This document shows, in pieces, positions 1-64,000 of a stretch of 64,000 nucleotides of DNA. Under the pieces are notes generated by a model, which was not told where the DNA came from, ran no database searches, and saw only the letters and a list, made by a program, of their open reading frames with translations. Source of the DNA: Synechococcus sp. M16CYN (GTDB taxonomy: Bacteria > Cyanobacteriota > Cyanobacteriia > PCC-6307 > Cyanobiaceae); the NCBI RefSeq assembly GCF_040371545.1, contig NZ_AP029048.1, positions 682,001 through 746,000 of the forward strand, written 5' to 3'. Every line of letters begins with the position of its first letter. The stretch's first letter is position 1. The translations under genes were made by a program, and so were the position numbers.

Positions 1-122
1 CTAGTTGAAAACCTAAATAGAATCAAGCCTTTTGGATCATTAGCTGTATTGATTTGGTCAGCCTTAAAAGGTGACTCGTGCGCCAACATCTGCTCTCAAC
101 CGCTTTACTAAAAAGCAGCGTT

Positions 123-1529
123 ATGACTACGACACCACCGAGAACGTCGATTCAACTACCTCCTAGGACGGCGGTGCTAAGTGATCGCGGCAGCTATTGG
201 ATCACTACCTTCGGTTGCCAGATGAATAGAGCCGACTCTGAGCGCATGGCGGGGATTCTTGAGTCTATGGGTTACAGCCAGGCGACAGGGGAACTAGAAG
301 CAGATCTAGTACTCTACAATACCTGTACAATTCGTAACAATGCTGAGCAGAAAGTCTACAGCTATTTGGGCAGACAGGCTCAGCGGAAACGTCACAATCC
401 CAATCTTACTCTTGTGGTAGCGGGTTGTGTCGCACAACAGGAAGGCGAGTCCCTACTACGTCGTGTTCCTGAACTGGATCTTGTGATGGGCCCCCAGCAT
501 GCCAATCGCCTTGAAACTTTGCTTCAACAGGTAGACAGTGGACAGCAGGTTGTAGCTACCGAAACGCACTACATCCTCGAAGACATCACCATAGCCCGCC
601 GCGATAGTCCCGTCTGTGGCTGGGTCAATGCAATTTATGGATGCAATGAACGCTGCACATACTGCGTTGTACCCTCCGTACGTGGATTAGAGCAATCCCG
701 CCGCCCAGAAGCAATCCGCTTAGAGATAGAAGATTTAGCTGCTCGGGGATTTAAAGAAATTACCCTATTAGGACAAAACATCGACGCCTACGGCCGCGAT
801 TTACCTGGTATCACATCGGAAGGACGTCGCCAACATACTCTCACCGACTTGCTGCATTACGTACATGATGTAGAAGGAATCAAACGTATTCGTTTTGCCA
901 CCAGTCACCCCCGCTACTTCACGGAACGCCTGATCGATACTTGTGCTGATTTGCCAAAACTCTGTGAGCATTTTCACATCCCATTCCAAAGTGGTGACAA
1001 TGATGTACTTCGAGCCATGGCTCGGGGTTACACCGTAGAGCGCTACCTAAGAATCATCGATCGAATTCGTGAACGAATGCCGGATGCTTCAATCAGTGCC
1101 GATGCGATTGTGGCGTTTCCGGGAGAAACGGACGCTCAGTATAAACATACCCTTGAGTTGATTGAGGAGGTTGGCTTTGATCAAGTTAATACGGCTGCTT
1201 ACTCACCACGGCCGCACACCCCGGCTGCTAATTGGGCCAACCAACTACCTGAAGCGGTGAAGGTTGCTCGGCTGCAGGAGATCAATGCCGTGGTGGAACA
1301 CAACGCTCGCGCCCGTAATACTCGTTATACGGGGCGAATTGAAGAAGTACTTGCGGAGGGCATCAATCCCAAAAACCCAGTGCAACTAACAGGCCGTACC
1401 CGTACTAATCGGCTCACCTTCTTCAACTCTAAAAGTTCAGACGGACATCACTACAATCTTGGTGATTTAGTGAATGTTCGAATCGATGCTGTCCGGTCTT
1501 TTTCACTTAGCGGCACAACTGTGTCCTGA
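123..1529 (+). CDS. miaB: tRNA-2-methylthio-N6-dimethylallyladenosine synthase MiaB
   Basis: Radical-SAM methylthiotransferase that adds a 2-methylthio group to N6-isopentenyl-adenosine 37 of tRNAs reading UNN codons. The N-terminal UPF0004 domain shows its three cluster cysteines in [23 protein letters not shown] and AGCVAQQEG. The radical-SAM CxxxCxxC follows in [10 protein letters not shown], and a TRAM-like C-terminus ends the protein. Length (468 aa) is normal. The frame is open back to a GTG at 78, but homologues begin near the ATG at 123 (MTTTPPRTS), so I chose that. It heads a same-strand run with ddl, a small membrane protein, ftsQ and ftsZ. Confidence 0.95.
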
Positions 1530-1579
1530 ACCGCATTGATGCTTTTGAAGTTCTCAATTTCCAGGAGCCGGTTCTAGTG

Positions 1580-2626
1580 ATGGCAACGAACCCCACAACG
1601 ATCGGTCTTGTTTTTGGTGGTCACTCCGGTGAGCATGAAGTATCGATCCGATCGGCGGTCACTGTACTGAGTGGGTTATGCAGTGGTACTAACGTTCAGC
1701 GCTACGAGGTCATTGCTTTCTACATCGACCGAGACGGCCGCTGGTGGGGACCCGATCTGGCAAATCGTGTGTTAGCCACTAGACAGCCGATCGATCCGCC
1801 AGATCCTCTCCCCCCAAAAGGATTTAGGTCACTCCCTGTCGACAGTGAAGCTGTTGAAATTTGGTATCCTGTACTACATGGTCCCTATGGAGAAGATGGA
1901 ACTGTTCAAGGACTCTTCAAACTCATGCGACAGCCCTTTGTCGGCGCAGGCGTGCTGGGCTCGGCATTGAGTATGGACAAGCTGGCAGCGAAAACAGTAT
2001 TTGCTAATGCTAACCTGTCCCAAGTGCCCTACGTCGGACTCCATTCTTCAGATCTCACTGATCCGTATCAACGAAAGATCATTTTCGATCATATTGAAAC
2101 CAAACTGCGTTACCCCTATTTTGTGAAGCCAGCTAACCTCGGGTCGTCATTAGGGATTAGCAAAGTTCGCAACCGTGAGGAACTTGAATATGGCCTTACA
2201 TCAGCAGCTTTGCTTGATTCGCGGCTTGTTGTGGAAGAGGGAGTTAGCGCCCGAGAGTTGGAATGCGCCGTTTTGGGTCGTGATTCTTTAAAAACTTCCG
2301 TCGTGGGCGAAGTGCACTTCGACGCCGATTGGTACGACTATGATACGAAATATACGGCTGGTCTTAGCTCTACAGTGATACCCGCTGAGTTGCCCGAGAA
2401 TGTGTCACAACGCATTCGTGAACAAACGCTGAAAGCATGTGTTGCCACAGGGGTGATAGGTATGGCTCGCGTTGATTTTTTCTATAATGCGTCGACCGAT
2501 CAGCTGTGGATCAATGAAATCAATACTCTTCCGGGTTTTACGAGCCAAAGCATGTATCCCATGCTGTGGGAAGCCAGCGGAGTAACACTCGACCAACTTG
2601 TGCACAGACTAGTCCAAACAGCGTGA
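1580..2626 (+). CDS. ddl: D-alanine--D-alanine ligase
   Basis: ATP-grasp ligase making D-Ala-D-Ala for the peptidoglycan stem peptide in the cytoplasm. Visible family signatures are the N-terminal [17 protein letters not shown] loop, [10 protein letters not shown], the ATP-grasp core with [13 protein letters not shown], and the metal/ATP motif MARVDFFY...[12 protein letters not shown] near the end. At 348 aa it has the expected length. A GTG at 1577 directly precedes the ATG at 1580; either could start it and I chose ATG. It lies 50 nt after miaB and upstream of ftsQ and ftsZ, which groups wall-precursor synthesis with division as in other bacteria. Confidence 0.96.
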
Positions 2627-2654
2627 GAATAGGAATAGCATCCCCGCCATCGCC

Positions 2655-3065
2655 GTGAATCATGGACTGTTATGGCTTCCGTTGCTTTTGGCTTTCATTC
2701 TGCTGGCTTCTCTCGGTTGGCTAGAGCGTCGTCGCCAGGCTATGTTTCGTAGTTGGGCTGAGGGATCAGAATTAGCGAAGCTAGATGGCAGCGGCGGCGC
2801 GCAACTCAAAAATGGTCAGCTTCACTGGAGCAGCTTTGAAGCCGGCCGGTTTCAGAACCAGGGCAGCTTTGATGTCTGCAAGCTTGAACTAGTGGAGCTG
2901 ATGGCTTTGGCCTCGGGCGATGCTCCACTCACCGATGAATCCCAAGGCCCCTGTCGTTTAAGACTTGTAGGAAAGGACCTTCAGATGGATGTTCCCTTTG
3001 CCGATGCCGAACGAGCTCGCAATTGGGGTGCACAACTGATGGCTCGAGCCCGATGCGATCTTTGA
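2655..3065 (+). CDS. small cyanobacterial membrane-anchored protein, unknown function
   Basis: A 136-residue protein starting at GTG. One hydrophobic N-terminal segment (about residues 5-22, LLWLPLLLAFILLASLGW) is followed by an RRR stop-transfer patch and a soluble domain of about 110 residues. The predicted topology is an N-terminal anchor with a cytoplasmic domain. I recognise no enzyme motif. It sits 28 nt after ddl and 24 nt before ftsQ on the same strand, so co-transcription with division genes is likely. A role linked to the envelope is only inference from position. Codon and base use match its neighbours, so this is a real gene. Confidence 0.75.
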   Translation: MNHGLLWLPLLLAFILLASLGWLERRRQAMFRSWAEGSELAKLDGSGGAQLKNGQLHWSSFEAGRFQNQGSFDVCKLELVELMALASGDAPLTDESQGPCRLRLVGKDLQMDVPFADAERARNWGAQLMARARCDL

Positions 3066-3092
3066 CTCCCCGCGTTACCTCACATAATTGTG

Positions 3093-3908
3093 ATGACGGA
3101 GCGTCCTCTTTCACCACATCTCTTACGTCGCCGAGAGCTGCGCCGACGCAAGCGCCAAGAGCTTACTGTTCAAACCTGGCGTGTGAGCATCTACTTTCTC
3201 CTGGCCAGCAGCTTTGGGTGGTTGTTATTGCGCTATGGCTGGACCGTGGAAGATGTGAACAAGATTTTTATCAGCGGAAATTCTGGTCTCAGCGCCGAGC
3301 AGGTAGCCAAATCAGGCGGACTGTCTTTTCCTCAGCCTTTGTTCCAAATAACACCAAGAGAGCTGGAAAAGAAACTCGTCTTTGATTTTCCGGTGCAATC
3401 AGCTTCGGTGGAGCGGCGTCTACTACCTGCTCGGCTTGAAGTGCATCTACTTCGACAAACACCGATAGCACGCGCCGTACGCCAACAAGCGGGTATGGCA
3501 GAGCGTGGAATGATTGATGCTGATGGGCATTGGATCCCGCTCAGTATGCTCTCAAAGATGCCCGCTCCGCTGTCGAGCATTACGGTCAATGGTTGGAATT
3601 TCTCTCAACGCTGTTCAATTGCCCAGCTGTTACAACAACGCTATCAACTGAAGGGCATCCTCAAAACCATCAACATCGACCCCAGCGGAAGAATTACCCT
3701 CATTACGAGTCGTCTTGGTGAGATCGATCTAGGTCGAGACCAGAGCCAACTAGACAAACAGATTAGGGCGATCGCTCGACTTAGCACAACCCTTCCAGCC
3801 CACTTGATCAATGATGATCGGATCACACTAGACCTAACAAATCCTGATCGTCCAGAGCTTCAGCTACCGACGAAACCATTTCCTTCAGAGATGGCACCCA
3901 CTTCTTGA
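3093..3908 (+). CDS. ftsQ: cell division protein FtsQ (POTRA-type)
   Basis: Bitopic divisome protein linking early and late division proteins. The 271-aa protein has a basic cytoplasmic N-terminus (LRRRELRRRKRQ), one transmembrane segment (about residues 30-46, VSIYFLLASSFGWLLLRYG), then a POTRA-like domain with NKIFISGNSGLSAEQV and a beta domain (VERRLLPARLEVHLLRQ). Sequence conservation of FtsQ is always weak. The call rests on this architecture and on the position directly before ftsZ. GTG at 3090 precedes the ATG at 3093. Confidence 0.85.
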   Translation: MTERPLSPHLLRRRELRRRKRQELTVQTWRVSIYFLLASSFGWLLLRYGWTVEDVNKIFISGNSGLSAEQVAKSGGLSFPQPLFQITPRELEKKLVFDFPVQSASVERRLLPARLEVHLLRQTPIARAVRQQAGMAERGMIDADGHWIPLSMLSKMPAPLSSITVNGWNFSQRCSIAQLLQQRYQLKGILKTINIDPSGRITLITSRLGEIDLGRDQSQLDKQIRAIARLSTTLPAHLINDDRITLDLTNPDRPELQLPTKPFPSEMAPTS

Positions 3909-4026
3909 ATAGTAAACCCTAATGCAAGGTTACATCATAAGAACGTTTTTTGATTGTGGCCAATCAAGGCTGATACATTGTTTCAGGGACATAATGCAGC
4001 CATAAACCATTAGATCAGCCTCGGTA

Positions 4027-5139
4027 ATGGAGATGGCGAGCGATATGACATCTTTCGAGGCTCCAGGCATCCAGCCTAGCCAATCGGCCCGCATTGAGGT
4101 GATCGGCGTTGGGGGCGGAGGTGGTAACGCGGTAAATCGCATGATTATCAGCGATCTTGAAGGCGTGGTCTATCGGGTGCTGAATACAGATACTCAGGCT
4201 CTCATCCAGTCCCAAGCTGAACACCGTCTCCAACTTGGTCAAACCCTGACTCGAGGACTGGGGGCTGGCGGCAATCCCACAATTGGGCAGAAGGCAGCAA
4301 AGGAATCTAGAACCGATCTACATGACTCACTTCAAGGTGCAGATCTAGTTTTTATAGCTGCGGGAATGGGAGGCGGAACAGGCACTGGTGCTGCACCAGT
4401 GGTGGCAGAAGTGGCCCGCGAAATCGGTGCCCTCACGGTCGGCATAGTAACTAAACCGTTCGGCTTTGAAGGCCGCCGTCGTATGCGTCAGGCTGATGAA
4501 GGCATTGCTCGCCTTGCTGAACATGTAGACACCCTGATTGTGATTCCCAACAACCGATTACGAGATGCCATAGCCGGCTCGCCGCTCCAGGAAGCCTTCC
4601 GCAGTGCCGATGATGTACTGCGTATGGGCGTCAAAGGTATCAGCGACATCATCACATTTCCCGGGTTAGTAAATGTGGACTTTGCTGATGTCCGCTCGGT
4701 GATGACTGAGGCTGGCACGGCCCTTTTGGGTATTGGTATCGGCTCGGGTCGATCCAGAGCGATCGAGGCAGCACAAGCTGCCATTGCTAGTCCGCTATTA
4801 GAAACAGAGCGTATAGATGGGGCAAAGGGTTGCGTGATCAACGTCAGCGGCGGCAAGGATATGACCCTTGAGGATATGACTACAGCCTCTGAAGTGATCT
4901 ACGATGTGGTTGATCCAGAAGCAAACATCATTGTTGGGGCAGTGGTCGACGAAGCTCTTGAAGGAGAGATACACGTAACAGTTATTGCAACCGGTTTTGA
5001 GAACAACCAACCGTATATTAATGGGCGCAATAGTCGCCTGGCCTCGAATGCCGCCCGCCGACAAGAGGTCGCGGAAAACGGTGCCCGTATTCCCGAATTT
5101 TTAAGGCAGCGCCAGCAACGGCCTGAGCGTCTCGGTTGA
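4027..5139 (+). CDS. ftsZ: cell division GTPase FtsZ
   Basis: Tubulin-like GTPase forming the cytokinetic Z ring. Nucleotide-binding elements are intact: [13 protein letters not shown] near the N-terminus, the tubulin signature [10 protein letters not shown] (about residue 117), and the synergy-loop region downstream. The 370-aa protein has a short N-terminal extension typical of cyanobacteria. It ends in a basic, glutamine-rich tail ([13 protein letters not shown]) without an obvious long linker. The 118-nt gap after ftsQ probably holds its own promoter. The stop is followed by the SRP RNA gene on the other strand. Confidence 0.97.
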
Positions 5140-5156
5140 GCAAGCATCCATTCGAT

Positions 5157-5250
5157 GACCCGGAGTCCACGCCTGCTCTAAGCATCCCGTGTGGCTGCTA
5201 CCTTCCGGTTCTGACCAGGTTTGGGCGTCAGAACCGCGTGGGTCCGAGTC
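5157..5250 (-). ncRNA. ffs: signal recognition particle RNA (4.5S type)
   Basis: The minus strand carries the near-invariant SRP core CTGGTCAG...CCGGAAGG.AGCAGCC (about 5191-5218), the GGAA tetraloop and asymmetric loops that bind Ffh. The two ends of the interval pair (CGTGGACTCCGGGTC with GACTCGGACCCACG), closing a single long hairpin of about 94 nt, the size of the short bacterial form. It lies between ftsZ and panB, transcribed against both. A 5' end a few bases off is possible. Confidence 0.93.
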
Positions 5251-5292
5251 GCTGCAATGCTAGCAATAAGAAGCCGAGGGATTTGAAAGTTT

Positions 5293-6108
5293 ATGCGTCC
5301 CTTCGATTTGATCAGACTCAAACAAAGTGGGAAGCCCATCATCATGCTCACCGCGTGGGATTGTCTGTCAGCTGCCCTCGTAGAGGCTGCCGGTGCTGAT
5401 GTAGTCCTAGTGGGTGATTCTCTGGGGATGGTGGCCTTAGGCCATGCCACCACGCTACCGGTCACATTGGACCAAATGCTTTATCACACCCAGGCTGTAG
5501 CTAGGGGCTTCACCGCCATGCCATTGAATCAGCCGTTGTTGGTGTGCGATTTGCCGTTCCTCAGCTATCAATGCGGAACCGATCTTGCGGTGGCAGCTGC
5601 CGGGAAATTGCTTAAGGAATCCTCGGCCTCGGCCGTCAAATTAGAGGGAGCCGATCCCGAAGTTGTGATCGTGGTCGATCGTCTTGTACGTATGGGCATC
5701 CCAGTGATGGGCCACCTTGGCCTCACTCCGCAAGCTGTCAATCGGTTGGGATACCGACGTCAAGCAACTGATCAGGTGAGTCAAGACCGTCTAATCGCAC
5801 AGGCCATCACCCTCGAGAAAAGGGGCTGTTTTGCCTTGGTGTTGGAGCATGTTCCCGACGAATTAGCAGGGCGAACTCGCCGCCAATTAAGTATTCCTGT
5901 GATTGGGATCGGAGCAGGAGATGATTGCGACGGTCAAGTTCGTGTAACGGCTGACCTACTTGGCATGACTGCGCAGCAACCTCCCTTCAGTCCTCCTCTG
6001 TTGGATAGCCGAAAGATGTGTATTGATGCTCTGGTGTCGTGGATTCGACAGCAGCATCGGATAACGAGTCCCACCACAGCACCACCTCAATCAAAATTCG
6101 ATTGCTGA
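5293..6108 (+). CDS. panB: 3-methyl-2-oxobutanoate hydroxymethyltransferase (ketopantoate synthase)
   Basis: First committed step of pantothenate/CoA synthesis: transfers a hydroxymethyl group from methylene-tetrahydrofolate to 2-oxoisovalerate. Family motifs are [17 protein letters not shown], the metal-binding [29 protein letters not shown] and the C-terminal [14 protein letters not shown]. The 271-aa length includes a short C-terminal tail. Its last 122 nt overlap convergently with the 3' end of hemW, and both tails there look extended and poorly conserved. The ATG at 5293 follows the SRP RNA gene. Confidence 0.95.
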
Positions 6109-7222
6109 GGGCCATGCCCTCCGGATCACTTAAACACCAACGCTTGGCACGTCGCTGTAGCAAGCCCTGTGCTAGAAATGGAGCCCAGCGTTGCTCCAGG
6201 GCTGTTGCATCGATCGTACTGAGATTTACCCCTTCAGCTCGACGAAGTCCAACTAGTAGCTGCTCATCGAGAGGCATGCCTGACCCAAATTGCGGCACAT
6301 AATCATTATTTAACCAAGCTGCATAAGCATCACGAGTCCGCGGACGAGTTAACCGTTCTCCCCAGGGGGCAGACGTCGCCCCCATTCCAAAACCCCACCA
6401 ACCAGACCCACTCCAATACACTCTATTATGCCGAGATGCATGCCCAGGACGTGCATAGTTAGAGATTTCATAACGGCGAAGCCCGGTTTTTGAAAGGCGA
6501 ACCGATGTGAGATCCATTAAATTGCAAGAAACATCCTCGTCCGGTAGCGATAAGTCGCCGCGCTCAAGCCAGCGGTGAAACACTGTTCCTGGTTCCACAG
6601 ACAAATCGTAAATCGATAGATGAGGAGAACCGCTTGCTATGGCTTGATCCAATTGATGATTCCAACCTTCTGTAGTTTGGTCAGGCAGACTCTGAATCAA
6701 ATCCAGACTCCATGATCGCAGCTGACGATTCTTGTAAGCCTCGTCCATCCATGCACAGGCTTCTAGAAGGTCTTTGGATCGATGTCGTCGCCCCAATCGC
6801 TCCAAAACCCCATCGTCGAAACTTTGACCACCAAGGCTGATCCGATTAACGCCAGAGGATAAAACTTTGATCAGCTGACGCTGATCAAAGCTGGCAGGAT
6901 CCATCTCAAGGGTGATTTCCGCACCGTCTTGCAGTCCATACCGAGAGCGGAGTTGATCAAGCAAAGCACCTATTTGGTCAGCGCTCAAAAGTGATGGAGT
7001 ACCACCACCGAAATAGACCGTTGACAGTGGCGGACCAGTTGGTGCAGAAGCGATCTCGCGATGTAAAAGATGTAGGTAGCTCTGAATCGAAGTATTTCCT
7101 GGCCCCTGTGTACAATTGGCTCGATCACCGAGCGGGACAATAGCGAAGTCGCAGTAGTAACAACGTCGATGGCAAAAGGGAATGTGGATATAAGCGCTGC
7201 GAGGAGGAGCGAGGTAGGTCAT
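5987..7222 (-). CDS. hemW: HemW-type radical SAM protein (heme chaperone / oxygen-independent coproporphyrinogen oxidase-like)
   Basis: Radical-SAM protein of the HemW/HemN family. The cluster motif reads [14 protein letters not shown] near residues 13-26, then [10 protein letters not shown] and an [10 protein letters not shown]-type SAM site. HemW proteins bind heme and are thought to load it into respiratory or photosynthetic proteins; annotation as coproporphyrinogen dehydrogenase is common but usually wrong for this subgroup. Length is 411 aa. The C-terminal 28 or so residues after the RILIEVVLW block extend into the 3' end of panB. It diverges from the PIN-TRAM gene with 39 nt between starts. 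Confidence 0.88.
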
Positions 7223-7261
7223 GCTTCGATCGTTTGGACTGAGCTGCCACGACTTGAGCCC

Positions 7262-8410
7262 ATGGTGGATCCGCTCATTCTGCTACTGTTCATTCTTTCC
7301 GGCTCGGCCGCTGGATGGATGGGAGTTCACCTCCTTCCGGTGGGAGTCGTGAACGAAACCACTGATGCAGAAAGAATTCGCCTCATCCTCAGTGGATCAG
7401 GTGGTGGGATCGGCCTGATTGCTGGATTGGTGTTTAAACGGCTCCGAGTGAACCTGATGAATCAGGTTCGTACCATGCCAACAGATCTGTTAGTGAGCCG
7501 CGCTTTAGGTCTGATTCTTGGCCTACTAGTCGCTAACCTGTTGCTGCTCCCAGTCTTGCTGTTGCCTTTCCCCGGTGGCGTAGCACTGGTTAAGCCGCTT
7601 TTAGCAGTGGTCAGTAATGTGTTTTTCGGGGTTTTAGGCAGTAACCTTGCTGAAGTACACGGGCGTACTCTGCTTCGATTGTTTAATCCAGCGAGCACCG
7701 AAGCACTATTGGTTGCCGATGGGGTTCTGACACCTGCAACTGCCAAAATTCTCGATACAAGCGTGATTATCGACGGTCGAATACGCGGGATGCTCGCTTG
7801 TGGTCTTTTGGAAGGTCAGGTGATCGTGGCTGAATCGGTGATTGACGAGATGCAACAGCTGTCCGACTCCACAAACATCGAAAAACGTGCCAAAGGCCGA
7901 CGTGGCCTTAAGCTCCTGAAGGATTTGCGAGAACTCTACGGCCGCAGGCTAGTGATTAATAGCACCCGATATGATGGCAAAGGCACTGACGACCGGCTTC
8001 TTCAGCTTGCAGGAGACACCGGTGGGACTCTGGTGACCGCTGACTTCAATCTGGCTCAAGTAGCGCAAGTTAAATCACTTAAAGTGATGAACTTGAGCGA
8101 ACTCGTGATCGCTCTTCGGCCGGAAGTGCAACCCGGCGATGAACTTAATCTCAAAATTGTTCGAGAAGGTAAAGAAGCAAGTCAGGGCGTTGGTTACCTT
8201 GAAGACGGAACGATGGTAGTAGTGAATGAGGCTCTGGAGCTCATTGGTCAGCGGCGTCCGGTTGTTGTGACTGGTGCTCTTCAGACACCTACAGGGCGAA
8301 TGGTATTTGCTCGGCTTGATGTGAAGAAGAGTGTCAAGACCAACAGCAAAGGAAAGGGACAGACCAAGACGGATAAATCCACCACTCAACGACCCATTGA
8401 CCCTCGCTAG
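7262..8410 (+). CDS. membrane PIN-TRAM domain protein (YacL-like)
   Basis: A 382-aa protein with about four hydrophobic N-terminal segments (residues 1-125), a PIN nuclease domain (ILDTSVIIDGRIRGM, ESVIDEMQQL, GTLVTADFN supplying the acidic site), a TRAM RNA-binding domain, and a Lys/Thr-rich tail. PIN-TRAM membrane proteins are widespread in Firmicutes and cyanobacteria; an RNase role is inferred from the domain. The frame is open to 7169, but that would overlap hemW. The ATG at 7262 starts directly at the first membrane segment (MVDPLILLLFILSG), so I chose it. Confidence 0.85.
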   Translation: MVDPLILLLFILSGSAAGWMGVHLLPVGVVNETTDAERIRLILSGSGGGIGLIAGLVFKRLRVNLMNQVRTMPTDLLVSRALGLILGLLVANLLLLPVLLLPFPGGVALVKPLLAVVSNVFFGVLGSNLAEVHGRTLLRLFNPASTEALLVADGVLTPATAKILDTSVIIDGRIRGMLACGLLEGQVIVAESVIDEMQQLSDSTNIEKRAKGRRGLKLLKDLRELYGRRLVINSTRYDGKGTDDRLLQLAGDTGGTLVTADFNLAQVAQVKSLKVMNLSELVIALRPEVQPGDELNLKIVREGKEASQGVGYLEDGTMVVVNEALELIGQRRPVVVTGALQTPTGRMVFARLDVKKSVKTNSKGKGQTKTDKSTTQRPIDPR

Positions 8411-8440
8411 GCTCCCTTCACACGAAATGAGGCGCGGGAA

Positions 8441-9109
8441 ATGACCACGTCAGCTCCTTACTACGGCGATGGCGCCGTGATGCGAACGCCTCCTCCAGAT
8501 CTTCCTTCCCTCCTTTTAAAAGAGCGGATCGTCTACTTAGGATTACCCCTGTTTTCCGACGATGATGCTAAACGACAGATCGGAGTAGATGTAACCGAAC
8601 TAATTATTGCTCAGTTGCTTTATTTGGAATTCGATAACGCCGAAAAACCAATCTATTTTTATATTAATTCGACTGGTACCAGCTGGTATTCCGGAGATGC
8701 TGTCGGTTTCGAAACGGAGGCTTTTGCCATCTGCGATACGCTCCGCTACGTAAAGCCTCCTGTTCATACGATATGTATCGGTCAGGCTATGGGGACAGCC
8801 GCTGTAATCTTGTCAGCAGGGACTAAAGGCCAAAGAGCCGCTTTACCTCACGCTTCCATTGTTTTGCACCAGCCACGCAGCGGCGCGCAGGGACAGGCAA
8901 CGGATATTCAGATCAGAGCAAAGGAGGTTTTGCACAACAAGCAAGCGATGCTCGAAATCCTATCTAGGAATACAGGCCTTTCCGTGGATGTGCTGAGTAA
9001 AAACTCTGACCGTATGAGTTACCTCACCCCTCATGAAGCAGTGGAATTCGGCTTAATTGATCGGGTACTCAGCAGTCGCAAAGGTCTCCCTGACCCAACA
9101 GTTAACTGA
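8441..9109 (+). CDS. clpR: ClpR, catalytically incomplete ClpP-like subunit
   Basis: ClpP-fold protein in which the nucleophile block GQAASMG of active ClpP reads GQAMGTA, so the catalytic serine is replaced. His (LHQP) and Asp (NSDR) remain. Cyanobacteria and chloroplasts pair such ClpR subunits with active ClpP3 in mixed heptameric rings that work with ClpC. This gene sits 39 nt before an intact clpP, as expected. An N-terminal extension of about 25 residues (MTTSAPYYGDG...) is longer than in the active partner. Length is 222 aa. Not a broken gene: the substitution is the normal state of the family. Confidence 0.92.
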   Translation: MTTSAPYYGDGAVMRTPPPDLPSLLLKERIVYLGLPLFSDDDAKRQIGVDVTELIIAQLLYLEFDNAEKPIYFYINSTGTSWYSGDAVGFETEAFAICDTLRYVKPPVHTICIGQAMGTAAVILSAGTKGQRAALPHASIVLHQPRSGAQGQATDIQIRAKEVLHNKQAMLEILSRNTGLSVDVLSKNSDRMSYLTPHEAVEFGLIDRVLSSRKGLPDPTVN

Positions 9110-9148
9110 ACCGTTTTCGCTTTCAACAACTTTTGTCCTTCCTGACCA

Positions 9149-9751
9149 ATGCCAATCGGTACTCCCAGCGTTCCCTACCGCCTTCCCGGCAGCCAAATGG
9201 AGCGCTGGGTTGATATTTATACTCGTCTCGGCGTTGAGCGCATTCTGTTCCTCGGCTCCGAGGTGAATGACGGAATCGCAAACAGCCTAGTAGCTCAGAT
9301 GCTTTACCTTGACTCTGAAGATAGTGGCAAACCGATCTACCTATACATTAATTCACCAGGCGGTTCTGTGACAGCAGGTCTGGCGATTTACGACACGATC
9401 CAATATGTCAAAAGCGAAGTTGTCACCATCTGTGTGGGACTCGCGGCATCTATGGGTGCTTTCTTGCTTGCTGCTGGAGCGAAAGGCAAGCGCGTGGCCT
9501 TGCCCCACAGCCGTATCATGATTCACCAACCTCTGGGAGGTACTAGTCGCCGTCAGGCGAGTGACATTGAGATCGAAGCCCGTGAGATTTTGCGGATGAA
9601 AGATATGCTTAACCATTCTCTTGCGAATATGAGTGGTCAGACTTTCGAGAAGATTGAAAAGGACACAGACCGCGACTATTTCTTAAGTGCTGAAGAAGCT
9701 AAGGAATACGGGATCATCGACCGTGTTATTTCTCATCCGAATGAAGCCTGA
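9149..9751 (+). CDS. clpP: ATP-dependent Clp protease proteolytic subunit (ClpP3-type partner of ClpR)
   Basis: Serine peptidase forming the Clp core. The triad is intact: Ser in GLAASMGAF, His in MIHQPLGG, Asp in DTDRDYF. The substrate-channel motif YINSPGGSV is also present. The protein is 200 aa with a short N-terminus. Position right after clpR points to ClpP3 rather than the other cyanobacterial paralogues, and the two presumably form one mixed ring for essential protein turnover. Start ATG at 9149; an internal Met in SQMERW lies 16 codons further. Confidence 0.93.
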
Positions 9752-9817
9752 TCGCGTTTTGCGTCAGGCTATTGCGTAAGCTCCTGCATTGGTCCGCACT
9801 GCACGCCCACACCGGAT

Positions 9818-10813
9818 ATGGCCCAGCTTTTTTATGACTCCGATGCCGATCTCGGTCTGCTGAACGGCAAAACCATAGCGATCATTGGTTACGGCTCCCA
9901 AGGTCACGCCCACGCTCTTAATCTCAAAGACAGTGACGTAAAAGTCATCGTAGGCCTGTACAACGGCAGTCGATCTATCAATAAGGCAAAAGCTGATGGT
10001 CTTGAAGTCTTGAGTGTGGCTGATGCTTCCGCTAAGGCAGACTGGATAATGGTGCTTCTGCCTGACGAATTCCAAAAAGAAGTTTACGACAAAGAAATTG
10101 CACCACATCTAAGTACAGGCAAGGTGCTGGGCTTTGCTCATGGCTTTAACATTCGCTTCGGGCTTATCAAGCCCCCTGCAGATGTGGATGTGGTGATGAT
10201 TGCCCCTAAAGGTCCGGGTCATACCGTGCGTTGGGAGTACCAAAACGGCCAGGGCGTTCCTGCGTTGTTTGCTATCGAACAAAACCCCTCTGGCAATGCT
10301 AGATCGCTTGCTATGGCTTATGCGAAGGGAATTGGCGGCACCCGTGCCGGTATACTTGAGACCAACTTCAGGGAAGAAACCGAAACAGACCTCTTTGGTG
10401 AGCAGGCGGTGCTCTGTGGTGGTCTCTCCGAGCTCATCAAGGCTGGTTTTGAAACCCTTGTAGAAGCAGGATACCAGCCTGAGCTAGCCTACTTCGAATG
10501 CATGCACGAAGTGAAGTTAATTGTGGATTTAATGGTGAAGGGTGGCCTAACGGCCATGCGGGACTCCATCTCTAACACCGCTGAATACGGTGACTATGTG
10601 AGCGGACCCCGCCTGATCACAGCTGATACCAAAGCTAAGATGAAAATGGTTCTAGCTGACATACAGGACGGGACCTTTGCGAAGAACTTTGTAGCCGAGT
10701 GCGAAGCCGGCAAGCCCAAAATGAAGAAGATGCGGAATCGCGATGCTCAGCATCCGATCGAAAATGTAGGTAAAAGTCTCCGTTCCATGTTCAGCTGGTT
10801 GAAACATGCCTAA
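9818..10813 (+). CDS. ilvC: ketol-acid reductoisomerase (class I)
   Basis: NADPH- and Mg-dependent enzyme of valine/leucine/isoleucine synthesis, converting acetolactate to dihydroxyisovalerate. The Rossmann motif is [18 protein letters not shown]. The metal-binding helix reads [16 protein letters not shown], and [13 protein letters not shown] is also typical. The 331-aa length is the short class I form. Its product feeds the same 2-oxoisovalerate pool used by PanB in this window. Its stop overlaps the start of cobD by 8 nt, which suggests translational coupling. Confidence 0.97.
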
Positions 10814-11870
10814 TACAGCGACTATCCATCCCGAGATCGGGGTGGTATTTGCTGCCGGGCTGGATTGGATTATGGGGGATCCACCGTGGTTGTTGCACCC
10901 TGTCGTTGTGATGGGGTGGGTAATTCGGTGGATGCGTGAGTTTTTAGAAACAGTTGCTGGGACGAACCGATTGGCCCTGAGTTTGGGCGGTGGACTAATA
11001 ACCCTTTGCATAGTTCTCGGGAGCTGCGCGATAGGCTGGGCTGTCGAGCGTCTATGTTTTGCAGATTCACCAAATCACGAGTGGGGGTGGATACTTTTAG
11101 TGGTCGGGTTGGCCAGTGCCCTTGCAGCTCGTAGCCTTCGTTCTAGCGTTTTAGCTGTAGTGAAAGCGCTGACTATTCACTCCCACGATGGCGATTTTAG
11201 GTCAGCTCGCAAACAATTGAGCCGGATTGTAAGTCGCGATGTTAACCAGCTTGATGAATCAGAGATCCTACGAGCAGCAGCAGAAAGCGCTTCAGAAAAT
11301 GCTGTCGATGGTATCTTCGCTCCGCTGTTTTGGATGATCGTCGGAATAGCGCTCTGGAGAGTCAACATAAGTCTCCCAGGTCCTCTTGCGCTGGTATGGG
11401 CTTTTAAAGCAAGCAGCACCCTGGATTCAATGCTCGGATACAAAATTGGAAAACTGCAATGGATTGGCACAGTTGGAGCCTGTTTAGATGACCTTCTTAC
11501 TTGGGTCCCATGTCGGCTTGTTATGTTGTCGTTGCCATTGGTATCACGATCGTGGAACCGTTGGCTGATTTTGGTGAAGGCGGCTGAACGAGACGGTGCC
11601 CCTGATCCATCCCCGAATGCAGGACGTTCGGAAGCTATTTTTGCTCACTGCGCTGAAGTACAACTTGGAGGATGTAACCGTTACAAATCTAGTTGGGTTA
11701 ACAAGCCAATTCTAGGCATGAACTACCCGCCAGCTGACCAAGCTGCGATTTTGACAGTGCTTAACCTTAGCCATAGGCTGGAGGGGCTATGGCTGTTTAG
11801 CATATTACTTGTGCATTTAAACCCAGCCTCTATCGAGTTAGCTTCAATAAGCACCTCGATCAATTGGTAA
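10806..11870 (+). CDS. cobD: adenosylcobinamide-phosphate synthase (CobD/CbiB)
   Basis: Integral membrane enzyme that attaches aminopropanol (or its phosphate) to adenosylcobyric acid in corrinoid synthesis. The N-terminal [19 protein letters not shown] is the family signature, followed by several hydrophobic segments and the [14 protein letters not shown] and LDSMLGYK motifs. Length is 354 aa. Together with cobQ at 43.6 kb it shows a retained late corrinoid pathway (pseudocobalamin in related cyanobacteria). The 3' end overlaps the convergent sugar transferase by 27 nt. Confidence 0.93.
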
Positions 11871-12677
11871 TAGCAGTAAGCTAAACGTGCGAGCAATGAT
11901 AGCGCAATCGAGCGCAAAAGAACGGCCACGGACATAAGCCAAATCAAGCTTCACTCGTTTCTTGTAGCTGAGGTTATTGCGCCCACTCACTTGCCAAAGC
12001 CCTGTTAATCCTGGGCGTACAGCCACTACTTCATCCATGTAAGGACCATAACGGACTAGCTCTTTATCAACGATTGGTCGCGGGCCAACTACACTCATAT
12101 CACCGAGTAATATGTTTATGAACTGAGGTAGTTCATCAAGACTGGAACTCCTTAAAAATTTGCCAATCCGAGTGACGCGGGGATCGCACCGTAATTTGAA
12201 GTCTCGTTCATATTCGGCTTTAAGCTCTGGGTCTTCTATTAAAAAGGCGGCCAATGTAGCGTCAGCATCAGGGCGCATGGTACGGAATTTGATACAGCCG
12301 AAGTATTTGTAATCCCGTCCGACGCGGCGCTGAACGTAAAAGATTGGACCTGGGGAACCAAGCTTGATCAGACAAGCCAACAGCAGTAGCACGGGAGATC
12401 CCAAAGTGAGAACGGCGAGCGAGAAGATCACATCTCCACTACGCTTGAGTCCGCGTTCTGTCCGGTTCTGCTGACGAATCAGTGTCTTTGTTGTCAACGT
12501 GGACGGAGAAGCAAAAATCGCAGCCAGATATGGGCGATAGGTTCGTCTGCTGACATTTAGGCTGATCACCTTAGGCAAAGATGGCCGGAGAGCTTTCGTC
12601 GAAAACCCAGTATGCGTCTCAACATACTCAACTTTAGGACAATAACCCTGGCGGTCTGGTTCGGTCACTCGCAGCAA
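11844..12677 (-). CDS. exopolysaccharide initiating sugar transferase (bacterial sugar transferase domain)
   Basis: Membrane phosphoglycosyl transferase that loads the first sugar phosphate on undecaprenyl phosphate. After about 80 variable residues come KRSGDVIFSL, a hydrophobic re-entrant segment, the PIFYVQRRVGRDYKYFGCIKFRTM motif region, SSLDELPQFINIL, GDMSVVGPRP and RPGLTGLWQVSGR, all classic for WbaP/WcaJ-type enzymes. At 277 aa it has only the catalytic module, without the long polytopic N-terminus of WcaJ. Its start overlaps the preceding glycosyltransferase by 44 nt, so the pair forms one unit. Confidence 0.9.
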   Translation of the reverse strand: MLRVTEPDRQGYCPKVEYVETHTGFSTKALRPSLPKVISLNVSRRTYRPYLAAIFASPSTLTTKTLIRQQNRTERGLKRSGDVIFSLAVLTLGSPVLLLLACLIKLGSPGPIFYVQRRVGRDYKYFGCIKFRTMRPDADATLAAFLIEDPELKAEYERDFKLRCDPRVTRIGKFLRSSSLDELPQFINILLGDMSVVGPRPIVDKELVRYGPYMDEVVAVRPGLTGLWQVSGRNNLSYKKRVKLDLAYVRGRSFALDCAIIARTFSLLLLPIDRGAY

Positions 12678-13863
12678 CGGCGTAGTATGTCTGGTGCTGT
12701 GCCCAGGCTCGAAGCAAAGAAGCTTTAAACCGTGAGACGAATGTTTTGGGACAAAAGCATTCAGCCCGGGCTCTGATTTTTGCAGGATTCAGCCGATGCC
12801 ACAGTCGGTTGTGCTCAAACCACTGCACAGCTTGTACAAGTGACTCTGCCGTTTGATCGGGGAAAAGCACGCCAGTTGGCTCTGAACAACCGTTAACAGC
12901 GCAACATACTGTGTCCAATAGACCACCTCGACCCAGACCAATTACTGGAGCACCAGCAGCCATGGCTTCTACCGGGGCGATTCCAAAATCTTCAAGTCCC
13001 CCATGTATAAATGCACGGCAGCGCGACATTAACCTTTCCACCTGCTTGTGAGACTGACGACCCAAGAGAGTGATGCTTGAGCCGGCGAGGGTTTCTAATC
13101 GAGAACGTTCTGGACCATCTCCAACTACAAGCAAGGGAAGCTTGAGGTGATTGAAAGCCTCCATGACCAAATCGACACGCTTGTAAGGAACTAAACGGCA
13201 GACGCACAAGTAGTTTGAGTCTCGGGCGGAATCCCAACGAAAGCGGTGAACGTTAACGGGAGGATGGATTACTTCAGCGTCGCGTCCCCAAAACTTACGA
13301 ATTCGCCGAGCGGTAAATCGTGAATTAGCGATTATGTGGTCAACTCGTTGAGCACTAAGTTGATCCCATTGTCTCAATACATGCAATTGCCAACGAATCA
13401 GAGGTCCCAAGCCATGGCGTGCCAAAGCTGAACGGTTTAAGTAGGTATGCATTTGGTCCCATGCATAGCGAACCGGCGTATGCACATAACTAACATGGAG
13501 TTGGTCAGGCGACGTAAGTACCCCCTTCGCCACAAGATGGCTACTGCTGATTACAAGCTCAGTATCAGTAAGGTCAATCTGTTCAATAGCCATGGGGAGT
13601 AGCGGCAGGTATTGCTGGACATGACTTACACCCCAGGGGAAATGCTGGATCGGGCTTGTGCGAATGGCATGCTCAGAAAACCAACTCCCTTTACGGTAAC
13701 TTTCATCATTGACGAGGGATGCTAGTAATGGTTGTCGACCAAGATCCCTCAATAAGCGGTCCAAAGCCTCCACAACAAGTTCAGCGCCTCCAATCGATCT
13801 TGGAGTGAACCAATCATGAACAAGAGCAATGCGCTGGGGCAAGGAATCGGATGTTAGCGACAT
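12634..13863 (-). CDS. GT4-family glycosyltransferase, surface polysaccharide synthesis
   Basis: GT-B fold glycosyltransferase of 409 aa. The N-terminal donor/acceptor domain begins RIALVHDWFTPRSIGGAE. The GT4 C-terminal domain shows VCRLVPYKRVDLVMEAF, a sugar-nucleotide site FIHGGLEDFGIAPVEAMAAGAPVIGLGRGG, and the E-x7-E pattern. Substrate unknown. I took the ATG at 13863 (MSLTSDSLPQ) over an upstream frame start at 13887. With the downstream sugar transferase it probably builds part of an exopolysaccharide or capsule. A variable surface locus next to an acquired cassette is a common arrangement in genomic islands. Confidence 0.88.
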   Translation of the reverse strand: MSLTSDSLPQRIALVHDWFTPRSIGGAELVVEALDRLLRDLGRQPLLASLVNDESYRKGSWFSEHAIRTSPIQHFPWGVSHVQQYLPLLPMAIEQIDLTDTELVISSSHLVAKGVLTSPDQLHVSYVHTPVRYAWDQMHTYLNRSALARHGLGPLIRWQLHVLRQWDQLSAQRVDHIIANSRFTARRIRKFWGRDAEVIHPPVNVHRFRWDSARDSNYLCVCRLVPYKRVDLVMEAFNHLKLPLLVVGDGPERSRLETLAGSSITLLGRQSHKQVERLMSRCRAFIHGGLEDFGIAPVEAMAAGAPVIGLGRGGLLDTVCCAVNGCSEPTGVLFPDQTAESLVQAVQWFEHNRLWHRLNPAKIRARAECFCPKTFVSRFKASLLRAWAQHQTYYAVAASDRTRPPGLLS

Positions 13864-14330
13864 AGTTTGACTAAAGTATTGATACAAAATTTCTTGGCTT
13901 GTTGCAATCCGCCCCCCTTAAGAGCTCACGATGTTGCTCTTGAATAAGAGGCTAGTTCCTGGGAATAAGCAACTTCCTTAATGTGAAAAAAAACTAAAAG
14001 ATCTTTTGAAAACCCTTCGGTCTATTAACAAAAAAAGCGCAAGCGTCTTCATATCTTAAGTTGATAGAGGTCGGATTGTTGTGGGCACCCTCTCCTTCGA
14101 CGAGACACAAACACAAGGCCCTCGCCGTTAACGACCTAGAAAACCATTGACAGTGGTGTTGCCATTATCAAGAGGGTAAGTAGCAATTAGGATAATAGAA
14201 GCTTTAAACGAATTCCTTGATCCGAAAAGTGCCGTGAATTATAGAACTAGTCAACTAATCATATTCGTAGCGGGAGCGATTGTTAACAAATACGCTTCTC
14301 TTTTAGACATCACATTTGGATGCTCTAATA
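13864..14330 (+). other. intergenic spacer, no gene seen
   Basis: About 470 nt between the polysaccharide pair and the 3' end of the helicase cassette. I see no credible reading frame, tRNA or strong terminator. One 12-bp palindrome (aaaagatctttt, 13996-14007) is the only symmetric element noticed. It probably holds the promoter of the minus-strand glycosyltransferase. Confidence 0.6.
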
Positions 14331-16868
14331 CTAATAAAAAGATTCTCTTATAAATTGACACAGATTTTTTGCTGCCGTTGCGTCTTTCTCAATCCAACCA
14401 TCTTGGAACCAATCCCAGTAAGGTAGGTATTTGATAGTCCAACCTGCTCTCTTTAAAGCATTTGCACGTTCAAGGTGATCATCTGTGTAAGTGGAGCCAT
14501 CAGCAAGGTAATGATGCTTACCATCAACTTCTATCCCCACTGCTTTTTTAGTTAATCGATCATAGACAACCAGATCCAGTCTGAAACCGCATGTGTGGAC
14601 TTGATTATAAAGAACAAGTCTTTGTGGATAATCACTCTGAATGAGATCAGAAATTACATCTGCAACAATTAATTCGAACTCTGATTCGCATGCTAACGGT
14701 TCATAGGTCCAGCCAATAGGCAAATATCCAAGATCGATATCTTTGATATTCTTTATGCCTTGTCCCATCTTAGCAAGCATTTGCCGCATTAGCAGCATAT
14801 TAGACGGTAATTTTCCATGTATAAAATAAGTAAAGTATTTTGCACGACTCGTTGCAACATTAAACCTATTCTGATCTTCCATAAATGCCTTAGAGTGTTT
14901 CTGTTCTTCATCTAAAGATGGCGTAAAAATGATTACGTCTCTCTCATTTCCCTGAAACTCTTCTGGTGTTCCAATCATTAGGGAAATATTATCTTGCTCT
15001 TCATCAGACAAACGGCGAAGTGCTTCCTCTTTCATGAAATTTACTTGATCTCTTATGAAAGAGACAACTCCAACATTAATGAACTCATTGTGCGCTAAAG
15101 GTGCTATCAAAAACACACTTTGAGTTAATGGTGTTGGTGTATTTCTAGCAAAAGACTCGATGATTTCAAAAGCACAATCAACCTCGCCTTTATTAATTTG
15201 TGAATTCTCCTCACGTTTTGTAGAGACCTGCAGGTCCATGAACGCGTTAATTGCCTTGTTTTCCGGTAATGCAGTCATGATTCTAAGTCCCTTTCCCGAC
15301 CCTTCGTCTGAATAGAATTGATCGCTTGTAAATTCAGCAAGCATAGGAAGTGATCTAAAATGCTCGTTTAGTAGTACGGGAGCAGCAGTAACTGGATTCA
15401 GGTCATTGCGGATCAAATCAAGGATGGAAGACTCAGAGACAAGCAGGTCTCTATCCCCTGCAGTCTTGAAATCCAACGGGTATCCAGGGAGTCCGGAGAA
15501 GTACTTGTTCCAGGTTAACTTTTCAAAGACCTTGCTAAGGAAGATAACTCCGCCTGACTTAATCCCTAATTGCTTATGATCTCCAACAATGCAAAATCGC
15601 TTGGCACGAAAAAGGATTGGAAATATTTCTGCTAAATTGACTTGTGATGCTTCGTCAAGTATCAGCAGATCGAACGGCTCTGCTTCGAATGGCAAGTAGG
15701 GGTGAAGCGATTTAATCTCACCCATTACAATTGGAAAGACTTGGAAGAGCATATCAAATTCAATTTTTGCATTTGCACTTTTCACTCTATTAATACTCTT
15801 CCAGTATAATCTCTTGTAGAAAGCATCTAATGCATCTCTATATTTAGAATTCTGAAGCAGGTTATTAACCCGTATTGAGTGACTACTTGAGAGAAGTTCG
15901 GCAAGAATTGATTCCTTTGGGTTTGAAGGATAAAGTTCATTATTCCTTCGCTCAAAAGTTTTGCGTATTACTTCCAGAGGTTGATTAACAACGCTTCTCT
16001 GCAGTTGCTGAGCATCGGCAAAATAAGATAAGTATGTCAGTGTAAGAATTAATACTTCTTCCTTATATTGATTATATTGTTCGATCTCGAAGTTAAGTGC
16101 TCTAAGCACTGCTGTCGATAGAATTTTTAATCTTACCGCCTCTTTCAGGGATATTTCCCCCCCACTGCATCTTGATAACTCTCGAATATTGATACATTCT
16201 TTGAGCATTCTTCTTGCTTTTAAGCGAGATTTGTTGTTTTGAATGGGATTTATTTTTTTGATGATTGTTTCAGAAAGTGCAAAATCTTCTTCAAGTATTT
16301 TTCGACAATCAAGTGCTCTTTGATTGTTATTGTAATATTGTCGCAACTCAGATTCAAGGTTAAATATTTTCGATGCATAATTTTGTTTCTCAACAATTAA
16401 AGTATCCACTGTTTTAGATAGTCTCTCTAGTTCATTCTCCTCGATGCTTGTTTGGCAATCAGTTGCCCTGCTGAGTAAATCGTTAATCACGCCCCGGGTT
16501 TTTTGCTTTGTCCGTTTGTCATCTGAAATATAAAGGCACGCGGAATCGCCAAGTATATCTGTTACGTTTTTATAAACGATGTCAACAGCAGGCTTCTTCT
16601 GAGAAGCGACAAGCACTTTCATGCCTATCTCGCTCGCTGTTATTGCAAGTGCTGAGATTGTAAATGACTTACCAGTTCCTGGAGGACCTTGAATATAAGA
16701 GATGTCATTCTGTAGTGCACGATAGATTGCTGTTTTCTGTGATTTAGATAAGGAAAAAGGAAGTCTTGCTAAGGATACAAAAATATCATTATCCTCAATT
16801 TGCTTATGTCTAGATTCGAAATTCTTTCCGGCAAAAACTGATTGAAGTAGTCGCTCAAGAGTAGTCAT
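14331..16868 (-). CDS. large SF1 helicase (DNA2/NAM7 type) with C-terminal PD-(D/E)xK-like nuclease domain
   Basis: An 845-aa protein. Helicase motifs in order: LSKSQKTAI (Q-like, residues 40-48), Walker A GPPGTGK (61-67), Walker B LLILDEAS, motif III CIVGDHKQLG, motif IV NEHFRSLPML, motif V GTPEEFQGNERDVI and motif VI RFNVATSRAK. Between Walker A and B lies a long insertion of about 300 residues with helical, Leu/Glu/Lys-rich sequence. The last 110 residues form a separate domain with an acidic SEFE, FRLDLVVYD and GIEVDGKHH, which fits a Vsr/DUF559-like PD-(D/E)xK nuclease. The start overlaps the upstream gene by ATGA. Base use is clearly more AT-rich than housekeeping neighbours, a sign of acquisition. 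A defence or plasmid-control role is inferred. Confidence 0.85.
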   Translation of the reverse strand: MTTLERLLQSVFAGKNFESRHKQIEDNDIFVSLARLPFSLSKSQKTAIYRALQNDISYIQGPPGTGKSFTISALAITASEIGMKVLVASQKKPAVDIVYKNVTDILGDSACLYISDDKRTKQKTRGVINDLLSRATDCQTSIEENELERLSKTVDTLIVEKQNYASKIFNLESELRQYYNNNQRALDCRKILEEDFALSETIIKKINPIQNNKSRLKARRMLKECINIRELSRCSGGEISLKEAVRLKILSTAVLRALNFEIEQYNQYKEEVLILTLTYLSYFADAQQLQRSVVNQPLEVIRKTFERRNNELYPSNPKESILAELLSSSHSIRVNNLLQNSKYRDALDAFYKRLYWKSINRVKSANAKIEFDMLFQVFPIVMGEIKSLHPYLPFEAEPFDLLILDEASQVNLAEIFPILFRAKRFCIVGDHKQLGIKSGGVIFLSKVFEKLTWNKYFSGLPGYPLDFKTAGDRDLLVSESSILDLIRNDLNPVTAAPVLLNEHFRSLPMLAEFTSDQFYSDEGSGKGLRIMTALPENKAINAFMDLQVSTKREENSQINKGEVDCAFEIIESFARNTPTPLTQSVFLIAPLAHNEFINVGVVSFIRDQVNFMKEEALRRLSDEEQDNISLMIGTPEEFQGNERDVIIFTPSLDEEQKHSKAFMEDQNRFNVATSRAKYFTYFIHGKLPSNMLLMRQMLAKMGQGIKNIKDIDLGYLPIGWTYEPLACESEFELIVADVISDLIQSDYPQRLVLYNQVHTCGFRLDLVVYDRLTKKAVGIEVDGKHHYLADGSTYTDDHLERANALKRAGWTIKYLPYWDWFQDGWIEKDATAAKNLCQFIRESFY

Positions 16869-17632
16869 TGTGAGATCCCTTGTGCAAGATCATTCAGTGC
16901 CCGGTATGTGCTCAGTCCTGGTGGTATTGGAGCAAAAAATATCCAGTCACCAGGACAATAGAAAAATTTCTTGATTTTAGTGATATCTCTTGCCTCAATC
17001 GCTGACTTAACACATGCTAAAGGTGACTCTAAACATTCGCATGGAGTTTTAGTAAATATTTTGAAGTCGCTAACAAATTTATCTGACAATGCTGCCATAC
17101 TTACTAATTCCTCAAGACCGACATTATCTAGTTTCTCCTCAATATCCTGCACTATTTGACTCCCTGTCAAATTTGCATCTGGATCAAAAGCAGCATATGC
17201 TTCTTCTTCTTCGTCTGTATTTTTTGAAATCAATGCAGTCGCTAGATCATAGTTAACTACCCATTCGGAAATTTGACATTCTCCATTTTCTTCAAAAATG
17301 ACCTGCCCATAAATTATTGGAGCAGCAATTAATCTAAGGAAATTCCTTGTACCCACCTTTTTAGTGTAAGTGCCCGCAAGCATGCCTACGCCACAGAAAA
17401 TACCATTCCCAATTTTCTGTTGGTCAATTTCTCTCTTGTAACCCTCGTTACCTGTATTCTTCAGATCAGAAAAATGAATATTAGTTATCCGCTGAAATCT
17501 ACTTTTAATTTTTCGCTTTGATGTTGTTATTAGAACTTGTGCATAATCTCCACCTGATGCGGAGCTGAATGCAACTTTTCTGCTCATATCTCGGAGATAA
17601 AGCAAATAGCGTTCGCTAAGATTACTATTCAT
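16865..17632 (-). CDS. unknown protein, probable partner or detached N-terminal domain of the helicase
   Basis: A 255-aa protein from the ATG at 17632; the frame also opens at a TTG at 17641 that overlaps the previous stop. I recognise no named family. It has a mixed alpha/beta N-terminal half, an acidic stretch (TDEEEEAYAAFDPD), a Cys-containing region (TPCECLESPLAC) and a C-terminus FAPIPPGLSTYRALNDLAQ. In my recollection many fused DNA2/NAM7-type helicases carry such a pre-helicase segment just before the Q motif, so this may be a split-off N-terminal module. It is coupled to the helicase by a 4-nt ATGA overlap. AT-rich like the rest of the cassette. Confidence 0.75.
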   Translation of the reverse strand: MNSNLSERYLLYLRDMSRKVAFSSASGGDYAQVLITTSKRKIKSRFQRITNIHFSDLKNTGNEGYKREIDQQKIGNGIFCGVGMLAGTYTKKVGTRNFLRLIAAPIIYGQVIFEENGECQISEWVVNYDLATALISKNTDEEEEAYAAFDPDANLTGSQIVQDIEEKLDNVGLEELVSMAALSDKFVSDFKIFTKTPCECLESPLACVKSAIEARDITKIKKFFYCPGDWIFFAPIPPGLSTYRALNDLAQGISQ

Positions 17633-17637
17633 AAACC

Positions 17638-17898
17638 TCAAAGAGAAACGGTATTCTTAAGAGTTTCCTCAAGATCTTTCACTGCATTAATAATTGCAAC
17701 TTGTGCTGTCTCTACTTTCTTGACCTCATTAGTAATAGATTCGACCGTTTGAACTAATTCCTGGTTGCTTGCTTTTAAAGCAGCTTCAAGTTCCTCAGAT
17801 CGCTTCTTGATTTTGTCTTTTTCCAGGAAAATGATAAAGGTGAGAAGCGCAGTGACTACAGGATTCGCCACTGCTGCCACTGCAAGGAAAGCGTTCAT
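17638..17898 (-). CDS. small membrane-anchored coiled-coil protein, first gene of helicase cassette
   Basis: An 86-aa protein with one N-terminal hydrophobic segment (about residues 3-24, FLAVAAVANPVVTALLTFII), a charged junction (LEKDKIKKRSEE), and a heptad-like coiled coil to the end (LEAALKASNQELVQTVESI...). No family recognised. The architecture resembles membrane tethers or phage-type spanin/holin-associated and toxin-regulator proteins, but none can be assigned. It starts the minus-strand unit and its stop overlaps or abuts the next gene, so all three are likely one operon. Confidence 0.7.
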   Translation of the reverse strand: MNAFLAVAAVANPVVTALLTFIIFLEKDKIKKRSEELEAALKASNQELVQTVESITNEVKKVETAQVAIINAVKDLEETLKNTVSL

Positions 17899-18831
17899 GG
17901 GTGTCTAATTACGGGAACTACCTTGTAAGTCTGTTACTGCTCTCTAGGTCTAACACCAGTGCAATTGATTTCTGCAAACATTTTATTATAAGACAATGAG
18001 GTTGTCAGATTTTCCAACAACCAAATGCAAATGGAAACAAACTTTAAAAGCTAAAGTCATCAAAGAGAATGGCATTTTAACAATACAGTTTGATTGTTAC
18101 ATTATTGACAGCAACTATTTCTGGAATATCCCTATTTGTAAAATCGAGATGCTCGTTACTTGACCGCTTTATAAAGTGTCTTTGGTTAAGCAATAGCACT
18201 TAAAGAAGAAATAAGTAGGTTACGTTGTTGTCCTCAAAGCAACCGTCAGTATCATGTTTACCGATACTAGTTGCTCTTAGCCCTGAGTATGATTCAATGG
18301 GCTAGTAAAAAGGTTATGACTGTTACTGGTTAAGTTACACTATCTTGGTTAGAACTAAGTGAGGATAGTTATTAACCTAAATCAGTTCTCAAAAAGAGCA
18401 TTCATGTCCAAATTTATGATAAACCGGTAAATATACAAAAACCGGTTAAGTTTGCACCCATCTCGATTAATTTGTGTTTGGTTTAATAAAAGCGAAGCGA
18501 TTTCTGATCTAAAAATTGATACCTTGACACCTGTAAGGAGACAGGTAAATTCTGGCAGTTGTTTAGAGATTAACTAGGCCAAGGAGTTTCTGATTCTGCT
18601 GTACACTATCCAAATCTTCTCCCTATAGAGAGAGTCACCATAACTTGCCTTCTAACGCTTGTCCGTTGTCTGAAAGGAAGGACTCTCCGAGTCAGAGAGA
18701 GGCATTATCCCCCGCCCCTATTCACATTTTCGGAGCATAATGATATTTCTAAGGATTCCCCTGGAATAATTAAATGGCCTAAGTTGCTTTCAGAGCAAAT
18801 TTCTCTGTAATCTTTTGGGATTAGCTAAAAA
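17899..18831 (+). other. AT-rich spacer between helicase cassette and tRNA-Ser
   Basis: About 930 nt with no credible coding frame. It holds small inverted repeats only (for example acctgt...acaggt near 18530) and is the likely promoter region for the minus-strand cassette. It is the boundary zone in which an integration site downstream of the tRNA 3' end would lie. I searched for a second copy of the tRNA 3' end by eye beyond the cassette and did not find one. Confidence 0.55.
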
Positions 18832-18918
18832 CGGAGAGGGAGGGATTCGAACCCTCGAGGGCGCTAACCCTACACGATTTCGAGTCGTGGGCGATCAACC
18901 GGACTCCGCCACCTCTCC
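18832..18918 (-). tRNA. tRNA-Ser(CGA)
   Basis: The minus strand folds into a class II tRNA. Acceptor GGAGAGG pairs with CCTCTCC and the discriminator is G. The D arm begins GCGGAGTCC. The anticodon stem is CACGA/TCGTG with loop CTCGAAA (anticodon CGA, codon UCG). A long variable arm (AGGGTTAGCGCCCT) and a T arm GAGGGTTCGAATCCCTC follow. CCA is not encoded. Its 3' end faces the helicase cassette. Confidence 0.97.
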
Positions 18919-19779
18919 ATATGTCCATAGAACTTGGCCAATCTTGGCGCAGACTTATCGAGTCACAATCATGTCACGTATAAACGGTAGCGTGTCAATA
19001 ATAACTTGGGATAGACTTTCCCCTATTCAGGTTATCGTTTCAGCACTTCAGCCAAGCATTTAACCCAATTCTGAATGACTCAAGAAATTTTAGGTTCGCA
19101 CGACACGTTAGATAAAATTGCTGCTGATCAGCTCCCGACGGCAGAACTTGTGTGTTACTACTAGCAAATTAAATCAAGTATAATGACTACAATTAAATTC
19201 AGCATATTGCTGATAGAATATGTGTCTTTGGTAAGCGGCCTGCATGATTAGTCATCTGTTGCTGCTAAGCTGTTAGATTTATAACATCAAGACCAAGTAT
19301 ACTTGCAAATCCACTGGTAGTTTACAAATATACAATTCTAAAATATTAAGCAATTATAGTTACTTTGCTAATCTAAATATCAGTATCCAACTGAGCGTTG
19401 GCAAGCAGTCATTATATCTTTGTTGTTTGTTGTACGCCTTTCCTCTAGTTTTGATAAGAACGGATAGAAGTGATAGGTGTAGAATTATAGGTTTGTATGA
19501 CTGTGATGATGATGGTTGTCAATTTACGATGCACTGGCTAAGATCAAACAATTTGATTTCAAGATAGCAAGTATCTGTTAGCAATTGAAGTGAGCAGTTT
19601 CCCAATGGTCAATTGCTGCCGAATGTTAACATTAAAAATGTTAACATTCGGCAGCAACAACGAGTAAAATCTTAAGAACAATATGACCAACTAAAACACA
19701 ACGATCCGGATAATCTAAATAAATGCTCCTCTAGAAAGAAAATAATTTTAAACAGCATATTTACAACAGAATTAGTCAC
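18919..19779 (+). other. AT-rich spacer with no gene; contains nested palindrome
   Basis: About 860 nt between tRNA-Ser and glyQ. No convincing frame. The first 50 nt upstream of the tRNA are the probable tRNA promoter. The notable element is the perfect inverted repeat at 19613-19657, listed separately. Confidence 0.6.
19613..19657. repeat. perfect 21-bp inverted repeat made of nested palindromes
   Basis: Two 21-bp arms (19613-19633 and 19637-19657) separated by AAA are exact reverse complements. Each arm contains the 12-bp palindrome aatgttaacatt, so that unit also appears twice as a direct repeat, bounded by gctgccg and cggcagc. Neither side has a T-run, so it is not a standard intrinsic terminator, though it lies about 120 nt past the glyQ stop. 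Confidence 0.9.
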
Positions 19780-20652
19780 TCAACCACTCAGAAGAAGCGG
19801 AAATCCCAAAGCCTCTCGTTCAGCCAGCCATGTTTCTGCTACCCCCCGTGCCAAGTTGCGAATCCGGCTGATTGTGGCGGTGCGTTCTGTAACTGAAATC
19901 AAACCACGCGCTTCTAATAGATTAAACACATGGCTACACTTGAGTACGAAATCAAGAGCTGGTGCCGGCAACAACTGTTCTATAAGATCTGCTGCCTCAG
20001 CTTCGTAAATGGAGAATAACCGTTTGAGCCGCTCTGGATTAGAAGCTTCAAAATTGTAATAACATTGGCCTCTCTCAAAAGGCAACCAAATATCACCATA
20101 TGTATGGCTTGCGTTCCAGCGCAGATCCCATATATTTTCTATATCTTGAAGGTACATAGCTAGTCGCTCAAGACCATAGGTAATTTCAATTGACACCGGC
20201 TTGCAATCCAGACCGCCGCACTGCTGGAAATAGGTGAACTGGGTAATTTCCATACCATCTAGCCACACCTCCCATCCGACACCCCAAGCCCCGAGAGTGG
20301 GCGACTCCCAGTTGTCCTCAACAAAACGAATATCGTGATCGACTAATTTAACCCCTAATGTCTCAAGGGAAGCGAGATAGGTCTCCTGAATTGAATTTGG
20401 AGACGGTTTGATCAGAACTTGATACTGAAAGTAATGCTGTGCTCGGTTCGGATTATCTCCATAACGTCCGTCTGTGGGGCGGCGACAGGGCTCGGTGTAA
20501 GCCACAGCCCAGGGTTCAGGACCAATTGTGTTTAGTACAGTATGAGGATTCATGGTGCCAGCCCCTTTCTCAATGTCGTAAGGCTGAAGCAAGAGACAGC
20601 CTTGGCTAGCCCAGAATTCGTTTAACGTGCTGATAATGTCTTGAAAATACAC
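19780..20652 (-). CDS. glyQ: glycyl-tRNA synthetase alpha subunit
   Basis: Alpha subunit of the bacterial alpha2-beta2 glycyl-tRNA synthetase; it holds the class II aminoacylation core. Recognisable blocks are [41 protein letters not shown], the [19 protein letters not shown] region and [14 protein letters not shown] (motif 3). Length is 290 aa and the gene is complete. The beta subunit (glyS) is not in the window, as usual for cyanobacteria where the two genes are unlinked. It stands alone between two gene-free AT-rich spacers, so it has its own promoter. Confidence 0.97.
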
Positions 20653-21574
20653 GAATCCTTCTATGATTAGGGTTATAACTTATGAGATGGTAGAATGGTA
20701 GTGAGATCAAAAAACAACAGACCATTGATCTAACGGTTTACCAGCAATTTTTTTCGATTACAAATAATTGAAGGTTTAATATACTTTCTTTTCCAGTTTA
20801 GGTCTATTAGTAGAGTGACAAATTAAAAACTAATTATAAGTATGGACGCTTACACAATATATAGTTTATTCTAAGAAATAGAAGGGAAGCAATCAGATAT
20901 AAAATAATTACACTTACTTTAGAAGTATAAAAGATATAGCATCAATTATAAAAAGATAGTCTTACTTTAAAATAGATGTTTGGCAAACAATAAAATTATT
21001 AAATATCTTTATTTTACGTTTTTTCGAAATTTATATTTATTCAATATAGAAATTTAGGTAGTGTTAGAAAGCTTTATATTATCAAGTAAGATTTTTAGAT
21101 TATTAATCTTAGTGCAATAGTAAAGTATGGTTTTAAGTTTGTTAAAATACCTTATGTTTATTAAATAATGTCAGTATAAATAACATCATTATTTATACTG
21201 ACATTATTTAATATTATTACTTTAGAAATATAAGTTAGTTTTTTAAGATATAAGCCTAATATTATTGTTACTAACTAAAATATAATACTAATCTTGATTA
21301 AAGGATAATAAAAATGTTAGTTAGTGATTAATTTAAAAGTAAATTATAAAACAGTAACTTTTAAAAACAAAAATAATAATTACGGCAAGATTATTTGTAT
21401 TCTATTTATTTTAAATTATATAATATTTACTAAAATTATTTTAATATATAGAAATTATAAAATGAGATAATTTTTAAAGTAATTTGGTAGTATTTGCACA
21501 TTAAGAATATAAAACGTAATCAATTTAGTATGAACTAAAGTTTGATATAAACTATATGCAGTTTATAAACTGTA
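20653..21574 (+). other. very AT-rich spacer, no gene
   Basis: About 920 nt of extremely AT-rich sequence (one row at 21001-21060 has 9 G/C in 60 by hand count). No frame above noise. It probably contains promoters for glyQ (minus) and the phycobilin lyase (plus). It holds the perfect 24-bp hairpin at 21160-21212, listed separately. Confidence 0.65.
21160..21212. repeat. perfect 24-bp inverted repeat
   Basis: Arms 21160-21183 and 21189-21212 are exact reverse complements around the 5-nt loop catca. The arm core is aatgtcagtataaataa. It is the longest perfect hairpin I noticed in the window, embedded in unconstrained-looking AT sequence, 360 nt upstream of the phycobilin lyase. There is no following T-run typical of a terminator. 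Confidence 0.9.
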
Positions 21575-22804
21575 ATGTCTGAAAGATTTGATGTTCTTGT
21601 TGAAGGGATGAGTGAAGAGAACGCATTGTCATTGATAATGGCTAAAACATCAGACATTCAAAGGCCATCAGACCGTTACTTTGCAGCGACACGTCTTGGC
21701 TTAAGTAGTAGTGAAGAGACATTAGATGCTTTATTAAAAGCTACTAGTAAATTAAGAACAGATGAATTATACGATCGAATAACACGACGAAAATCAATTG
21801 AATCGTTAGGAAGAAGAAAGGATAAACGAGCCATACCAATTTTAATTAATATTTTAAAATGCGTAGATACTGAAGCTGTAATTAATGCTATTTATGCTTT
21901 AATACGTATTGGTTGGGATCCAGACTTGAAGGAACAAAATTTACTGTTATCAATATTAAATGGAGTGAGTACAAAGACTCGAGCAGTTATTCAAGCTCAT
22001 ACAAGACTAGAGATTAAAAATTCAAAAGCTGAATCTAGTATCCAATCGCTTTGTAATGATGAGCAAGTTTTAGTATCAGGTGCAGCAAGAGCTTATCAAG
22101 CAAGAGTATTTAAGAGAAATTATTTGCTGGATCCGCTTATAGATCAATTATCAAATATTATTGCAGGTAAAAGACGCTCCGCTGTAATAGATTTAGGCGA
22201 TGCTAGAGACTGTAACAGGCTTGCTGCCTTAATACAAGCACCAGTATCTATGTCGCTTAGAGCAAATAGTTGTTTTCAAATAGTTGAAAATCAAAGTTTG
22301 GTTCAATCTAATGACTTGGCTTTGTATCTTGAAACTCTTTTAACTGATAATCCGAAACGTTTGAATATCAGAAAAGAATGGCAATGTGGGCTTGATGTAA
22401 ATGAGATAGAACGACGCTTGAGCCATCAAGATGAAGCTATTCAATATGGGGCAGCTCTGAGCCTTATGTCTCTTGATTTGGAAAGTTGCTTAAATGTGGT
22501 TGATAGCATGCAAGAAAGACTCTGGTCAGACTATGTCACAAATTATTACTTAACATGCATCATCGGCTTGAGAGGATTATCTGAAAAAAGTTATCTAATA
22601 AAGTCAGCTCTTCATGAAACTACTCCTCAGTATACAAAGTCAAGAGTTGCTGCTGCTTGGGCATGCTTAAAACTAGAGCTTTATGACCAATTAGAAATTA
22701 TCTACGAGTTGTCAAACTCTGCATACTGGAAACCCCTTCGTTGGACTTGTCAACAAGTTTTTACTCGCTTGGTTGACAAGCAAAGAACCCTTATAAAGAC
22801 ATAA
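21575..22804 (+). CDS. HEAT-repeat phycobilin lyase of the CpeY/MpeY/MpeZ family
   Basis: A 409-aa all-helical protein built from HEAT-like repeats (PBS-lyase type). Its N-terminus MSERFDVLVEG and the blocks SDRYFAATRLG, RITRRKSIESLGRRKDKRAIP and VSGAARAYQAR, plus VIDLGDARD, match phycoerythrin chromophore lyases of marine Synechococcus as I remember them. These enzymes attach or isomerise phycoerythrobilin on alpha subunits. I cannot separate CpeY from MpeY/MpeZ. No other phycobilisome gene is in the window, and the gene is more AT-rich (about 35% G+C in one row) than housekeeping genes. It is full length and intact, so still probably functional. Confidence 0.75.
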   Translation: MSERFDVLVEGMSEENALSLIMAKTSDIQRPSDRYFAATRLGLSSSEETLDALLKATSKLRTDELYDRITRRKSIESLGRRKDKRAIPILINILKCVDTEAVINAIYALIRIGWDPDLKEQNLLLSILNGVSTKTRAVIQAHTRLEIKNSKAESSIQSLCNDEQVLVSGAARAYQARVFKRNYLLDPLIDQLSNIIAGKRRSAVIDLGDARDCNRLAALIQAPVSMSLRANSCFQIVENQSLVQSNDLALYLETLLTDNPKRLNIRKEWQCGLDVNEIERRLSHQDEAIQYGAALSLMSLDLESCLNVVDSMQERLWSDYVTNYYLTCIIGLRGLSEKSYLIKSALHETTPQYTKSRVAAAWACLKLELYDQLEIIYELSNSAYWKPLRWTCQQVFTRLVDKQRTLIKT

Positions 22805-22860
22805 ATTCTGTTATTTTAACTAAGCAAGGAAGAGTTCTTATCTTACCACTAAATGACATG

Positions 22861-22904
22861 AATCTCACATAAATGTGTAAATATAATCACATTTATGTGA
22901 GATT
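22861..22904. terminator. 17-bp perfect hairpin, possible terminator of the phycobilin lyase gene
   Basis: Arms 22861-22877 and 22888-22904 (aatctcacataaatgtg and its reverse complement) enclose a 10-nt loop, 56 nt past the stop at 22804. The downstream sequence is aatttatatatattg, AT-rich but without a clean U-tract, so a terminator or mRNA 3'-stabilising role is plausible, not proven. Confidence 0.6.
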
Positions 22905-23505
22905 AATTTATATATATTGTCATATAAAAATTCATTAGTGATTATTAATATAGCAGTAAAGTTGGATTGAAATTGTATGCAGAATCGTAGCTTATTATAG
23001 AGAACTACTAAAGATCAAAACACAAATAAAATTTTTAGAGGCGTTAAGACACATCCAAACTAGCTAGAGTTTATGACGAATATTTTTATCTAAATTAAAC
23101 AATTAGTTGAATCAAATAATGTATAATTAAATCATCATTTGAATTATAGTCCTTCTGTTTACATAGTTATATTAAACCGATATAATTTTTTAACTTACTC
23201 TCATGAAACAGTTGAGTTACTGTGATATCTTTCAGAAATTTATCTCGATATTAACTATTAGTTAATTGGCTGTAAAGTCACCTAGTAACACTATTAAATT
23301 GTAGTCTTGCTAACTTGTAAGTAATCGGTCTAAGTATAGTTTTTTTAATTAAAATTATGTAATATTGCAAATTGCACCTTAAGCAGATGCGTTGTAGCTT
23401 TGTTGTAATGGCTTCGGTTAATCTAGAACTGATAGAGAATAAATTAGCCTGAATTATATCAACCTAAATAACAGACATTAAAACTAATAAATCACTTGGG
23501 ATGTC

Positions 23506-23526
23506 GATAATCTTGACAAGATTATC
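23506..23526. repeat. 10-bp dyad around one base (operator-like)
   Basis: gataatcttg-a-caagattatc is a perfect 10-bp inverted repeat with a single central base. A one-base loop cannot form a good RNA hairpin, so a dimeric DNA-binding protein site is the more natural reading. No gene start is near: the closest is the stop end of menG about 500 nt away. Confidence 0.7.
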
Positions 23527-24037
23527 TCTGAATTCTTTATACCTAGAATATTGGCGAAATTTTATTTTTGCGTTTATTGAGATCAAGGACTTTTCTAATG
23601 CAAAACATACTGCTCGTAAACAAATTTAAAATAATCTGTTGGTAAATTAAAACCAAGATGGTAGATCTTATAAAGATTAATTTTATAACACTAAATGATA
23701 ATAAAAACACTTAATAGTTTGATATTTATAATCTGAGTCGAAATTAATTTGCATTTCAATCAAAAATAAAAGCTTTGTTTTTATTTAAGCATTCTTAAGT
23801 TAGTCAATATAAGCTTGCGGTGGGTCCGTTTGGTTTAGAGAATGAGATGCAACAATGGTTTATTTAAGGTCAATCAGTAAAACTGTATTTATCCAATTAT
23901 CAGGAAGTTTTTAACGGTAGCTGAGACAAATTTAAGATCGAGTACAGTTTGTTCTAATTTTATCTTTTCCTTTAGCTTACCCAAACCTAAAGTTGGATTA
24001 CGCCGCAAGTACCTCAAATGACACTGTAGGCGTGAGG

Positions 24038-24739
24038 TTATGCATGCAATAACAATAAGCCCATCTGTCCTCCGGCCATAGATCGATGCTGAGACTTTGA
24101 GAAACCTGCTGTATTCGCCATTGCTTCTTGATCAGTTCCTACGGGAAAGCGCTGAAGACTGCGTTCCAAATAAGCATATTCATCGCCTAAACCTATAGCG
24201 GCAGCGACAGGAACTACCAACTGACGAAAGTAGAAGCGCTGAAATATGGCCGCAGCTGTACTGGAGATCAAGCGGTTGAGATCTAGCACTCCTGCACGAC
24301 CACTTGGTTTCAGTAAACGGTGCATTTCCCGCAGACCCATCGCAGGATCAGTCAGGTTTCGGAGACCGTAAGCCATTACGATTCCGTCTACACTCCTTGA
24401 CGGCAGTTTTGTTGCCAAAGCATCCCCCTGATTAAAAGTCACGGGTAACCAAGGCTGCCGTCGCTGTCGCTCTCGGGCCAACTTTAGGGGAACCGCAGCA
24501 GTATCAAGACCAATCACCCTGCCCTTAGGGCGAACATGACGCGAAAGTTCTAGGGCTATATCACCCGTGCCACAGCAGAGATCAAGCCAGATTTCTCCAG
24601 GGACAGGCTTCAAAGACCGCACTACCTGTCTCTTCCATTGGCGATGCAAGCCAAGACTAAGAACGTCATTGAGTCGGTCATAACTAGGAGCAATGGTGTT
24701 GAAAAGTTTCTTAATAGCAGCTGAATTGCCTGATTTCAT
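24038..24739 (-). CDS. menG: demethyl(mena/phyllo)quinone C-methyltransferase
   Basis: Class I SAM-dependent methyltransferase of the UbiE/MenG family. Signatures are [21 protein letters not shown], motif [15 protein letters not shown], and [11 protein letters not shown]. In cyanobacteria it methylates demethylphylloquinone, the photosystem I A1 cofactor precursor. Length is 233 aa. It overlaps the hisF stop by 4 nt (24736-24739), so the two are translationally coupled on the minus strand. The C-terminus ends right at the edge of the long AT-rich spacer. Confidence 0.93.
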
Positions 24740-25509
24740 GGCCGAATCTTTAAACCACGAGCTAACAGGTTTGTTTTAATCTGCTCCACGGTGAGAATGC
24801 CGTCGTGCAACAAGGATGCCAATAATGCTGCTGAAGCATGTCCACCCTTAGGTCCGGTTTGCAACACCATCGCAATATGATCAAGACAACCAGCACCCCC
24901 AGAGGCGATCACGGGTATTGATACAGTAGAAGCCACGGCACGCGTCAGCTCCAAGTCATACCCGGCCTGTGTTCCGTCTCCATCCATGGAGGTCAACAGG
25001 ATCTCGCCTGCACCAAGGTCGGCCACGCGTCTAGCCCAGAACAGAACGTCAAGACCGGTGTTTTTACGGCCACCTTGAACGTAAACATCCCAGCCGCCGG
25101 AGAGACGCCGCCGCCGGGCGTCGATTGCAACGACGATGCACTGGCGGCCGAAGTGTCGAGCACCTTCCCTAACAAGCTCGGGCCGATGCACCGCTGAAGA
25201 ATTCAGGCTGACCTTGTCAGCGCCGGCGTGCAGTAACTCGGTAATGCCTTCCACGGAATTGATTCCACCGCCTACGGTGAATGGGATCGTCACCGAATCA
25301 GCCGTGCGTCGTACCAGATCCACCAGGGTGGTTCTTCCTTCATGGCTGGCTGCGATGTCGAGAAAGACCAGTTCATCGGCGCCAGCGCGGCTGTAATGAT
25401 AGGCAAGTGCCACCGGATCCCCAGCATCACGAAGTCCAGCGAAGTTGACACCTTTCACTACTCGTCCACCAACAACATCCAGGCAAGGAATCAGACGTGA
25501 GGCAACCAT
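24736..25509 (-). CDS. hisF: imidazole glycerol phosphate synthase cyclase subunit HisF
   Basis: TIM-barrel cyclase that, with the HisH glutaminase, closes the imidazole ring in histidine synthesis and releases AICAR. The family start [19 protein letters not shown] is visible, with catalytic Asp in CLDV and in [21 protein letters not shown] and VIASGGAG bind phosphate. I chose the ATG at 25509 (257 aa, normal length); the frame opens at 25566 but would run into the divergent petP start. hisH is not nearby. Confidence 0.95.
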
Positions 25510-25565
25510 TGTTGTGATGCAAAAGCGACTGTTAAGGTTGCGCCATTCTCCAAGCTTTCCAGACA

Positions 25566-25781
25566 ATGTCCCAGACCATCTCGATTACCATCGGATCTAA
25601 GATCAGGGTTTCTCGCGTCCGAGACCGCATTCCCAAAAGCCTGGTGGACCTTTTAAAAAAAGATCCCAGCGGAACGGTAGAGGAATTCCGTACAGTGGAC
25701 GGTAAAGGAATCGGTGTCGTGGTGAAGCTTAATGATGGTTCCACTAGCTGGTTCTTCGAAGATGAGATCACAGCCGCTTGA
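25566..25781 (+). CDS. petP: cytochrome b6f complex subunit PetP
   Basis: A 71-aa SH3-like protein of the DUF2862/PetP family: [15 protein letters not shown] at the start, GTVEEF in the middle and [11 protein letters not shown] at the end. In cyanobacteria PetP is a peripheral stromal-side b6f subunit affecting electron transport and supercomplex stability. Divergent from hisF by 56 nt and abutting chlG downstream, so petP and chlG are probably co-transcribed. Confidence 0.85.
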
Positions 25782-25792
25782 GTGTTGATCCT

Positions 25793-26749
25793 GTGAGCGA
25801 TGTACGCCAGCTGTTGGGTATGAAAGGTGCCTCGGGCACCACCACTAGCATCTGGAAGCTGCGGCTGCAGCTAATGAAGCCCGTTACTTGGATTCCCTTA
25901 ACCTGGGGTGTTATCTGTGGTGCAGCTGCAAGCGGGGGATACCACTGGAAACTAGACCATGTGTTGGCCGCATTCGTTTGTATGCTGATGAGTGGTCCAC
26001 TATTGGCTGGATTCACCCAAACCATTAACGATTTTTACGATCGCGAAATTGATGCCATTAACGAGCCATATCGACCTATTCCATCTGGAGCAATTCCCCT
26101 CGGCCAGGTGAAGCTACAGATTTGGGCGTTGCTGTCGACTGGTCTAGGTGTTGCTTATGGTCTTGACATATGGGCGCAACACACGATCCCAGTGCTGTTT
26201 TTCCTCGCCCTCGGTGGCTCCTTTTTGAGCTTTATCTACTCGGCCCCTCCCCTAAAGCTAAAGCAAAATGGTTGGTTGGGCAACTATGCCCTCGGTGCTA
26301 GCTACATTGCCCTCCCATGGTGGGCTGGTCAGGCACTATTCGGTTATCTCACTTGGAGCACAGCCCTATTGACGCTGATCTACAGCATGGCGGGGCTCGG
26401 CATTGCCGTGGTGAATGACTTCAAAAGCATTGAAGGCGATCGAGCCCTAGGGCTTCAGTCCCTTCCAGTGTTGTTTGGCATCAAGCGAGCTAGTTTGATC
26501 AGTGCCGGAATGATCGATCTCTTCCAGCTTGCCATGGTTGCAGTTTTAATCGCCATTGGTCAAAACTTTGCAGCGGTGCTTCTGGTTCTTCTGATCGTAC
26601 CCCAGATTACTTTTCAGGATATTTGGCTTTTGACAGATCCGATCAAATTCGACGTTAAGTACCAAGCCAGCGCACAACCCTTTTTGGTGCTTGGCATGTT
26701 GGTTACTTCTTTAGCAGTTGGTCATAGTTCCTTGACTCATGTGATGTGA
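25793..26749 (+). CDS. chlG: chlorophyll synthase ChlG
   Basis: UbiA-family membrane prenyltransferase esterifying chlorophyllide a with phytyl/geranylgeranyl diphosphate. The first Asp-rich motif is NDFYDREIDAINEPYRPIPSG and the second VNDFKSIEGDRALGLQSLP; about eight or nine hydrophobic helices are visible. The frame opens at a TTG (25778), but homologues begin MSDxRQLLGMKGASG, which fits GTG at 25793 (318 aa). It follows petP by 11 nt and its stop overlaps the GTG start of the penicillin-binding protein. Confidence 0.95.
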   Translation: MSDVRQLLGMKGASGTTTSIWKLRLQLMKPVTWIPLTWGVICGAAASGGYHWKLDHVLAAFVCMLMSGPLLAGFTQTINDFYDREIDAINEPYRPIPSGAIPLGQVKLQIWALLSTGLGVAYGLDIWAQHTIPVLFFLALGGSFLSFIYSAPPLKLKQNGWLGNYALGASYIALPWWAGQALFGYLTWSTALLTLIYSMAGLGIAVVNDFKSIEGDRALGLQSLPVLFGIKRASLISAGMIDLFQLAMVAVLIAIGQNFAAVLLVLLIVPQITFQDIWLLTDPIKFDVKYQASAQPFLVLGMLVTSLAVGHSSLTHVM

Positions 26750-28800
26750 ATCACACCCGCTTGCATTGGGTTTTCATCGCTGGAACAGCTGCTGCTGTCG
26801 GTATTGGCACCGCCTTTGGGACCCGCGCTTTCACACAGCTCGTAGATTCAAAACTGCCAGATGCACGAGGCATCGCCAGCTTCAACCGGCCAGGAACGAT
26901 TACTCTTCTATCATCTAGGGGTAGAGTGATCCAGAAGCTGGGCCCCGCAACCCGGGATAAAGTTAGACCGGGCGGGATGCCCTTAATTGTTCAACAAGCA
27001 TTTATCTCTGCAGAAGACCGGAGATTTTTTCAGCATGATGGTGTGGATAGCTGGGGGATCGCTCGGGCTATTGTCACCAATGTTCGTCAGGGTGCGATCC
27101 GTGAAGGAGCAAGCACGATCACCCAACAATTAGCCCGTATCGTTTTTTTGAGCCAAGACCGCACTATCACGCGAAAACTAAAGGAAGCAGCTCTATCTCT
27201 CAAGCTGGAGCGCCAACTCAGTAAGCAGCAGATTCTTGAACAATATCTCAACCACGTGTATCTAGGTTCCGGTGCTTATGGAGTATCGGATGCAGCTTGG
27301 ATTTATTTCTCTAAAACACCTGATCAACTCACGATTCCAGAAGCTGCTTTGATAGCGGGGTTGCCTCCAGCTCCATCAATTTATTCACCACTGGTGAATC
27401 CAGGGCTGGCCATCAAGCAACGCGCGTTAGTGCTTAACCGCATGGTCCAGTCGGGATGGATAAGCCGAGATGCAGCTAAAACCGCCAGCGAGTCCCCTCT
27501 AGCACTCAAGCCAGCCACGCCAAAATATTTCAATAGCGCCGCTCCCTACTTCACCACATGGGTAGCCAAGGAGTTGCCTAAACTAGTCACACCTGAACAA
27601 CTTGAAGTAGGTGGATTGAAAGTCAGAACGAGTCTCATTCTCGATTGGCAGTTTAAAGCACGCGATGTAATCCTTGAAAACGCCCCCTTCGATACCGAGG
27701 GAGTTATGGTATCGATCGAGCCCGACACCGGTCTCGTTCGGGTGATGGTAGGCGGCCGCGATTTTTCTAAAAGTCAATTCAACCGTGCTACATTGGCGCT
27801 CCGCTCGCCGGGATCTACGTTCAAGTTATTTCCTTATGCAGCAGCAATCGATCTAGGCCTTAAACCGGAGACCATTGTTGTTGACGCTCCACGCTGCTGG
27901 AACGGGTACTGTCCCAGAAATTTTGGAAAAAAGTATTTCGGGAAAATTTCCTTAGCCGACGCCTTGAAAAACTCCCTCAACACCGTGGCAGTTCAGTTGC
28001 AAGACACAGTTGGTTTTGATGCCATCATAAAAACCGCTAATCAATTTGACATAGGCACTAATCGGCCATTGGGCAAGTACTACCCGATGGCGATAGGTGC
28101 CTATGAACAGACAGTCCTCGATATGGCAGCAGCCTATGCCGGTGTTGCTAATCGTGGCATGTTTATAAAGCCAACTCCTTTTGAAGAAATCCGTGGACCG
28201 GAAGACCACGTTCTCTGGAGTCGCAGGGTAGACGGATTTCGGGGTCGGCGAGCACTCGATATTGATGTAGCCGATACTATGAACTGGATGTTTCAGCGGG
28301 TTGTGTCCGGCGGAACTGGTATTGCCGCAAAACTTGAAGATCGACAGGTAGCTGGTAAAACCGGCACCTCAGAGGGCGCACGCGACCTCTGGTTTATCGG
28401 TTCTATCCCCCAGTTGACGACGGCTGTCTGGTTTGGTCACGATAACAATCGGGAAACCAAAAGCAATAGTGGTCAAGCCGCTTGGGCCTGGAAACAATAT
28501 ATGTTGCAGATCGAAAAGGAAATTCCTATTCAAACATTCCCCCCCAAGCCGGTACTGAACCGTCCGTGGCGGGTGCCGGGTAAGGAAGAGTTGAAGATTA
28601 CAGAGAATGAAACTGTTTATGCTGGTCGTAAACATGAGGACGAACCTACCGATTCTTCAGGGGTAATTGAGCTTGTACCTCAGGCACCATCACTTGGCAG
28701 TCCGTTTCCCCAACTGCGTCCAGCCCCTGCGCCTCCTCTCAGGGAATCTGCACAAACTTTAAAACGGAATTGGTTAAAGCCTAAAATTCAAGCGCGTTGA
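26746..28800 (+). CDS. class A penicillin-binding protein (bifunctional transglycosylase/transpeptidase)
   Basis: Peptidoglycan polymerase/crosslinker of 684 aa. An N-terminal membrane segment is followed by a GT51 domain (SAEDRRFFQHDGVD with catalytic Glu, GASTITQQLARI, KEAALSLKLERQ, YLNHVYLG). The transpeptidase domain has SPGSTFKLF (SxxK), SLN (SxN) and KTGTSEGARD (KTG box). The C-terminal tail (about 80 residues) is Pro- and charge-rich. Starts at GTG 26746, overlapping chlG by 4 nt. It is most like the PBP1a group. Confidence 0.94.
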   Translation: MNHTRLHWVFIAGTAAAVGIGTAFGTRAFTQLVDSKLPDARGIASFNRPGTITLLSSRGRVIQKLGPATRDKVRPGGMPLIVQQAFISAEDRRFFQHDGVDSWGIARAIVTNVRQGAIREGASTITQQLARIVFLSQDRTITRKLKEAALSLKLERQLSKQQILEQYLNHVYLGSGAYGVSDAAWIYFSKTPDQLTIPEAALIAGLPPAPSIYSPLVNPGLAIKQRALVLNRMVQSGWISRDAAKTASESPLALKPATPKYFNSAAPYFTTWVAKELPKLVTPEQLEVGGLKVRTSLILDWQFKARDVILENAPFDTEGVMVSIEPDTGLVRVMVGGRDFSKSQFNRATLALRSPGSTFKLFPYAAAIDLGLKPETIVVDAPRCWNGYCPRNFGKKYFGKISLADALKNSLNTVAVQLQDTVGFDAIIKTANQFDIGTNRPLGKYYPMAIGAYEQTVLDMAAAYAGVANRGMFIKPTPFEEIRGPEDHVLWSRRVDGFRGRRALDIDVADTMNWMFQRVVSGGTGIAAKLEDRQVAGKTGTSEGARDLWFIGSIPQLTTAVWFGHDNNRETKSNSGQAAWAWKQYMLQIEKEIPIQTFPPKPVLNRPWRVPGKEELKITENETVYAGRKHEDEPTDSSGVIELVPQAPSLGSPFPQLRPAPAPPLRESAQTLKRNWLKPKIQAR

Positions 28801-29774
28801 AATAGGGTTGGACAAACCTCGTTCCCAATTTTACCTTTGTACGGCCACAGCAGTTGCTTTTAAAACAACTTTGATGAAGAACAGACACCGACAGCGGATC
28901 TATTACGGGATTCATAAATCCTCAATCGCCCCTAGCTGCATATAAAAGCACGATACGCTCATGAACAAAATCAAGATCACAGCAAAGCCGAGTTGCGATA
29001 TGTATCTTTCACATAAATAACTCGGGCTAGTAAGTGAGTTAATCTATGGCTCAAAGTAATTTACACCACCTAACCACACTTCTCCAAGACACATCACTTT
29101 CCTTTTAAGACAGCACAAATGCTCAAGAAGCCTGCCAGTCTGGGTGTTAGCAATACAGCCATATGATTTTTAGACATATAAATATTTTTCGCCCTACCCC
29201 GAAAGATTGGAAAGTAATAGTTATGGCCCGGCGCCTTATATGCCATCTTGGATTTGACGCGTGAAAAGATCAGAGGTTGGCATTACATGCCGATGTTACC
29301 GTCGCCGCACCTAACCAGGCAAGTGCTACCTCAGGAAAGGCAGAATGGCAGGCGAGTAATGAAAAATACTCTTGGTCCGATTGAGTCGTCAATTACTAGG
29401 TTTTTTCCTGAGTTTTTCAGAGACAAGTGCCTTTCACTCACTTTCTGAGCTCTAGTAATGCCTCGAGGCAAATCATTTACAGACGAAGGCCAAACGATTA
29501 CAATCTCTTTCTGTTGGTCTGGCCGCACAGTAGCTAAGTAACGATTTTCGCGACATACGAGCAAATAATGCATCTTCTTATAATTCTCTAGCTATAGGAG
29601 ACTTCCAGATTCAGCCTAACCTGTGTTACTTAAAGCGCGATGCTGGTAAGTCAAGTATTTTACAAACTAGCTTGGTTACACCAACTTTTTCTCAGAACTC
29701 TTTGGGGCGTGACTTTGAGTGCAACGTTCTAAGACCAAGTTTACATGGGCTTTCATGGCGGCCGCACTCCACGC
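28801..29774 (+). other. spacer without supported gene
   Basis: About 970 nt. Base composition is intermediate rather than extremely AT-rich, and several short frames occur (for example a 33-codon frame from 29162 and a 66-codon frame from 29248). None shows a recognisable domain or a convincing ribosome site. It may be a decayed gene, but I cannot name one. Confidence 0.5.
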
Positions 29775-30134
29775 TTAACATTGTCTGTTAAACGGAGTAG
29801 TCCACATGAGCGGTACGTCTGGATGCCAGAGAAATTTTTTTAATTGCAAGCGACCATCCAGGCAAATTGGAATACCCTCAGCAATAAGCAACTCCCTCTG
29901 AATCCAGTCACTGCCTTCACGAGTACAGCTCATTGAGACTCGGCCTTTAGCATTCACTACGCGGTGCCAGGGAACATCAGATGGTAGTCGGAGTCGCCTG
30001 AGCGCCCAACCCACTTGCCGACCATACCCCCACGTGCCCATCAGGTCAGCTATTTGTCCATAGGTAGCCAGCTGGCCATGAGGTATCCGCCTCACAGTGG
30101 AATAAACACTCTGATCAAAAGAACATTCTGGCAT
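29775..30134 (-). CDS. alkyltransferase-like protein (ATL), MGMT homologue lacking the active cysteine
   Basis: A 119-aa protein of the Ogt/Ada C-terminal fold with the helix-turn-helix and arginine finger region (YGQIADLMGTWGYGRQVGWALRRL). The alkyl-acceptor motif PCHRV reads PWHRV here, so it cannot accept the alkyl group. ATL proteins bind O6-alkylguanine and recruit nucleotide excision repair. The frame opens at 30254, but the extra 40 residues lack similarity to the family and run into trmH, so I used the ATG at 30134. Confidence 0.88.
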   Translation of the reverse strand: MPECSFDQSVYSTVRRIPHGQLATYGQIADLMGTWGYGRQVGWALRRLRLPSDVPWHRVVNAKGRVSMSCTREGSDWIQRELLIAEGIPICLDGRLQLKKFLWHPDVPLMWTTPFNRQC

Positions 30135-30296
30135 TAATTCTGCGCTCAAGAAGCCTCCCACATACGCATTTTGCAACAAGTAAGGCAGGCTGTCGTATCT
30201 ATCCTGCCATCCTAAAATGCCAAAGAGAGGTTCTGAGGATTGTCTAATGTGCAATTACCCAAGGGTTTCCATTTAAATTTTCCTTTCGATTTTTTC

Positions 30297-30989
30297 ATGC
30301 CCCTGCTGCCGCGTCGGTTTCAACGATTCAAGTCTGTCTTGAATCACCGCATGGCAGATCTCACCGTGCTACTCGAGCATGTGGAGAAGCCTCATAATCT
30401 CTCTGCCATTCTGCGTAGCTGCGATGCCGTTGGGGCATTGGAAGCCCATGCTGTGAACCTAGATGGCCGGCCACTGCGCACTTATAACAGCACTGCTCAG
30501 GGCAGTCAGAAATGGGTACCCCTCAATGACCATCCCGATATAGAGACGGCTGTCAGTGTCCTGAGGAACAAAGGGTTCCAGTTGTTTGGTACCTATCTTG
30601 GGATGGATGCTAAGGACTACCGCGACTGCGACTTCACCGGTCCAACAGCCTTTGTTTTTGGAGCTGAAAAATGGGGGCTAAGCCATCGAGCTCGGGATCT
30701 GATGGATGAAATTCTATTTATTCCAATGCGAGGTATGGTGCAGTCTCTGAATGTCTCCGTTGCTACGTCTACACTCCTTTTTGAGTCATTGCGACAGCGG
30801 CAAATTATGGGGATAGCACCCACTCAAGGAGAGGGGCTTCAGCCAAACCATTACCAGCGGCTGCTACTTGAATGGTCTTATCCAGAAGTTGCCGCCTGGT
30901 GTCGTGAGCAAAACAAGCCCTACCCAGCTCTCAATGAAGCCGGGGAGCTCATGGAAGAGCTGCCGCGTACGGTCAAGCTTCGCTATTAA
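30297..30989 (+). CDS. trmH: tRNA (guanosine-18-2'-O)-methyltransferase TrmH
   Basis: SPOUT-class methyltransferase making Gm18 in the tRNA D loop. Motifs: HVEKPHNLSAILRSCDAVGA (motif 1 with catalytic Arg), FVFGAEKWGLS (motif 2), and IPMRGMVQSLNVSVATSTLLFE (motif 3, knot). Length is 230 aa from the ATG at 30297 (MPLLPRRFQRF), preferred over a frame start at 30240. It diverges from the ATL gene with about 160 nt between starts. Confidence 0.92.
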   Translation: MPLLPRRFQRFKSVLNHRMADLTVLLEHVEKPHNLSAILRSCDAVGALEAHAVNLDGRPLRTYNSTAQGSQKWVPLNDHPDIETAVSVLRNKGFQLFGTYLGMDAKDYRDCDFTGPTAFVFGAEKWGLSHRARDLMDEILFIPMRGMVQSLNVSVATSTLLFESLRQRQIMGIAPTQGEGLQPNHYQRLLLEWSYPEVAAWCREQNKPYPALNEAGELMEELPRTVKLRY

Positions 30990-31480
30990 AACCTAATAAA
31001 ATCTTGATCTTTATAGAAGTTCAGACAACTCGATTGTCACAGACAGACAAGGGATCGATTCGTTAATACACGGTTACATGTTCCTAGGCTAAGAGTTAGG
31101 AGGAAGAAATGCTTTAATACGATAATTTTGATCATGTATATCAATAGTTAAGCTATTCTTTTCGATGAGTTTCTGTTCTCGTGATGTGCTGGCTAGTAGC
31201 TGTACGGGGGTTTAATCTCACTCTCAGTAGGAGTTGTTGTAGATTGCTTCAGACAAACAAAAGGCAATTAGCTAAATTCATCCTTCTCTAGAAGTAGATT
31301 TTGGCCGGATAACAAAGTTAAATACCATAATGGCAGTTTCAATGACTTCTTCAAAACAAATTAAGCTGGCTATATCACTCAGAGTGATTTTTACTAATTA
31401 ACTAGAATTAGGATGGTTACTGCGGGTACAGAAATTCGACTCTCTAAACTCACTGTAATAATATACTAAATAATATAATC
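30990..31480 (+). other. spacer, no gene seen
   Basis: About 490 nt between convergent trmH and the ABC permease gene. It is AT-rich. I see no frame, RNA gene or clear terminator. Confidence 0.6.
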
Positions 31481-32326
31481 TCAGTCTGATGCTGGGCGAG
31501 CTTCACTACCACTTAACCAAGCTTCGATCCCTTCACCAAGAAACGAAAGACCGAGCACAAGGGTGAACATAGCTAATCCTGGGAATAAGGTTGTCCACCA
31601 GATCCCGGTTGGAACGGTTGCTAGAGCAAGATTTAGGTCTCCGCCCCATTCTGGTACTGCTTCGGGAAGGCCTAGGCCAAGAAAACCGAGTCCGCCTAAT
31701 ACCAGAACGGCATCGGCCGCGTTTAGCGTGAGCAGCACCGGCACTGAGGTGATCACGTTACGAAATAGATAGCGACGCAGGATCCACGCTGGCCCAGCGC
31801 CAAGGGACCGCGCTGCTTCTACAAAAAGTTCGCTTTTCATTTGTGCCGTCTGGTTTCGCACCATTCTGAAGTACTGAGGTACGTAAACAACGCAGAGGGC
31901 TGCTGCGGCGTTGAGAATGCCCTTCCCTAGCAGAAAGGCGAGTACCATCGATAATAATAAGACTGGTAGAGAATAGAGAGCATCCATCAACAACATTAGG
32001 ATCTGGTCAATTCCTCCGCCGAAATAGCCACTTATCATTCCTAGGGGAACACCCATGATCAAAGCCAAACCCACAGCCAATAAGACCACCTGGAGTGCAA
32101 CACCACTGCCAGCCATGGTGCGAACACACACATCCCGGCCGAGACGATCTGTACCACACCAGTGACTCCAGTTCGGACTATCGTTAATTGGGTTAGCTAG
32201 CCCGGCATTGGCGTCTGGAAGCCAACCTAAACAGATCAGCAATGGGGTGATCAGAGCGACAAGTGAATAGAATACGACGATCACAAGTCCCCAGCGAGTC
32301 ATTCGGGCTGAGAGGCTAAAATTCAT
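31481..32326 (-). CDS. ABC transporter permease, dipeptide/oligopeptide/nickel family (DppC-like)
   Basis: Inner-membrane permease of 281 aa with about six transmembrane segments. The EAA loop reads EAARSLGAGPAWILRRYLFRN and contacts the ATPase. A periplasmic stretch carries HWCGTDRLGRDV, the classic DppC/OppC signature. Substrate cannot be told. No ATPase, binding protein or second permease (DppB-like) is adjacent. A gene-free region lies on both sides, so the system is either dispersed, as in some small cyanobacterial genomes, or partly lost. Confidence 0.88.
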   Translation of the reverse strand: MNFSLSARMTRWGLVIVVFYSLVALITPLLICLGWLPDANAGLANPINDSPNWSHWCGTDRLGRDVCVRTMAGSGVALQVVLLAVGLALIMGVPLGMISGYFGGGIDQILMLLMDALYSLPVLLLSMVLAFLLGKGILNAAAALCVVYVPQYFRMVRNQTAQMKSELFVEAARSLGAGPAWILRRYLFRNVITSVPVLLTLNAADAVLVLGGLGFLGLGLPEAVPEWGGDLNLALATVPTGIWWTTLFPGLAMFTLVLGLSFLGEGIEAWLSGSEARPASD

Positions 32327-33581
32327 GCGTTATCGGAGATATAGTCGTTATGCTTCCTTTTCGCCGGCCGTGTTGATCGAATTGGCGTCGCCTCATCTCT
32401 AGCAAGAGGGTTACACTGGGCGATTTTAGGGGGTAGCCTGACCCGCAATGCATCTCACTCTTAGATCTCACAGATATCGCAACAACAGGTTATAAATTGA
32501 ATAATAAAAACTTTATCAAAAGTAAAAAATGATCTAGTGAGTCCACCGTCCGAATGAACAACAGTATAGTAAACTATGAGCCTAAGCCGTTTCTATATCT
32601 CACATCAAACTAGCTCAGATCAAAAAACTTTAAATAACTATCTGTATGCTAGTACTATCTATTTAGACAGCCATTCTAAGATTTTTTTATTTGATTTAAG
32701 TCAAACATTAAGGCACTAAGGATGCATTCTAAACCGATGTGAATGCGATTTACTTGGACACTATACATACAACTGCAACTTACCCATAGAGAGAACCATT
32801 TAGGCGATGCGACTGAGCCGCGCTTACAACACGCTATTAAAAATTGCTAATCAGTTTTGGAACTAAGAGAATCAATTTGCAAGTACCGTAATCTACGAGC
32901 TGCATATATTTCTTGAGCCTGAAATCCTGCAGAAATTTTATATCGAAAATCAAATAAAAGATAATTACTGCAATAATCATGTGCATGCCACTTTGCAAGT
33001 AAATAAAAATAAAAGTATCCCCAGTCTAAGCATAAGCAAGGCATCCAACTTAATTGATCAATAATAAGGCTGTTGGCTAAGGGTATGGACAGCAAAATAA
33101 GCAGTCTAATCGTCTCAATGTAGCCAGCTAATTTACTGTAAGCCTATCTAAGCTTCTAATTATTCCCGTGAGTTCTTGAATCGATATTACTCCGCTTTTG
33201 TATAGACACTTTTCTCCAACGCTGATCTTACAGGACACTTTTGCTACAGCGATAGTGTTGTTGTCCTTGTTTTATAGCATCTGGAAATAACGGTAGAAGC
33301 CAAAACATACTGCCGACAGCTGTGCCTTTCTTGCCATGATGGTAGTGGTCCTGAATAGTTGGATTGCTGGAAGTGAGTGTAGATGAACTAGATCGGCTGA
33401 ACCACCTGATGCTTAATAATCTTCTCTAAGGAAGTTATCCTTATATTATATTTAACAAACCAGGGTTACTAGGCAAAATCGTCAGGGATCTAGAGCCTAG
33501 AAGAATTGAAATCATTCTCTGTTACTAGCTACGGTAATCGTATAGGAACTTACAGTTTCATTCCAAACCAGAACTCAACCA
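32327..33581 (+). other. 1.25-kb spacer without supported gene
   Basis: AT-rich and without a recognisable gene. An open minus-strand stretch just upstream of the permease (about 32325-32450, 41 codons, no ATG) ends in a TGA that overlaps the permease ATG; it could be the tail of a lost upstream gene. A TTG-initiated frame at 32847-33095 is noted under rejected items. Confidence 0.5.
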
Positions 33582-35393
33582 TCAGCTGTTGTTGAGTTTA
33601 AGCACCGCCCTAAAGGCCTCCTGGGGAACATCTACGCTGCCCATAGCTTTCATTCGTTTTTTACCCTTAGCTTGCTTTTTGAGCAATTTTTTCTTGCGTG
33701 ATATATCACCGCCGTAACATTTTGCCAAAACATCTTTGCGAACTGCACTGATGCTTGTTGATGCAATAATACGATTTCCGATTGAGGCCTGCAAGGGAAT
33801 TTTAAACTGCTGGCGCGGGATTAATTCTTTTAATTTTTCTATCAAGGCTTTGCCTATATTGTAAGCCTTATCTTGATGAATAATAGTAGCAAGAGGATCG
33901 GCTCGATCACCGTTAATCAACACCTCAAGTCTAACCAACTGATTCTTTCGATAGCCAATTAAGCTATATTCCATCGACGCATAGCCTTGAGTACGAGTCT
34001 TCATCTGATCAAAAAAATCAGTCACCACTTCAGCTAACGGCAACTGATAAACTAAGGTGACACGGTCTTTTGTAATATACTTCATATCGAGATATTCACC
34101 TCGTCGCTCCTGGCAAAGTCCCATCAAGGCACCGCTATAATCATTTGGCGCATAGATCTCCATGCGTACATAGGGTTCCTCGATCGACTCACGCTTTTGT
34201 GGTTCAGGCAGTGTGGCGGGGTTGTCCACCATTGTTTCACTGCCATCCAACATATTTACCTTGTAAACTACTGATGGTGCTGTAACGATAAGATCTAGAT
34301 TGTATTCGCGCTCCAGTCTCTCCTGGACGATTTCCATATGTAAGAGACCAAGGAAGCCACAACGAAAACCAAAGCCCATGGCACTACTGGTCTCTGGCTC
34401 AAACTTTAACGCTGCGTCAGATAGTTGTAGTTTGTGCATTGCTTCACGTAGATCGGGATATTGGTCCGCTTCTGTGGGAAACAATCCGCAAAATACTACC
34501 GGTTTCGCTTCACTGTATCCAGGAAGCGCATTCTTTGCTGGTGTATTGAATAAGGTGATCGTGTCCCCTACACGGGCATCAGCCACAGTTTTAATGGATG
34601 CCGCAAGGTAGCCAACTTCCCCAGCATGAAGTTCACCTACTTTACGTTGATCGGGTGTCATGATCCCTATCTCATCGAGCTCGTAAGTTTTTTTACTGGC
34701 CATCAACAGTACTTTTTCTTTACAGTTGATACGACCGCTCATTACGCGAAAATAAACGATCACTCCGCGATAAGGATCGTAATAAGAATCAAAAATCAAC
34801 GCTTTGGTTGGCTCATGAACAGCATCCACAGGAGCTGGAACTTTATCGACTACCGCCTGAAGGATCTTAGATATACCGAGACCCGTCTTAGCCGAGCAAT
34901 AAATCGCATTGCTACAATCAAGGCCAATGATTGACTCAATTTCTTTTTTAATCTGATCCGGATCAGCACCAGGGAGATCAATCTTATTTAATACCGGAAT
35001 AATTTCAAGATTGTTTTCTAATGCCAGATACACATTGGCTAGAGTTTGTGCTTCTACACCTTGGCTTGCATCTACTACTAACAGCGCCCCTTCACAGGCC
35101 AACAGGCTACGACTTACTTCATAAGAGAAGTCAACGTGCCCTGGAGTATCGATCAGATTTAAAACATATTGTTTTCCATCGGCCGCTGTGTAGTTCATTC
35201 GAGCCGCCTGGAGCTTGATAGTAATTCCCCGTTCCCGTTCGAGATCCATATTATCCAGGAACTGCTCCTGCATATCACGATTGGCCACAGTGCCTGTGCT
35301 CTGCAACAGTCGATCTGCCAGGGTTGATTTGCCATGATCAATGTGGGCGATGATGCAGAAGTTGCGAATCCGTGAAACAGGGGTGTCGGTCAT
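33582..35393 (-). CDS. lepA: elongation factor 4 (LepA), ribosome back-translocase GTPase
   Basis: Translational GTPase that acts on stalled or mis-translocated ribosomes. G1 is [17 protein letters not shown]2/switch I contains RERGITIK, G3 is [12 protein letters not shown] and G4 is [12 protein letters not shown]. The LepA-specific C-terminal domain ends [18 protein letters not shown]. It is 603 aa, full length. The gene stands alone between two spacers and has its own promoter region upstream (35394-35806). Confidence 0.98.
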
Positions 35394-35806
35394 GCAGCGG
35401 TGATTTCCGAATTAAGGGCAGAGACTCCGACCCTGGGTAATCCTGGAGAGAGGCTATCGGCATCCGCCGAATGGTTTTTTCGGACCTCTTCATTATTGGC
35501 TATAAATTACGCAAACAATCAGCGCTTTCTATCTACAGCCTCTCATAATTGTAACACAAGTCGGGTGATTTAGACGGGAATAGTGGTCCTAAGACCTCGT
35601 GTCATTGCCATGGGCTTGTTCTTTCAAGAAGATCATGATACTTCACTTCAACCTTGTCTAAATCCTCTGCGAAGTAAAACCGGGACAATAACAAGCATTT
35701 CTGTGAGTTGGTTGATTTACAATGGAATGTTGAATTTTTACTAAACCTATCGGGCTTTATTGCATCGATGGCAGGGGTAGCGCTGGTAAATCTGAAGCAA
35801 TAGCAA
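35394..35806 (+). other. spacer, lepA upstream region
   Basis: About 410 nt between the lepA start and the mqo stop, both on the minus strand. It probably carries the lepA promoter and 5' leader. No frame or hairpin stood out. Confidence 0.55.
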
Positions 35807-37312
35807 TCAACCGCTCAGTCCGAGCATTGTATTACTGCGCTCGCGCATGCTCCACAGAACATCAGGGTTCAGGGGATTGGCATGAAAGCTCGGCAGTAGT
35901 GCTGATAGTCGCTCCTGCCAGGCCGCACTGGCAAACCGCTCACTGAAACAACGCTGCAGTACCTCCAGCATAATTGTTACCGCCGTGCTAGCTCCAGGAG
36001 AAGCCCCCAGCAACGCGACTAGAGAGCCATCATTGGCAGCCACTATTTCCGTGCCCAGCTGCAGTTGGCCGCCAGCCTTGCTGTCTTTTATAACCTGCAC
36101 CCGCTGGCCTGCCACAGAAAAACTCCAATCTTGGAACTGGGCCGTAGGCATGAAATCCTGAAGAGCGGCAAAGCGTTGCTCCGGGCTCTGAAGCAACTGA
36201 TTGATCAGGTACCGCACTAATCCAATGTTTGTGATCCCCACCTGCAGCATTGGTAACAGGTTGGTGGGCCGCACCGATGCTGGCCAATCTAGAAGTGACC
36301 CCCGTTTGAGAAATTTACTACTGAAGCCAGCGAACGGACCGAAGAGCAGAGAACGTTTCCCATTAATCCAACGGGTGTCGAGGTGAGGCACAGACATTGG
36401 GGGAGCGCCCACGGCCGCTTTGCCATAAACCTTGGCCTGTTGCTGTCCAGCCAGAGCGAAGTCGTCACATACTAACCAAAGGCCACTTATCGGGAAGCCT
36501 GCAAAATCCCTAGATTCAGGGATGCCTGAACACTGCAACAGCGGCAATGTACCACCACCGGCACCCAGAAAAACAAAGGGAGTTCGCACCTCGCGCTGAC
36601 CAAAAGCATCATTGGTGATTACCCGCCAGTCTGTTTCGGTCATGTCTGGTCGTCGCAATCGTTTGAGATTGCTCACCGCCGTGCCGTATCGCACCGTGAG
36701 CGCACCGCTGGTTTGCAATGGCAGTAAATAAGCGCGGGTCAGGGCACCGAAGTCCACATCTGTTCCTCGCTCAATCCGGTTCGCGGCAATCGCCTGACCG
36801 GGATCACGTCCTTCCATCACGAGGGGCATCCAGCCCGCAAGTTCCTGACGGTTTTCGCTCCAACGCATCCTCGAAAAGGCTGGGAGCTCTTTGAGCTGTG
36901 CGAAACGCTGACGCAAAAAAGCAATATTGTCCCGGCTCCACACAACGCTGATATGGGCAGTCTGATGGAGGAAGTCGGTTGACTTAAGAAACCCTCGCTC
37001 AGTTAAAGAGCTCCAAAATTCAAGGCTGCGTTCAAAAGCAGCATTGATAGCCACTGCTTTCTCAACGGCTACCTGGCCATCCACCTGCATTGGCGTATAG
37101 TTCAATTCGCAATTGGCGGCATGACCGGTACCGGCATTGTTGGCGGCAGCCGAGCTTTCTAGCGCAGGAGCTTCTAACCGCTCCACAAGCAACAGACGCA
37201 GCTGTGGATCCAGTTCGTGCAGCAGCACCGCGAAGGTGGCGCTCATAATCCCCGCGCCTACCAGGATCGCATCGTAGCGATCTTCTGCATGAAAAGAGCC
37301 ATCGTTTTGCAC
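35807..37312 (-). CDS. mqo: malate:quinone oxidoreductase
   Basis: FAD-dependent peripheral membrane enzyme oxidising malate to oxaloacetate and reducing the quinone pool. The dinucleotide motif is ILVGAGIMSATFAVLL. Family blocks ERLEAPALESSAAANNAGTGHAANCELNYTP, FLGAGGGTLPLLQ and the C-terminal GASPGASTAVTIM are all present. Length is 501 aa, normal. It faces away from the nfu gene with about 80 nt between starts. An electron-entry enzyme of this sort gives the incomplete cyanobacterial TCA route a link to respiration. Confidence 0.96.
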   Translation of the reverse strand: MQNDGSFHAEDRYDAILVGAGIMSATFAVLLHELDPQLRLLLVERLEAPALESSAAANNAGTGHAANCELNYTPMQVDGQVAVEKAVAINAAFERSLEFWSSLTERGFLKSTDFLHQTAHISVVWSRDNIAFLRQRFAQLKELPAFSRMRWSENRQELAGWMPLVMEGRDPGQAIAANRIERGTDVDFGALTRAYLLPLQTSGALTVRYGTAVSNLKRLRRPDMTETDWRVITNDAFGQREVRTPFVFLGAGGGTLPLLQCSGIPESRDFAGFPISGLWLVCDDFALAGQQQAKVYGKAAVGAPPMSVPHLDTRWINGKRSLLFGPFAGFSSKFLKRGSLLDWPASVRPTNLLPMLQVGITNIGLVRYLINQLLQSPEQRFAALQDFMPTAQFQDWSFSVAGQRVQVIKDSKAGGQLQLGTEIVAANDGSLVALLGASPGASTAVTIMLEVLQRCFSERFASAAWQERLSALLPSFHANPLNPDVLWSMRERSNTMLGLSG

Positions 37313-37393
37313 CAGGGCTTTAAGTGGAAACCATTCTCGCCACCCTATGGAACCACTTCCTAGGGTCGGGTTGTCATTTTTATGAATTTTCTG

Positions 37394-37639
37394 ATGAACA
37401 CTGAAACTATGGTTCTAACTATGGAAAACGTAGAGAAAGTGCTAGATGAACTGCGTCCCTTTCTCATGGCCGATGGTGGTAACGTAGAAGTAGTGGAGCT
37501 CGATGGTCCAATTGTAAAAGTACGCCTACAAGGAGCATGCGGTAGTTGCCCCAGCAGCACAATGACACTAAAGATGGGTATTGAGCGTAAGATGCGTGAG
37601 TTAATTCCCGAGGTAAGCGAAGTGGTTCAGGTACTTTAA
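37394..37639 (+). CDS. nfu: NifU C-terminal-like Fe-S scaffold protein (Nfu)
   Basis: An 81-aa scaffold or carrier binding a [4Fe-4S] cluster between dimers through the CxxC in [14 protein letters not shown]. The rest, [24 protein letters not shown], is near identical to cyanobacterial Nfu, which serves photosystem I cluster assembly. The frame opens at 37382; the ATG at 37394 gives the usual length. The gene is followed by a 1.1-kb gene-free spacer. Confidence 0.94.
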
Positions 37640-38762
37640 TACTAAAGCTCAACCTTACGAGTACCCTGTCGAAGTTGCGAATACCAAAAGAAAATGCTTT
37701 TCCATAGGTCTGCGATCACTATCTGAATAGTAATTAATATCAGCTAAAAAGTTCGCCGACTGGGACGCGGATTCATTCGAAGCTGTTGGAGAGGTCTTAC
37801 TTCATTGAAGCCATCAAATACACTAGCACAGCATATCAAACGGCAAGATCGTGGCAGCAATCCTTAGGCAGCTAATAATCATCAATTTATTTCTCAGGGG
37901 TTGCTGCGTTAAAGTGTTGGCGGGATTTATTAAAGAAAGGGAGGATCCTTAAGGACGCTGTGCCTATCACTGGAGGCTTTGACCAGGTTTAGTAGAATTA
38001 AAATCGCAAGGTTAGAATAAACAATTAGAGTCATAGCATAAACAAATCTACAAATGCCACGGCTAATCTATTAAACATTTAAAAAATAAAATAGCCTGGC
38101 TTACACTAATAAATTACAGACTTAGGTTATAATAGTTTCAGATAAGAAAGTGAGGTTATTAAATTAAGTAATGTTGTGCTGCAAATAGCGATTCTATTCT
38201 GATGTGGACTGCCATTGTTGAGCTAAGGATAGATTAGCAAATTTTTAATCTAATTAATGAGGACAAAACATTAATAACGGTGTGAAGAAATAGCAACTTG
38301 CTACTAATAAATAATTATAGATTTGTAAACTATGATTAACAAAGAAATTTATAGCAAAAGTATTTTTGCAATAGCTTAAATAAATTATATTCACATATGT
38401 TTAAATTTATTGATAATTCAACTGGAAAAATATAAATTATAACAATTGAGATTACTAATATCGATGTTTTTTAATCTTAAATTTATTTACTTCTAGGCTA
38501 TTTAATTTTTTATTAACAAGATGGAGAAGTGATTTTCTCTTTAATATCATAGTAATCTTAGTTAATGATTAGGAGTCCATTCAATATATCAGAATCTTCT
38601 TTAATAAAGCAACTTTAAGAAGGTCCTTTTTATTTTCTTCAAAGCCAATTAACTTTCTTTTTTCTTTAAACAAAATTAATTATACTTAAATATTTTGAAA
38701 ATAACAAACAATAATTAAGATAACTAAACGAGAATGGGATTAGGCTGATTAATATTAGAGCT
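37640..38762 (+). other. 1.1-kb spacer, no gene
   Basis: The first 350 nt are of mixed composition, the rest strongly AT-rich. No supported frame, RNA gene or long hairpin was seen. The composition step near 38000 may mark the end of a decayed gene, but no protein similarity can be stated. Confidence 0.55.
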
Positions 38763-40277
38763 TTAAGGCTTGAGTCGCAGGGAGAGTGCTTTTTCTGCTT
38801 CTTCTCGATCATCAAAGTGTACTTTCCCAAGCTTTAAAAGCTGGTATTTTTCGTGACCTTTACCGGCAATCAGAACAATGTCATTCCCTTTAGCTTCGCC
38901 AATTGCAACTGCAATGGCAGCAGCACGATCGTTTTCTACCATTAAGTCAGTGCCTTTTGGAATGCCCCTTACCACATCATCAAGAATACGTTGTGGGTTT
39001 TCAGTTCGCGGGTTGTCGGAGGTTACAACTACTCGATCAGCTATGCGAGCGGCAATGGCGGCCATCTGAGGACGTTTACTGCGATCCCGATCTCCGCCAC
39101 AACCGAATACACAAATAAGGCGACCTTTAGAAAAAGGACGCACTGCAATCAGAGCATTTTTTAACCCGTCGGGCGTATGAGCGTAATCTATAAGAACAGT
39201 TGGTAACTCATCAGTTAAAGATCCTGCGAGGCGCACACGTTCCATGCGTCCAGGCACTCCACGGAAATGACTAATAGCATCAAGCAAAACAGATAAAGGC
39301 AACTGTTGCTGAAGCAATGCTCCCACCGCCTGCAATAAATTCATCAAGTTGAAGCGACCTAGTAAAGGTGACCGGAACGGACCCTCCCCCATAGGACTGA
39401 TCAAACGCCCGGCCACACCACAACTGGTCGTAGTGAGATCAACCATTCGCAGCTCAGCGGTGGAATCTACAAGCGAGCTACGCCAACACACCTCACTTAA
39501 TCGATTTGCAAGTTTTGCTCCCCAAGGATCATCACTATTCACAACAGCGCGTGCCGCTCCCGCGTGAAGCAACTCTTGTGAGAACAACAGTGCCTTAGTC
39601 TCGAAGTAGTCCTCCATCGAAGCGTGGTAGTCGAGGTGATCCTGGGTGAGGTTGGTGAATACAGCCCCGGCAAACCGACAGCCAATAACACGATTTTGTG
39701 ATAGGGCGTGGGAACTGATTTCCATAGCTGCTAACCGACTACCCGACGATGCCGCTTCCGCCAACTGCGCTTGAAGACGATCAGCACAAGCAGTAGTGTG
39801 TGTAGCGGTGGCACTATGGCCAGACCAACGATTCACGAGGGTGCCAAACATGGCGGTGGGTAATCCTGAGGACAAGGCCAAGTATTCGATCAGGTGAGTG
39901 ATGGTGGTTTTCCCATTCGTGCCTGTCACACCCAATAGAGCCATACGCTCACTGGGACGATTCCAAAAGGAAGCTGCCAGCTCTCCTAACGTTCTTGCCA
40001 CTGGATCTGGCACAACCACAACAAAGTCTTTTGCCATCGGGGGATCGGCTGCAGCTGCAGCCGATCCGATCACCGCAGCTACAGCACCAGCTTGTAAAGC
40101 TTGCCTCCAAAAGATTCCACCATCAACCCGTTCTCCAGGCAATCCAACAAATAAACTGCCAGGACCAACCATGCGGGAGTCACTTGTAACAGCCTTTACC
40201 GATACCGATGTATTGAAACCATCAGTAGGAAGTACAAGACCGACATCACGGAGTAGTGTGTGAAGCATTTGAGTCAT
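38763..40277 (-). CDS. murE: UDP-N-acetylmuramoyl-tripeptide synthetase MurE (meso-diaminopimelate adding)
   Basis: Cytoplasmic Mur ligase adding the third stem-peptide residue. P-loop [11 protein letters not shown], the central domain with [11 protein letters not shown] and a carbamylated-Lys region, and the specificity motif DNPRTENP are visible; DNPR marks meso-diaminopimelate as substrate. Length is 504 aa. It stands alone. Together with ddl, the class A PBP and ftsQ/Z it shows a complete peptidoglycan and division machinery. Confidence 0.97.
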
Positions 40278-40459
40278 TAAAATCCTCTATTTACACCAGA
40301 TACTTAAAGTCTTTTTTAAATTTAAAGCGATACGGCTAATAAGAAAAGTCAAATTTAAGAAAAACTGCCCGTTTTCACTAGTTAAGAGCAAGCTTAAATA
40401 GGTTCTAAAAACCTAATAAACAGTAAAAGATTTTGTCCAAAAAAATAATTTCACGCATT

Positions 40460-40726
40460 TCAAGTGATGGTCTTTATTAACCAAGCCATCAATCTATCTC
40501 CTGCTAGTCGTGGAGGTACTCGTGGCAATTCTGTCGTGTCCAAGAACAAAACAGGAACTTCTAAGTCGTAACGCACTTTAAGTGGAGTTGGTACCTCTGG
40601 AGCGTCTATATCCACCACGATAAGGGTCACACGAATATGATTGAAATCGAGCGCGCGTAGTCGTCTTTCCAGGCTTGCACAAAGACAGCAGCCTTGTCTG
40701 CTATAGAGGCGCAACTCATGCATCAA
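40460..40726 (-). CDS. glutaredoxin-like (DUF836-type) small thiol protein
   Basis: An 88-aa thioredoxin-fold protein. [17 protein letters not shown] carries a CCxxC motif at the helix 1 start, followed by a cis-Pro region ([11 protein letters not shown]). It resembles DUF836 glutaredoxin-like proteins common in cyanobacteria. Partner unknown. Its start overlaps the yidD stop by 4 nt (ATGA), so they are one unit. Confidence 0.82.
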
Positions 40727-41034
40727 TCAGGCACCGGGTCACAACCGCATGGGGTAAAGGGGTGGCATCGCAAAAGTCGCTTCACCGTGAGCCAGCCGCC
40801 TTTCCAAGGGCCATGCCGCTGTATCGCTTCCAATCCATAAGCACTGCAAGTAGGGGTAAAGCGACAGTTTGAACCCATCAGAGGCGAGATGAAACGACGA
40901 TAAAAGCTGATTAGCATGAGTAATACTGCAGCAAGACGTTCGTTTAGACTCGTCCACCGGTAAACCTGCTTGTCGTTAGATAAACTGAGAGGCTCGTGCG
41001 TCGCTGGATGCGCTGACGCCTGTGATGGATTCAG
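40723..41034 (-). CDS. yidD: membrane protein insertion efficiency factor YidD
   Basis: Small membrane-associated protein that aids YidC-dependent insertion. The conserved core [34 protein letters not shown], and [17 protein letters not shown] is intact, with the cysteines typical of the family. I used the ATG at 41034 (103 aa); an upstream start at 41067 would run into rpsD's leader on the other strand. Divergent from rpsD by 44 nt. Confidence 0.9.
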
Positions 41035-41078
41035 CATGGCCAAAAGCTGCACGAATGATCTACACACGTTCCCAACTT

Positions 41079-41687
41079 ATGTCTCGTTACCGCGGCCCTC
41101 GTCTGAGGATCACGCGGCGCTTGGGAGACCTGCCTGGTCTCACCCGGAAGACCGCAAAGCGGTCCTATCCTCCCGGTCAACACGGCCAAGCCCGTCGCAA
41201 ACGTTCCGAATACGCAATTCGTCTCGAAGAAAAGCAAAAACTTCGATTCAACTACGGAGTCTCCGAGCGTCAACTTGTTCGCTATGTAAAGAAGGCTCGC
41301 GCTCAAGAAGGCTCTACCGGAACCAACCTGCTAAAACTCCTGGAAAATAGACTTGACAACGTTTGTTTCCGTCTTGGTTTCGGTCCTACTGTGCCTGGAT
41401 CCCGTCAACTTGTGAATCATGGTCATGTGACCGTGAATGGTCGAGTGACGGACATAGCTGGCTACCAGGTAAGGCCCGGTGACGTATTGGCCATACGTGA
41501 ACGCAAATGCAGCAAACAGCTTACTGAAGGCAATCTTGCCTTCCCCGGTTTATCCAATATTCCTCCTCACCTGGAATTGGACAAAGCCAAGTTGAAAGCT
41601 AAGTGTATTGGTCGCTGCGAACGCGAATGGGTTGCTTTGGAAATCAATGAACTTCTTGTCGTGGAATACTACTCCCGCAAGGTATAA
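41079..41687 (+). CDS. rpsD: 30S ribosomal protein S4
   Basis: Primary 16S rRNA-binding protein of the small subunit, 202 aa. It starts [20 protein letters not shown], the cyanobacterial/plastid form, with the S4 RNA-binding domain [24 protein letters not shown] and [17 protein letters not shown]. The reading frame extends upstream to 41022, but the ATG at 41079 matches the family. A hairpin follows the stop. Confidence 0.98.
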
Positions 41688-42499
41688 ATCTCACTCACTA
41701 AGGGATCTGGAACAACCCTGATCCCTATTTCAAATTTTGTTGACTTGTTTTCGAGATTGACAAAGTTTTTATATTTATATTGCCCAATATATAAAAGAAT
41801 TAATCAGCAAAGGCATAACAGAGTAGTTTAATCAAGCGAAAAAATTGCCGCCAAAACTTATTTAGATTCAACCAAGTATTTGCTTATAATACTAAAGATA
41901 TATATCATTTTTGAGAAAAAATAAATCTAACAACAATATAGTTTTCAAATCCAGATCTTTTGAAGTTCTATTTTCAGTAAAAATTGCTATAACCAGAGTA
42001 TTTAAAACAAGTTTTCTAACACAGAACATTTATAGCTTTAATCATTAATTTCATAAAATAATACTGATGATTAGTTAGAGGTTACTTTAAAATAAACAAA
42101 TAAAAACAATAATCAAGAGATGAAAGTATAAAGGTTCTTACCTTGTAATCATACTATTATATGCTAATTTATCTTTTATATAAGCTATAAATTTAACATT
42201 TATGTAAATTGCTCTAGCCTAGAAAGTTAACGACAATTTAAATTAATTATCATAACTTTTTATGACTTATATATGGTTTTAGATTATAAAAACTTGAACC
42301 AAGTTCTCTCTAGAGAATTAATAAAAATTACACAAATTAGGAGAGCTTACTTAATAATAAAGCACAGAGACTTAGCTATTGACGCGTACATAATGTTAAA
42401 ACTTGTAGCAGTTGACATAAAGAATAGCTAAAATTATTCACGATTTTAAACAAAAAAATGATTAATCATGCTTGCAATTATCAGCTTACCTCCAAGAAC
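41688..42499 (+). other. AT-rich spacer, no gene
   Basis: About 810 nt between the convergent 3' ends of rpsD and maf. Apart from the terminator-like hairpin after rpsD I see no frame or RNA gene. Confidence 0.65.
41701..41726 (+). terminator. probable rpsD terminator
   Basis: agggatc (41701-41707) pairs with gatccct (41720-41726), 13 nt after the rpsD stop, followed by the T-rich atttcaaattttgtt. The 7-bp stem and 12-nt loop make a modest intrinsic terminator. Confidence 0.55.
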
Positions 42500-43066
42500 T
42501 TAACAGATTGAGTTCAGTACACTGCGTAACCACGGCAGGCTAAGACCCATCACATTTGAATAACAACCATCCAAACCACTGATATAGAGTCCACCTTGCC
42601 CTTCTAAAGCAAAACCACCTGCACATTGTAGCGGCTCGCCACTCGCTACATAGTTTTCTATTTCAATTTGGCTAAGCATTGCGAAGTGCACCACGGTGCG
42701 AAGGCAAACAATTATTTGCTTCTCTGTATGAGGGATCAGGCAATGGCCAGTGAGCAATTCACCACTGCGGCCTGCTATGCACCGCCAGCGATCGATAGCT
42801 TCCTGTGCATCCACTGGTTTGCCGAATACCTCACCCTCAAACACGAACATCGAATCGCAACCGAGCACAGCATGAATATCGGCATCAGCGACAGGGTCGA
42901 GGCTTTTCTGAACGGCCGCAGCCTTGGCTAGTGCTAGCTGCTGCACTAGTAAAACAGGATCTTGATTGCTGATAGTACTTTCATTGACGCCGCTAACGCG
43001 TATGCGATGAGGTATCGCCGCCTGCTTCAGCAGACGACGACGGGCTGGAGACGCTGAAGCAAGCAT
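42500..43066 (-). CDS. maf: Maf-family nucleotide pyrophosphatase
   Basis: House-cleaning enzyme hydrolysing non-canonical nucleoside triphosphates. The family start [15 protein letters not shown], the acidic [22 protein letters not shown] block and the C-terminal [14 protein letters not shown] are all recognisable. From the ATG at 43066 it is 188 aa; the frame opens at 43096 with ten extra residues. Divergent from the hypothetical gene downstream. Confidence 0.93.
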
Positions 43067-43146
43067 CAGCACGACAGACACAAATCTGGGGAACAACTCT
43101 TAGACTGGCAAAGAAGGGAGGCCGCGCCATCGCCCGCTCCACCGAT

Positions 43147-43506
43147 TTGTTCGATCAACGTAGCTGCAACCGGGCACGACGGGCTATAAATTGTCTTCCG
43201 TTTTCTGATGCTCTTTATCAAGATCTTCGGCATCAAGGCCTGGATGCCGGACACTTTTTTTGTAATCGCCGTACTTATCAACGCAACGGTCGTTGGTATC
43301 GCCACAGCGATGCTTTGGAAAAGGATCTGCTTTGGTTAATCTCCGTGGGTGTACTGCGGCGAGAAGTAGATGGACAAGGACTTACCAATCGTTTTCGGTT
43401 AACTCCTCTCGGTCGCCAAATTTTGGATAACACTCCTGATCTCTTCATACAATCGATATCATGGATAGAACGCCTTCGCAATGGAGTACGACGATTATTG
43501 TCTTAA
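43147..43506 (+). CDS. conserved cyanobacterial protein, Npun_F0494-like, unknown function
   Basis: A 119-aa basic protein with a winged-helix-like pattern (DALEKDLLWLISVGVLRREVDGQGLTNRFRLTPLGRQIL). It resembles the uncharacterised family often labelled Npun_F0494 in cyanobacteria; I state this from memory of the family, not a search. The open frame has a TTG at 43147 and continues upstream without ATG through AKKGGRAIARSTD to a CTG at 43105, so the true start is uncertain and could lie earlier. Upstream of cobQ on the same strand. Confidence 0.65.
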   Translation: MFDQRSCNRARRAINCLPFSDALYQDLRHQGLDAGHFFCNRRTYQRNGRWYRHSDALEKDLLWLISVGVLRREVDGQGLTNRFRLTPLGRQILDNTPDLFIQSISWIERLRNGVRRLLS

Positions 43507-43602
43507 CAACCGCGCTGTAGCCTCACATGATCTCCCCATTACCAACGAATGGCAAGTAATGGTAATTGATTCAACCCAATACATCCCTTGTATCGCCCAC
43601 TG

Positions 43603-45066
43603 ATGGTACTTGGCACCTCCAGTGGTGCTGGCAAGACACTCATGACAGCAGCACTTTGCAGAGTGTTGAAACGACAGGGCGAACAACCCCTCCCCTTCAA
43701 AGGGCAAAATATGAGCAACAACGCCTGGGTGGATGCGTCCGGTGGCGAGATGGCTTACTCCCAGGCGATGCAGGCATGGGCCGCAGAACTAGAGCCCTGC
43801 TGCGCGATGAATCCAGTGCTGCTCAAGCCGAGAGGGGACAACACGAGTGAAATAATTCATTGCGGCTATAGCGTCGGAATTACTAGGGCTGAGCATTACT
43901 ACCGCGATTGGTTCCGGCCCGGTTGGCGAGCGATTCGCAGCGGGTTAAACCAATTGCAACAGCGATGGCAAGGTGGACGGTTAGTACTGGAAGGTGCAGG
44001 AAGCCCCGTGGAGGTTAACTTGCAGCAACGCGACCTTACCAATCTGAGATTGGCCCAGTATTTACGTGCCAACTGCCTGCTTGTAGCAGATATTGAACGG
44101 GGTGGTGTCTTTGCACAGATAGTGGGTACTCTTGCGCTACTACGACCGGTGGAGCGATCTCTTATTAAAGGAATTTTGATTAATCGCTTTCGTGGACGCC
44201 GGGAGCTATTTGATCAAGGGAGAACCTGGTTAGAAGAGAACACTGGGGTGCCGGTACTTGGAGTGGTGCCATGGTTAAACGAAATATTTCCCCCCGAAGA
44301 CACACTCGACCTGCTGGAGCGAAAATCCAACAAAAGCTCAGCTGATCTTGACATTGTTGTTTTGAGGTTACCCTGCCTGAGCAACTTTTCGGATCTCGAC
44401 CCTTTAGAAACTGAATCTGCTGTACGATTGCGCTGGGTGAGTCCGGGCGATCATCTTGGACATCCAGACGCGGTAATTATTCCCGGAAGTAAGCAAACCC
44501 TATGCGATTTAGAAGCCATTCGCAAGTATGGTCTTGATCAAGATCTGACGGCTTATACCCGGGACGGTGGATCCATTTTGTCGATCTGTGGTGGCATGCA
44601 ATTGCTGGGTGAGTGGCTCACGGATCCAGAACAATTGGAAGGTGGTGCAGGCCCTGGACCTTGGCCGGGTTTAGGTTTACTACCAATTACAACCTGTTTT
44701 AGAAGAAACAAAATTCTGCGTCAACGCGAAGTCCAAAGCACTTGGCCATCAGTTTCAACCATCCAAGGTTTCGAACTCCACCAAGGGAGCACTACCGCAA
44801 AAATAAAACTGCCATTATTCAGTACTGATCCGAGTTTGGGGTGGTGGACTAAAACTACCCGTGGGGGAAGCATCATTGGCACATACTTGCACGGAATTCT
44901 TGATAACGGCCCTTGGCGACGTCACTGGTTGAACCAGCTACGTGCTCGAAAAAACCTCCCTTTCCTGCCGACAAATTGTTCCCATCATGGTGAACATCGT
45001 GATCGACTACTGGATCGTCTCGCCGATGCTTTTAAGGAACATGTGAATTTTTCCCCCCTGCTTTAG
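43603..45066 (+). CDS. cobQ: cobyric acid synthase
   Basis: Glutamine-dependent amidotransferase amidating four carboxylates of the corrin ring. The ATP-binding N-terminus reads [22 protein letters not shown], then [13 protein letters not shown]. The glutaminase domain has the nucleophile Cys in [12 protein letters not shown] and the His in [11 protein letters not shown] used the ATG at 43603 (487 aa); a TTG at 43588 is also in frame. Its stop lies 2 nt before the ferredoxin start. With cobD it shows corrinoid synthesis is kept. Confidence 0.96.
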
Positions 45067-45068
45067 CG

Positions 45069-45308
45069 ATGGGCACTGTCCTTATACACTGGCCAAGTGG
45101 CCGCACTACTACAGAAACCATTGGTGAGAATTGGTTGAAAACCGCAAGTAAAGTAGGAATGTCCATCCCTACCGGGTGCATGGGAGGAAGCTGTGGTGCT
45201 TGCGAGATCGAGGTAAACGGTAGGCTCGTTCGCGCTTGCGTTAGCACAGTACCGCCGTCAAAGTCTGGTCGGCTTATAGTTAGCTTTGTAGCCGATCCTT
45301 ATTGGTAG
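45069..45308 (+). CDS. small 2Fe-2S plant-type ferredoxin
   Basis: A 79-aa ferredoxin with the cluster ligands in TGCMGGSCGAC (Cx4Cx2C) and the fourth Cys in LVRACVST. It is shorter than PetF and of the divergent class. It begins 2 nt after cobQ, so co-expression is certain in layout, and a role as electron donor to a corrinoid or other cofactor enzyme is a guess. The gene is followed by almost 1 kb of spacer. Confidence 0.9.
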   Translation: MGTVLIHWPSGRTTTETIGENWLKTASKVGMSIPTGCMGGSCGACEIEVNGRLVRACVSTVPPSKSGRLIVSFVADPYW

Positions 45309-46275
45309 ATAATACAATTGAGAGAGAAGTTAACTCATTCACAACGCAATTAATATTAATTCATAGTAGACAAGTCAAAACTATATCAAGATAGATAAAA
45401 GTTAGAAACGAATTCAACTTTGTTTGGAAGGTAGATTCTAAAATAGACTAGGATCTCTTAGCGGCATAATTATCTGAATTGTTAGCTAGTAAGTAATATT
45501 AACAATTTGTATATGCTAAAAATTATTCGATTATAGATAGCGATTTTATCGTTGAATAAAAAGGGACTAGTGGTATTATATTAGGCGATATTAATGCATT
45601 ATTCATCAAACTTTTATAGACTTGAAATAGTTAATGGGTTTCACAAGACTCAATCTGTTGATGATGTCATTAAATATTTACTTGATGTATTAAATAGTTA
45701 TGTAGTCTATTAAGAGATCTCTTACGCTTAATTAAGCGAGTTGTTGAAATTTAAACTTTTCATTTCATTATTAGAAATAAAACTATATTTAACATTGGTA
45801 TTTACCAAATAAATATTGATCAAGATAATGCTTGGGTAGATAATAGTTTAAGCCATATAAAATTATGAATAAATAATTAAATTCGTACTAGCCGTAACTT
45901 GAGTAAATAAATGATTTGGCTAAATAGATTTAGCTAAATATCTCATAGACAAACTTAACAATAATATATGTAGATTTGCTATATAAGAGGTCAAAGTTAG
46001 CTCAATTAGTTAAGAGAAACTTCAAGGAGTGTCGCCTTGATAAAATTAAAAAATTAATGATTCTTGTTATAGTGGTCACCGCTTGAACACTATGCCGCTC
46101 TTCTTGCTTAGGCGTGGGTGTTCCTTGAAGTTCCGTTTTGTCGCCAGCTTTCACGCTTCTATTATTAGAATCAGGCATTAATGTAATGAGTGGGTACACA
46201 ATCCTTATCCAACTCTCACTAAGATCATATTATAAGGTTTTATTAAACTGAGAAATTATCAGAGACAGTAGGCAA
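45309..46275 (+). other. AT-rich spacer, no supported gene
   Basis: About 970 nt. It is mostly very AT-rich. A short patch of more balanced composition at 46080-46200 contains a minus-strand frame (MPDSNNRSVKAGDKTELQ...) that could be a gene remnant. A short gctaaat-ag-atttagc dyad is at 45919-45934. No clear gene. Confidence 0.55.
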
Positions 46276-47199
46276 TTAAACAAATTCGTTTAATAGAGGA
46301 GGGGGTAAAGTTGGATGATGTCCCTCCACTTCTCCAGCAAATACTCGACTGGCACGAATATCCGACGCCTCAATGGTCATCAAGTCAGTTTTTGTGAATG
46401 TCTCTCCCATCCGAGCAAACAATCGATTGGCTTGACGCAGACGTGCTCGATCGATCGCGTTACGAATCGATCGAGCATTAGCAAAGAAAGGCAATTGTCG
46501 TCTTCGACTGATGTATTCCTCGAAGGCTTTTGTAGCTTCTTTATTAAAGCAATAATGCTGTGCTTCAAGTAGCAAGTCGGCTATAGCCATCAACTCACTA
46601 TCGCTATAGTCGGGAAAATCTAAATGATGTGCCACACGAGACGAAAGGCCTGGGTTGGAGCTATAAAAGGTTTCCATCTTATCTTTATACCCAGCAAAAA
46701 TGACCACAAAGTCGGTACGTTGACGCTCCATTTCTTGTAAAAGAATCTCTATCGCCTCAGCGCCATAATCTCTTTCGTTGCCAGGTTTGTAAAGATAATA
46801 AGCCTCGTCGATAAACAGTACACCACCCTGTCCTCGTTTAATCATTTCCTTTGTTTTCGGGGCGGTGTGTCCTACATACTGCCCAACAAGGTCATCACGA
46901 GTTGCAGTCACCACATGACCTTTACGCAAATAGCCGAGACGATGCAAAATCTGCGACATCCTCTGCGCCACCGTCGTCTTACCTGTACCAGGGCGACCGG
47001 TGAATGACATATGAAGGCTCGGTGCTGTACTGGGGAGTTCCATTTGCTGCCGGGCTTGATCGACTAATAACAAAGCAGCTATCTCGCGGACTCGCGTCTT
47101 CACCGACGTGAGTCCGACCAGTTCATTGTCGAGTTGCTCCAGCACTTCAGCCACACCCGACTCGGCATAGGTTGCCTTCAAATCAACTAAGGAGGGCAT
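46276..47199 (-). CDS. cbbX: CbbX-type RuBisCO activase (AAA+)
   Basis: Hexameric AAA+ remodeller that frees RuBisCO active sites from inhibitory sugar phosphates. Walker A is [14 protein letters not shown] and Walker [12 protein letters not shown]. The pore-loop region includes [15 protein letters not shown], with a sensor arginine block SRVAHHLDF. The ATG at 47199 ([15 protein letters not shown], 307 aa) matches the usual start; GTG/ATG at 47232/47229 are also in frame. It overlaps the acRAF gene end by 17 nt. Last gene of the minus-strand carbon-fixation run. Confidence 0.92.
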
Positions 47200-47443
47200 C
47201 AATCTCCGCTGCAAAGAATCGGTCAGCATCACTTAATGCATTGCCGCTTCCATCCACTCCGGGACGAAGCGTAATGTTCACATATGTCCTGCCAAAGCTA
47301 ATGTCTGGGAATCGTTGAGTCTGCTCGCTGTAATACCCCAGTCGATCTAAAAAGTCGCGTGTAGCGCTGTAACTATCGAACTCGTAGCGACGCTCTAAGC
47401 AGACTGGCCGCTTACGTTCTTGCCACTGATTCATCCAAGTCAC
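47183..47443 (-). CDS. alpha-carboxysome RuBisCO assembly factor (PCD-like, acRAF)
   Basis: An 86-aa pterin-4a-carbinolamine-dehydratase-fold protein: [33 protein letters not shown] followed by TYVNITLRP. The PCD-like proteins beside alpha-carboxysome genes act as RuBisCO assembly chaperones. Catalytic PCD histidines are not evident (the usual HHP motif is absent), consistent with this role. It lies between chpX and cbbX with a 17-nt overlap into cbbX. Confidence 0.87.
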
Positions 47444-47478
47444 CCACGACCGTTCCTAGAATTTAAAGGAGTACCTCT

Positions 47479-48612
47479 TCAAAGGAGTGCTTCCCGCTGA
47501 CACCCCAGCAGCCGACTAGACCATGCCTCGGCATGGGCACGGTTAGCCATCTGTTGATTTAGATCGGTCACGTTAAGGGGATAGGGCATGGTTCCAGCAA
47601 TGGCACCGTTTGTGACGCAGAACATCGACTTCTGGAAACTTACGCAGATTTGCACATGAACATCAACTTGTCCGCGTCCATGATTGTCATACCAGCTGCT
47701 AAGTTCCTCCGGTAGGTGACGGAACATATCCTTCATGCATAAACTCGGTGGAATACCAGCCCCCATACTTGGAATCGGATCGGCATAAAGGGCACCATAC
47801 TTGAAATCGCTTATGTCGGGGGAAATTTGGCGGGCTTGTGCGTTGTAGGAAACAGTGCCAAGAAAGGGCATTCCTCGGAAAAATACGGCTTCCACGTAAG
47901 GGACGGCGACGTCTGCTAAAAATGTGAGTCCAGCCTCAGGTGGCAATATCCAGATTTCTTTCTCCGCCACATTTACTTTATAAGTGATCGGGTTAGCGGC
48001 AGCCGCCACAAGTCCGTCTCGAATGTGATGGACTACGTCTCGAATGCAAGCAATTTCCCTGGTTGCATAACGATGAGCCAGGCCGACGAACATATCACTC
48101 ATCACTCGCCAGAATAAACCAAGGCAATAGATTGTGGTGAGCGATCGAATTGACTCTGGCGCAAACCCTGGATATAAACCGTTGATAAGCGCCAACAACG
48201 GGTCCCGACGAGCTTTCAACCGAATAATCCATTGGCAGGCTTCCTGAAAGGCTTTACTGTCGAGATAGGCATCTAGGCCTCCAGTGCCATGCCAGAACAT
48301 CGCCTTCTGGCAATACTCGGCGTATTCAAAGTTGATGCGATCACCCAGCAGATGATCCCAAAGACGCTTTGGTGAAAATCCTTCATGGAAGAAGCGGAAT
48401 ACTGGGAATGGATTCAACAACTGTTTCTTGCCTTGATCAACTAAATTCTTGCTGTAAGCGTCAAGAACGATACCGTAACTCTCAAGAATATTGACCACTT
48501 GGATAAGATGGTCCGGTGTATCTGCAAGTAGTGGGATATCCGATAGCAAACGTCGCATCAGCTCGCCCTGATCTGGAAGAACTGGTGCGAATGATGCTCG
48601 AGCGGTGATCAT
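47479..48612 (-). CDS. chpX: CO2 hydration protein ChpX (CupB-type) of the NDH-1 CO2 uptake complex
   Basis: Zn-dependent protein that attaches to NDH-1MS/MS' and converts CO2 to bicarbonate at the thylakoid, driven by electron flow. The 377-aa protein matches the Chp family in length and blocks (MLGVNILESYGIVLDAYSKNL-like start; FPVFRFFHEGFSPKRLWDHLLGDR; ADVAVPYVEAVFFRG). It overlaps ndhD4 by 4 nt (ATGA at 48609-48612). ChpX/CupB goes with NdhF4/NdhD4, exactly the neighbours here, the constitutive low-affinity system. Confidence 0.9.
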   Translation of the reverse strand: MITARASFAPVLPDQGELMRRLLSDIPLLADTPDHLIQVVNILESYGIVLDAYSKNLVDQGKKQLLNPFPVFRFFHEGFSPKRLWDHLLGDRINFEYAEYCQKAMFWHGTGGLDAYLDSKAFQEACQWIIRLKARRDPLLALINGLYPGFAPESIRSLTTIYCLGLFWRVMSDMFVGLAHRYATREIACIRDVVHHIRDGLVAAAANPITYKVNVAEKEIWILPPEAGLTFLADVAVPYVEAVFFRGMPFLGTVSYNAQARQISPDISDFKYGALYADPIPSMGAGIPPSLCMKDMFRHLPEELSSWYDNHGRGQVDVHVQICVSFQKSMFCVTNGAIAGTMPYPLNVTDLNQQMANRAHAEAWSSRLLGCQREALL

Positions 48613-50099
48613 GACAAACCTCCGTTGAGCTGACTTAGACCGGTTGTAGTTGCTTCACTGAGATTCGACAGCAACGCGGGAACCAAACCCAGAGTAAGAA
48701 TTCCCAGGCTGAGTGCAATAGCTGGGATTTGCTCATATAAAGCGACACGATCAAGAATACGGGGATTGGATATCTCACCAGGAGCGATGGCAAGACGGCC
48801 AAAGAAAGCACGGTTTACAAGCAGTAGGAAATACACAGCCGTGAGGCCAGAACCTATCATCGAAAGTAGTGTTGCAACGGGGAAGGGTTGAAGACTGCCG
48901 CGGAAGATCAGAAATTCAGAGATGAAACCAGCCATCCCAGGAATGCCCGCACTAGCCATCACACCGATTATCATCAGAGATCCGGTAAGAGGAAGTCCCC
49001 GTTCAGGATTCAATAGACCGCGCAACACGGTAAGGTCTCGTGTTCCTGTGCGGGCATAAACGGTACCAACCAGCAGGAAAAGCACACCAGAGATTAATCC
49101 ATGACTCACCATCTGAAACAATGCCCCCATTAAACCGAGGGGAGTGGCCGCTGCTGCTGCCAGTAGCACGTAACCCATATGTCCTACAGAGCTGTACGCC
49201 ACCATCCGTTTCATGTCGGTTTGCGCAATGGCAGCTAGTGAGCCATACAAAATTGAGATTGCCGCCCAAACGGCAAGCCACGGGGCAGCTACCTGCCAAG
49301 CCTCAGGAAATAAGCCGAGACAGAAGCGCAACAAGCCGTAAGCTCCCAGTTTTAAAAGGACACCAGCAAGAAGAACCGAAACAGGAGTTGAGGCCTCAGT
49401 ATGGGCATCTGGCAGCCAGGTATGGAATGGAAAGAGAGGGATCTTAATTCCAAAACCAATCAGGAGAGCCCCCATCAACAAGAGCTGAGTTGTTAGGTTT
49501 AATTCGTTGCTAGTGATGGGTCTTAAACTAAAATCCATAGTTCCTGTCGCCAGAGCCAAGCCAAAAAAGGCACCCAGAATCAACATCCCAGACACAGCAG
49601 TGACAATTAAGAACTTAGTGGCTGCATAAAAGCGATTAGCACCCCCCCATACTGCAATCAACAACCAGAGGGGAATCAATTCCAATTCATAAAATAGGAA
49701 GAAAAGCAATAGGTTTTTGGATAAAAAAGCCCCATTTACAGCACCACAAATCACCAGCAATAAGGCGAAGTAAATCCTCGGTCGGTTTTCGATGAAACGG
49801 GATGCTACTGCTGCAACAAGACAAAGAGTCCCATTCATGAATATTAGCGGTAGTGACAAACCATCTACTGCAAGGGCGTAATCAAGACCGATTGAGCGCA
49901 CCCAGCGAGCTTGTTCCAGTAGCTGTGATTTAGGATCTGTGGGATCGAAGAGCAGCAACAGAGTAAAACTAGTAACGCACTGGATCGTCAGTAGCGCGAT
50001 TGTTCCCGTCCGCAAACGGGAACTTGTCTGCTTGCCGGGCCAAATGCTTAGGGCAAGAGCTCCGGAAAACGGAATCAGGAGTAGGAGCGAAAGCAACAT
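48609..50099 (-). CDS. ndhD4: NDH-1 subunit NdhD4 (CO2-uptake type)
   Basis: Proton-pumping antiporter-like subunit 4 of NDH-1, 496 aa with about 14 hydrophobic helices. The key lysine/glutamate helices are seen in LLFFLFYELELIPLWLLIAVWGG and PLFPFHTWLPDAHTEASTPVSVLLAGVLLKLGAYG. The assignment to NdhD4 rests on position with ndhF4 and chpX. It follows ndhF4 by 10 nt and is translationally coupled to chpX. Confidence 0.93.
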   Translation of the reverse strand: MLLSLLLLIPFSGALALSIWPGKQTSSRLRTGTIALLTIQCVTSFTLLLLFDPTDPKSQLLEQARWVRSIGLDYALAVDGLSLPLIFMNGTLCLVAAVASRFIENRPRIYFALLLVICGAVNGAFLSKNLLLFFLFYELELIPLWLLIAVWGGANRFYAATKFLIVTAVSGMLILGAFFGLALATGTMDFSLRPITSNELNLTTQLLLMGALLIGFGIKIPLFPFHTWLPDAHTEASTPVSVLLAGVLLKLGAYGLLRFCLGLFPEAWQVAAPWLAVWAAISILYGSLAAIAQTDMKRMVAYSSVGHMGYVLLAAAAATPLGLMGALFQMVSHGLISGVLFLLVGTVYARTGTRDLTVLRGLLNPERGLPLTGSLMIIGVMASAGIPGMAGFISEFLIFRGSLQPFPVATLLSMIGSGLTAVYFLLLVNRAFFGRLAIAPGEISNPRILDRVALYEQIPAIALSLGILTLGLVPALLSNLSEATTTGLSQLNGGLS

Positions 50100-50109
50100 C
50101 AGAGCAGAA

Positions 50110-51954
50110 TTAAGTAAGCAGCCAGCTCACTGCAGTAAGGAAAAAAACAATGGCTACAAGTACCGTGAGCACGTAAGACTGACTCTGGCCGCCAACGCTG
50201 AGTTTTAGACCTTCGGCGCTTTGCATAGATAAGCGCGCCACACCATGTAAAAGTCCGTCTACAACATTACGATCAAACCAATAAGCAAGGCGCGAGAACC
50301 CAGCCACGACGTTGACGATAGTGAGCCGATAAAAACGCTCTGTATAGAAATCGTAGGCTAGGAGGTCTTGAAACCAGCGCAAGACAGGGTTAAGTGAGCG
50401 AGACCAGGCTTTACTAAGAGGAATAAGAATGCCTAACAGTAAACCAATCAGGCCACTACCAACTACGAGAACAGCAGCCCACAAAGGGAAGGCCAACAAG
50501 CCATCGAGGGACTCGAGCCTAACCAAAAACACGGGAGTCAGCAGCACAACTACACACAAGCCAACCATTGGCAGTGCCATCTGCCAGTTCACCTCGGCTG
50601 CTCGACGGGACTTAATCAGAGCATCGCCAAGAAAGACATGGCGGAAGACCCGAACCAAGCCCAAGGCCGTCAGGGAATTGGTCATCAGAAAAATGGCCAC
50701 AAAAGGTATGGAGCGAGCGCTCAGTAGATCAATAGATTGAGCCATAGCCAGAAAACCTCCCAGGGGCAAGAAACCAACAAGTCCGGCAGCACCAATCAAA
50801 AAAGATGTTGTTGTTGCAGGCATTCGGCTTCCAAGTCCACCAAGTTCGGTTATGTCTTGGCAATTCGTTGCGGCAATCACTCCACCAATACTCATCGAAA
50901 GTAGGGCTTTCGATACCGCATGGGAAAAGAGTAGTAAGAGCGTTAGCACTGGGATCTGCAAAGCAATGGTGATAAACACCAAACCCAGGTGAGCTGTTGT
51001 GGAATAAGAAAGCGTCCGCTTGATATCCACTTGAGCAAGAGCTACTAAAGACCCTCCAATGGAACTAATGCTGCCAATCACAAGAAGGACGGTTAGGGCA
51101 ATCGGCGCGTGTTGAAGGATCGGCATCACTTTAAGAAGTACAATGGCACCGCAGGTCACCACAACAGAATTTCGCAAAATGGAGGCGGGGTTTGGCCCTT
51201 CCATCGCCTCGTCTAACCAAAGGTGCATTGGGAACTGGGCGCACTTGCCCGTCGGTCCGGCAATCAAACCCAGACCGAGTAAGGTCGCTGCCAAGGGAGA
51301 TAAAGAATCTTGTGCTGCCCAGGTATAGAGGTCGTTAAAGCCCATACCTCCTGAGAAAGTACACAGTGCTACAACTCCCATGAGCAACAGCACATCTCCG
51401 ACCCGTTTGGTCAAGAAGGCGTCACGAGCAGCCGTGATCACAAGAGGCTGTGCGTACCAGAAACCCACGAGTAAGTAGGTTGAAAGCGTAAGCATTTCCA
51501 GCAAAAAGTAACTCTGAAAGAGGGAATTGCTCAAAACAACGCCACTCATCGCCCCCTCAAAAAATCCAAGCAGCGCAAAAAAACGAGCTAATGCCCATTC
51601 TTTGTCCATATATCCAAGGGAATAAATCTGAGAAAAAAGGCTCAGGCCAGTAATTAGTTCCAGGGCTACTAAATTCGTAAGAGACAAACTGAAACTGATA
51701 TCAAGCTTCAATTCAGCCACGGTGAGCCATGGAAAAACAAGATCAACTGAACCTGACTCAAATACTTCCTTAAGAATCAAGCTGCCGTGTATAAAAGCCA
51801 GCAACGTGAGCAAGATGTTGAGATAGGCCGCTGGCCTATGGGCTTGGCGCCGAAACAAACCTGCTGCCCACGGCAGAGCAACTAACGTCCCAACGAATCC
51901 GTATAGCGGAATCAGCCAGGCGGTTTGGATTGAAAGGGAAATCTCCTGATTCAA
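50110..51954 (-). CDS. ndhF4: NDH-1 subunit NdhF4 (CO2-uptake type)
   Basis: Largest antiporter-like subunit, 614 aa, with about 16 hydrophobic segments. It carries the QFPMHLWLDEAMEGPNPASILRNSVVV motif and the lateral-helix region at the C-terminus. A C-terminal tail (LKLSVGGQSQSYVLTVLVAIVFFLT) ends the protein. It starts the NDH/ChpX block, about 110 nt after csoS1E, so the carboxysome genes and the CO2 pump are on one long minus-strand unit. Confidence 0.93.
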   Translation of the reverse strand: MNQEISLSIQTAWLIPLYGFVGTLVALPWAAGLFRRQAHRPAAYLNILLTLLAFIHGSLILKEVFESGSVDLVFPWLTVAELKLDISFSLSLTNLVALELITGLSLFSQIYSLGYMDKEWALARFFALLGFFEGAMSGVVLSNSLFQSYFLLEMLTLSTYLLVGFWYAQPLVITAARDAFLTKRVGDVLLLMGVVALCTFSGGMGFNDLYTWAAQDSLSPLAATLLGLGLIAGPTGKCAQFPMHLWLDEAMEGPNPASILRNSVVVTCGAIVLLKVMPILQHAPIALTVLLVIGSISSIGGSLVALAQVDIKRTLSYSTTAHLGLVFITIALQIPVLTLLLLFSHAVSKALLSMSIGGVIAATNCQDITELGGLGSRMPATTTSFLIGAAGLVGFLPLGGFLAMAQSIDLLSARSIPFVAIFLMTNSLTALGLVRVFRHVFLGDALIKSRRAAEVNWQMALPMVGLCVVVLLTPVFLVRLESLDGLLAFPLWAAVLVVGSGLIGLLLGILIPLSKAWSRSLNPVLRWFQDLLAYDFYTERFYRLTIVNVVAGFSRLAYWFDRNVVDGLLHGVARLSMQSAEGLKLSVGGQSQSYVLTVLVAIVFFLTAVSWLLT

Positions 51955-52067
51955 AACGGCAAGCGGGATGGGAATCGGGCTGGTCGTCGATTAGGGGAAA
52001 TTTTAAGTGCGAATACTCCACCTGGGGAGATCCTGGTGAACTCTTACGATTGGTAAAGTGTGCGGCA

Positions 52068-52646
52068 TCAACTGCGGCGGACTGTTCCGGTACTAGCCAG
52101 TGCAGGCTCCACTCCCTCATTCGGCCGAGCGATGATATGGGCAGCAACCAGCCCATCCCCAACACGCTCGCATGCATCAGCACCAGCACGCACTGCAGCG
52201 TTTACGGCACCAGTCTCGCCACGCACCATGACGGTGACGTAACCGCCACCAACGTACTCACAACAGATCAAGTTTACTTCTGCAGCCTTCGTCATGGCGT
52301 CTGCCGCCTCAATGGCAGGAACCATGCCACGGGTTTCGATCATGCCGAGCGCAATACCCTTGACTGGTGCTTTGGACATCAAACTCGGCGGACCTAACCC
52401 TTCACCACCACCTGAAAGTACGCCACTACTGTCACTCATGACTTTTGTGGAGATTTTGCTTGTAGGTTTCGGGGGGGAGGAAGACACCGTGGACTTCTGC
52501 GATGACACGGAAGCCTTGACCGGAGGAGCCGCGGAGCCAATGGACTTTCCACTAGATGAAGCAGTGTTTGTGTTTATTGACTTCGCATCAACGGCCTCAT
52601 CACCTGCATTACCGCGGCGACGGGGGTTAGAGGAGGAGGTAGCCAT
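52068..52646 (-). CDS. csoS1E: CsoS1E-type BMC shell protein with long N-terminal extension
   Basis: A 192-aa protein. The C-terminal half (about residues 95-185) is a Pfam00936 BMC-H domain nearly identical to CsoS1: GIALGMIETRGMVPAIEAADA, YVGGGYVTVMVRGETGAVNAAVRAGADA, GDGLVAAHIIARP. The N-terminal 90 residues are low-complexity, rich in Ser, Lys, Pro and Thr, and look disordered. Alpha-cyanobacteria often carry such an extended shell protein between csoS4B and the NDH genes. The extension may tether cargo or the shell to a partner. Confidence 0.88.
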   Translation of the reverse strand: MATSSSNPRRRGNAGDEAVDAKSINTNTASSSGKSIGSAAPPVKASVSSQKSTVSSSPPKPTSKISTKVMSDSSGVLSGGGEGLGPPSLMSKAPVKGIALGMIETRGMVPAIEAADAMTKAAEVNLICCEYVGGGYVTVMVRGETGAVNAAVRAGADACERVGDGLVAAHIIARPNEGVEPALASTGTVRRS

Positions 52647-52703
52647 AGCAGATTAAGAGCAATAAGCGAATTGGAAGCCAAGTATCAGGAAAGAGAAATG
52701 CCC

Positions 52704-52955
52704 CTATCCATCCGGCATCCAGTGATCAATGATTCCGCCGATGGTTAAGTCAGTGAGCACCGTATTATTGGGGCAGGCATGACGAGCAGCCGAGCCGCTG
52801 GCTGTAAACACCCAGTTTCCCATTCGGGCACCGACCGGATCAACAGCGACTAACTTTTTGCCCTTGTTGTTGACAAGAATGCGCAAGTGCATATGATCGA
52901 GTCCTGCGACGCGGAACGTACAAACTAGAGTGCCCATCACTTGCATAATCTCCAT
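52704..52955 (-). CDS. csoS4B: carboxysome pentameric vertex protein CsoS4B
   Basis: An 83-aa BMC-P (EutN/CcmL) protein forming shell vertices: MQVMGTLVCTFRVAGLDH, KKLVAVDPVGARMGNWVFTASGSAAR, DLTIGGIIDHW. Starts with the last base of the csoS4A stop (TGATG), so coupling is tight. Pair of csoS4A and csoS4B is standard. Confidence 0.95.
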   Translation of the reverse strand: MEIMQVMGTLVCTFRVAGLDHMHLRILVNNKGKKLVAVDPVGARMGNWVFTASGSAARHACPNNTVLTDLTIGGIIDHWMPDG

Positions 52956-53269
52956 CAGCGTGCCGAACCTCCCGAGGGTTCTGAATGGGGGGAGGGGCTA
53001 GTTAAAAGCGCAGAGCCTTTGGGAGGATCAGGCTCCCAGTGATCGATTATCCCTACGATTGTTAAATCACTAGGGTACGATTTACTGCCTGCAGCTTCCC
53101 TTGCAGCGGAACTACTCACACAAATTACCCAGTCCCCAGGTTTCGCACCAACGGCATCAACAGCGACCTTTTTAGTGCTGCCATCGAGTACTACCTGAAG
53201 ATGTTTATGCTCAAAGTCGGGAATCCTATTCGTTGAGACAAGGGGTTTGATGATCTTGACAATAAGCAT
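52955..53269 (-). CDS. csoS4A: carboxysome pentameric vertex protein CsoS4A
   Basis: BMC-P vertex protein: MLIVKIIKPLVSTNRIPDFEH at the start, then VAVDAVGAKPGDWVICVSSSAAREAAG and DLTIVGIIDHW. At 104 aa it carries about 18 extra C-terminal residues (PKGSALLTSPSPHSEPS, low complexity) beyond the pentamer core compared with CsoS4B. Starts 2 nt after the csoSCA stop. Confidence 0.95.
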   Translation of the reverse strand: MLIVKIIKPLVSTNRIPDFEHKHLQVVLDGSTKKVAVDAVGAKPGDWVICVSSSAAREAAGSKSYPSDLTIVGIIDHWEPDPPKGSALLTSPSPHSEPSGGSAR

Positions 53270-53271
53270 GC

Positions 53272-55014
53272 TCAGTGAGCCTCCTGACTTTGAGGATCGA
53301 GCGTGGAGCCGATAATCTCGGCCGGAGCCGATTGATGCCTATCGCGAATAGTCAGGCATGTGTGCAGCAAGCCATCGTAGACCAAGTCAAAATAGCGGTC
53401 GACGATAGCTTTATTCACACGTTTGCAATCTGCAATTGCTCGATCGCGGGCACCAGGAACACGACCGGAATAATCAAAACGCACCACAATTGGAATTGGC
53501 AAATCACGAGAAATGTTTAAATTCCGAAAGATTTTGATACCGACATCGAGATCAGGAGCCCCCTCCTCGACCGTATCTAGGTGAGCGAAGTATGTGAGAT
53601 TGCGTAAATGAACCTCTTTAAAACCAATACCCACACCAATGAACCTTTCAGCATGACCGACATCGAGATAAGAAGCCCCGTAAAGCTCCCGCACGTAATC
53701 AATTTGTGAGCAGTTGTTAGATAACAAATGCGTTAAGAAGGTGAGCATGCCAGGATCCATAGGACCAGGGGCGGCTGACTTCAATGCTTTGGCAATTTGA
53801 GCCATCGCCTGATCAGGAGACATGGCTACGGTTGCAGTATAAAGTTCATGCGCACACACCCACTGATCAAGAACCATTTCACTATCTCTATTGGGTGGGT
53901 GGACGCGAATTGCGTCAGTATCGGTATCGAGACCAATTAGCAGAAGTTTTACGGAGGCTCCACAGCAGAAGCTATTCTCCACGGCTTCTCGGAAATTAAG
54001 AAGACGCTTATAAGCGGCCGATGCAGCTAACTCGTCGTTACTGGCATGTGCAGCACAGCCGTGAAGATGAGGCGCTAAGGAACTAAAGTGGTACGTTACT
54101 ACTTTCAAATAACGGGTCGTTTCTGTGAAGGGGTTGGGTTTACCTTCACGATGGCGACTGTGTTCAGTTTTAATCCAGCGGTTCACCGTGTTTTCCACAT
54201 TAAACATGGCACCAGCATGGGAACGGCGACGCACGGCACTGAAAGGAATGCGTAGAACATAGGCAACGGTATGAGCCAAGCGACCATCAGCGCACGGCGT
54301 GATGTCTAAGAGGTGGATGCCGCAATTCAGCAGAAATTGTTCAAATTCCCGAGCAGAGGAGCTATCTTGTGCACCCTGGAGAGGGTCGTCTTGAAAAAAG
54401 TGATCACTAAATAAGCGATGGCTTTCGAAAACACACCAAGCGAATAAACCACGCATATCTAGTGGCTTAATCCAAGCGCGTTCGAGTATATAGTTAGGCA
54501 AATCGAAGCCAAGCTCGGCACGGCTCAAACGCTGGGCTTGGACAATGAAATCAGGCTTGTGCTGCAAAGCAGACACCTGTTGCAATACAGGGACGATGCG
54601 GTCAAAACCCCCCTTAACCTTTTGTTCGTAAGAACGCAGGCGGTCATTTACAGCTTGATTGGTTAGGGGATGACTTCGGTTACTGCGGGAAAGCGAGGAC
54701 TGATCGGAATTGAACGGCATTGTCGAGCGATCCTGGTTCTGTCGCAGCTGACGACGACTAGGAGCCTGAGGTCGCCCGTTGCGGATACGAACCCGATCAG
54801 AACCGAGGGGTCCTTGAATTGCTACGGCTGCCTTGCCAACAGTAGCCAGAGCGCGACGACGCTCGAGAGCGGTGCTGCGGACCGGACCGTCACGGAAGCC
54901 TGACTGAAGATCAACAGAGTTCTTTTTTTGGCTAGAGCGATCCTGGTTCTGTCGCAGCTGACGACGACTAGGAGCCTGAGGTCGCCCGTTGCGGAAAGAC
55001 ATGGAGCGAACCAT
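53272..55014 (-). CDS. csoSCA: carboxysomal carbonic anhydrase CsoSCA (CsoS3), epsilon/beta-like
   Basis: Zn enzyme turning bicarbonate to CO2 inside the carboxysome. The 580-aa protein has the beta-type motif CADGR (Cys about 241) and later Zn ligands in TYHF (His about 309) and LHGCAAH (Cys about 320), spaced like the structurally known C-x68-H-x10-C set. The N-terminal 110 residues are disordered and odd: RNGRPQAPSRRQLRQNQDRS occurs twice (residues 8-27 and 78-97). Between the copies lies ALERRRALATVGKAA...GSDRVR, which aligns with the CsoS2 N-repeat. The ATG at 55014 starts it; 55002 is possible. Confidence 0.95.
   Translation of the reverse strand: MVRSMSFRNGRPQAPSRRQLRQNQDRSSQKKNSVDLQSGFRDGPVRSTALERRRALATVGKAAVAIQGPLGSDRVRIRNGRPQAPSRRQLRQNQDRSTMPFNSDQSSLSRSNRSHPLTNQAVNDRLRSYEQKVKGGFDRIVPVLQQVSALQHKPDFIVQAQRLSRAELGFDLPNYILERAWIKPLDMRGLFAWCVFESHRLFSDHFFQDDPLQGAQDSSSAREFEQFLLNCGIHLLDITPCADGRLAHTVAYVLRIPFSAVRRRSHAGAMFNVENTVNRWIKTEHSRHREGKPNPFTETTRYLKVVTYHFSSLAPHLHGCAAHASNDELAASAAYKRLLNFREAVENSFCCGASVKLLLIGLDTDTDAIRVHPPNRDSEMVLDQWVCAHELYTATVAMSPDQAMAQIAKALKSAAPGPMDPGMLTFLTHLLSNNCSQIDYVRELYGASYLDVGHAERFIGVGIGFKEVHLRNLTYFAHLDTVEEGAPDLDVGIKIFRNLNISRDLPIPIVVRFDYSGRVPGARDRAIADCKRVNKAIVDRYFDLVYDGLLHTCLTIRDRHQSAPAEIIGSTLDPQSQEAH
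54725..54995 (-). repeat. in-frame 61-bp direct repeat in csoSCA 5' region
   Basis: Identical 61-bp copies at 54725-54785 and 54935-54995 are 210 bp (70 codons) apart and in frame. They encode the duplicated RNGRPQAPSRRQ block. The 149-bp segment between is unique within the gene but its translation resembles the start of CsoS2. Exact identity suggests a recent event or gene conversion; an assembly artefact must be ruled out. Confidence 0.95.
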
Positions 55015-55021
55015 TAGTAAA

Positions 55022-57415
55022 TCAACCCCTTGCTCCACCTGAAACGGTGACTAAAGAACCCTTATCGGTATTACCGCTTGAGCCTGTTACACGGCTTGTA
55101 GGCCACTCGACTTCTTGATTACGCTTCTTCTCGTAGGAAGCCATAGCACTCATTGGACCAGGACGGGTGGGATTGCGACGGCGTGCTGATGCACCTTCGG
55201 TTCCCGTGACGTGTTTTCCACGATCCCAATCATCGCCGGTCACCTTGGTAGACGAACCTTCGCCGGTCACTCGTGAGATGTGCTCGGCTGGTTTTTGATC
55301 TACGTCTGGAGCTGTTAGGGCTGTCGGTTGAAACCGACGGGCTTGCTGTTGGGAATTTTGAAGTTCACGATTGTCAAATCGAAATTGTTCTGTACCGGTC
55401 ACCTTTCCGCCAGCCATGTCAAAAGGACCGGTAATGCGATGGCCATTCTCATAAGCGATACCGGTCACTGAGGATCGCGAATCACGCCGCCGCTGCGCCG
55501 CTCGTGCAGGCGATACGACACTAAAGCTCATCCAAGGAGCATGCTCGTCGGACTGAACATGGCGATCGGAACTCGCAAGAACTTCGGTTCCACAAACAGC
55601 TGATAATTGTTCAGCACCGACGTAAGGAGTGCCTGAGATCGTTTCACACGCACCGCGCTCATTACCGGTCATGACTCCACCAATCCCCGGCTGAATACCT
55701 GTCATAGAAGCTGCGGGAGTACCTGGGCGATACGGGGTGCGTTCGCGAATTGCTTGAACGGCTGAAGTACTGCAGTACTGACCAGCCTGCTCAAGGCCTG
55801 CATAGGGCGTTCCTGTGACAGGCTTGCAAGTCCCCGGTTCATCACCAGTCACTTGTTCAGATCTCCCGGTTTGGGTTCCGCTCACCACAAGACTGCGGTT
55901 GGTAGTACTGAAACCAACTTTGGAGGCTTCGGCAACTGGCTTCGAACCACAAAAAGAGTGGAACTGTTCGGAACTGAGGTATTGGTCACCAGTGACGCGA
56001 TGGCAGGACCCAAACTCATCTCCGGTGACGGCTGATGAACGACCCACCAAGGTACCGGTCACACTTGCACCAGCCACGGTCTCGGATATACCAACCTTGG
56101 CGGCTGGACGACCTTTAGGCAATGGATCAGAACCCAAGTATTGATCACCTGTGAGGGTGCGGTCCGCTCCAGCTTCATCACCTGTCACGCTGGAGGAACG
56201 ACCCACCATTACACCGCTCACACGACGTCCCTGCTGGGTAAGGCTCTGACCAACCTTCTTGGGTGAAGGGTTCACACCACCGCAATAAGCGGCATGCTGA
56301 GTTGCAGATATGTACTCTGTACCGGTCACACTTTTGCAAGTTCCGGGCTCATCACCAGTAACTTTCTCTGAACGACCCACCTCATTTCCCGTCACTCGGT
56401 TGCCATGAGTAGTGGCGGTGACGCGCACCTTTGCTGGTGTTGTCGTCTCGGGTGCGGATTGACAAAAGGTTTGAAACACTTCGGCACCGAGATACTCGGT
56501 GCCTGTGATGGAACGGCATGTGCTGGCTTCGTTGCCCGTTGTCTTTATCGAGCGATTGGCTTGGGTACCAGTCACAATCTGACCGGAGGATGTTTTGCTT
56601 TCACCAACTTTCCAGTAAGCGTCAGCAGAAGCAGCCTGTTTTGCGCCGTGACGGTTCGGACCACTTGGACGTGTAATTCCGGTGCTTTGTTGGTTTCGAG
56701 AACCTGCCTTAGCACGAAGCTGACGGACTCGCTGGGCGAGCTCCCGACTGGTTAAATCAGGGTTCGCATGACGTGCAACAGCAGCAGCACTGGTTGGTTG
56801 TCTTCCTGCAGTCTTGCCATGCTTAGCCATGGCTTCTCTACGGGCTAAAACTAGTGTCCGGCTAGGATTATCGATAGCACGACGCTTCAGAAAAACGGAA
56901 CGTCGATCATTGTTACGACTGCCCAGTTGAGTAGCGGGAGCAGATAACGCTAGGCGAGATGTCTGTGAGACCGCACTATCTCCACCGAGTTTGAAAACTT
57001 CCTTCTTAGATCCTAGTGTGGCGGCAGGAACAGTTGACTTGGTTCTACGGACAATCTCAGCACGAGTGCAATCATGGGATGTGTCAGCCGCTTTTCCGCG
57101 ACGAGATAAGGCATCACGGCGGGCCAACGCCAGTTCACGGCTGGGGCGGCTCAAAGGCTTGGCCTGAGAACGATAGGCAGAAGAAGATGTCAATTTCTGC
57201 CAACGTCGCTGACCAATAGAAACCGATGCAGCAGGGGTTGATGCCTCAAGTTCAGGAGGCGAAGCACTGGCATCGGTGCGGCGCCTCAAGCGGACATCGG
57301 CCGCTGTGCGAACACGATTCGAGCCATTACCGGCAGCGATAGATGCCTTTTTACCAACAATGGTGAGAGCCTTTCGGCGCTCAAGCGCAAGTTCGCGACT
57401 AGAAAGTCTTACCAT
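55022..57415 (-). CDS. csoS2: carboxysome assembly scaffold CsoS2
   Basis: Disordered linker of 797 aa joining RuBisCO to the shell. Four N-region repeats with the helix SRELALERRKALTIVGK are at about residues 6-22, 92-108, 185-201 and 223-237; these bind RuBisCO. Six M-region repeats (about 269-609) carry VTG triplets and most end in a Cys. The C-region (610-797) ends RVTGSSGNTDKGSLVTVSGG and contacts the shell. I chose ATG 57415; the open frame to 57514 would run through a hairpin and into rbcS. A known coupling or frameshift variant of CsoS2 is not judged here. Confidence 0.96.
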   Translation of the reverse strand: MVRLSSRELALERRKALTIVGKKASIAAGNGSNRVRTAADVRLRRRTDASASPPELEASTPAASVSIGQRRWQKLTSSSAYRSQAKPLSRPSRELALARRDALSRRGKAADTSHDCTRAEIVRRTKSTVPAATLGSKKEVFKLGGDSAVSQTSRLALSAPATQLGSRNNDRRSVFLKRRAIDNPSRTLVLARREAMAKHGKTAGRQPTSAAAVARHANPDLTSRELAQRVRQLRAKAGSRNQQSTGITRPSGPNRHGAKQAASADAYWKVGESKTSSGQIVTGTQANRSIKTTGNEASTCRSITGTEYLGAEVFQTFCQSAPETTTPAKVRVTATTHGNRVTGNEVGRSEKVTGDEPGTCKSVTGTEYISATQHAAYCGGVNPSPKKVGQSLTQQGRRVSGVMVGRSSSVTGDEAGADRTLTGDQYLGSDPLPKGRPAAKVGISETVAGASVTGTLVGRSSAVTGDEFGSCHRVTGDQYLSSEQFHSFCGSKPVAEASKVGFSTTNRSLVVSGTQTGRSEQVTGDEPGTCKPVTGTPYAGLEQAGQYCSTSAVQAIRERTPYRPGTPAASMTGIQPGIGGVMTGNERGACETISGTPYVGAEQLSAVCGTEVLASSDRHVQSDEHAPWMSFSVVSPARAAQRRRDSRSSVTGIAYENGHRITGPFDMAGGKVTGTEQFRFDNRELQNSQQQARRFQPTALTAPDVDQKPAEHISRVTGEGSSTKVTGDDWDRGKHVTGTEGASARRRNPTRPGPMSAMASYEKKRNQEVEWPTSRVTGSSGNTDKGSLVTVSGGARG

Positions 57416-57448
57416 GTCTGCCCAAGGGTGTCGTCGTGAATAATCTGT

Positions 57449-57480
57449 AAAAAACTGAGCCCTGATGAAGGTCAGGGCTC
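57449..57480 (-). terminator. terminator/attenuator hairpin between rbcS and csoS2
   Basis: On the minus strand GAGCCCTGA pairs perfectly with TCAGGGCTC (57472-57480 and 57457-57465) around a 6-nt loop, followed by AG and six T (57449-57454 on the other strand as A). This is an intrinsic terminator structure inside the operon; partial read-through would give high rbcLS and lower csoS2 expression. Similar hairpins are known from cso operons. Confidence 0.85.
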
Positions 57481-57500
57481 GGAACCATTGAATCGCTGGT

Positions 57501-57842
57501 TTAGCGACCCTCAAAGACTACGAAGCAGGAGCCTTGGCTCTGAGTGTATGCGTCGTAACCGACTATGCGTACGTGATGGTCGGGGTATGCGCGGTGACAA
57601 GCTTCAAGCTCACTAACCACATTGTTCAAATCCTTTTCACCAAAGAAAGGAAGCTTCCAATAAGACCAATAGGTGGCCATGGAGTTAGAAGGATGGACGT
57701 GCTCAACGAGCGGGCTCCAACCCTGAGCGATAATGTACTCAATTTGATCGTAAATTTCGTCCTGCGTCATCGGCGGTAGGAAACCGAAGGTCTCCAGGGT
57801 GGCAACTGTTTGATAGTCACCCACGGTGCTCTGGAAAGGCAT
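57501..57842 (-). CDS. rbcS: RuBisCO small subunit, form IA
   Basis: Small subunit of the form IA enzyme (CbbS type), 113 aa. Family start FETFGFLPPMT-like block (TLETFGFLPPMTQDEIYDQIEYI), GWSPLVEHVHPSN, WSYWKLPFFG and the C-terminal VRIVGYDAYTQSQGSCFVVFEGR. Starts 101 nt after rbcL on the minus strand. The gap carries no other feature. Assembles into L8S8 with RbcL and enters carboxysomes through CsoS2. Confidence 0.98.
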   Translation of the reverse strand: MPFQSTVGDYQTVATLETFGFLPPMTQDEIYDQIEYIIAQGWSPLVEHVHPSNSMATYWSYWKLPFFGEKDLNNVVSELEACHRAYPDHHVRIVGYDAYTQSQGSCFVVFEGR

Positions 57843-57943
57843 AGGGGTCTTGCTTTAACGAGGTTGTTTTGGTCGAATCGGAGTTGTCTGGTCAGATTTT
57901 TAATGAAAAAGAGTTAGGGACAACATTGCCCTTTATTCTCAGA

Positions 57944-59356
57944 TCATTGGACGTCGAGTTTGTCGACAGTGTCGAACTCGAACTTGATTTCCTTCCAGGT
58001 ATCGAGAGCGATGGCCAGCTCAGGGCTATGCTTACCGGCCTCCATGAGAATGTCACGGCTTTCTTGCTCGATCTCGCGACCAGCATTGCGTGCCTTAACG
58101 CAAGCCTCGAGAGCCACACGGTTAGCAGCAGCGCCAGCAGCGGAGCCCCAAGGATGGCCATGGGTACCACCACCGAACTGAAGAACCGAATCATCACCGA
58201 AAATGGCAACTAGCGCGGGCATGTGCCATACATGAATACCGCCGGAAGCAACGGCAAACACACCAGGCATGGAACCCCAATCCTGATCAAAGAAGTTGCC
58301 ACGGCTACGATCTTCAGGAACGAAAGATTCGCGCAATTGATCTATGTAACCGAGGGTGGTCTGACGATCGCCTTCCAACTTGCCGACCACGGTGCCGGTG
58401 TGCAGTTGGTCACCCCCGGATAGACGTAAGCACTTGGCGAGGACACGGAAGTGAATGCCGTGCTTGGGATGGCGGTCAATCACAGCATGCATGGCACGGT
58501 GAATATGTAGCAGCATGCCGTTCTTGCGACACCACCTCGATAGACCAGTGTTCGCGGTGAAACCGCCGGTAATGAAGTCATGCATGATGATTGGCATGCC
58601 AAGTTCTTTGGCGAACTCGGCACGCTCATACATTTCTTCAGGGGTGTTGGCGGTCACGTTGAGGTAATGACCTTTGCGCTCACCAGTCTCTTGTTCGGAC
58701 AGTTTGATGGCTTCCGCAACAAATTCGAAGCGATTTTGCCAGCGTTGGAAAGGCTGGGAGTTGATGTTTTCGTCATCTTTAGTGAAGTCCAGACCGCCGC
58801 GCAGACACTCGTAGACAACACGTCCATAGTTTTTGCCGCTCAAGCCAAGTTTTGGTTTAATGGTGCAACCCAACAGAGGGCGACCGTACTTATTCATCCG
58901 ATCGCGCTCAACAGCGATACCGTTCGGCGGGCCGTAGCAGCTCTTGATAAAAGCGATTGGAAAACGTATGTCTTCCAATCGTAGATGGCGCAAAGCCTTG
59001 AAGCCAAACACGTTGCCAACCAGTGAAGTCAGAACGTTGGTAATGGAGCCTTCCTCAAACAAGTCGAGAGGATAGGCGACAAAAGCATAAAAGGCTTCCT
59101 TGTCACCAGGAACGTCTTCAATGCGATAGCAGCGGCCTTTGTAGAAATCGAGGTCGGTAAGCAGCTCGGACCACACAGTGGACCAGGTGCCAGTTGAGGA
59201 TTCAGCAGCCACAGCAGCGGCAACTTCTTCTTTTGGAACACCTTCTTGGCCGGTGCACTTGAAACAGGCTAAAAGGTCGGTATCTAAGGGAACGTAATCA
59301 GGAGTCCAGTAAGTGTCCCTGTACTCCTTGACCCCAGCGTCGTACTTTTTGCTCAT
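57944..59356 (-). CDS. rbcL: RuBisCO large subunit, form IA
   Basis: Catalytic subunit, 470 aa. Active-site elements: [18 protein letters not shown] with the catalytic Lys, GLDFTKDDE with the carbamylated Lys and metal Asp/Glu, [30 protein letters not shown], and loop 6/phosphate region [11 protein letters not shown]. Form IA identity is supported by the N-terminus [21 protein letters not shown] and the cso context. No substitutions of active-site residues were seen. Confidence 0.99.
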
Positions 59357-59431
59357 AGGAAAACTCTGTTTGGTCGGTGAAGAGGTGAGGTGGGGTAGGA
59401 CGTAGCAGCCTTCTCAGGGGCTCAGCCGGTT

Positions 59432-59746
59432 TCAGTCCTTCTGACCACTAAGGAAGTTGCCATTGCCAAGTGCAGGCTCTACTTCACGATGGGGGCGGGC
59501 AATGATGTGAGCAGCAACCAAGCCGTCTCCTACACGCTCGCAAGCATCTGCACCGGCACGCACTGCGGCGTTTACGGCGCCGGTTTCGCCACGGACCAAA
59601 ACAGTTACATAACCGCCGCCGACGAACTCACGACCAATTAGGCGCACCTCAGCAGCCTTGGTCATGGCATCAGCTGCCTCAATTGCGGGAACCAGGCCGC
59701 GGGTCTCGATCATGCCGAGAGCGATACCCATGGTTTCGTTAGCCAT
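59432..59746 (-). CDS. csoS1: carboxysome shell hexamer protein CsoS1
   Basis: A 104-aa BMC-H protein forming the facets: GIALGMIETRGLVPAIEAADAMTKA, YVTVLVRGETGAVNAAVRAGADACERVGDGLVAAHIIARPH. It starts the operon ahead of rbcL, 75 nt from it. Cyanobacterial alpha-carboxysome operons often carry one CsoS1 here. Most of the core agrees with CsoS1E downstream, so gene conversion between the two is worth checking. Confidence 0.98.
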   Translation of the reverse strand: MANETMGIALGMIETRGLVPAIEAADAMTKAAEVRLIGREFVGGGYVTVLVRGETGAVNAAVRAGADACERVGDGLVAAHIIARPHREVEPALGNGNFLSGQKD

Positions 59747-60110
59747 TGCCTACCGGAGAAAAAAATTGTGGGATGTTCGCTCGAGACATTGCTCTGCCAA
59801 GACCCTCGTCGTCAAGCGATTTGGAGCCCTGTCTTGATTACTGTCTGTGCTCAACCCTATAAGCTTGACCTATCAGCCTGCCGCTAAAATCTCTCGAATT
59901 GCTGCCGGGGCTTCTATCTGTGCCTTTCCAGAGGTTGTTATTGCAGCAACCGTAACGCTCTAATATTACAAAATGTTAAGAGCAACAACAACTGCCTAGC
60001 GTTTGTGGAGATGGAAAACTCTTGGTTTGGTTGGCTATTGAAACGTCTAGCGGTACTGTTCTTGCGACTGTTTTTATCCTCGGAATGATTTCCCCGTTGC
60101 TGGGTCATCC
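59747..60110. promoter_or_regulatory. divergent region upstream of carboxysome operon and rdgB
   Basis: About 360 nt separate the divergent csoS1 and rdgB starts. As csoS1 leads the whole cso/NDH run, its main promoter and 5' leader should lie here. I cannot mark exact -10/-35 boxes. A possible 25-codon frame at 60011-60088 is reported separately. Confidence 0.6.
60011..60088 (+). CDS. possible 25-aa hydrophobic peptide
   Basis: The frame runs ATG GAA AAC TCT TGG ... TCG GAA TGA and encodes a Trp/Leu-rich, mainly hydrophobic peptide that could be one short membrane segment (WFGWLLKRLAVLFLRLFL). A GGAG sits almost directly before the ATG, closer than a usual ribosome site. It lies just upstream of rdgB. 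Only conservation in relatives can decide if it is real. Confidence 0.25.
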   Translation: MENSWFGWLLKRLAVLFLRLFLSSE

Positions 60111-60692
60111 TTGAGCCGGCTTTTGACCATTGCTAGCGGCAACCCAAATAAAGTCGCAGAGATTGGTTCCATGCTCGGGCCTTTACCTCTCATCGTTCAG
60201 CGTCAACCCGACGATTTGAACGTTGAAGAAACCGGCGTTACATACCAGGAAAATGCCAGCCTTAAGGCGGCGGCAGCGGCACGTCGAACTAACAGCTGGG
60301 CAATTGCTGATGATTCTGGGCTAGAGGTTGACGCTTTGCAAGGAGCGCCGGGCCTCTATTCAGCTCGCTATGCATCAGACGATAATGCAAAGGTTCGACG
60401 TCTACTCAGCGAGCTAGGAAATTGTCCTTATCGTAGCGCGTGCTTCCGCAGTACGATGGTGCTAAGCAACCCTAGAGGCTGCTGCGTTGCCGCCGCTGAG
60501 GGTGTGTGTTGGGGTGAAGTCCTGACAGCGCCGGCTTATCCAAATGGAGGGTACGAGTCGTTGATTTGGGTGCGTGAAGCTCGGTGTAGCTATGGCCAAC
60601 TCAATCTACCTCAACTGAATAAACTTGGCAGTCGAGGCAAAGCTGCGAGAGCACTAGCCACACTTTTGCGAAAACATCTAAAACTCGATTAA
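60111..60692 (+). CDS. rdgB: XTP/dITP diphosphatase (RdgB/Ham1)
   Basis: Removes inosine/xanthosine triphosphates. It begins LLTIASGNPNKVAEI, the Ham1 signature, then ADDSGLEVDALQGAPGLYSARYA with catalytic acidic residues. The length of 193 aa is normal. The start is a TTG at 60111 with no nearer ATG. It separates csoS1D from the rest of the carboxysome operon on the opposite strand; rdgB/ham1 beside cso genes is usual in alpha-cyanobacteria. Confidence 0.92.
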   Translation: MSRLLTIASGNPNKVAEIGSMLGPLPLIVQRQPDDLNVEETGVTYQENASLKAAAAARRTNSWAIADDSGLEVDALQGAPGLYSARYASDDNAKVRRLLSELGNCPYRSACFRSTMVLSNPRGCCVAAAEGVCWGEVLTAPAYPNGGYESLIWVREARCSYGQLNLPQLNKLGSRGKAARALATLLRKHLKLD

Positions 60693-60697
60693 AGGAA

Positions 60698-61486
60698 TCA
60701 ACGCATAGTTGAGTTGCGATTAACCATTTCGATAGAGCGCATAGCAGCTGCAGCAGCCTCCTCTACATCCCCTTCCCGTCCAGCGAGGGTTAGGCGTCCA
60801 AACGCTCCGACCGCTTTTACGTCAACGAGCGTGATGTTTGATGATTTCTCAGCTTCGTTGGCTGCAATGAGCACGTAGCCAGCTGGTTCTGTTTCGAGTA
60901 TGAACATACTCATTCCTGCTTCAATCATCGACCCGCGACGGTTTTGACGATTGATCAGAACGGTATGATCAGGGGTGATAGCACGAATTACCTCGGTCCA
61001 GCTTACCTCAGCAGAGTTGCGTTGTTCAACTGTGCCGCCAATAGCTTCCAAAACGACGTCGCCCGAATGAAGTACTGTGCTTTGGTCGCGATGATAGAGG
61101 GCCATGGAACCAAAAGCCCGCTCCACTATCATTTGGCCGAGGCGAACATTGCTAGCCTTCAACGCAATATCGGTAACTCGATGAACTGCCATACCTGGCG
61201 ATACTTCCATCCATAAGCAAGCGTCGCCAGGTATGGGAAGAAATCCCTGGCTAGCCGTTCCCATGTAGGCTGCCAACTGCGGCTGTAGTGAATCAATAAA
61301 GACATAAGTGCGAAGCTCAATGGATTGCACATGGCTGTTCTGGCGCAACAGCCGCGGTGACTCCGAATCCGTTGTAACAACGCAACTAGCACCTGCGACA
61401 GGCGATCGCTGCACTTCGGTCCCGGTCACAAGCGCGCTACCGCTAAACCGCCCCTCTCGGTGCTCGAAGTTGGCGAAACTGATCAT
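60698..61486 (-). CDS. csoS1D: carboxysome trimeric tandem-BMC shell protein CsoS1D
   Basis: A 262-aa protein with two permuted BMC domains (about residues 50-155 and 155-255) that forms gated pseudohexamers thought to let larger metabolites such as RuBP pass. Recognised by [48 protein letters not shown], and [28 protein letters not shown] variable N-terminal 50 residues precede. It stands apart from the main cso run, converging with rdgB. Confidence 0.93.
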
Positions 61487-63564
<2,078 letters not shown>

Positions 63565-63604
63565 CAACGACAGCACATCTTTAACCACACTTGTGTGATC
63601 TCCT

Positions 63605-64000
63605 ATGGAATTAACGCTCTGGACTTATGAAGGTCCCCCGCATGTTGGGGCCATGCGAATTGCAGCTTCGATGAAAGGTGTGCATTACGTGTTGCACGCT
63701 CCGCAGGGCGATACCTATGCCGACCTTCTTTTCACCATGATTGAACGACAAAACAATCGACCACCCGTCACCTACACTACATTCCAAGCGCGTGACTTAG
63801 GCGGTGATACCGCAGAGCTCGTCAAGCGTCACGTGCGTGAAGCCGTTGAACGTTTCCGGCCCGATGCCCTTCTCGTTGGGGAAAGCTGCACAGCGGAATT
63901 GATTCAAGATCAACCCGGTGCTCTTGCTGAAGGGATGGGCTTGGACCTTCCGGTTGTGAGCCTTGAGCTTCCCGCCTACAGTAAAAAAGAAAACTGGGGA
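63605..64000 (+). CDS. chlB: light-independent protochlorophyllide reductase subunit B, partial
   Basis: The ATG at 63605 starts [20 protein letters not shown], the ChlB family start, and the frame stays open for 132 codons to the window edge, through [16 protein letters not shown] and [18 protein letters not shown]. It is cut by the window end, not broken. ChlB supplies the Asp ligand to the DPOR cluster and part of the active site. Order chlN-chlB is as in other cyanobacteria. Confidence 0.96.

Follow-up and report, generated by a model that had tools for sequence, protein, structure and literature searches.

The stretch of DNA that we analysed, hereafter the window, spans 64,000 nucleotides from Synechococcus sp. 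M16CYN and carries on its minus strand a row of cso genes in the order csoS1, cbbL, cbbS, csoS2, csoSCA, two small pentamer-type genes and a CsoS1-like gene. The names of csoS2 and csoSCA rest on Pfam and NCBIfam models and that of cbbL on a PDB match, while the other names in the row (e.g., csoS1, pentamer-type, CsoS1-like) are our presumptive assignments. The cbbL gene (57944..59356) encodes a form IA Rubisco large subunit whose best solved chain is 7yyo_A (1070.6 bits), and is followed by what we take to be cbbS (57501..57842), the product of which contains a YDAY stretch, placed by eye, that seems to keep the equivalents of Halothiobacillus CbbS D94 and Y96. The carboxysome scaffold gene csoS2 (55022..57415; 797 aa; NCBIfam NF050159 at 1217.1 bits, and Pfam CsoS2_M) lies directly upstream of csoSCA (53272..55014), which it adjoins in the operon. 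The CsoS1-like protein (52068-52646) has a long Ser/Pro-rich N-terminal extension and is presumably CsoS1E. A gene of the CsoS1E type is mentioned in PMC4499774.

The csoSCA open reading frame extends from 53272 to 55038 on the minus strand and, from the ATG at 55014 (MVRS start), encodes a carboxysomal β-carbonic anhydrase of 580 aa, the enzyme that generates CO2 within the carboxysome. All three Pfam domains of the enzyme (CsoSCA_N, CsoSCA_cat and CsoSCA_C; PF20687, PF20686 and PF08936) score above cut-off, and the protein matches TIGR02701 with 641.3 bits. The folded part is preceded by an N-terminal tail (54673..55014, minus strand) predicted by AlphaFold2 to be disordered up to about residue 111, with pLDDT below 50 at residues 1-20 and 22-111, and CsoSCA_N begins at residue 115. 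The sole helix predicted in this tail, at low confidence (pLDDT <50), spans residues 45-57. Searched in isolation against Pfam, the tail matches no family above cut-off (CsoS2_M appears at E 0.13). Neither PRLDLIEQA, the H. neapolitanus-type targeting peptide, nor PTAPx[RK]R was found in it; APSRR occurs twice instead, with no PTAP.

The tail contains a segment resembling the first N-terminal repeat (N1) of CsoS2. This N1-like motif, RSTALERRRALATVGKAA (54826..54879, minus strand; RSTALERRRALATVGK at 54832-54879), was recovered by BLASTP, by an N1 profile, and by searches of the PDB and of the genome itself, and is followed by a GSDRVR box (54787..54804, minus strand), which BLASTP pairs with the GSNRVR box after CsoS2 N1. 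N1 itself, RELALERRKALTIVGK, lies at 57350-57397 on the minus strand and, together with its RVR box (57308..57397), is the likely source of the motif, as indicated by BLASTP and the genome profile search. An earlier note on this DNA had aligned the two proteins and proposed that they share a homologous motif. BLASTP of the CsoSCA tail against the window's CsoS2 reproduced that alignment, pairing residues 46-76 with 7-36 at 18 of 31 identities and one gap (E 3e-5), and the signature R-x5-RR-x5/6-GK of CsoS2-type Rubisco-binding repeats is present in the CsoSCA motif.

To score this likeness, profiles of N1, N2 and N3 were built from 53 CsoS2 loci, none of them belonging to g1 (the genus of the window) or to the related genus g37, with 3,479 shuffled g1 and g37 CsoSCA tails as control; the N2 and N3 training rows were chosen by regular expression, and a few may be misassigned (e.g., L104, whose N2 and N3 rows are near-identical). 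With the N1 profile, 55 of the 58 complete g1 and g37 tails score above every shuffle, with a median of 35.5 bits against 17.5 for the best shuffle. The three that do not (G021, G351 and G364) all lack the motif, and the best score among the 110 tails scored from other genera, of 111 in total, is 3.4 bits. Median scores for g1 and g37 tails are far lower with the N2 (10.3 bits) and N3 (8.5 bits) profiles, so the likeness is specifically to N1. The helix part of the N1 profile alone gives a median of 24.4 bits (17.3 in the window), whereas the post-helix part (N1d) alone does not exceed shuffles in these tails, and we therefore make no claim for it by itself. The window's tail scores 25.2 bits with the N1 profile, third lowest of the 55 carriers, and its motif has an alanine where 53 of the 55 have threonine and a valine before GK. 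That valine is found just before GK only in the window's CsoSCA (1 of 55) and only in the window's CsoS2 N1 (1 of 81), which may be a parallel change or co-adaptation.

Database searches gave the same picture. The top three matches among all PDB chains are CsoS2 (E 3e-9, 3.3e-4 and 0.0064). In a six-frame search of the window's own genome, a profile of the cassette found CsoSCA (4.7e-16), CsoS2 N1 (3.8e-9) and, weakly, CsoS2 N2 (57092..57139, minus strand; 0.0056), with no further match at E ≤ 10 and thus none to CsoS2 N3 (56813..56860, minus strand). In each of 18 other genomes, the same profile found a near-full-length match within a frame of CsoS2 length. When 35 CsoSCA proteins, 23 of them carriers, were compared with the curated CsoS2 model NF050159, 22 matched at E ≤ 0.01, the best at 1.1e-7; the window's CsoSCA aligns with positions 7-71 of the model at E 0.022, short of that threshold. 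The shared motif proposed earlier is thus well supported and N1-specific, and the concern raised with it, that Arg/Ala-rich helices might align to this degree by chance, is answered by the shuffles and by the PDB and six-frame searches, which make chance, on sequence grounds, very unlikely.

We extracted CsoSCA from 170 genomes, 169 of them with a complete protein; G012 (partial ORF), G366 (a 141-aa open frame), G343 and G181, both with a CsoSCA match, and G026 and the other genomes with no such match were left out. Set A1 comprised 49 of the 55 cassettes and set A2 35 of the 169 proteins. Two CsoSCA_C matches per genome were seen in G082, G099, G319, G322, G390 and G402, which may represent a second gene, a broken contig or contamination. 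The motif is present in 31 of 32 complete tails of g1 and in 24 of 26 of g37, and in none of the 111 from 38 other genera, mostly sampled with one or two genomes each, including g27 (32 tails) and g28 (8). We take g27 and g28 to be Prochlorococcus; the CsoS2 N1 of g27 is close to 8wxb, which we believe to be from strain MED4. Aligning the CsoSCA N termini of relatives, as had been suggested, thus shows that the motif is far from peculiar to the window, although it is missing from all 40 g27 and g28 tails. A search for close relatives yielded seven named carrier loci, all seven with the motif, six of them labelled Synechococcus and one "Cyanobacteria bacterium."

On a tree of the folded part of CsoSCA (113 rows), the presence of the motif needs three changes, for which the simplest reading would be a single gain followed by two losses. 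Carriers lie on one side of a single branch, but support for that branch is only 6; g37 is split in the tree, and when g37 by itself was constrained as a clade, the AU test returned p 0.321. As for the losses, G021 differs from G025 by a 72 bp in-frame deletion spanning the helix and still has the cassette's second half (E 1.8e-4), while the whole motif segment is missing from G351 and G364. The motif has apparently been lost twice, once by the 72-bp deletion, and is therefore not strictly essential. Some tails of other genera have basic stretches of their own, namely LRQRELA and RRVRP in L094, L095 and L135 (g40) and LRGTRARAA in L078, L079 and L093 (g24 and g39), none with a match to CsoS2 N4. 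We therefore rejected an N4 origin for the basic motifs of Cyanobium-type tails, the best tail reaching 4.4 bits and the best shuffle 10.7 with a profile of 69 CsoS2 rows, one of them from g40. The tail of L089 (G354) carries a tandem SNRQT repeat.

Within the two genera, purifying selection acts on the helix. Over the 58 sequences, pN/pS is 0.22 in the helix, 0.54 in the 20 columns after it and 0.88 in the linker before it, compared with 0.15 in the first 250 residues of the folded part; among other tail elements, it is 0.20 in the P-x-AP element, 0.30 in a PGWVRR box and 0.57 in a PFNLSRSSLP box. Across all 49 sequences of the cassette, ten columns show no variation (R3, R9, R10, A12, L13, G17, K18, A20, R31 and R33), of which R3, R10, G17 and K18 (and R9 as R/K) had been pre-selected by the search pattern, the remaining ones not. 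The motif is thus a nearly fixed trait of the two related genera examined, kept by selection.

The likeness to CsoS2 is confined to the protein level. Among 198 residues identical between CsoSCA and CsoS2 N1 in 17 genomes, 47 are encoded by the same codon in both genes, with 65.0 expected. We also rejected a recent gene conversion between the two genes, as DNA identity over the 16 codons is 0.597 within genomes and 0.621 between them (17 genomes), the observed mean is equalled or exceeded in 4,985 of 5,000 permutations, and shared codons are fewer than expected. This deficit would fit repeats that are held distinct in their DNA, but the genomes are related, so it is not a test. With DNA-level likeness gone, the copy, if copy it is, would be old and maintained at the protein level.

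In the window, the motif is flanked by two exact copies of a 61-bp sequence, in direct orientation, in frame and 210 bp apart. The first (R1; 54935..54995, minus strand) spans the codons for RNGRPQAPSRRQLRQNQDRS minus the last base, including APSRR, and the second (R2; 54725..54785, minus strand) sits at the position of RDKRRPTPQQPGWVRRDQ in the near relative G003, alignment with which shows it to occupy the place of the PGWVRR segment. No other CsoSCA tail among the 169 has an exact non-overlapping internal repeat longer than 30 nt. The PGWVRR box, which follows the motif, is conserved in g1 and g37 tails (e.g., L022) and absent in the window. The repeat has the appearance of a recent duplication within the gene, by which APSRRQL came to be present twice and another conserved box was lost, but it may also be an assembly error. 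The stretch 54725-55014, described in the earlier note as holding the CsoS2-like repeat, does contain the motif, but part of it is this internal duplication, which had been overlooked.

Several of these elements have counterparts in better characterized systems. The CsoSCA tail of Halothiobacillus attaches to Rubisco where CsoS2 does, and packing depends on it (PMC10614612); the earlier note was right about the site, but the motifs differ there. According to that paper, the two peptides have different sequences, that of CsoS2 binding as a helix through salt bridges and cation-π contacts, and the Rubisco-bound CsoSCA tail was solved for a proteobacterium, with a peptide that is not conserved across species. 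The H. neapolitanus CsoSCA peptide (PRLDLIEQA; 7smk; PMC10614612) shares with the window's tail the same enzyme, a disordered context and a binding site used by CsoS2, but its sequence and binding mode are unrelated to our motif. The N-terminal repeats of CsoS2 (Rubisco fusion 6uew) are closer, sharing the R-x5-RR-x6-GK signature, N1 residues and the RVR box, although the cassette profile matches the 6uew peptide only at E 0.93; CsoS2 has several repeats in a scaffold, whereas CsoSCA has one in an enzyme tail and nothing of the CsoS2 middle or C-terminal region. The EPYC1-type motif of many pyrenoid proteins is likewise a scaffold motif reused by other cargo (PMC10614612), but is eukaryotic, unrelated and directed at a different Rubisco site. 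That CsoSCA can carry the CsoS2 motif had been remarked on before, for "a handful" of Prochlorococcus sequences, by Blikstad et al. 2023 (PMC10614612); it is the same motif in the same protein, but we find it in 55 of 58 tails of the two genera g1 and g37 and in 0 of 40 g27 and g28 tails, a mismatch that may reflect different naming or sampling. We met no mention of a CsoS2 motif in CsoSCA in the accessible parts of PMC11086599, PMC12646314, PMC12918739, PMC9388693, PMC13159521, PMC9164163, PMC4499774, PMC13249358 and PMC11365436. Relative to what these sources contain in those parts, the additions made here are the spread in Synechococcus, the N1 origin, the selection, the losses and the 61-bp flanking repeat.

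The partner surface is largely in place. The cbbL product bears most of the published binding site, with the equivalents of Halothiobacillus CbbL D99, S345, F346 and G362 conserved, while the Y72 contact is F71 in the window's CbbL, as it is in the closest solved chain, 7yyo. This preserves an aromatic ring that can stack on arginine, but not the hydroxyl on which the Halothiobacillus CsoSCA peptide relies, and would thus favour a CsoS2-like binding mode. The phenylalanine sits oddly with the statement in PMC10614612 that Y72 is conserved in α-carboxysomal Rubisco.

In the account that we consider likely, an old copy of N1, gained once from csoS2, persists in the CsoSCA tail, where it acts as a helix on Rubisco and helps to pack the anhydrase. 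N1, i.e., the R-x5-RR-x6-GK helix and the R-V-R box, would have been copied from the adjacent csoS2 into csoSCA, probably once, in an ancestor of the two related marine Synechococcus genera. When bound to Rubisco, the motif most likely takes the form of a short helix and would occupy the CsoS2 site, where two large subunits meet one small subunit, and the multimeric anhydrase would thereby gain extra contacts and be packed into the carboxysome. Since CsoSCA is a hexamer in recent structures (PMC11086599 and PMC12646314), many such motifs would be present per particle. A copied, Rubisco-binding N1 has points against it: the three tails without the motif, the missing DNA trace, the weak copy in the window, F71, the weak and less constrained post-helix part, and two published observations. 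Halothiobacillus CsoSCA gets into minishells even when CsoS2 is absent and makes contact with the shell protein CsoS1A (PMC12646314), so Rubisco binding may not be the sole route, and Pulsford et al. (PMC11086599) consider that the CsoSCA tail likely has a single binding motif.

The most serious alternative, which we regard as possible but the less probable account, is that P-x-AP-x-[RK] alone anchors the anhydrase, the N1-like copy being a minor aid to avidity or serving, e.g., mixing with CsoS2-Rubisco condensates. P.AP.[RK] is present in 164 of 169 CsoSCA tails and in all 58 of g1 and g37, including the three that lack the N1-like motif, and is the older element of the two; binding by PTAPx[RK]R has moreover been proposed (PMC10614612). 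This strict form, reported there in 87%, is however found in only 96 of our 169 tails (14/32 in g1, 18/26 in g37 and 64/111 in the others) and is absent in the window, and the helix is about as well conserved as the P-x-AP element over the two genera. Because 3 of 58 and 111 of 111 tails do without the N1-like motif, and nearly all have P-x-AP-x-[RK], the motif is more likely to be a contact added beside this older element than the sole anchor. The reading of the earlier note, in which a copied scaffold repeat recruits the anhydrase, is thus supported in part: the homology well, the recruitment only as a possibility.

Convergence, in which a basic helix fitting Rubisco arose within the CsoSCA tail and was never copied from CsoS2, is unlikely. 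The motif is short and its DNA-level likeness does not exceed codon chance, as convergence would have it, but N1 scores far above N2 and N3, and A12, L13, A20 and the downstream R-x-R are shared although they lie outside the published signature. We give still less credence to the motif being ancestral to α-cyanobacterial CsoSCA and lost in Prochlorococcus- and Cyanobium-type genera: losses do occur (G021; G351 and G364) and the branch uniting the carriers is poorly supported, but not one of the 111 tails in 38 other genera has the motif, and none of the 110 scored exceeds 3.4 bits. Chance likeness of Arg/Ala-rich helices is highly improbable, for although the tail is basic and one shuffle reached 17.5 bits, 55 of 58 tails beat all shuffles, and CsoS2 comes first in the PDB and whole-genome searches.

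Returning to an N1 copied from csoS2, the hexameric anhydrase, with six tails each bearing at least two Rubisco-binding elements, might even be a second, minor scaffold, a reading that we put forward only tentatively. If so, CsoSCA would compete with CsoS2 for one site, which would set the amount of anhydrase packed, and the 61-bp duplication would bring each tail up to three such elements in the window's genome. With a motif that is nearly fixed, natural losses and motif-free relatives, the packing of carbonic anhydrase in cyanobacterial α-carboxysomes becomes directly testable, and the motif might serve as a targeting tag in engineered carboxysomes.
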